From contig JAUXDC010000007.1 of NCBI GenBank assembly GCA_030618605.1, positions 1-32,931 on the forward strand: a DNA stretch of 32,931 nucleotides, given 5' to 3'. The DNA is from Holophagae bacterium (GTDB taxonomy: Bacteria > Acidobacteriota > Thermoanaerobaculia > Thermoanaerobaculales > Sulfomarinibacteraceae). The notes under the pieces are model-generated. The model made no database searches and was not told the origin of the DNA. It saw nothing but the letters and a program-made list of their open reading frames with translations. Below, piece by piece: positions 1 to 32,931 of the stretch. Both the position numbers and the translations under genes were made by a program. The first letter of the stretch is position 1, and each line of letters starts with the position of its first letter.

Positions 1-261
1 AGCGATCCGGTAGCTCGACCGGCGCTGGTTGGGGGGACCCTGGGGACCACCCTGGCCACAATGGCCATCATGGTTGTGACCCGAGATCAGCTCCGGTCGA
101 TTTACCTGGGTTCATCAATCGACCTCGACCAGTTCGTCATCCGTGCCCAGTGGGGAAATTTCGCGTTCTTTGCGATCCTGCTGGTCATGGGGTTGGCGAC
201 GGTCTATTACATGGTTCGCCGGGTTCTCAACGAACCCGCTGAGGGCGCCGACGCTGCATAA
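1..261 (+). CDS. C-terminal part of a membrane protein of unknown family (truncated by window start)
   Basis: Frame open from base 1 to TAA at 259-261; hydrophobic segment FAFFAILLVMGLATVYYMV near the C-terminus; followed by a terminator-like hairpin. Confidence 0.6.
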   Translation, partial: SDPVARPALVGGTLGTTLATMAIMVVTRDQLRSIYLGSSIDLDQFVIRAQWGNFAFFAILLVMGLATVYYMVRRVLNEPAEGADAA

Positions 262-287
262 CGGAAACGGCAGTCGAACAATAAACA

Positions 288-307
288 GGGCGGCCTTCGG
301 GCCGCCC
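288..307. terminator. Hairpin terminator between convergent genes
   Basis: GGGCGGCC-TTCG-GGCCGCCC, perfect 8-bp stem with TTCG loop, between the stop at 261 and the minus-strand tatA stop at 343. Confidence 0.65.
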
Positions 308-342
308 TTGATCGTCTTATCAACCCCGTGGGGCCGAAATAT

Positions 343-522
343 TCAGTCCGAGGAGGCGGTGTCGTCGGTACCGTTTTTTTTCTCAGTCTTGACCGAGTCT
401 TTGAAGTTGCGAATGCCTTCACCAAGCCCCTTGCCAAGGCGGGGGAGTTTGTTGACGCCAAAAATCAAGACGACGATCGCGAGAATGATCAAGAGTTCGG
501 GAAGACCCAGGCTACCAAACAT
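343..522 (-). CDS. tatA: Sec-independent translocase subunit TatA (59 aa)
   Basis: Manual minus-strand translation [59 protein letters not shown]; classic TatA TM helix plus amphipathic helix ([17 protein letters not shown]). Just below the ORF-track length cutoff. Confidence 0.93.
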
Positions 523-1483
523 CGAAACCTCCAGTGGCTGTCAATTCTAGCAGAAATGTCATTGCCTCGGCGGGAGCATCGAAGTTACGGGCGAGCCCGG
601 CGGCAGCTGAGGCGGTCTTGGGAATCCACCGCTGATAGCGGTGCAGTCCTTTTGCAGAAAGAAATGCGAAGGTTCCGAGCACCTTGAGCGCGCGTTGGAG
701 GGTTGTTGCCTCCAGTCGGTGTTGCCATCCGGGGGCGGCGCCAACTCCCTCGGCCCAGCGCTCGGCTATGACCTGCCGCTGATCGGTATTCAGCAGGCCG
801 GGCATGGCGCGATCCCCGAGCAGGCTGGCCAGATCGTAGGTATCCGGACCTCTTCGAAGATCCTGAACGTCAATGACCCCGACCCGGCCGTCAGCATTGA
901 GCAGGATGTTGTTAAGGTGGAAATCTCGGAAGCAGATCGCCTGTGGGTGGCCGGCAACCAGCGCTGCGAGTCTGTCGAGCCATGATTGGAGTGAGCGTCC
1001 TGCCCTCTGTCTCGCCGTCGCAGAAAGGCTCCACATCTCGAACCCGGCCAGTTCCCAACGGAGAAAAGCCTGATCGAGTGAGGGGTTCCATCCAGGAAGG
1101 TGTTGCACAGGAAGGGCCGACAGGCGAATCAGGGGATCGACCAAGGCAAGGGCACGTTCTGTCCGCGCTGCAGAGGGCGTCTCCATCAGGGCCTGTTCTC
1201 CGTCAACGGGGCCGAGGTCCTCCAGGAGTATCCACAACGCCCGGGGATCACCGACCAGGACCTGAGGAACCGGGAGGTTCCGTTCACCCAGCCATTGCAG
1301 GACTTCGAGATCCCGTTTGACCACAGAGCGCCACCGGTCGGGGTACCGGCAGAGGATGGCGGTTTCTCCTTGTGCCAGGACAACCCGCCAGTATCGGCGG
1401 CAGGAGGCGTCACCGGTGATGGGCTCCCAACTGGAGATCTGGAAGGCGCCAATGGAGGCAGGGATATGGAGGGTATCAGTCAT
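512..1483 (-). CDS. Aminoglycoside-phosphotransferase-family sugar kinase, similar to the AmgK (MurNAc/GlcNAc anomeric kinase) type
   Basis: APH-fold motifs: [12 protein letters not shown] (catalytic loop) and [22 protein letters not shown] (DxD region); N-terminal [11 protein letters not shown]. Confidence 0.75.
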
Positions 1484-1631
1484 TCATCCTCGGGATTCAT
1501 CGATAGGGTACAAGATACAGGATCTTCGGGTGCGGGGAGCCGGAGCGCGGCAAACAATAAATGTGATTCCGTGCCTTGCTACCATCGTGCCTTGGATCTC
1601 CATGGCAGGAGATTCGATCGTCGGAGAATAC

Positions 1632-2663
1632 ATGAATTTGATTGGCAAGACATCCGTTGAAATCGCCGAGTTGCTCAAGGGTACCGGTGACCGGGATTTT
1701 CGAGGACACCAGGTCGCCGGATGGATCCATCAGCGTGATGCGCAGACCTTTGAAGAAATGACCAATATTCCCAAGGTGTTACGGGACCAATTGGCAAAGA
1801 AATTTTTCCTGACCGAACCGGAAGTGCTCGAAAAGGCCGTCAGTGGTGATGGTTCGACCAAGTACCTCTTTGAGGTTGAAGGCGGGGCGACCTTCGAGGG
1901 TGTGTCGATGCCGGATGGCGGCAAGGCAACATTGTGCCTCTCGTCCCAGACCGGCTGTGCCGTTGGTTGTACCTTCTGCGTCACAGGCGCCCTGGGCGCA
2001 GGCCGAAACCTCGGCCCCGAGGAAATGGTGGGCCAGTATCGTCTGATGAGAAGGGATCTTCCCGGCGAAGTCGAAAGAGTCAACCTGGTCTTCATGGGCA
2101 TGGGGGAACCTTTACTCAATACGACCCATCTCGGCCAGGTCTTGGAGGTCCTTTTCGAGAGGGTCAGTCCGAAACGGATCACAATCTCGACCGCCGGGAT
2201 CATTCCGGGTATACGGTGGATGGCGGCTCTTTCAAGACGTCCGAAATTGGCGGTGTCGCTCAATGCCCCTGACCAACATCGCCGTCAGGAGATCATGCCC
2301 ATTACCCGGCGCTACCCTCTCGATCAGTTGATGGCAAGCGTTCGGGCCTTTCCGCTGGAAAAGGGTCGCCGAATCACCTTTGAGTACGTCCTGATTCGGG
2401 ACTTCAACGACTCAGTTGCAGATGCCGTGGCGGTGGCCCGATTGATCGCAGGTATTCCCTGCAAGATCAACGTCATCCCCTTGAACGAAGACGCTACGCA
2501 TTTTCCCGAGCTGCGGCAGCCGTCAAAAGAAGTTGTGGATGATTTTGCAGGGACGCTCAGGGATGCAGGTCGGGTCGTGACGGTCCGGTGGTCAAAGGGC
2601 GCCGACGTGGCAGCAGCCTGCGGGCAACTGAAAGGCAGGAGCATTCAGGATATAGGCCGCTGA
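1632..2663 (+). CDS. rlmN: 23S rRNA (adenine-C2)-methyltransferase RlmN-family radical SAM enzyme
   Basis: CAVGCTFCVTG (CxxxCxxC), GMGEPLLN, ISTAGI, LAVSLNAP, VNVIPLNE-like motif; start at 1632 preceded by GGAG; the track ORF start at 1317 is an over-extension. Confidence 0.93.
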   Translation: MNLIGKTSVEIAELLKGTGDRDFRGHQVAGWIHQRDAQTFEEMTNIPKVLRDQLAKKFFLTEPEVLEKAVSGDGSTKYLFEVEGGATFEGVSMPDGGKATLCLSSQTGCAVGCTFCVTGALGAGRNLGPEEMVGQYRLMRRDLPGEVERVNLVFMGMGEPLLNTTHLGQVLEVLFERVSPKRITISTAGIIPGIRWMAALSRRPKLAVSLNAPDQHRRQEIMPITRRYPLDQLMASVRAFPLEKGRRITFEYVLIRDFNDSVADAVAVARLIAGIPCKINVIPLNEDATHFPELRQPSKEVVDDFAGTLRDAGRVVTVRWSKGADVAAACGQLKGRSIQDIGR

Positions 2664-2732
2664 GGCGGTCGAGGCCTCTATCCAACTGCTGACTCCTCGA
2701 ACCCCGGTTCCGGTACACTGCCCGCCGTAACC

Positions 2733-3401
2733 ATGATTCGTCTCAGGAATCTCACCAAGACCTATGACGGACGCAGGATTCTGCGCGGGATCGACCTTCA
2801 AGTGGAGGCCGGTGAGTTCCTGTTTCTGACCGGGGCCTCCGGTGCGGGAAAAAGTACCTTACTGAAGCTCCTCTACGCTGCTGAAAGACCGACAGCGGGT
2901 GGAGTGTGGGTGGCAGGCCAGCGTGTTGATCAGTTGTCTCGCCATAAGTTGGCACTGCTTCGACGGAAGGTTGGGGTGGTTTTTCAGGATTTCAAGCTTC
3001 TCCGGCACAAGACCGTGTTGGAAAACGTGACCTTTGTTCTCCGTTTCCAAGGGTTGGGTGCCCGGGATGCACACAGGCGGGCGTACCAGGTTCTCAAACG
3101 CTTGGGGTTGCACCACCGTCAGTCTGCCCTGCCTGAGGTTCTCTCGGGGGGTGAGCAGCAGCGTGTTGCGATCGCCAGGGCCCTGGCCTATCAGCCGCGC
3201 CTGATTCTGGCCGATGAACCGACGGGTAATCTTGACGCCGATCTGGCGGGGGAACTCCTGAGCCTGTTGTGTGACATCAATTATCAGGGGGCCACCATCA
3301 TGGTGGCGACCCACGATCACTCCCTGTTGGAGGCGATGCCGGCCAGAACCCTTATCCTGAATCAGGGGCTGATTGAATATGACGGAAGTTGGCCCCCGTG
3401 A
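2733..3401 (+). CDS. ftsE: Cell division ATP-binding protein FtsE
   Basis: Walker A GASGAGKST, signature LSGGEQQR, Walker B LILADEPTGNLD; followed by an overlapping FtsX-like gene. Confidence 0.93.
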   Translation: MIRLRNLTKTYDGRRILRGIDLQVEAGEFLFLTGASGAGKSTLLKLLYAAERPTAGGVWVAGQRVDQLSRHKLALLRRKVGVVFQDFKLLRHKTVLENVTFVLRFQGLGARDAHRRAYQVLKRLGLHHRQSALPEVLSGGEQQRVAIARALAYQPRLILADEPTGNLDADLAGELLSLLCDINYQGATIMVATHDHSLLEAMPARTLILNQGLIEYDGSWPP

Positions 3402-4255
3402 TGAGGCACATCTTCGAAGAGGGTTTGGCACTTCTGCGCCGTCGTGGCGTGGTCAGTGTAATTCTGGCGATGTCCCTGACGGTACCCATGGCGCTGGCCG
3501 GCTTTACGACGAGCATGGGTTTGTGGTCTCGGCCGCTGGTGGCTCTGGAGAGCCATGCCACAGTTGTCAGGGTTCTTCTCCATCCGAGGATGGATGTGTC
3601 GCAACGACAGGCCTGGATTGCCGAACAGGCCCGAACCCACCAGGATTGGCGCCTGTCTGAAATTGACAGGGAGACGCTGGAAGAGCGGCTTCAGGTTTGG
3701 TTTCCCTATCTCGAGGACCTTCTCGAGGGTGAGCATGCGATCGAGTTGCCGACGCTGGTCGAGGTCGAGGCCGAGGATCCAGAGGAGGTCACTGCTTTGG
3801 CCGAGGGGCCGACTGTCATTGCCGTCGGACCAACCTCATCCATCGACCGAGTCCTCGGACTGATGGCGCGAACGATGACATGGCTCCTTGGCGGTATCAG
3901 TGTGATCTTGCTGGTGTCGGCGTTTCTTTTGGCGGCGACATGGATCCATCTGGAGGTTTACCGTAATGCCGATGAGATCACGATCATGCGTCTGGTTGGA
4001 GCAACCGAAAGTGCGATCAGGGGCCCATTTGTGGTTGCCGCTCTGATACCAGGCATCTTTGCCGGTGTGGCCGCTTCGGTGGGCGCCTGGTACCTGGTCC
4101 GCATGGTCGCGGTTGCGGTTGAAGCGGTGGGACTCAGTCCTCCAGTCTTCCCCCTATGGTTGGTGGCAGCGGAGATTGGTGTGGGTGTGATCCTGCCGAT
4201 CGTGGCTGCCCTGGTCACGATGGGTCGTCACGCGAGGGCTGGAGAGACGGACTGA
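3401..4255 (+). CDS. ftsX: FtsX-like permease
   Basis: Start ATG overlaps the ftsE stop (GTGATG); ~4 TM segments; LEVYRNADEITIMRLVGATESAIRGPF typical of FtsX. Confidence 0.87.
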   Translation: MRHIFEEGLALLRRRGVVSVILAMSLTVPMALAGFTTSMGLWSRPLVALESHATVVRVLLHPRMDVSQRQAWIAEQARTHQDWRLSEIDRETLEERLQVWFPYLEDLLEGEHAIELPTLVEVEAEDPEEVTALAEGPTVIAVGPTSSIDRVLGLMARTMTWLLGGISVILLVSAFLLAATWIHLEVYRNADEITIMRLVGATESAIRGPFVVAALIPGIFAGVAASVGAWYLVRMVAVAVEAVGLSPPVFPLWLVAAEIGVGVILPIVAALVTMGRHARAGETD

Positions 4256-4285
4256 AAAAAAGGCGCCCCGAAGGGCGCCTTAAAA
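4255..4285 (-). terminator. Rho-independent terminator for the minus-strand TPR gene, possibly bidirectional
   Basis: AAAAAA-AGGCGCCC-CGAA-GGGCGCCT-TAAAAT; perfect 8-bp stem, U-run on the minus-strand transcript. Confidence 0.8.
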
Positions 4286-4300
4286 TCGGAGAAATAAGAC

Positions 4301-5524
4301 TTACTGCTCGCGGAGTTTTTCGAGGTGTTCGCGAAGATCCTTCGCTTCTTCAATCTCACCGATGGCCTCGAGCTCTTTGATCTGCTGTTCGAGGGCAAGG
4401 AGTTTGCGTTCGTACGCAGCCTTTGCCTTGTCAGCTTCTACGTTTTTGGCAGCATCGGCTTTCTTTTTCTCGACGTCACTGACCTTCCTTGAATTTCCGG
4501 CATTCTTGTACGCCGTGATGGCCTCGTCGTATCTTTTGGTTTTGTCGTAGACGAAACCCATCTGGCTGTATACCTGGGTTCGCATTTTTCCGCTGACGCC
4601 GATCTTCAGGGCTTGCTGCAAATCGGTAATGGCAGAGTTGTATTGCCCCAGATTGGTGTTGCACTGGGAGTGGTAGTAGTGCACCAGGGCATTCTGGGGT
4701 TGCTTGGATCGAGCCCGATCAAACCAGCCGAGGGCCTTTTGGTAGTCCTTGGCGCCCAGTCTGGCCTCCCCGGCAAGGAGGAAATTATCGAACGTGGGCG
4801 AGGCGCCCGCCAGTTTTTCAGCGATTGCGGCACCCTGAGAATAGTAGCTGTCCTTCTGTGAACCACCGGCGCGTCGGCCGGCGGAAATCGCCGATTTGAC
4901 GGCTGCCTCGCCCTTCTTTGAATCTGACGGTTTCAGTTCGTAGGACTTTTTGAACGCGGCGAAGGCCTTGCTGTGGTTTTCCTGCTTATTGTAGGCGTAG
5001 CCCAGGGAGTAGAAGAGATCAGCGTTCTTCGGGGTGGCCTTGGTCTGGGCTTCCAGTACGGGTATGGCCTCTCCGGGGAATCCGGCCTTGATTGCGGCCT
5101 GGGCGAAGGCCGGGGCGTAACTCTGCTTGGCCCTGGCGTCCAGACTGCTGTAATTGACCTTCTTGAGGGTTAGATAGGCGTCATTGTACTGTTTAGCCTG
5201 GGCCAGAGTTTGGCCCAGGGCAATGGCGTAGGTCGCGTTGCCGGGGTCCAACTCGGAGGCCTTCCGAAGACTGGCCAAGGCTTTAGACGTCTGCTTGTTT
5301 GCTTTCAAGGAGAGTCCCAACAAGTAGTGACTGCCGGCGTGGTCGGGGCTCTGCTCGACTACCTTTTGAAACCGTTGGACAGCGCTCGAATATTCTCGGG
5401 CCCTGTAGGCCTCGAGGCCTTTGGTGTAATCCTGGTTGTCCTCAGCTCCAGCGGGAAGGACCATCGCGAGGAGCAGGACCCCGACGCAGAGTCTGGCGCC
5501 AAGGCGAAATACCAAATGAATCAT
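4301..5524 (-). CDS. Exported tetratricopeptide-repeat protein
   Basis: N-terminal signal peptide (LGARLCVGVLLLAMVLPAGAED); multiple TPR-like units (AYRAREYSSAVQRFQKVVEQSPDHAGSHYLLGLSL...). Confidence 0.85.
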   Translation of the reverse strand: MIHLVFRLGARLCVGVLLLAMVLPAGAEDNQDYTKGLEAYRAREYSSAVQRFQKVVEQSPDHAGSHYLLGLSLKANKQTSKALASLRKASELDPGNATYAIALGQTLAQAKQYNDAYLTLKKVNYSSLDARAKQSYAPAFAQAAIKAGFPGEAIPVLEAQTKATPKNADLFYSLGYAYNKQENHSKAFAAFKKSYELKPSDSKKGEAAVKSAISAGRRAGGSQKDSYYSQGAAIAEKLAGASPTFDNFLLAGEARLGAKDYQKALGWFDRARSKQPQNALVHYYHSQCNTNLGQYNSAITDLQQALKIGVSGKMRTQVYSQMGFVYDKTKRYDEAITAYKNAGNSRKVSDVEKKKADAAKNVEADKAKAAYERKLLALEQQIKELEAIGEIEEAKDLREHLEKLREQ

Positions 5525-5541
5525 GAACGCCTCCTTGAGGT

Positions 5542-6378
5542 TCAGGATGAACCTTCGTCTATTCCGCCGAGCAAGGGGCGAACCTGCTCGTCAAACATCG
5601 CTGCAACTTCAGCACCCTTGAGGAGAGATATGGCCTTGGAGTTCTGGGCGACCATTTCTCGGATGGCGCGAAGGTCTCCACCCCGTTCGATTGAGGTGCA
5701 CGCGCCTGCATATTGCTTTTCAATAGTCTTTTCGCCGCCGGGACCGACGACATCGACGGCCACCGTGCGAACTTTTTCTGCAAGACCCAGAAGAGTGATT
5801 GGGCTGAGTCCGGCTTGAAAACCTCCGTCGTCCTGCCCCTCTTCCGGTTCTCTGAGAGCGACAAGCCCCGATGTGATCATTCCAAAGAGGAGCTTCGAGA
5901 CATCGAAGGCAGACCACCGGAGGATGGTTGCTACTTGCTCAATCGAACGTTGCCCGTCAACATGGGTGACGAGGATCCATTCTTGAGGACTGAGCGTGAC
6001 CTGATCTTGCCCTTCCCTGGCGGAAAAAAACGGAACCAGGTCAAGCGAGGGAATCCGGCGTGACAGAACTCTCCACTCGTCCAGGCGCCGGGCAGCCTCC
6101 ATCATCAAGTTGGCGTTGGAACTCTGCACGGTCACGTCGGTTGAGGCTTCTCCGGCTATGAATGAAAACTCTCCGGTAGACCAGATGGCCATCTCGTAAA
6201 CGGCCTGTTCTCCCCGGAGGTTTCCAATATTGGCGTCGATGATCTGACCATCTCTAAGAAAAATTTTCCCTTGTTCTTCGCCGTTGACCAGATGGAACGC
6301 CCCGGTTTTTCGGGACACGCTGACCAACTGGATCACGTCCGGGAGAGAGAGTTCTGAGAGTGAGCCTTGCAGAGCCAT
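5542..6378 (-). CDS. DUF4388 (PatA-N-like) domain protein
   Basis: MALQGSLSELSLPDVIQLVSVSRKTGAFHLVNGEEQGKIFLRDGQIIDANIGNLRGEQAVYEMAIWSTGEFSF matches the DUF4388 pattern. Confidence 0.8.
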   Translation of the reverse strand: MALQGSLSELSLPDVIQLVSVSRKTGAFHLVNGEEQGKIFLRDGQIIDANIGNLRGEQAVYEMAIWSTGEFSFIAGEASTDVTVQSSNANLMMEAARRLDEWRVLSRRIPSLDLVPFFSAREGQDQVTLSPQEWILVTHVDGQRSIEQVATILRWSAFDVSKLLFGMITSGLVALREPEEGQDDGGFQAGLSPITLLGLAEKVRTVAVDVVGPGGEKTIEKQYAGACTSIERGGDLRAIREMVAQNSKAISLLKGAEVAAMFDEQVRPLLGGIDEGSS

Positions 6379-6401
6379 AGAGTTTCAGGGTCTCCTGTTC
6401 A

Positions 6402-7127
6402 TTACTGCAGGTTGAACCGGACAGTCAGGATGTAGAGAACCTCGACTGGCTTCCCATTAAGTGTCGATGCTTTGAAGGTCCACTTCTTGACGGCTGATTC
6501 TGCGGCTTCCGTCAAACCAAGGGGCAAGCCCCTGAGCACGTTGACGTTGGTCACTTTTCCACTTTTGCCGATGGTGCACTCCAACACAACCACACCCTGG
6601 ATGCGGGCTCGACGCGCCGCTTCAGGATAGAGGGGGTTGGGTCCACTGAGTCGTTCCGGCTCCGTGATGTTGCCGCCGACAACGAACCTGACTGGTCCTT
6701 CCGGCTCGGGAGCTGGAGGCGCGTCAGGAACTCCGAGGATCAGACTATCGTCTGCGAAAAAATCCAAATCCTCTTCGGGATCTTCCTCACGAATCGGCTC
6801 CGGCTCGTCCGGCGTCGGATCGGGGATCGGGACCTTCTTGACCTTGGGCTTGGGAATCTGCTGCAGCTCCTGCTTCGGAGGTTGCTTGAATTTGACCTGT
6901 TTGACCACGTAGATCTTGGTCTTCTTCTGATCGTGCTTACCTGAGTCGTCACCCCAGACCAGGAAATTCCAATTCATGATGAAGAACACCGCATGCAGGA
7001 CCATTGCGCTGACAAATGCGATTCGAGCGAGCTTCGAATCCTGCGCTTCCTCCATCGCGATCATTTCCATCACTGTCTGGGGAGGTTGGTCTTCCTTTGT
7101 TGCTGCGGGTTTGGGAATCTCATTCAT
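6402..7127 (-). CDS. TonB-family energy transducer
   Basis: Single TM near N-terminus, Pro/Lys/Glu-rich linker, C-terminal LSGPNPLYPEAARRARIQGVVVLECTIGKSGKVTNVNVLRGLPLGLTEAAESAVKKWTFKASTLNGKPVEV (TonB_C). Confidence 0.9.
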   Translation of the reverse strand: MNEIPKPAATKEDQPPQTVMEMIAMEEAQDSKLARIAFVSAMVLHAVFFIMNWNFLVWGDDSGKHDQKKTKIYVVKQVKFKQPPKQELQQIPKPKVKKVPIPDPTPDEPEPIREEDPEEDLDFFADDSLILGVPDAPPAPEPEGPVRFVVGGNITEPERLSGPNPLYPEAARRARIQGVVVLECTIGKSGKVTNVNVLRGLPLGLTEAAESAVKKWTFKASTLNGKPVEVLYILTVRFNLQ

Positions 7128-7140
7128 CCTTCACCCCCGA

Positions 7141-7617
7141 TCACTGAGCTACGCCCAGCATGGTCCAGATGTTACTGATCTCACGCTGGGTCGGAATTGA
7201 AATGGTTTCGATCTTGATTCCGCCATCTTCTATTGGAGTTCTCAAGATGTCGAATACGTAGATCATGTTGCCGTAAGTTGCGTCGGGATCGGTCCGCAGA
7301 ATCACCGGTTTCTTTGGATTCTCGCGGAGTGTCTCCTCAATATAAGGCAGCAGCTTATCGGCGATCTGTTCCCTGGCCATTGGGTTTCCGTCGAGCTGAA
7401 GGTCTCCCCCAGGCTGAACGAAAACATCGATCGAGTCCTCTTGTTTGATTTCAGGTGTCTCGTTGTTGTCTTCGGGAAGAGCGAAATCCAACCCTCGAGT
7501 CGCGGAGAACACCGACGTGACCATAAAGTAAATGATCAAGAGGAACGAGATATCGGCCATGGAGCCGGTGAAGATCTCGGATTCGATCTCCCGCTTGTTA
7601 TTTTTAAACACTCCCAT
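7141..7617 (-). CDS. exbD: ExbD/TolR family protein
   Basis: GSMADISFLLIIYFMVTSVF TM helix motif; periplasmic ExbD/TolR-like domain. Confidence 0.9.
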   Translation of the reverse strand: MGVFKNNKREIESEIFTGSMADISFLLIIYFMVTSVFSATRGLDFALPEDNNETPEIKQEDSIDVFVQPGGDLQLDGNPMAREQIADKLLPYIEETLRENPKKPVILRTDPDATYGNMIYVFDILRTPIEDGGIKIETISIPTQREISNIWTMLGVAQ

Positions 7618-7628
7618 GATCGCCCCCG

Positions 7629-8069
7629 TCAGCCGTCGACGGTCTTCTGGTCTGAGAGCAGGAAGATGACTTTGACCTTCGACTGCTTCAGAGCATCGAG
7701 AACCGCGTCGACCTTTTGGTAGTGCACATCCGCGTCTGCCTTGATAATGAACTCCTTGGCGGGGTCCTGCGCAACCACTGTGGAGGCAAAAGTGATGACC
7801 TCCTCATCGGTGCTGACCGGCAAGGACATTTCCTCACCAGTGGAAACCCTAACCACTTCACCCTGGTCAGGGGAAGAGATTGAGATCACTGCGGCTTTCT
7901 TCGGGATATTCTTGCGCACCCAGGTTTCGGGAAGGTCGACCTGAGTTCGATCGACCTCGGTGTTGTAGGTCAACACGAAGAAGACGATCAGCAGAAAAAC
8001 AATATCTGCCATCGACGCCGTGAAGATCTCACCGCCGCTCTTCTTCTCTCTACCGCGGATGACTGCCAT
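7629..8069 (-). CDS. exbD: ExbD/TolR family protein (second paralogue)
   Basis: ASMADIVFLLIVFFVLTYNTEVDRTQVDLP; VHYQKVDAVLDALKQSKVKVIFLLSDQ. Confidence 0.9.
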   Translation of the reverse strand: MAVIRGREKKSGGEIFTASMADIVFLLIVFFVLTYNTEVDRTQVDLPETWVRKNIPKKAAVISISSPDQGEVVRVSTGEEMSLPVSTDEEVITFASTVVAQDPAKEFIIKADADVHYQKVDAVLDALKQSKVKVIFLLSDQKTVDG

Positions 8070-8096
8070 CGCGGCCTCCCTTCGTTCGTATCACGC

Positions 8097-8759
8097 TCAC
8101 GCCTGGGGCGCGTCGGTGCCCTGACTGTACCGCTGGCTGTCCATCTCGATGAAGGTTTCCATCAACATGTTGGTGGCGGTTTCGATGTCACGCACGAAGC
8201 GGGTGATCTTGGTGTTGTACCAGTTGTAGGCCAACTGGGCCGGAATGGCGACGATCAGGCCGGTTGCGGTCGTGATCAACGCCTCCGAGATGCCGGACGC
8301 AACGGCGCCGGGATTGGTCAGTCCTTCGGACGCCAGGGTCGCAAAGCTCTTGATCATGCCGGTGACGGTCCCGAGGAAGCCCAACATCGGGGCGACGTTC
8401 GCCGTCGTGGCCAACACGCCCATGCGACGCTCAAGCCTGTCCAGCTCGTACATCGCGGCGTTTTCGATGGTCTTTTCGATGTCTTCACGAGTGTGACCGA
8501 AGCGCAGGAGGCCGGCCTTCATCACCGATGCCACCGGGCCGCGGCTTTGTTCGCAGACCTTGATTGCTTCTTTGACATTCCGGTTGACCAGAAGAGCCTT
8601 GCGGATCTTGGTCAGGAACTCATTGACATTGATCTTCGCTTTCGTAAAGACGATGTATCTCTCAATGATAAACGTCAGTGCCAGGAGCGAGAAAAAGAGA
8701 AGGGGCCACATCATGGGTCCACCCTGGCGGAAATAGGTTGCGAGCGTTCCGAACTGCAC
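8097..8759 (-). CDS. exbB: MotA/TolQ/ExbB proton channel family protein
   Basis: LATTANVAPMLGFLGTVTGMIKSF, ISEALITTATGLIVAIPAQLAYNWY. Confidence 0.92.
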   Translation of the reverse strand: MQFGTLATYFRQGGPMMWPLLFFSLLALTFIIERYIVFTKAKINVNEFLTKIRKALLVNRNVKEAIKVCEQSRGPVASVMKAGLLRFGHTREDIEKTIENAAMYELDRLERRMGVLATTANVAPMLGFLGTVTGMIKSFATLASEGLTNPGAVASGISEALITTATGLIVAIPAQLAYNWYNTKITRFVRDIETATNMLMETFIEMDSQRYSQGTDAPQA

Positions 8760-8833
8760 GATCTTCCTCCTATAGGTTACGAGTTTCCGGGTCTGGGCCG
8801 GCCCCAGAAATACCCAAAGTCCAATTGTGACCT

Positions 8834-8870
8834 ATTCCGGCGTGAGTCACAAGAGTGATTCCGTCGGAAT
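8834..8870 (-). promoter_or_regulatory. Imperfect hairpin in the exbB 5' leader
   Basis: ATTCCG(8834-8839)...GAGTCAC-AAGA-GTGATTC...CGGAAT(8865-8870): 6 bp + 7 bp stem (one G:U) around an internal loop. Confidence 0.4.
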
Positions 8871-8942
8871 GGATCGATTTTTGTTGATCCACCCCTTCTC
8901 ATAAGAAAGGCAGGGAATCCTAGCACGAGGATTTTCAAGACG

Positions 8943-9033
8943 TCAAGGTTCCGAGTTCCGAATATCAAGGTCCGAATTTCAAGTATCAAGTATCAAGTAT
9001 CAAGTGTCGAATATCAAGTTTTTCAAGCCGAGT
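8943..9033 (-). repeat. Degenerate tandem heptamer array, about 13 units
   Basis: Minus strand, immediately after the ruvC TGA: ACTCGGC TTGAAAA ACTTGAT ATTCGAC ACTTGAT ACTTGAT ACTTGAT ACTTGAA ATTCGGA CCTTGAT ATTCGGA ACTCGGA ACCTTGA. Confidence 0.9.
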
Positions 9034-9516
9034 TCATAGTTCCTGTCGGGGACGGTGATGGATATGAGTCAGAGCAATGGCCATCGCATCCGCCGCATCG
9101 TGGGGCGGCGTCTTGCTGAGGCCGAGAAGGCGGCTGACCATGAAGGCGATCTGTGACTTCTCTGCTCGTCCGTGGCCGACGATTGACTTTTTGACCTCGG
9201 CAGGGGTGTAGTCGGTGACGCCGATCTTCGCCGATCCCAGAACCGAAAGGATCACTCCTCGAGCCTCTGCCAGGACAAACGTCGACCGTGGATTGCGGCC
9301 GGTAAACGGTGTCTCGACGGCCGCCTGGTCTGGATTTTGCTCCTCGACGATCTTGGCCAGCCGTAGGGCGAGATCGGCCAAACGGGTCGGACGGTCATCG
9401 CCTTTCGGCCTGATGACTCCGAAGTCGTGCAGCTGATACCGGTTGCCCTCTGCGGTCACCACCGCCCACCCTGTGGCGGCTGACCCCGGGTCAATGCCAA
9501 TGACCCGGGACGTCAG
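9034..9516 (-). CDS. ruvC: Holliday junction resolvase RuvC (track ORF starting at 9462 is N-terminally truncated; start codon uncertain)
   Basis: The frame continues upstream of 9462 as ...VIGIDPGSAATGWAVVTAEG, the RuvC N-terminus; AVETPFTGRNPRSTFVLAEARGVIL; HDAADAMAIALTH. Confidence 0.9.
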   Translation of the reverse strand: MTSRVIGIDPGSAATGWAVVTAEGNRYQLHDFGVIRPKGDDRPTRLADLALRLAKIVEEQNPDQAAVETPFTGRNPRSTFVLAEARGVILSVLGSAKIGVTDYTPAEVKKSIVGHGRAEKSQIAFMVSRLLGLSKTPPHDAADAMAIALTHIHHRPRQEL

Positions 9517-10262
9517 AGTGACTCCAGAATCGCTTCGTCGATGTCGAAATTTGCCCAGACGTTTTGAACATCATCTTGATCGTCGAAGGCCTCCATCAAA
9601 CGGATCATCTGCTGGGCTTTCTTGCCTTCAAGCTCGACAGTTGTCGATGGCTCCATATCGAACTGCGCGGCCTCGACCGTGACGCCGCCGGCCTCCAACG
9701 TCTCCTTGACCTGATGGAGTTCGTCCGGCGCCGTGAAAATCCGGAAGTACTCTTCGTCCTGGGTATCGAGATCTTCGGCGCCGGCTTCCAGGGCCTGTTC
9801 CAGTAACCAATCCTCGTCGATGTCGTCGGCGCGGGCCACCAGAATCAGACCCTTGCGGGTGAAAAGCCACCCTACACTCCCGTTTTCTCCAAGGTTTCCG
9901 TTGTATTTGGAGAAGAGGTGGCGAATCTCTGGAACGGTTCGATTTCGGTTATCCGTCAGGCATTCGAGCATCATGGCAACCCCGCCCGGGCCATATCCCT
10001 CGAACCGAACCTCCTCATAATGAACTCCGGGAAGTTCACCGGTACCGCGCTGGATCGCCCGGTTCATGTTGTCGGCAGGCATGTTTGCGCTCTTGGCTGC
10101 TGCGACCGCTGCCCGCAGGCGCGGATTGCTTTCGACATCACCGCCTCCCGCCCGGGCAGCGACGGTGATCTCGCGAATGATCTTGGTGAAGATCTTGGCC
10201 CGCTTGGCATCGGCCCGGCCCTTCTTGTGCTTGATGGTGCTCCATTTGCTGTGGCCCGACAT
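9513..10262 (-). CDS. yebC: YebC/PmpR-family protein
   Basis: MSGHSKWSTIKHKKGRADAKRAKIFTKIIREI; GYGPGGVAMMLECLTDNRNRT. Confidence 0.96.
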   Translation of the reverse strand: MSGHSKWSTIKHKKGRADAKRAKIFTKIIREITVAARAGGGDVESNPRLRAAVAAAKSANMPADNMNRAIQRGTGELPGVHYEEVRFEGYGPGGVAMMLECLTDNRNRTVPEIRHLFSKYNGNLGENGSVGWLFTRKGLILVARADDIDEDWLLEQALEAGAEDLDTQDEEYFRIFTAPDELHQVKETLEAGGVTVEAAQFDMEPSTTVELEGKKAQQMIRLMEAFDDQDDVQNVWANFDIDEAILESL

Positions 10263-10501
10263 AATGCCTCCGTAGCCCGGCAGGGTCTCTTTTTCTCACT
10301 CAATTACTTTCAATGAACTGAGCTGTCCTTGACAATAGCGCGTTGTGGTCCAGTTGTCGAAGTTAGTCGACTCGGGGCAAAAAAGGAATTTCCCGGAGCT
10401 GTGCGGTTGACTTCGTGGGCGGCTCGAACATAATAAACGTGGACTCTTCACGGAGTCCACTACTGGAGGATTATGACAGTCCCACACCTGAGGATGGTGA
10501 T

Positions 10502-13198
10502 ATGAGCGCGAATATTCTTCTGATTGAGTACGAACCGCGATATGTCGAGCGAGTTCAAAAGGCACTGAGTGGCCCGAATTACACTGTGGAGGTTGTCGAC
10601 GACATCGACGCTGCTGTTGATGCGTGCGCGGCGTTTGAACCCCGCGCAGTGATCATGACCTCCGTGTTGCCGGGGATCAAGATCGAAGATGCCATCACCC
10701 AGCTGAGGGCCCGCGCCGGTTTGCGAACGACGCCGATTTTGATTCTGATGTCCGGCTACAAAGGTAAGGACCCCAAGGTGGATGCCGCGCGACATGCGGC
10801 TCAGGACATCTTGGAAAGGCCGTTCACGGGAGACGTGCTGTTCAAGCGCCTCGAGGTGATGTTGAACGAAGCAACCGACCCAGCTGCCACCCAGGCGATT
10901 CCGCAGGATATGCTTGAGGCGCTTCGGCGGAACGCCGGCGCTGAAGACGAGAGTTTTACCTCAGATGAATTGTTCGGCGACATCCTTTCCGATGTCGAAA
11001 GCGTCGATCTTTCAAAGAAAGTTGGGCCCGAGGACGTTCCTGCACCGAAACCTGGTGTCGCCAAGGTCGATGATGTGTTGGCCGGGTTGGTGGAGAAAAA
11101 ACAAGAGCCCCGTCCCGTCAAACCAGCAGCGAAGTCTCCGGAAACCGACGTTGACGCGATCCTGTCGGAAACATTGGCCGGCATGGACATTCAACCCCTT
11201 CGCAAGGCAAAGAAAAGTGAGCCCGCGGCGTCGCCCAAGGCCCCACCGGTTTCGTTGCCCCCTGAGCCCAAGCCCGCCGAGGCATCGCCGGCATCTCCTG
11301 AAACCCAGAAGGGCGCAGAGACTTCGAAGTCGTCGAAGGACGATGACAATCAATTTGGTCAGTACGTCCTCAAGGAACACATTGCTACCGGTGGAATGGC
11401 CGAGGTGTTCAAGGCGCGGATGATGGGCATGGAGGGCTTCCAAAAGACGGTTGCCATCAAGCGGATTCTGCCGCACCTGACGGACAACGACGAGTTCGTC
11501 ACCATGTTCATCGACGAAGCCAAGCTGGCCGCCCAGTTGAACCACAACAACATCATCCACATCTACGATCTCGGTAAGATCGATCGGTCCTACTACATTG
11601 CGATGGAGTACATCGAGGGACAGGACTTGCGGTCCCTGTTGAAGAAATGTAGAGATCGTGAGGACCATCCTCCGATTCCGATCTCGCTCCACATCGCGAC
11701 AATGTTGGCCTCTGCGCTGGACTATGCGCATCGAAAGCAGGATTTTGAGGACCGGGACCTCGGACTCGTTCACCGGGACGTGTCGCCACAAAACGTACTG
11801 ATCTCCAACGACGGTGATATCAAGCTCTGCGATTTTGGGATTGCCAAGGCGGCTTCAAAGGCATCCCATACCCGCGCCGGCGCCCTCAAGGGCAAGCTGC
11901 AGTACATGTCGCCGGAGCAGGCTTGGGGCAAGAGCATCGACCACCGGTCGGACATCTTCTCCCTGGGACTGGTGTTGTACGAGATGTTGACTGGCACGAA
12001 GGTCTTTGCCGGCGATTCTGAACTCTCTATTCTCGAGCAGGTTCGAAATCCCAAGGTAGCAGCGCCCTCTGACTTCAACCCGGATGTTCCGGAAGATGTC
12101 GAGACGGTTGTCCTCAAGGCTCTCGAATCCGACCCTGGGGATCGCTATCAATCGGCCCGTGAGTTTCAAAGCGACCTCGAAGAGGTCATGCGGAAATACG
12201 GATGGACGGTTGACCCGGCGGCTTTGGCTCGGTTCATGAGGGAATTATCCAAGGACAAGAAATTCACACAGATTCCTGGGCGGAAGGTTTCGACGAAGAA
12301 AGTTGCCAAGGAGAAAAGATCGCCCGTAGCGATTCCGCCTGTTGAGCCGCTTCCGGCGGTCCCTCCGGCTGAATCGATGCCACGTCCCGAGGACGGTGCC
12401 GAGCCGGTTGCCGTGGAGGAGGCAGCTGCCGTTTCCGGCGCCTCGGGCGGCGGCGATTCGTTCCCCATGAAATGGCTCTTGATCGGCGCCGCAGCATTGG
12501 TGATCGTTGTTGGTGGCCTCTGGATGGTGATGAGTGGCGGAGGCTCGGAGAGTCCACCCAGCAAGGCCGATTCGCCGGCAGTTGCCGCGGTCGAAACCCC
12601 AACGGTGGCGCCCGGGCTGATGACTGAAGAGGAGATGGTGGCGGCCGCCGCACAGGCAGCGGCGGAGATGGTCGAGGAGAAGAGCCAAGAGATGCGGGAA
12701 CGCCTCGAAGAAGAGTTCCCGACGCCGACACCCATTCCCCCGACTCCGACGCCTGCGCCTACACCGACGCCTGAGCCTACGCCCGAGCCGACCCCCACCC
12801 CAGCGCCGGCAGCACCCGCGGCAACGCCGACTCCGATTCCACCAACCCCTACTCCGACTCCGATCCCCCCGACGCCAACACCAACGGTTCAGGAGGGAGA
12901 CATTGTCAAGCCGGGTGGGACAGGAGTGGTTTTGCCCACGATCATCAACAGGGCAACCCCCAAGTATCCGAAAATGGCACTCAAGATGCGGTCGGAAGGA
13001 ACCGTGACCCTGGAGATCCTGATTGGAACCACCGGAACCATTGAGCAGGTCAAGATGCTGAATTGCAGTCGTCCGGGTGTCGGTTTCGAGAAGGCTGCCG
13101 AAGATGCGGTACGGAAGTGGACCTACAAACCCGCAACCAAGAATAATGTAAAAGTTCGAATGTGGATTCCAGTTCGAATTCCGTTCAGCGTTCGTTGA
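10502..13198 (+). CDS. Multidomain protein: degenerate receiver domain - Ser/Thr kinase - TM - Pro/Thr-rich linker - TonB C-terminal domain
   Basis: REC-like N-terminus MSANILLIEYEP..; kinase motifs GGMAEVFKA, VAIKRI, LVHRDVSPQNVLI, DFGIA, MSPEQ; TM WLLIGAAALVIVVGGLWMVM; PTPTP repeats; ATPKYPKMALKMRSEGTVTLEILIGTTG...AVRKWTYKPA (TonB_C). Start 10502 preceded by GAGGATGGTGAT. Confidence 0.9.
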   Translation: MSANILLIEYEPRYVERVQKALSGPNYTVEVVDDIDAAVDACAAFEPRAVIMTSVLPGIKIEDAITQLRARAGLRTTPILILMSGYKGKDPKVDAARHAAQDILERPFTGDVLFKRLEVMLNEATDPAATQAIPQDMLEALRRNAGAEDESFTSDELFGDILSDVESVDLSKKVGPEDVPAPKPGVAKVDDVLAGLVEKKQEPRPVKPAAKSPETDVDAILSETLAGMDIQPLRKAKKSEPAASPKAPPVSLPPEPKPAEASPASPETQKGAETSKSSKDDDNQFGQYVLKEHIATGGMAEVFKARMMGMEGFQKTVAIKRILPHLTDNDEFVTMFIDEAKLAAQLNHNNIIHIYDLGKIDRSYYIAMEYIEGQDLRSLLKKCRDREDHPPIPISLHIATMLASALDYAHRKQDFEDRDLGLVHRDVSPQNVLISNDGDIKLCDFGIAKAASKASHTRAGALKGKLQYMSPEQAWGKSIDHRSDIFSLGLVLYEMLTGTKVFAGDSELSILEQVRNPKVAAPSDFNPDVPEDVETVVLKALESDPGDRYQSAREFQSDLEEVMRKYGWTVDPAALARFMRELSKDKKFTQIPGRKVSTKKVAKEKRSPVAIPPVEPLPAVPPAESMPRPEDGAEPVAVEEAAAVSGASGGGDSFPMKWLLIGAAALVIVVGGLWMVMSGGGSESPPSKADSPAVAAVETPTVAPGLMTEEEMVAAAAQAAAEMVEEKSQEMRERLEEEFPTPTPIPPTPTPAPTPTPEPTPEPTPTPAPAAPAATPTPIPPTPTPTPIPPTPTPTVQEGDIVKPGGTGVVLPTIINRATPKYPKMALKMRSEGTVTLEILIGTTGTIEQVKMLNCSRPGVGFEKAAEDAVRKWTYKPATKNNVKVRMWIPVRIPFSVR

Positions 13199-13224
13199 TT
13201 TTTATTGAATGAGGAGGAAGAACG

Positions 13225-13449
13225 ATGACCCTTTCAGACGGCCAGAAGAAGCTCTACGAAGATGTGTTGCAACAAGAGAAAAAGCAGATCGAAGATTTTG
13301 AAGCCCAGATTCAAGAAGAATTGGCTGCGGTGAAAGCGAAGATTTCGGATCTCCAGGGAGCACAGAAAGCGGCGCATCAGATGTATCATGCTGCATGCGA
13401 GCGCCTGGGGATTCCCAACGAATTTGAGGATGAAGGTTCCCAGGATTAA
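13225..13449 (+). CDS. Small coiled-coil protein of unknown function (74 aa)
   Basis: AGGAGGAAGAACG upstream of the ATG; continuous Glu/Lys/Gln-rich helix. Confidence 0.75.
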   Translation: MTLSDGQKKLYEDVLQQEKKQIEDFEAQIQEELAAVKAKISDLQGAQKAAHQMYHAACERLGIPNEFEDEGSQD

Positions 13450-13467
13450 GGGGACGATCCGCCGATT

Positions 13468-13492
13468 CAAACCCCGGCTCTGCCGGGGTTTG
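13468..13492 (+). terminator. Hairpin terminator
   Basis: CAAACCCCGG-CTCTG-CCGGGGTTTG, perfect 10-bp stem with T-rich tail, after the stop at 13449. Confidence 0.75.
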
Positions 13493-13543
13493 ATTGTGTC
13501 GCCACCGGTGGACTGGCGACGGAGCGATGGGACGGAGTAAAGG

Positions 13544-14344
13544 ATGAAAAAAGGACAGGGGGTCCCTCGGGGCCTGTGGGTCAAATGCGAACGATGCGGG
13601 GCGATTCTTTACCACAAAGAGGCGACCGCGAATTTGCACGTCTGTCCGAAGTGTGACTATCACTTCAAAATGTCGGCCCACGAGCGCCTGGGTTCCCTCT
13701 TTGACGGCGGTCGGTATAAGACTCTGTTCAATCGCATTCGATCGACCGATCCGCTGGAGTTCAAGGATTCGAAGGAATACAAAGAAAGAATCAAGGTCTA
13801 TCAGAAGAAGGTTGGTCCGCAGGATGCGGTCGTCGTCGGCCAAGGCGAGATTGATCGGGGGCCGACCATTATTGCTGCCATGGAGTATGGCTTTATGGGC
13901 GGGTCAATGGGTTCTGCGGTTGGCGAAAAGATAGCGCTCGCAGGCGAGCGGTGTCTCAATCGTCGGTTGCCGCTGGTGATCATTGCGTGTTCCGGTGGCG
14001 CCAGAATGCAGGAGGGGATTCTCTCCCTGATGCAGATGGCAAAGATATCAGCAGTCCTGGGACGGATGCGAGAGAAAAGACTGGCCTTCATCTCGGTCTT
14101 GACCGATCCGACGACCGGCGGTGTCACGGCCAGTTTCGCCATGCAGGGCGACCTCAACATCGCCGAGCCGGCCTCATTGATCGGGTTTGCGGGCCCTAGG
14201 GTGATCGAGCAGACCATCCGGCAGACCCTGCCGGATGGTTTCCAACGTTCCGAGTTCCTCCTGGAACACGGCATGCTTGATCGGATCGTTCATCGCCACG
14301 AGTTGAAGTCGACCCTCGCCACATGCCTGGGTTACTTCCGGTAA
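13544..14344 (+). CDS. accD: Acetyl-CoA carboxylase carboxyltransferase subunit beta
   Basis: Zinc finger CERCGAILYHKEATANLHVCPKCDYHF; CSGGARMQEGILSLMQMAK; LTDPTTGGVTASFAMQGD. Confidence 0.96.
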   Translation: MKKGQGVPRGLWVKCERCGAILYHKEATANLHVCPKCDYHFKMSAHERLGSLFDGGRYKTLFNRIRSTDPLEFKDSKEYKERIKVYQKKVGPQDAVVVGQGEIDRGPTIIAAMEYGFMGGSMGSAVGEKIALAGERCLNRRLPLVIIACSGGARMQEGILSLMQMAKISAVLGRMREKRLAFISVLTDPTTGGVTASFAMQGDLNIAEPASLIGFAGPRVIEQTIRQTLPDGFQRSEFLLEHGMLDRIVHRHELKSTLATCLGYFR

Positions 14345-15528
14345 GCCTAGAAAAAAGGCGACCTGGGCGGATTCGCCCCAGTCTCGATCGACTGACCGAA
14401 GCACTTCAGTGCCTGGGGAATCCACAGAACACATTTTCATCAACGCTGCTGGTTGGGACCAACGGCAAGGGGTCGACCGCAGCGATGTTGGAGAGAATTC
14501 TGTCTGCCGGCGGAGTCAAAACCGGTTTGACGACCTCGCCCCATCTCGTTCGGGTCCATGAGCGAATTCGGGTTGACGGGGGTGAGATCGGTGACGACCG
14601 GCTCGTGGTGATTCTCGACATGCTCGAGGCCTACCCCGACTTGACCTTCTTCGAAACGCTGATGGCAGCGGCCTTCATGCACTTTGCGGAAAGTGGGGTC
14701 GAAGTCGCTGTGCTCGAGGCGGGCATGGGTGGTCGCTGGGATGCCTCACGGGCTGCCTGCAGTGCCGTCGTCGGATTGACCAATGTCGGTTCGGACCACA
14801 GCCGGTGGCTGGGTGATCGGCCGGAGGCGATTGCGGACGACAAAGGTGCGGCACTGGCCGCTGCCGATATCGGAATCTACGGCCCTCAGGTGGACCGATG
14901 GGTCATCGAGCAATTGGGCCTGCCCGGAGCGAGGGAAGCGTCTTCGTTGGTGAAGGTCCGGCCGGGCGCCGGCGGTGGGAGGGTTGAAACGAGGTGGCCC
15001 GGCTCTGATTGGACTGAGCTGACACTGCCGTTGCAAGGAGAGCATCAACGGGCCAATCTGCACCTCGCCCTGGCGATGGCCGAGGCCTGCCGGGAGTTGG
15101 GCTGGATTGGTCCGATGAACGCGGAGATTGTCGCCGAAGCACTCGGTGGCACGTACTGGCCTGGCCGGTTGTCCCAAACCCGTGTTGGAGGACGAACGCT
15201 GCTCCTGGATGGGGCGCACAATCTCGAAGCGTGCGAGAGCCTGGCGGCATTCCTCAAAGAGCAATCCGTCCGGTACAACCTGGTCTTTGCCTGTCTTGAC
15301 GACAAGCCCGTTGGAGCGATGGCTGATATCCTCCGGCCGGTCGTCGGCGATGTCGCTGTTTGCCCCTTGAAGGACCCAAGGGCTCTGCCGGTCGAAGCTC
15401 TCCTCGAGGCCTTTCCGGGCGCCATCGTCTGTTCGGATCCGGTTGGCGCCGTGATGAGCCTGAGTGATCCGGTCCTCGCGGCGGGGAGTCTACGGCTTGT
15501 TGGAGCTCTCTTGAGTATGGGAGGTTGA
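14323..15528 (+). CDS. folC: Folylpolyglutamate synthase/dihydrofolate synthase
   Basis: GTNGKGST P-loop, TSPHLVRVHERIRV, LEAGMGGRWDA, LDGAHN. Confidence 0.93.
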   Translation: MPGLLPVSLEKRRPGRIRPSLDRLTEALQCLGNPQNTFSSTLLVGTNGKGSTAAMLERILSAGGVKTGLTTSPHLVRVHERIRVDGGEIGDDRLVVILDMLEAYPDLTFFETLMAAAFMHFAESGVEVAVLEAGMGGRWDASRAACSAVVGLTNVGSDHSRWLGDRPEAIADDKGAALAAADIGIYGPQVDRWVIEQLGLPGAREASSLVKVRPGAGGGRVETRWPGSDWTELTLPLQGEHQRANLHLALAMAEACRELGWIGPMNAEIVAEALGGTYWPGRLSQTRVGGRTLLLDGAHNLEACESLAAFLKEQSVRYNLVFACLDDKPVGAMADILRPVVGDVAVCPLKDPRALPVEALLEAFPGAIVCSDPVGAVMSLSDPVLAAGSLRLVGALLSMGG

Positions 15529-16880
15529 TCGTGTGGAGCACATTTGAGATTCGTGACCGGCGGCACCTTGAGGACGACGAAGGTCGGCATCTGGCCCCGT
15601 GGGCGACTCCGTCGGTCGAAGCGACCCGTTCCGGGCCGCAGGAAAGCGAGGATGGTCTCCGGCCGGCCTTTCAAAGGGATCGTGACCGGATTGTCCATTC
15701 CCGGGCCTTTCGCCGGTTGAAGCACAAGACCCAGGTCTTCGTCCCTCATCTGGCGGATCATCCCAGGACCCGCCTGACTCATACCCTCGAGGTGGCGCAA
15801 GCGGGCCGGACCATCGCAAGGGCCCTGGCGCTCAACGAGGATTTGGTCGAGGCGATCGCCCTGGGCCACGATCTCGGCCACACCGCCTTTGGCCACACCG
15901 GGGAAACAGTCTTGAAGGAAATTCTCGCGGGCCAAGTGCCCGAGGTGTCGTTATCCCCAGAGGTCGTGGCTGCCGCAGGGACCTTCAAGCACAACTACCA
16001 GTCGTTGCGTGTGGTTGATCTCCTGGAGCACCGGTATGAGCACCCCGGGTTGGGCCTGACCGACCAGGTGCGGGAGGGCATTCTCAAGCACACCTCGTGG
16101 AGCGGGAATTTTGCCTTTCCCCTGCCAAACCCGGAGGGCCTTGCTCTTGCGGACGCCTGCCATTTTGAAGGGCAGGTAGTAGCGGTTGCAGACGAAATCG
16201 CCCAACAGACCCATGATCTCGAGGATGGCATCAGAGCGGGTTCGGTTCGGCTCGATGAGGTGGAAGAATTAGAAATTGCCCGGGTCGTCATCGAGCGTCT
16301 GGGCCCGGAGTACAAAAACGAAGACCGCCGATGGCTGCGCCAGAATCTCTTGATTCGGGGCATGATCAGCCTCTTCGTCACAGATGTCATTGAGAACTCG
16401 GCGGAGATGTTGCGTTTATTGGCGGCACGACACGGGTTTTCTGATCGTCGATCGTTTGTCGCAGTAAAACCTGAAGTCCCGCGAGCGGCGGTGTGGTTTT
16501 CAGACGATGTTCATCGGCTCTTCATCGAACTCAAGGCCTTCATCTACCGGTTCATCATCAACCACCCGCAGGTCAACCGACAGGACTGGAGGGCACGCAA
16601 GGTGATGACGGCCCTCTTTCGTGCCTTCTGGCTTAACCCACGGACCCTGCCTTCTTATGTACTGTTGCGTGCCCGGGATGAGCTGGATTTTCCCTATCTC
16701 CGGGAGGTGTCGCTGGGTGTGGTTGCGAAGGAGGTCCATGATCGTTACCATGCCTCGCCGGGCTTCGTCCGCCTCGTTGTGGATCACCTCGCGGGCATGA
16801 GCGACCGTTTTGCCCTTGAGGAGTTTCGTTCCCTCGAGCAGCCGACGCCCGATCAGAGTTTTCCTGGAGGTTTGCGATGA
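15525..16880 (+). CDS. dgt: Deoxyguanosinetriphosphate triphosphohydrolase-like HD-domain protein
   Basis: RDRDRIVHSRAFRRLKHKTQVF, RTRLTHTLEVAQAGRTIARAL, ALGHDLGHTAFGHTGE. Confidence 0.93.
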   Translation: MIVWSTFEIRDRRHLEDDEGRHLAPWATPSVEATRSGPQESEDGLRPAFQRDRDRIVHSRAFRRLKHKTQVFVPHLADHPRTRLTHTLEVAQAGRTIARALALNEDLVEAIALGHDLGHTAFGHTGETVLKEILAGQVPEVSLSPEVVAAAGTFKHNYQSLRVVDLLEHRYEHPGLGLTDQVREGILKHTSWSGNFAFPLPNPEGLALADACHFEGQVVAVADEIAQQTHDLEDGIRAGSVRLDEVEELEIARVVIERLGPEYKNEDRRWLRQNLLIRGMISLFVTDVIENSAEMLRLLAARHGFSDRRSFVAVKPEVPRAAVWFSDDVHRLFIELKAFIYRFIINHPQVNRQDWRARKVMTALFRAFWLNPRTLPSYVLLRARDELDFPYLREVSLGVVAKEVHDRYHASPGFVRLVVDHLAGMSDRFALEEFRSLEQPTPDQSFPGGLR

Positions 16881-17302
16881 TCCTGATCGCCTCGGACCAT
16901 GCGGCATTTGATCTCAAACAACACTTGGTGGCTTTCCTCAAGGAGATGCACCACGAGGTGGGGGATCTGGGTGTGGACCAGATTGAGTCTGTCGACTACC
17001 CCGATTTTGCCCATCGGTTGGCCGAAGGAGTGCAGCGAGGTGATGGGGTGCAGGGCATCTTGATCTGCGGTACCGGCTTGGGCATGAGCATGGCGGCCAA
17101 TCGGCACGCCGGCATCCGGGCGGCTCTGTGCCACGACGCCTACACAGCGGCGATGGCACGGAAACACAACGATGCCAACGTCTTGTGCCTCGGAGCCCGG
17201 GTCCTGGGTGTTGGTGTGGCCGAGCAGGTCGTCCGGGTGTTCCTGAGTACCCCATTTGAGGGAGGTCGCCACCAGCGGCGTGTCGATAAAATTGAGACAT
17301 AG
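16877..17302 (+). CDS. rpiB: Ribose 5-phosphate isomerase B
   Basis: ASDHAAFDLKQHL, GDLG, VDYPDFA, GILICGTGLGMSMAANRHAGIRAALCHD, ARKHNDANVLCLGAR. Confidence 0.95.
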   Translation: MILIASDHAAFDLKQHLVAFLKEMHHEVGDLGVDQIESVDYPDFAHRLAEGVQRGDGVQGILICGTGLGMSMAANRHAGIRAALCHDAYTAAMARKHNDANVLCLGARVLGVGVAEQVVRVFLSTPFEGGRHQRRVDKIET

Positions 17303-17342
17303 GCTAGGAGGCTGGCACGCTAGGATGCTAGGATGCGAGACT
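17303..17342 (+). repeat. Degenerate octamer array (left arm of a paired inverted array)
   Basis: GCTAGGAG GCTGGCAC GCTAGGAT GCTAGGAT GCGAGACT, starting on the base after the rpiB TAG. Confidence 0.85.
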
Positions 17343-17372
17343 GGAGCCTGGGTTTGGGAACCCGCATTGTGA
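17339..17372 (+). repeat. Dispersed 34-nt hairpin motif, copy 1
   Basis: GACTGGAGC-ctgggtttgggaa-CCCGCATTGTGA; flanks of 9 and 12 nt identical to copy 2 at 32320-32353. Confidence 0.75.
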
Positions 17373-17427
17373 TGACGATTGGTACAAAGAAGAATTAGCG
17401 GAAGCAGAAGCAAATTCCTCGGTGGCC

Positions 17428-17475
17428 TTTCCTGCCTTCTGGCCTCCCAGCCCCCCAGCCTCCTGGCTTCCCAGC
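17428..17475 (-). repeat. Degenerate octamer array (right arm, inverted relative to 17303-17342)
   Basis: TTTCCTGC CTTCTGGC CTCCCAGC CCCCCAGC CTCCTGGC TTCCCAGC; reverse complement consensus GCTGGGAG matches left-arm GCTAGGAG. Confidence 0.85.
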
Positions 17476-17526
17476 GTTTCGGACCAGGAAAATAGAATTG
17501 CCGCAAAACCACCAATGGGAGACATC

Positions 17527-18828
17527 ATGACCGAATGTAATAGAGTTGATTTTTTTCGAATGCACAACGCCTGTGTTGCGGCCAGTGATCCGGCAGTCGC
17601 CGAGGCCCTGGAGGCCGAGCGACATCGGCAAAACGAGGGTCTCGAGCTGATCGCGTCTGAGAACTTCGTCAGCCTGGGCGTCATGGCGGCGATGGGTTCG
17701 GTCATGACCAACAAATACGCCGAAGGCTATCCGGGCAAACGGTACTACGGTGGATGCCAACACGTTGATGTGGCCGAAGACCTCGCGCGGGATCGGGCCA
17801 AAGAACTCTTCGGCGCCGACCACGCCAATGTTCAGCCGCACTCGGGCGCCCAGGCCAACATGGCGGTCTATCTGGCGGTGATGAAGCACGGCGACACGCT
17901 GCTCGGCATGGATCTGAATCACGGTGGGCACCTGACGCACGGTCATCCGCTCAATTTCTCAGGGATCGAGTACAACGTCGTCGCCTACGGTGTCGACAAA
18001 GAGAGCGAGACGATCGACTACGACGCGGTGCGCGAGTTGGCCCTCGAACACAGGCCGCGCCTGATCGTATGTGGCGCCTCGGCCTATCCCCGCATCATCG
18101 ACTTCGAGCGCATGCGGGCAATTGCCGATGAGGCCGGATCGCTTTTGTTGGCCGACATGGCCCATATTGCCGGCCTGGTGGCCACGGGTCTCCATCCTTC
18201 ACCTGTGCCCCATTGCCACTTCGTCACCACGACGACCCACAAGACCCTGCGGGGTCCCCGGGGAGGCATGATCTTGTGTACCGAGGAGTGGGTTGCGGCG
18301 ATCGACAAGGCAGTTTTCCCCGGCCTGCAGGGTGGACCGTTGATGCACGTGATCGCCGCCAAGGCGGTGGCCTTCGCCGAGGCCCTCGAACCCGAGTGGA
18401 AGGACTACCAGCAAAAAGTGATCGAAAATTCAGCGGCCCTGTGCGCGGCCGTCAAAGCCAAGGGCTGGCGCATTGTCTCCGGGGGGACGGATAATCACCT
18501 CTTCCTGATCGATCTGGGCGCCGACTTCATCTCCGGCAAGAAGGCCGAGCGCTGGCTTGGTCTGGCGGATATCACCGTCAACAAGAACACCGTGCCCTTC
18601 GACACCCGTAAGCCCTACATCGCTTCGGGCCTGCGCATCGGCACTGCGGCCATTACCTCAAGGGGTATGGGCGTTGCGGAGATGGAGATCATTGCCACCC
18701 TGATTGACAGGGTGCTGAGAGCTGACGAGGACAAGGAAGACCAGATCAAACTCGACGCCTTCCACGCCGAGATGGAGGCCGTCAAGGCCCAGGTGTATCA
18801 GCTGACGGAGAAGTTTCCGCTGTATTAG
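17527..18828 (+). CDS. glyA: Serine hydroxymethyltransferase
   Basis: [70 protein letters not shown]; true start at 17527, upstream ORF extension is the octamer repeat. Confidence 0.97.
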
Positions 18829-18865
18829 CAATTCGTCGGACGAATTGCATGGGCCCTTCGGGCCT
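18829..18865. terminator. Two consecutive hairpins directly after glyA
   Basis: CAATTCGTC-G-GACGAATTG (18829-18847) starts immediately after the glyA stop; then GGCCC-TTC-GGGCC (18852-18864). No strong U-tract. Confidence 0.45.
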
Positions 18866-19112
18866 GGGATGAAGTCGGCGCCAGGGGAACGCGGAGGGCT
18901 GATGACCAAGACAACCGTCGCAATCGGTTCGCTCGTTCTTGTGCTCAAATCCAATTGATCCGCGCGAAGCTCTGTGCCCACGCTGATCCCTTCGGGATCT
19001 CATGCCGCCGGCATGGCCACCCTCACGGGCGGTGCGTGATGTCCCTACCTCAGTCCGAGGTCCAACAACTCAATAAAACACTTCCCCCGTGTATTGCGTG
19101 TACCATCGTCGG

Positions 19113-21053
19113 ATGCGGAGTAGACCACCTTCGTGCCGTGACGCTTTCTTGCCGACAAGCCGTGAGGAGATCGAGGCTCTCGGCTGGGATTCGCCGGACA
19201 TTGTTTTGGTATCCGGTGACGCCTACATCGATCACCCATCATTCGCCGCTGCGATCCTCGGGCGGTGGCTCGAGGCGGGCGGGTTCCGCGTAGCCATCCT
19301 GGCGCAACCGGATTGGCGTTCGGCCGATCCGTGGCGAGAGCTGGGCCGACCTCGCCTTTTCTATGGAGTGAGCGCAGGCAATATGGACTCGATGATCAAC
19401 CACTTCACGGCTAACCGGAAACGTCGCAACGCCGATGCCTATTCTCCGGGCGGACAGATCAATCTCAGGCCCGACCGGGCGACCAACGTCTACGTCCAGC
19501 GTTCACGTGAAGCCTTCAAGGGCGTGCCGGTGATTGCCGGCGGGGTTGAGGCTTCTCTCAGGAGACTGGCGCACTACGATTACTGGTCGGACAAGGTGCT
19601 GCCCAGCATCTTGGTGACCTCCAAGGCTCATTTGGTGGTCTTTGGCATGGGGGAGAGGCCGATCCTCGAGATTGCTCGGCGGCTCGATGGTGGAGAGACG
19701 GTCGAAGACCTTCGGAACATGCGAGGCGTCGCTTACCTGCTGGGGAAAAACGAGACCCTGCCGGACCATCGGTGGGAGGACTCGGCCGGTGATCATACGA
19801 CCCTGGAACTGCCGAGTCTCGAGGCTGTCGAAACCGACACGCGGTCCTTTGCAGTGGCGACGCGGATCATCCATAGAGAAACCAACGCCTTCAACGCCCG
19901 ACGCCTGGTGCAAGCCCACGGCGACCGTCGAGTGATCGTCAATCCTGCCGATCTGCCGTTGTCAACGCCACAGTTGGATGCCCTCCACGATCTGCCCTAT
20001 ACACGAACTCCCCACCCCCTCTACCGAGAGCCCATCCCGGCCTGGGAGACGATCAAGCACTCGGTGCAGATCATGCGCGGTTGTTTCGGCGGGTGTACCT
20101 TTTGTTCGATCACTCTTCACCAGGGTCGGCCGATCCAGAGCCGAAGCCGGGAGTCGGTCGTCGAAGAGATCCGCCATATTGCCAAGAGCCCAGGCTTCGC
20201 AGGCCATATCAGCGACCTTGGTGGTCCGACGGCCAACATGTATCGCATGCGCTGTTCGAAGCCGGAGGTCGAGGCGATTTGCCGGCGGCCTTCCTGTGTC
20301 CACCCGACGATCTGCAAGATCCTGGATACGTCTCACAAACCGTTGATCGGCCTGATGCGGTCGAGCCGCGGGATCGAGGGCGTCAAGAAGATCAACATCG
20401 CCTCAGGCATTCGCATGGATTTGGCCCGTCAGGATGGGCAGTACCTCAATGAACTGGTCGAACATCACGTCGGGGGCCATCTCAAGGTGGCGCCGGAACA
20501 CTGCAGTGACACCGTGCTCAATTTGATGAAGAAACCTCCCCAGCACACATTTGAAGATTTCTCGAAGAAATTCCGGGAGGTTTCTCGAAGGGTGGGCAAG
20601 GAACAGTACCTGGTGCCCTATTTCATCTCCAGCCACCCCGGCAGCGGCGTCAACGAGATGATCGATCTGGCCGTATTCCTCAAGAAAAACGGCTACAAGC
20701 CACTCCAGGTCCAGGACTTCATCCCGGCGCCTATGGACGTCGCTACATGTATGTATTACACCGGTCTCGATCCCCACACGATGCAAAAAGTCTTTTCGGC
20801 CAAGAGACTGACGGATCGTAAGGTACAGCAGGCGTTGTTGCAGTTCTTCAAGCCAGAAAACTGGGCCGAGGTTCGCAGGATCTTGCTGGAGGCCGGCCGA
20901 AAAGACCTGATAGGTTCCGGTTCAGGGTGCCTGATCTCGGCCAAGCCGCCACAAGGCGCCTGGCGTGGGGAAGGGCCGAAAAGACGACGAGGCGAAGGCG
21001 CTCCCAGAAAGACAGGTTACCGCCACGCCGCACGGAGAGGGTCGAAGAAGTAG
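19113..21053 (+). CDS. YgiQ-family radical SAM protein (start 19113 or GTG 19089)
   Basis: [59 protein letters not shown] (CxxxCxxC), [16 protein letters not shown]. Confidence 0.92.
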
Positions 21054-21180
21054 GTGGCTTCCTCTTGAACAGGGGTTCGACGGGGAAACTGCCGGTCCAA
21101 CAGAAAAACCCTCAACACGTTTCCCCGAAGATGGTAGAGTCATGTCTAACGAAAGATACACAATATCAAGGAGGCGTTGG

Positions 21181-22086
21181 ATGCGAAACTCCTGGGTCCT
21201 GATGGTGGCGTCGGTCTTCCTGGCGTGCGCTTCTCACCAGCAATCTTCTGCGCTCGATGAAGCGCAGCACGCCACCAACCTCGTGACGCAACCCGGTGAG
21301 GCTATCGTGGCGGCGCCTCAGCCGGCCACCCAAGATCCTCCTCTGGTGCTGACCGGGGAGGCGGCGGAAGAATTCTTGAAGACAGCCGAGGTCATCGCGA
21401 TCGAGGACACCAATACCAAGGGCATCACCAATCCCAAGAAGGTCACGCTGTTCGACGGTAAGGTGACGGCCAAGGCGGTCTTCAAAACGGTCGAGGAATT
21501 CTATCCCAAGCAAAAACTGACCACCGGACGGACGATATTCAAGCTCAGGGACGACTACAGGCATGAGATTGCTGCCTATGAACTGGACAATCTCCTGGGT
21601 TTGGGTATCGTGCCGCCGACCGTGGAGCGAAAGATTCGCGGGGCCACGGGCTCCTTGAGCCTATGGGTCAACGGCACAATGACCGAGTGGCACCGGAAAA
21701 AGGTCAAGAAACTGACGCCACCGAATGCCCGGGAGTGGAATGACCAGATGTTCACCATTCGGTTATTTATGCAGCTGACATGGGATGCCGACTACAACAA
21801 CATCTCCAACCTCTTGATTGATGCCGACTGGAAAATCTGGAAGATCGACTCTTCGCGGGCCTTTCAGGGGACGAAGAAACTCCGTCGGGAGGGGTCGTTA
21901 ACCCGGTTCTCTCGGCCGGTTCTCAAGGCGCTTGAGGATCTGACCCGAGAGGAAGTAGACGTGACGCTGGGACCCTGGCTGGCCGCCGATCAACTGAAGG
22001 GGCTCTGGGCCAGGAGGACCCGCATACTTGAACTGGCTCAGGAACGGATTGAAGAGAGGGGTGAGGCGGCGGTTCTTTACGACTAG
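21181..22086 (+). CDS. Predicted lipoprotein with an atypical (HipA/PI3K/FAM20-like) kinase-fold domain
   Basis: SD AAGGAGG at 21168-21174; signal MRNSWVLMVASVFLACASHQ with a lipobox-like LAC; TIFKLRDDYRHEIAAYELDNLLGLGIVPPTVERKIRG and WDADYNNISNLLIDADWKIWKIDSSRAF resemble Lys/Glu and D-N...D kinase positions. Confidence 0.6.
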   Translation: MRNSWVLMVASVFLACASHQQSSALDEAQHATNLVTQPGEAIVAAPQPATQDPPLVLTGEAAEEFLKTAEVIAIEDTNTKGITNPKKVTLFDGKVTAKAVFKTVEEFYPKQKLTTGRTIFKLRDDYRHEIAAYELDNLLGLGIVPPTVERKIRGATGSLSLWVNGTMTEWHRKKVKKLTPPNAREWNDQMFTIRLFMQLTWDADYNNISNLLIDADWKIWKIDSSRAFQGTKKLRREGSLTRFSRPVLKALEDLTREEVDVTLGPWLAADQLKGLWARRTRILELAQERIEERGEAAVLYD

Positions 22087-22106
22087 AGGCCCGGCCGGGC
22101 CTCTAG
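22083..22106. terminator. Perfect 24-bp palindrome, likely bidirectional terminator shared by convergent genes
   Basis: CTAGAGGCCCGGCCGGGCCTCTAG contains the TAG stops of both the + gene (22084-22086) and the - gene (22103-22105). Confidence 0.7.
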
Positions 22107-23665
22107 GGATCGACAACCATGATTCCCCGGCCTCTCAGGGAGGTGATCAATGTTTGACGATCTCCAGTTGTCCTCATCGCCAGAAAAAACGTGATCCCGG
22201 ACGGGTCCTCGACCTGCACAAAGAATTCTCCCGGTCGCAGCCATTCGGTTTTGGGTTGGAGGTAGAGTCGGGGATGGCCGATGACATAGGTGATCTTTCG
22301 CTGGGCGAGATAAGTCTCCGGCGCCAATTTTCGATGTCCGACGCCGCCAACCTCAGCGATGGGCAGGTGTGCAATGAAGCGATCATTCAGACCCAGCATA
22401 TCCAGACTGGGAATTTTTGAGAAGTAGGGAATGGCCCCGGCAGCAGTCGTCGCCAGACTCTCACCGGGCAGGGCCGATCGACCAAAGAACTGCCCGACCA
22501 GGATCCAGGCCTTGGTACTGTCCTCCCACATTTCGGATCGCGTCATCACCGAGTGGGGCCGGTCCTCGAACTGCATGCCGTCATTGAGTCCAACAGCGGC
22601 TGCCATGACGACTATGGCAAAGGCGGACACCGAGACCATTTTGGGAGTCATTCTTCGAAAGAGAGGCCACACTGCAGTGACGATCACCACCGATGCCGGC
22701 GCCATGACGACGTCGAGCATTCGGAATTCCATGAAGCCGCCACCGATGGCCATGATGTAGCCCAAGTAGACCACAATGATGGTGGAGAGGGCGGAATTGA
22801 ACGTCGGAGCCCTGGTGACCAGGGCGACAACGAAGTGATAGAGCACGGCAAGAATTGCGGCCAGACTGAAGATGGGAAACGAGGTTGCGAAGTCGGCCAC
22901 GAAGGAAAACCCGGAGTGAAAATCAAACCCGGGGACCTTCGCATAGAAGGTATTGGGGAGAGGGTCACCGTAATAGCTCCAACGCCACCAGAGGTGGACT
23001 CCAACCCCCGCTGCCCACAGTGCGAGACCACTCAGTCCCCACCTGGAAATCATGGCAGCTGGTCGAGAGGTCAGCAGAAAGAGGATCATGAGTCCGGCGA
23101 AGAGAAAGCCCTCCGGGCGAGTCAGGCAGAGCAGCAGCAGGGCCGGGCCAAGAAGGAAATCCTCAGCCATGGAGACCCGATTTTGGAACTTGCGGCACAC
23201 CAGAAGGGCAGATCCCAATACCAGAAACCCGAAGAGCCGAGTCTCCATGCCCGAGGTTGACCACAGGGCGAATGTCCGATCCGAAGCCATCAATAGCGCA
23301 GCTGCAAGACCAGCCCAGGCATCGCGGGCCATGGCCCCGGCAAGCATGAAGAGGAGGATCAGAACTCCAATGCCGAACCCTAAGGAGATGACATGGACTC
23401 CAGGCTCGAATGACCCGGTCGCCAGACGGAGGAGAGTCAGAATTCCCAGCCATGCCGGACTGGTGTAGCCCTCGACCCGCTCTCCCTGATTCCACACCGG
23501 GCCCCAGCCGTTGATCCAGTTCTCCGAATACCGGAAGAAGATATAGGCATCGTCCTGGACAAAGAGGTAATAGAGGGCATGGGCGACGAAGGCTGTGCAT
23601 ACCAACACCAAAGCAACCCAGGCGGCTCGATTGGGCGGCTGCGTCACTTCAGTGGTCGAGATCAC
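22103..23665 (-). CDS. Polytopic membrane glycosyltransferase-like protein (AftB/GT39-like)
   Basis: FVQDDAYIFFRYSENWINGWGPVWNQGERVEGYTSPAWLGIL motif, ~10 TM segments; GTG start at 23665-23663 overlaps the sixA stop. Confidence 0.75.
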   Translation of the reverse strand: MISTTEVTQPPNRAAWVALVLVCTAFVAHALYYLFVQDDAYIFFRYSENWINGWGPVWNQGERVEGYTSPAWLGILTLLRLATGSFEPGVHVISLGFGIGVLILLFMLAGAMARDAWAGLAAALLMASDRTFALWSTSGMETRLFGFLVLGSALLVCRKFQNRVSMAEDFLLGPALLLLCLTRPEGFLFAGLMILFLLTSRPAAMISRWGLSGLALWAAGVGVHLWWRWSYYGDPLPNTFYAKVPGFDFHSGFSFVADFATSFPIFSLAAILAVLYHFVVALVTRAPTFNSALSTIIVVYLGYIMAIGGGFMEFRMLDVVMAPASVVIVTAVWPLFRRMTPKMVSVSAFAIVVMAAAVGLNDGMQFEDRPHSVMTRSEMWEDSTKAWILVGQFFGRSALPGESLATTAAGAIPYFSKIPSLDMLGLNDRFIAHLPIAEVGGVGHRKLAPETYLAQRKITYVIGHPRLYLQPKTEWLRPGEFFVQVEDPSGITFFLAMRTTGDRQTLITSLRGRGIMVVDP

Positions 23666-24159
23666 GAGGTTACTTCCAACAGGCGAGGTGTCACGAACCA
23701 CCGAAGGATCGCGTTTGAGGGTCGGACATCACTCCAGCCGCCCTCGATCTCGAGGCAGGCGATCGCTGCCGTGGGAAATCGTAGGTTGGCGCCGCCGACC
23801 AGCAACGAGGTCATCTCGGTCCAGGTCGGGTTGTGGCCAACGACCAGGGTGCAATCGACGGTAGGATCAAACGCTCGAACAACTTCGAAAACGGCATCGG
23901 GTCCTCCGCCGTAGAGCCTGGGGTCAAGAACGACCTCACAGTTCCATCGGCCGTTCTCGATTGCCAGACGGGCCGTAGCGGCTGCCCTTTCGGCTGTGGA
24001 ACTGATGACGGCCATCGGCTGATGGCCGGCGTCGGTCAGAAACCGGCCCATCCGGATTGCTGCTCGTATTCCTCGAGGGGCCAATGGGCGTTCATGATCC
24101 GTCGTCCACGAGCCGTCCCAGTCACTTTTTCCATGGCGCATCAACATCAGTAACGGCAT
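23662..24159 (-). CDS. sixA: SixA-type histidine phosphatase
   Basis: LMLMRHGKSDW (RHG), VISSTAERAAATA, LVVGHNPTWTEM. Confidence 0.9.
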   Translation of the reverse strand: MPLLMLMRHGKSDWDGSWTTDHERPLAPRGIRAAIRMGRFLTDAGHQPMAVISSTAERAAATARLAIENGRWNCEVVLDPRLYGGGPDAVFEVVRAFDPTVDCTLVVGHNPTWTEMTSLLVGGANLRFPTAAIACLEIEGGWSDVRPSNAILRWFVTPRLLEVTS

Positions 24160-24206
24160 GGTTTCATTGTAATGGGTGTCCTCTCTTCAACGAGCTTCAT
24201 CTTTCA

Positions 24207-24239
24207 TCCATCCCAAACCCCTAACCCCTCAACCCTCCC
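24207..24239 (+). repeat. Short degenerate heptamer run
   Basis: TCCATCC CAAACCC CTAACCC CTCAACC CTCCC between divergent sixA and wbpB-like genes. Confidence 0.5.
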
Positions 24240-24293
24240 TCAGTGGACATTGGCCTTTTGGGGCGTCGTGCTAGTGTTGTTCGAGGGTGAATA

Positions 24294-25364
24294 ATGAGTC
24301 TACGCTTCGCACTTGTCGGTTGCGGTCGGATCGCAAAAAAGCACGCTGAAATTCTGGCGGGCGGCCATGTTTCCGGCGCCGAGCTTGCGGCTGTGTGCGA
24401 CATCCGGGAGGACCGGGCCCGCCAATTCGGCCAGACCTACAATGTGCCGCACTTTCCAAGCCTCCAGAAAATGATGGATGCGCAGGCCGACATCGACGTT
24501 GTCTGTGTCTTGACCCCAAGTGGTCTTCACGCGGTCCATACCCTCGAACTGGCGCCGTTCGGCAAACATATTGTTGTCGAAAAGCCGATGGCCCTGACGG
24601 TTGACGATGCAGACCGGATGATCGAGGCCTGTGACCGCGAGGGGGTCCGGCTCTTTGTTGTTCAGCAGAACCGTTACAACCGTGCCGTGGTGCGGACCCG
24701 AGAAGCTCTGGAACGGGGCCGTTTCGGCCGCATCGTCATGGGCACAGTCCGGGTCCGATGGTGCCGCACCCAGGAGTATTTCGATCAGGATGCCTGGCGT
24801 GGTACCTGGGAGCTCGACGGTGGGGTCTTCGCCAATCAGGCCAGTCACCACGTCGACCTGCTGCAATGGATGTTGGGTGAGTGGGACACGGTCTTCGCCA
24901 AGGCGGGGACCCCACTGGTCGATATCGAAGCCGAAGACACCGGGGTGGCGGTCATCAAGTTCCGCAATGGTGCCCTGGGCATCGTCGAGGCGACAAATGC
25001 CACGCGACCCAATGATCTTGAAGGTTCGATGTCCCTGCTCGGAGAGCATGGATCTGTTGTGGTCGGAGGTTTTTCGGTCAACGAGGTGCAGACCTGGCAA
25101 TTTTCCGAAAGGGAGGCCGGCGACGAAGACGTGGTCGGAGGCGTTGGAGAACATCCGCCCGACGTCTACGGTTTCGGCCACATCCCCTACCTCGAACATG
25201 TCGTCGGCTGTATTCGGGGCGACCACCCCGCTCTGGTCGATGGCCTTGAAGGGCGCCGATCCATCGAGTTGATTTCCGCGATCTACGAGAGCATCGAGAC
25301 CGGCCGAGAGGTCTCCCTGCGGTTCAGACCCAAAGAGTGCCGCTTGGGGATTCCCCGTGTCTGA
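24294..25364 (+). CDS. Gfo/Idh/MocA-family oxidoreductase, WbpB/WlbA-like (UDP-GlcNAcA 3-dehydrogenase type)
   Basis: ALVGCGRIAKKHAEIL, VVEKPMALTVDDADRMIEAC, VQQNRYNRAV, neighbouring WbpD- and WbpE-like genes. Confidence 0.85.
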   Translation: MSLRFALVGCGRIAKKHAEILAGGHVSGAELAAVCDIREDRARQFGQTYNVPHFPSLQKMMDAQADIDVVCVLTPSGLHAVHTLELAPFGKHIVVEKPMALTVDDADRMIEACDREGVRLFVVQQNRYNRAVVRTREALERGRFGRIVMGTVRVRWCRTQEYFDQDAWRGTWELDGGVFANQASHHVDLLQWMLGEWDTVFAKAGTPLVDIEAEDTGVAVIKFRNGALGIVEATNATRPNDLEGSMSLLGEHGSVVVGGFSVNEVQTWQFSEREAGDEDVVGGVGEHPPDVYGFGHIPYLEHVVGCIRGDHPALVDGLEGRRSIELISAIYESIETGREVSLRFRPKECRLGIPRV

Positions 25365-25971
25365 AGCACGCACCTGCCGGATCTTTGCAGGGGTTGAGTT
25401 GGGCGAGGGCGTTGAGTTGGGGGATTTTGTCGTCATCGGACAGCCCGCCAAGGGTCAGCGGGAAGGCGATGCCGAAACCGTAATTGGCGCCGGGTCGGTC
25501 ATTCGCTCGCATACCGTGATCTATGCCGGCGCGCGGCTGGGCGAAAAATGTCAGACCGGACATGGCGCCTTGATTCGCGAGTACTCGACCCTGGGTGATG
25601 AAGTCAGCGTCGGCTCTCATGCGGTGATTGAACATCACGTTGAGATCGGCAATGGAGTCCGCATCCACTCCCAGGCCTTCGTGCCGGAATTTTCTATCCT
25701 TGAGGACCTCTGTTGGGTTGGACCCAACGCCGTCTTGACCAATGCCCGGTATCCACTGTCGGATGGTGTCAAGGAAGAATTGATCGGGCCGACTCTTCGC
25801 GAGGGCGCGATCGTCGGTGCCAATGCGACGCTGCTGCCCGGCGTTGTCATCGGCAGGAGGGCCCTGGTCGGCGCGGGCGCCGTTGTCACCGTCAATGTTC
25901 CCGACGGTGCGGTCGTTGCCGGCAACCCTGCCAGGATCATCAAGACGACGGCGGATCTACCGTATGAGTAA
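25357..25971 (+). CDS. Left-handed beta-helix N-acetyltransferase, WbpD-like
   Basis: Hexapeptide repeats (GVELGEGVELGDFVVIG, IGAGSVIRSHTVIYAGARLG, GAIVGANATLLPGVVIGRRALVGAGAVVT) and GNPARII. Confidence 0.87.
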   Translation: MSEARTCRIFAGVELGEGVELGDFVVIGQPAKGQREGDAETVIGAGSVIRSHTVIYAGARLGEKCQTGHGALIREYSTLGDEVSVGSHAVIEHHVEIGNGVRIHSQAFVPEFSILEDLCWVGPNAVLTNARYPLSDGVKEELIGPTLREGAIVGANATLLPGVVIGRRALVGAGAVVTVNVPDGAVVAGNPARIIKTTADLPYE

Positions 25972-26005
25972 GCTGTTAACTATTAGCTTTTGGCCATTAG
26001 CAATA
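25971..26005 (-). repeat. Degenerate heptamer array, left arm of a paired inverted array
   Basis: AGCTGTT AACTATT AGCTTTT GGCCATT AGCAATA, overlapping the last base of the wbpD-like TAA; reverse complement reads GCTAATG GCCAAAA GCTAATA GTTAACA GCT. Confidence 0.85.
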
Positions 26006-26084
26006 CACGGCACGACTCTTGTGTGCAATACGGGCTGTAATTTTTCCGAATGAATTTGAATCGTCTCCAAGAACCTATCTTCGA

Positions 26085-26122
26085 GCTAAACGCTAAAAGC
26101 TAAAAGCTAACGGCTAATAGCT
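26085..26122 (+). repeat. Degenerate heptamer array, right arm (inverted relative to 25971-26005)
   Basis: GCTAAAC GCTAAAA GCTAAAA GCTAACG GCTAATA GCT. Confidence 0.9.
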
Positions 26123-26176
26123 CGCAAATGGGGCAGGAATCTCTTTGCTTCCGGCTTCGCCGGGTTAGGATGGATC

Positions 26177-27280
26177 ATGCGTATCCCCATGGTCGACCTT
26201 CATGCACAATACCTCGAAATCAAAGAAGAGATTGACAACGCCATCGGCGAGGTCATCCAGAAATCTGCGTTCGTCCAGGGCCCGTTTGTTGAGAAATTTG
26301 AGGCATCGTTTGCGGACTTCGTCGGCACCAAACACTGCATCGGTGTCGGCAACGGAACCGACGCCCTGTTCATAGCACTCAAGGCCTTGGGGGTCGGTCC
26401 CGGCGATGAAGTGATTACGGCGGTCAACACTTTCGTTGCGACTCCGGAAGCGATCAGCTTGGCAGGCGCCCGGCCCGTGTTCTGCGATGTCGATCCCGAA
26501 ACCATGACGATCGACCCGGATCTGATCGAAGAGCGAATGACTGAGCGGACCCGGGCCATCGTGCCGGTCCATCTCTTCGGCCGGGTCGCCGCGATGGACC
26601 GGATTCTTGCCGAGGCCCGAAACCGTGGACTCAAGGTGGTCGAAGATGCTGCCCAGGCCCACGGTGCCCGGTTGGGCGATAGGGCGGCCGGCGCCTTCGG
26701 TGACGCTTCGACTCACAGTTTCTACCCCGGCAAGAATCTCGGCGCCTACGGGGATGCCGGAGCGATTCTTACCTCGGACGACGACGTCGCTGTCTGGGCC
26801 AGGAAGTTTGCCAACCACGGTCGGTCGACAAAATTCGGCCACGAATTCTCTGGGCTCAATTCACGGTTGGACGGGATTCAGGCGGCCGTTCTGTCGGTCA
26901 AACTCGTGTATCTGGAGAGATGGTGCGACCTGAGAAGGGAGCACGCCCGCAGCTACTCGCGTCTGTTGCAAGGCATCGAAGGTGTCGTCTGTCCCGAACT
27001 CCCCGAGGACGGTGAGCACGTCTTCCACCTCTATGTCATTCGTGCCCAGCGGCGGGATGCTCTGCGTGATCACCTTGCCTCGAGCGGCATTGCCACCGGG
27101 ATTCACTACCCCAAGACCATGGCCGACCTGACGGCTTACCGTGATCAGTGGGACGCCGATCGAGATTTTCCCGTCGCCACCAGGCTCCGTCGGGAAATTC
27201 TCTCCCTGCCCCTCTATCCCGAAATGACGGCTGAACAGATCGAGAGGGTCGTCGCGGAAATTCGAGAGTTCTACTTTTAG
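26177..27280 (+). CDS. DegT/DnrJ/EryC1/StrS aminotransferase, WbpE-like
   Basis: MVDLHAQYLEIKEEIDNAI, GVGNGTDALFIALKALGVGPGDEVITAVNTFVAT, VEDAAQAHGA, HSFYPGKNLGAYGDAGAI. Confidence 0.92.
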   Translation: MRIPMVDLHAQYLEIKEEIDNAIGEVIQKSAFVQGPFVEKFEASFADFVGTKHCIGVGNGTDALFIALKALGVGPGDEVITAVNTFVATPEAISLAGARPVFCDVDPETMTIDPDLIEERMTERTRAIVPVHLFGRVAAMDRILAEARNRGLKVVEDAAQAHGARLGDRAAGAFGDASTHSFYPGKNLGAYGDAGAILTSDDDVAVWARKFANHGRSTKFGHEFSGLNSRLDGIQAAVLSVKLVYLERWCDLRREHARSYSRLLQGIEGVVCPELPEDGEHVFHLYVIRAQRRDALRDHLASSGIATGIHYPKTMADLTAYRDQWDADRDFPVATRLRREILSLPLYPEMTAEQIERVVAEIREFYF

Positions 27281-28563
27281 GGGCCCGTTACGGTTTCGAA
27301 CACAGCAGCGAACTCCCGGGCCATGCGAATGTGAGAGTAGCGCTCGATTCGTGCTGGATCGCCTTTCCAGGCGATGGTTCCGGTTTTCTCAAATTCCTCC
27401 CACCATGCCGACAGTTGGTCTTCGAGCCGGTCGACCGAGGTGATCTGGAGGCCGGTCCCGGTGTCATCCAGAAGATCGCGCAAGGCGCCGGGACCACCCC
27501 CGAGGACCAGAATCGGCCTCCGGGCCGCCAGGTACTCGAAGACCTTGGCCGTCACAACGCCCGCCTCCCGAGATCCTCCCCAGTGAAGGAGCAGCAGGAC
27601 GTGGCTCCGTCGTTGGGCCCGAATCGCATCCTCGAAGGATCCCCACGGGACAAGATCGAGGAGATCTGCAACGCCATGCCGTTCGGCCATCGCCAGAAGC
27701 CACGGTTCGTGTTTGACAAAAAGCCGGATGCGGAAACGATTTCGGGGCAACCGGCCCCGCCGGATCAGGTTTCCGGCGGCTTCGAAGAGCAGGGAGGGAT
27801 CGCGCCTTCCCTGGTGGTAGGTGCCGGTATGGGTGATGGTGAAGGTCTCGGGCAGAGGCTCACCCGGGTTGACCAGATCGGGATCGAAACCGTTGAGTAC
27901 CCTATGAGTTGGCACGCCGGGATGGAGGGCTCGCAGCTCCTCGGCCAAGGGTTCGGAAACGGTGACCAGGGCGTCTGCCTTGCCGAGGGTCCGCCGCTCG
28001 TGGCGTTCGTCGACCGCACGCCGCCAGCGGGGCGCCGTCGAAAAACGATCATCGGACCACAGGTCGCGCAGATCGGCCACCCAGGGCAGGCCCCCGGCGG
28101 CTTTGATCTGTCCACCGGCGACATGGGCCGAGGGAGGTGGGGACGTTGTCAGTACGAGATCGAACGCTTGCTGTGCAATCGCCTCCCTTGCCGCCCTGTT
28201 CGCAATCGAAATCCACCCGCGATTGGTATCGGGGAAGGCCATAAAGCCTTTCAGAGTGTCGATCAACCGGGCCTTGAAGTGGAGTCCGGCCCTTGGTGCA
28301 GAGCCATCACCTGACACGAGGTCTTTCAGGGCGGCGCCCCTGTCCAGCCCCAGGGTGCGTTTGATCGTGACAGCCATGTCGGCATCGTCGGTTTCTATAA
28401 TGTCCGGTGTTTCGGGGTATCGGCTGGGGTGTCGAGGTGTCAGCACGGTTGTATGCCAGCCCTCAGCCGGCAGATATTTGACCAGTCCGCCCATGCGTAC
28501 CGCACCTGCCGACGGTGTCGGCGCGAAGTAGTAGGAGAAAATCAGAACCCTGCGCTGTCTCAC
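27277..28563 (-). CDS. Glycosyltransferase family 4-like protein
   Basis: VLIFSYYFAPTPSAGAVRMGGLVKYLPAEGWHTTVLT, WVADLRDLWSDD, EYLAARRPILVLG; GTG start at 28563 more likely than 28668. Confidence 0.8.
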   Translation of the reverse strand: MRQRRVLIFSYYFAPTPSAGAVRMGGLVKYLPAEGWHTTVLTPRHPSRYPETPDIIETDDADMAVTIKRTLGLDRGAALKDLVSGDGSAPRAGLHFKARLIDTLKGFMAFPDTNRGWISIANRAAREAIAQQAFDLVLTTSPPPSAHVAGGQIKAAGGLPWVADLRDLWSDDRFSTAPRWRRAVDERHERRTLGKADALVTVSEPLAEELRALHPGVPTHRVLNGFDPDLVNPGEPLPETFTITHTGTYHQGRRDPSLLFEAAGNLIRRGRLPRNRFRIRLFVKHEPWLLAMAERHGVADLLDLVPWGSFEDAIRAQRRSHVLLLLHWGGSREAGVVTAKVFEYLAARRPILVLGGGPGALRDLLDDTGTGLQITSVDRLEDQLSAWWEEFEKTGTIAWKGDPARIERYSHIRMAREFAAVFETVTGP

Positions 28564-28658
28564 CGAACCATTATCCCGCACTTCTCGCCGATTTTCGTCG
28601 GGAAGTTCGCCGGCACACGCTCTGGTACGATCGCGCCTGGAATGAAGAGACCATCCTG

Positions 28659-29401
28659 ATGCTGACAAAAAAATGGCCTGTCGTCACCCTTTGTGTGATC
28701 GGACTGATCATCGTCGTCGCCCTGTTTTTCCGGCCTGAACCAAAAGCCCGGCACGTGCTTCTGGTTGTTTTCGATACGCTTCGCGCGGATCGGATGTCGG
28801 TCTATGGGTACGAAAAAGAAACGACGCCCTTTTTGCAGCAGAGGAAAAATGGGAGGTCAATGCCGGAGAACGGGAATTTACGCCGGAAGACAGAAGGAGC
28901 CACGGAGCGGCCTACGACGCGGCCGTCCGGTATCTCGACGATGTCGCTCACGAAATTATCGACCTGCTGAAGGAGAAGAATATCCTCGATCAGACCCTGG
29001 TCATCGTGACCTCGGATCATGGTGACGGCCTGGGTTTCCATCAGGAAATGGGACATTCGATCAGCGTCTGGGAGGAACAGTTGGCAATTCCTCTTTTGAT
29101 CCGGTTCCCCAATGCACGACGTGGTGGTGAAGTCGTTTCAACCCCTGTTTCTCTCCTGGGCCTTGCGCCTTTCATTCTCGACAACCTCGGGGTGGAAAGG
29201 CCTGAGACATTGGCCGGGGTCCCGAGTCTTGAGACGAGTTCCGGAATCCGGGCCTGTGCCGACTATCGAAGTTATTTCTTTGATTCCAAAAGACACACCA
29301 ACGCAAAAATGGCTGAGCTCTACCCCGAACTCAGGCAGACCGTGCTTTCTCGTCACGTTGTGTACTGCGGACCGAATAAGTTGGTCAAATATGGTCCTTG
29401 A
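28659..29401 (+). pseudogene. Internally deleted/frameshifted sulfatase (alkaline-phosphatase superfamily)
   Basis: N-terminal HVLLVVFDTLRADRMSVYGYEKETTPFLQ then frame change near 28841 to EEKWEVNAGEREFTPEDRRSHGAAYDAAVRYLDDVAHEIIDLL..TLVIVTSDHGDGLGFHQEMGH; the central sulfatase region is missing. Confidence 0.8.
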
Positions 29402-29451
29402 CCGGGTGTGCCGAGGTCGATAACCTGGAACGGTCAAAGGAGACTGAGACA

Positions 29452-29934
29452 ATGTACTCAAGAATTCTGCGTTCATCCGTACTCGTGGCGGTGGTTCTCC
29501 TCTGTGGTGCTGCGGTCTTTTCAGCGGAGAGAGTCCGGCTCCGCTTCAACAAAACCATCGACTTCAAGCTTGATAAGGCCGTGGGACTCAGTGCCGAGGT
29601 GGGCCCCCTCTTTGTCGATACCGTTGAGTTCGAAAACCTGGGCGCCGGCACGACCAAGAGCAAGGTCTTTGGCGTCCTTCGTCGTTCCGGTTCGAGCGAC
29701 ACCACCATCACCCTGCGGTGTGCCTTCGAAGTGGAGAATCCCATTGATGACGAGTGGGATCTGACCGCGACCATTGAGTTCCTCGACTCAAAGGGCGCAC
29801 TGATCGACGTTGTTCGCTCCAGCCGTGATTTCGAGGGTGAGGCCGACACTTGGACCATCGACCACACGATACTCGGCTACGTCATCCCTCTGATCGATGA
29901 GGTCAAGATTGAACTCCGGGCGGAGGCTGACTGA
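29452..29934 (+). CDS. Exported protein of unknown function
   Basis: AAAGGAG upstream of the ATG; signal peptide RSSVLVAVVLLCGAAVFSAE. Confidence 0.7.
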   Translation: MYSRILRSSVLVAVVLLCGAAVFSAERVRLRFNKTIDFKLDKAVGLSAEVGPLFVDTVEFENLGAGTTKSKVFGVLRRSGSSDTTITLRCAFEVENPIDDEWDLTATIEFLDSKGALIDVVRSSRDFEGEADTWTIDHTILGYVIPLIDEVKIELRAEAD

Positions 29935-29949
29935 AGAGCTGCCGAAGCG

Positions 29950-30270
29950 TCAGTTCTTCTCGATGACCACCGCGGTGCCGGTTACCAGAAGTTCGGCGGC
30001 GCCCTGCATCACCATTGAGGTTGTGAAACGCACGTTGATGACGGAGTTGGCGCCGAGTTCTCGTGCTTCGCTCATCATCCGATCGAGGGATTGTTCACGG
30101 CTTTCGGCCATCATCTTGGTGTACTCCGAGATCTCCCCACCAACGATGTTGCGGAAGGCGGCCAAGATGTCCTTGCCGACGTGGCGAGCTCGGATGGTAT
30201 TGCCGCGAACCAGCCCGAGAGTTCGAACAACGCGGTGGCCGGCGATCGACTCTGTGGTGACGATAATCAT
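29950..30270 (-). CDS. YbjQ/UPF0145 family protein
   Basis: MIIVTTESIAGHRVVRTLGLVRGNTIRARHVGKDILAAFRNIVGGEISEYTKMMAESREQSLDRMMSEARELGANSVINVRF. Confidence 0.92.
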   Translation of the reverse strand: MIIVTTESIAGHRVVRTLGLVRGNTIRARHVGKDILAAFRNIVGGEISEYTKMMAESREQSLDRMMSEARELGANSVINVRFTTSMVMQGAAELLVTGTAVVIEKN

Positions 30271-30710
30271 TTTTCAATCTCCCGGTATGGATCAGTCTTC
30301 GCGGTGCGCCAGCGGTCCAACGCCACCGATGCAAACAGTAGTGCAACAGCGCCGAACCCTCCGAAGCCGAGGAACTTCTCGAACGCGCCGTCGGTATTCT
30401 GCCAGCCCTGGTAGAGACCGTAAGCAGTGATAATGAGCAGCCACAAGGTGGCGAGCAGCCATCCCATTGTGCGGCCGGCTTTGCTGAAACCTGTGCGTGG
30501 TGTCTCACGCCACTGATCGTCGGGCGGCTGGTGGATCGTGGTACTCATGGCGACCTCCCTGAGCTTTGTGAGCTCATCATATTGGGCGCGACAATGCGCG
30601 CAGTCCTCCAGGTGAATTCGGACCTTTTGTGCGGTGGATTGAATCAACTCGCGGTCGATGGCGCCGGACAAAAGACTTTCGTCGAAGCCGTGTGGGCAAG
30701 TTTCAGGCAT
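30267..30710 (-). CDS. Zinc-finger anti-sigma factor-like membrane protein
   Basis: HLEDCAHCRAQY (HxxxCxxC), TM segments downstream, start overlaps the end of the ECF sigma gene; the track ORF start at 31040 is an over-extension. Confidence 0.8.
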   Translation of the reverse strand: MPETCPHGFDESLLSGAIDRELIQSTAQKVRIHLEDCAHCRAQYDELTKLREVAMSTTIHQPPDDQWRETPRTGFSKAGRTMGWLLATLWLLIITAYGLYQGWQNTDGAFEKFLGFGGFGAVALLFASVALDRWRTAKTDPYREIEK

Positions 30711-31311
30711 CGTGCACCTCCCCGGCCGCGGGTTTTTTGTGGCGGGTGATGATGTCGCCCAATCTGCGTCGGGCCCGATGGAGACGTGACATGACGGTTC
30801 CTCGGGGCACCCCGAGGGTGTTGGCGATGTCGTCATAAGACAGATCGAGGTATTCGCGGAGGGTGATGATCTCGCGATCCGAAGTCGAGAGTTCTTGCAT
30901 CGACCGCCATAACAATCGTTGCATTTCATGGAGGGCGGCGATTGCTTCGGGACCGGGCACTGGATCGCGCGGTTCCACAATAATGTCGTCAAGTGAGAGG
31001 GCCTCGAGTCGCCTGGTCCGCTGCCGCCGTTTACGGTCACGAATCAGGTTGCGGGTGATCGTCAACAGCCACGGTTTGACGGTACGGTCGGTGTGAAACC
31101 GGTCGAGGGTGGTAAAAAACCGCAAGACCGCATCCTGGGCGAGGTCATGAGCTTCGTGTCGATCACCACAACCCTGGAGCGCAAAGATAAAAGCGATCCT
31201 CCGGCAATAAACCGCGAGTTCCTCCCGCGCCGGATCATCACCCCTTTGGGCGAGACGGATGGTGCGCGGCAACGGTGGTGCAATCGCTGGCAACGGCATG
31301 GCGAAGCTCAT
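30703..31311 (-). CDS. ECF-type RNA polymerase sigma factor
   Basis: DLAQDAVLRFFTTLDRF, VKPWLLTITRNLIRDRKRR, LSYDDIANTLGVPRGTVMSRLHRARRRL. Confidence 0.92.
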   Translation of the reverse strand: MSFAMPLPAIAPPLPRTIRLAQRGDDPAREELAVYCRRIAFIFALQGCGDRHEAHDLAQDAVLRFFTTLDRFHTDRTVKPWLLTITRNLIRDRKRRQRTRRLEALSLDDIIVEPRDPVPGPEAIAALHEMQRLLWRSMQELSTSDREIITLREYLDLSYDDIANTLGVPRGTVMSRLHRARRRLGDIITRHKKPAAGEVHDA

Positions 31312-31546
31312 GCCTATTGTTACGCATCCGCCCGGGTTTCATTCCATGACATCTCAGCGCAAATGAAAAATGTCCGCGTTCAGCGGGACAGCTGCGCAGT
31401 CCGCTCAAAAATCCGATCCCAGGAAAACCCCAGCATTTCCCCAAGGATTTTTTCTGCCTCCCGACCGATATTGACTAAGGATCCTGAAGCCACATCGTTA
31501 ACCGCCGTCATGCTGTGGCACGACGGCACAACTCAAGGAGGAAAAC

Positions 31547-32110
31547 ATGAAGGTACAAATTTCTCTTCGAACGTTGGCAGTCGCTGCGTGCGCTGCACTC
31601 ATGGTCATGCCGGTGTTTGCGGGCGACGGCGCCGGACTCGGCGGCAACAACGGAAACGGGGTCTGCACGCTCGACGGCGCCTGGCTCGGGAGTTCGCCAG
31701 CGTGGGCAACGTCTTGGACGATGGTTTATGGCGTAGATTCGCACTGGACAGGATCGATGTCGTTGCAGTTCATCGGAGGGGACCCCAGCTCCGGCGGGTT
31801 CTTCCCCGCCACGTCGCTGTCCAGCACCACGGGCACGTGGGTGCGAACCGGTCAGAGGACCTTCGATTACACCATGATTCACTACGGCCTCGCTGAGGGA
31901 GGCCAGGAGCCGGTATTTCTCGCGAAGCTATCAGGAGGCGTGGTCGTGACCGGGCAATGTGACTTTCTCGACGTCACCAATGGATCACTGGCCCTCTACC
32001 ACCCGACGCAGGATCCGTTCGGTGACGAACCCCCCATGTACGGGTGTATCCCAGACGGGAGCCTCTCGACCGCGCAGCGCATTCCGGTGCAGCCGCCCTG
32101 CGAGCCGTAG
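31547..32110 (+). CDS. Exported protein of unknown function
   Basis: AAGGAGG upstream; signal peptide TLAVAACAALMVMPVFAGDG. Confidence 0.7.
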   Translation: MKVQISLRTLAVAACAALMVMPVFAGDGAGLGGNNGNGVCTLDGAWLGSSPAWATSWTMVYGVDSHWTGSMSLQFIGGDPSSGGFFPATSLSSTTGTWVRTGQRTFDYTMIHYGLAEGGQEPVFLAKLSGGVVVTGQCDFLDVTNGSLALYHPTQDPFGDEPPMYGCIPDGSLSTAQRIPVQPPCEP

Positions 32111-32116
32111 CCTAAG

Positions 32117-32134
32117 CCACCGTTTTGACGGTGG
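32117..32134 (+). terminator. Hairpin after 31547-32110
   Basis: CCACCGT-TTTG-ACGGTGG followed by GTTT. Confidence 0.45.
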
Positions 32135-32150
32135 GTTTCGAAATGATCCC

Positions 32151-32180
32151 GGGGCCGGATCTCCGGCCCCAAGTTCTTTT
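32151..32180 (+). terminator. Hairpin terminator
   Basis: GGGGCCGGA-TC-TCCGGCCCC followed by AAGTTCTTTT. Confidence 0.7.
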
Positions 32181-32319
32181 GTCTTTGGTGGAAGGATTCC
32201 AGGTTCGGATATCACGTGCATGTTGAATCGCTGGCCGTTATGTCACTGTGACCATGTCGAATAGGCTTGCCTCAATCGGATCCGCGTGATGCACGTACCT
32301 GGAACCTCTGCGGCCTTCT

Positions 32320-32353
32320 GACTGGAGCGCGGGGCTCCTGCCCCGCATTGTGA
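32320..32353 (+). repeat. Dispersed 34-nt hairpin motif, copy 2
   Basis: GACTGGAGC-gcggggctcctgc-CCCGCATTGTGA; stem GCGGGGC-TCCT-GCCCCGC. Confidence 0.75.
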
Positions 32354-32480
32354 CGGCCAGAATCTTGCGAGAGGCAAAGACCGTGGCTGTCCCTGACTCA
32401 AGGGCCGGCGACGATCCCAAACTCCAAAAAGGGGTCCCTCTCGGGGGCGCCGAAAGTGTTCCCGAAGGCCGTGGTTGGAA

Positions 32481-32507
32481 GACGGGAAAGACGGGAAGGC
32501 GGGACCA
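32481..32507 (+). repeat. Short degenerate 9-nt repeats
   Basis: GACGGGAAA GACGGGAAG GCGGGACCA. Confidence 0.5.
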
Positions 32508-32544
32508 GGCACTGGTGTTGCTGCATTGGGTTAGGCGCTCAAAA

Positions 32545-32625
32545 ACCAGCTCATGCGCCAATAAGACCAACCCATGCGGGAAACAACCAACCAGTGCTCG
32601 TAGTAACCAACTCGTGCTGCTTATG
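32545..32625 (+). repeat. Four tandem ~20-bp degenerate direct repeats
   Basis: ACCAGCTCATGCGCCAATAAG / ACCAACCCATGCGGGAAACA / ACCAACCAGTGCTCGTAGTA / ACCAACTCGTGCTGCTTATG. Confidence 0.65.
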
Positions 32626-32692
32626 GGCAATACCGTTGAGGGCGTACTTCTCAGTCGTTCGGGGTTGGCGTGAGGTTGGGCCGGCATGCCAG

Positions 32693-32763
32693 GGCATTGT
32701 TCAAAACGAAGTGGAGAACGACGCCCGGCTTCGCAATTCCGGCCTTGCGCTTCGTGCAATGCC
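32693..32763. repeat. Imperfect long inverted repeat
   Basis: GGCATTG-ttcaaa-ACGAAG ... CTTCGT-g-CAATGCC. Confidence 0.55.
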
Positions 32764-32786
32764 GTCACAGAGCAGCTTCGCCGCGG

Positions 32787-32818
32787 CATTTTCCTTTTGC
32801 AGTTGCAAAAGGAAAATG
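32787..32818. repeat. Perfect 15-bp inverted repeat with 2-nt centre abutting the tRNA 3' end
   Basis: CATTTTCCTTTTGCA-GT-TGCAAAAGGAAAATG; overlaps bases of the tRNA CCA end. Confidence 0.9.
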
Positions 32819-32892
32819 GTGGAGCCGAACGGGATCGAACCGTCGACCTCCTGAATGCCATTCAGGCGCTCTCCCAACTGAGCTACGGCCCC
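32817..32892 (-). tRNA. tRNA-Ala (anticodon GGC), CCA encoded
   Basis: Minus strand GGGGCCG TA GCTC AGTTGGGA GAGC G CCTGA ATGGCAT TCAGG AGGTC GACGG TTCGATC CCGTT CGGCTCC A CCA; G3:U70 pair present. Confidence 0.96.
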
Positions 32893-32931
32893 ACGGGGAC
32901 GGTATTTTTAACAGAGGGAGATTCTATTGTC

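Follow-up and report, generated by a model that had tools for sequence, protein, structure and literature searches.

Intergenic arrays of short tandem repeats are known from earlier work, as is the S23/IVP protein, and for neither is there an agreed function. The STRRs of cyanobacteria have been described as repeats without a parent element. The intervening sequence (IVS) of the Coxiella burnetii 23S rRNA is 428 nt long, with tandem heptamers before its S23 ORF and inverted ends of 28 bp (PMC4990558). In Xanthomonas, arrays of a GGGAATC heptamer form convergent pairs, 70 and 75 cases being described with no function known; the authors generally found no association with mobile elements and report stable flanks (PMC4692102). 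The TAACTGA repeats of Beggiatoaceae are intergenic heptamers as well, patchy in their distribution, and horizontal spread has been suggested for them (PMC4679880).

Here we consider a pair of inverted octamer arrays behind rpiB in a Holophagae bacterium of the family Sulfomarinibacteraceae, within a window (the whole stretch of DNA that was analysed) of 32,931 nucleotides. We think it probable that this insert, which measures 173 nt in all between rpiB and glyA (Table 1), is a small, gene-less member of a dispersed family of array-bounded inserts related to IVP elements. The initial annotation of this DNA had described octamer arrays of opposite orientation after the rpiB TAG, with the left arm beginning on the very next base, and its anatomy is borne out by the sequence, a position-weight scan and shuffles. 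The stop codon occupies 17300–17302 and the first octamer runs from 17303, a gap of 0 nt; the scan finds exactly 2 octamer arrays in the 33-kb window, at 17303–17334 on the plus strand and 17428–17475 on the minus strand (scores 39 and 50), and among 60 dinucleotide-shuffled versions of the window no array scored above 18 and no convergent pair arose. The inverted arms thus stand, while the original count of 5 + 6 units around a core at 17343–17427 is corrected to 4 + 5 units and a 101-bp core, because GCGAGACT (17335–17342) and TTTCCTGC, the reverse complement of GCAGGAAA (17428–17435), match the core start found beside many other arrays of the genus (GCARGACGGGAGCGC). No other copy of the window core was found in four same-genus genomes (G000–G003), and what the window copy has in common with other copies is its arms and the core edge only. 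A single mobile core copied around the genome was rejected as an explanation, since the core is unique and core–core matches among copies are few. The sole Rfam match over the window is a tRNA at 32820–32892.

Table 1. Positions, in the window, of the parts of the insert behind rpiB, its neighbouring genes and a second paired element.
Feature	Position	Strand	Basis or remark
rpiB, upstream gene	16877–17302	+	ORF list; orthologues in all relatives searched
Left arm, 4 octamers: GCTAGGAG GCTGGCAC GCTAGGAT GCTAGGAT	17303–17334	+	Sequence, scan, shuffles
Core, 101 bp, between arms	17335–17435		Genus search (G000–G003); ORF list
Core-start motif GCGAGACTGGAGCC, compare GCARGACGGGAGCGC beside other arrays	17335–17348	+	
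Dispersed hairpin repeat, diverged copy: GGAGC, stem-loop (17350–17363), GCATTGTGA	17343–17372	+	Pattern scan
Mirrored core edge, reverse complement of GCAGGAAA	17428–17435	-	Sequence
Right arm, 5 octamers: CTTCTGGC CTCCCAGC CCCCCAGC CTCCTGGC TTCCCAGC	17436–17475	-	Sequence, scan
glyA, downstream gene	17527–18828	+	Start set by homology with G001/G003
Second paired element, left arm, TTAGCT-type 7-mer	25972–26001		Directly behind TAA 25969–25971
Second paired element, right arm, AGCTAAA-type, inverse of left	26084–26124		

The second paired element of the window (25972–26124) has an 82-bp gap between its arms, and in G002, where its flanks adjoin directly, it is missing. At 8943–9019 the window also holds an array of TCAAGTA-like 7-mers with no inverted mate within 500 bp.

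The octamer behind rpiB is dispersed through the genome and its relatives. An exact double octamer, GCTRGGADGCTRGGAD, has 64 exact matches genome-wide versus 0 for the reversed pattern, and a 24-mer allowed 3 mismatches has 336 versus 4. In three same-genus genomes the exact double octamer matches 26, 30 and 11 times; elsewhere in the family and order the majority of genomes have none, but it does occur in a further genus of the family (G011) and, within the class, in two further families (G040, G058). Counts in the window genome rest on pattern searches together with fetched stretches, in which 68 arrays were found. Neighbouring arrays in these stretches form at least 17 convergent pairs, 2 divergent and 1 direct, with the near-identical neighbourhoods L091 and L106 on two contigs counted once; with the sister genomes included, 21 pairs are '+-', 2 '-+', 3 '++' and 0 '--'. 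A lack of other paired arrays in the genome had been named as a possible refutation, and in looking for it we found many. No mate was detected for about half of the arrays, partly owing to contig ends, where arrays often lie, so that unpaired arrays are over-counted. In G058, from another family of the class, the octamers (L164–L174) are for the most part arranged as divergent '-+' pairs (CTCC..GGAG) that have short gaps and end in GCTAC/GCTAT-like motifs, and these were kept apart from the convergent class. A further dispersed repeat is of the CGCAAAGA/CACGAAG type; present in the flank of L104 (query part 2865–2988), it has dozens of matches in each of the three sister genomes.

Behind the array, at least three other loci (L099, L115, L118) have GCARGACGGGAGCGC, then a hairpin and then GCAYYGTGA, an arrangement of which the window core holds a diverged copy; the GCARGAC core edge is absent from the IVP copy L085. 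A common core-edge sequence beside arrays at unrelated sites contradicts the view, familiar for STRRs and microsatellites, that such repeats are immobile products of polymerase slippage in situ. Slippage has been put forward for bacterial 7-mers (PMC4692102), and copy number and higher-order repeats do vary within arrays (L086, L105), but slippage does not explain why one unit recurs in over 60 places and in matching inverted pairs, nor does it account for the sharply empty sites and the unit common to one IVP clade across phyla that are described below. As an account of the whole insert we hold it very improbable.

Inverted doublets behind genes could also be produced if the insert were a non-autonomous REPIN- or BIME-like element that a RAYT (Y1 transposase) mobilises, and both the REP-like hairpin in the core and the 4 Y1_Tnp matches in the window genome are in keeping with this. 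However, no Y1_Tnp match was obtained in G001 or G002, which are both incomplete and both have arrays, no octamer pair frames the Y1 genes of G000, and the arms are tandem octamers, not single palindromes. Since it is missing from G001 and G002, a RAYT/Y1 transposase is rejected as the consistent partner, and we consider a REPIN-like origin improbable. The REP-like hairpin is itself dispersed, with the form GGAGCGC-stem-(C)TCC loop-stem-GCAYYGTGA at window position 32325 and in L099, L115, L118, L125, L144, L148, L156, L159 and L163; its stems vary among copies, and the GGAG in front could form a pseudoknot with the CUCC of the loop.

Comparison with relatives bears on whether the arrays have moved. 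In G001 and G003, members of the same genus with RpiB 92% identical, the rpiB–glyA spacer is roughly 40–50 bp long and has no array, and it is about 15–45 bp long and array-free wherever else in the family the junction was readable. The absence of the array pair from this spacer in relatives indicates that the insert behind rpiB is a recent insertion that arose in this genome's lineage. The alternative of an ancestral spacer with no empty-site alleles, which had also been named as a possible refutation, was looked for, and the empty sites in G001 and G003 speak against it.

Insertion polymorphism is not confined to rpiB. The flanks of 16 paired elements were searched in G001–G003 and then compared. 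L092 (280 bp) corresponds to 9 bp in G002, L103 (698 bp, with a toxin–antitoxin pair) to 8 bp in G003 and L108 (229 bp) to 10 bp in G002, these three empty sites being about 10 nt long and array-free. L088 (247 bp) corresponds to 46 bp in G002, L085 (622 bp, with IVP) to 22 bp in G001 and to 49 bp with short arrays in G003, and L087 has arrays in all four genomes, of unlike lengths. The site comparison across sister genomes thus indicates that elements are gained and lost and that arrays can stay without a core; arrays and cargo can come apart, the L085 site of G003 having short arrays and no gene. About seven comparisons with empty or near-empty sites revealed no target-site duplication, nor was one seen at rpiB–glyA. 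At L310, L320, L337 and L351, the place of an octamer element of the window genome may be taken in sister genomes by a different small repeat (AGCTGTC 7-mers, for example), a reuse of intergenic sites.

If short, core-less inverted arrays were the basal state, with IVP or other cassettes entering at the hairpin tip, then the arrays would be targets or stems and not moving ends. The nearly core-less convergent pairs L087 (core 4 nt) and L145 (core 10 nt) suit such a scheme, as do the L085 site, with its short arrays lacking the IVP core in G003 and a 22-bp remnant in G001, and the rRNA IVSs, which replace helix tetraloops (PMC4990558). Cognate targeting would likewise tie a unit to an IVP lineage. 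On the other hand, insertion at hairpin tips presupposes that an inverted array of the right unit already stood at every site, and the empty sites of L092, L103 and L108 are array-free. We regard it as unlikely, and as the main rival to the array-bounded moving inserts that we favour.

The start directly behind a stop codon, first remarked for the window copy, is a general trend among arrays. Outer array edges lie 10 nt or less from the stop of a long ORF reading towards them in 28 of 106 cases in the genus (control 2), and IVP arrays lie 12 nt or less from such a stop in 36 of 136 (control 1), a contrast that is exaggerated by a control taken 150 bp outward and often inside an ORF. Even so, the edges of the octamer set cluster strikingly at 0–12 nt after the stop, with none at 13–25 nt. 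REPs are likewise found mostly within 20 bp of ORF 3' ends (PMC3733652), and by analogy the stop-codon placement may reflect tolerance rather than targeting.

This position, together with arms that can fold, would also suit an RNA or DNA hairpin kept by selection, be it a terminator, an mRNA stabiliser or an RNase III site. The insert has an MFE of −70.5 kcal/mol (z −2.0 on the plus strand and −1.2 on the minus strand), so the earlier statement that the arms are able to pair holds as far as foldability goes. That their pairing is favoured does not hold: two arms taken from one element resemble and complement each other less than do two arms taken from different elements (duplex −1.41 vs −1.54 kcal/mol per nt, >3 sd, in a comparison of 21 elements that was found after looking). 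Scans for sigma-70 promoters and terminators gave no match at the insert site, which has no T-tract, and the insert is absent from sister genomes. With z only −2.0 and −1.2 and arm pairing not maintained, a functional hairpin is disfavoured, and we give it very little credence. The data would instead fit an avoidance of long perfect hairpins, not a conserved RNA structure; in REP dimers, too, unlike partners are preferred (PMC3733652).

The cores of L085 and of L177, the latter in G040 from another family, contain a PF05635/TIGR02436 four-helix-bundle gene. Its product is IVP (S23), the protein of 23S rRNA intervening sequences, for which we know of no catalytic function. A PF05635 ORF is likewise present at the other paired-array PF05635 loci and, according to the ORF list, absent from the core of the window copy. 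L103 carries a ParE-type toxin with a small TraY-like partner and L104 a HicA-type toxin with a HicB/UPF0150-like partner, and the cores of L086 and L176 hold ORFs without a family. Inside matching ends, IVP is the only candidate parent gene; no transposase was found there.

The association between IVP and arrays extends across phyla. PF05635 genes were gathered regardless of repeats, as 30 loci plus 40 from the same list and as 80 loci from a scan of 85,462 species, the profile for which was built from loci mostly with arrays; several loci come from one genome, and L191 and L356 are one gene. With a detector of periods 6–10 in which both units must match as reverse complements with at most 1 mismatch, inverted arrays bracket 49 of 64 PF05635 genes in the class and 23 of 73 across phyla, and, as a control, 1 of 176 windows displaced by 900 bp. 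With an earlier version of this test the figures were 25/80 vs 0/129, and 1/29 for rpiB loci. When the left flank was aligned with the reverse complement of the right, irrespective of period, 55 of 63 loci in the class and 40 of 73 others lay above the 99% null obtained from mismatched flank pairs. Arrays at these loci are mostly 360–530 bp apart, with periods mainly of 7, then 8 and 9.

On complete plasmids of Nostoc, Pseudanabaena and Anabaena, a PF05635 gene with its arrays is inserted between genes of one operon, at sites that include Cas10–Cmr3 and two ribonucleotide reductase subunits; several of the eight cyanobacterial plasmid loci have a clear array on one side only. In L399, L404 and L406, all from such plasmids, the gene lies with 7- or 8-mer arrays amid CRISPR genes (Cas10/Cmr3, Cas6/Cas4). 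These insertions may explain the reported CRISPR links of IVP.

Unit and protein are co-inherited. The more alike two IVPs are, the more alike are their units (Mantel p = 0.0005, 7-mers): at 60–80% IVP identity a pair has 0.81 of the unit in common, whereas distant pairs have about 0.5. The IVPs that go with GCTGGGA-type octamers, five in number, fall into a single clade (SH-aLRT 98), with members from the window genome, two in G040, and one each from a Desulfobacterales and a Deltaproteobacteria genome; the last two (L214, L215) were retrieved by protein similarity alone, and their octamers were found afterwards. The unit of the window insert is the GCTGGGA octamer, as in the IVP lineage of its genome. 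That the unit tracks the protein argues, on the sequence comparisons, that the arrays are part of an IVP element or specifically bound to it.

In the array-bounded family that we favour, a core lies between two convergent arrays of one degenerate 7–9-nt unit, usually behind a stop codon, and members of full size hold a single small gene, in the typical case a PF05635 IVP, with toxin–antitoxin pairs among the alternative cargoes. The unit belongs to the element lineage, with GCTGGGA octamers accompanying one IVP clade of this class and Desulfobacterota. Beyond what the sequences show, namely the anatomy, the dispersal of the family, its insertion polymorphism and the co-inherited association of IVP with arrays, we infer that the arrays are the element's ends, that the inserts move as units or by these ends, in trans through further machinery for which IVP is a candidate partner, and that array length changes later by slippage. 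IVP resembles Avd, the accessory protein of diversity-generating retroelements (PMC10053308), which makes an RNA or reverse-transcription step in this movement conceivable by analogy; the Avd matches of IVP in our profile comparison of cargo are weak. Several observations count against this explanation, namely that the gene-less window copy has a core seen in no other copy, in contrast to MITEs amplified from a single parent, that L085 lacks the GCARGAC edge, that target-site duplications were not seen, that about half of the arrays are mateless, and that the L085 site of G003 has arrays without the gene.

A wider proposal seems to us possible, and we advance it tentatively: inverted 7–9-mer arrays may be the ends of widespread mobile cassettes with IVP as their own gene and a cognate unit for each IVP lineage, non-IVP and gene-less copies being mobilised in trans, which would explain rRNA IVSs, STRRs and Xanthomonas heptamers together. 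A unit mirrored about the IVP gene and tracking the IVP lineage across phyla ties arrays and protein together, and the link raises a direct test, that of an IVP protein recognising its own unit. It would give many unexplained intergenic repeats, including two in the window, a likely origin, and would explain the small IVP gene inside unrelated operons (CRISPR, ribonucleotide reductase).

The initial claim that no standard class fits the insert is right for REP, MITE, CRISPR and attC, but paired convergent arrays of short units do have precedent in Xanthomonas and in the Coxiella IVS. Like REP, BIME and REPIN sequences, the inserts are inverted doublets in many copies near ORF 3' ends, with unlike dimer partners (PMC3733652); those elements are single palindromes with a GTAG or CGTC tag and in part a RAYT, whereas the insert consists of tandem arrays. 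Like a MITE, it is small and non-coding, with inverted ends and insertion polymorphism, but no target duplication was seen and cores are not homologous among copies. CRISPR is excluded, as the units adjoin without spacers and the arms are inverted, and no RYYYAAC/GTTRRRY (integron attC) sites were noticed by eye.

Among short tandem repeats, the TAACTGA repeats of Beggiatoaceae differ in being direct repeats before start codons, with one inverted case only (PMC4679880). The Xanthomonas arrays, like ours, consist of degenerate short G-rich units in intergenic convergent pairs; they and the STRRs have a period of 7, whereas the window unit has a period of 8, and, unlike in the insert family, no link to IVP is reported for the Xanthomonas heptamers in the available part of that paper (PMC4692102). 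The cyanobacterial STRRs are short tandem 7-mers, and such arrays frame PF05635 genes on the plasmids of Nostoc, Anabaena and Pseudanabaena. In the open-access literature we found no paper with these octamer strings or joining PF05635/IVP genes to matching flanking arrays; arrays and IVSs are each known, and their joining in one probable mobile family was not found there. The inserts differ from rRNA IVSs in having arrays of 7–9-mers as ends and sites between protein genes, not in rRNA, and the window copy, between rpiB and glyA, differs further in its gene-less core of 101 bp. Nevertheless, full-size members resemble the 23S rRNA IVS of Coxiella in a PF05635-type protein and a core of about 430 bp and in tandem heptamers beside the ORF whose number varies among strains (PMC4990558), and the terminal inverted repeats around a core are a likeness that extends to the window copy as well.
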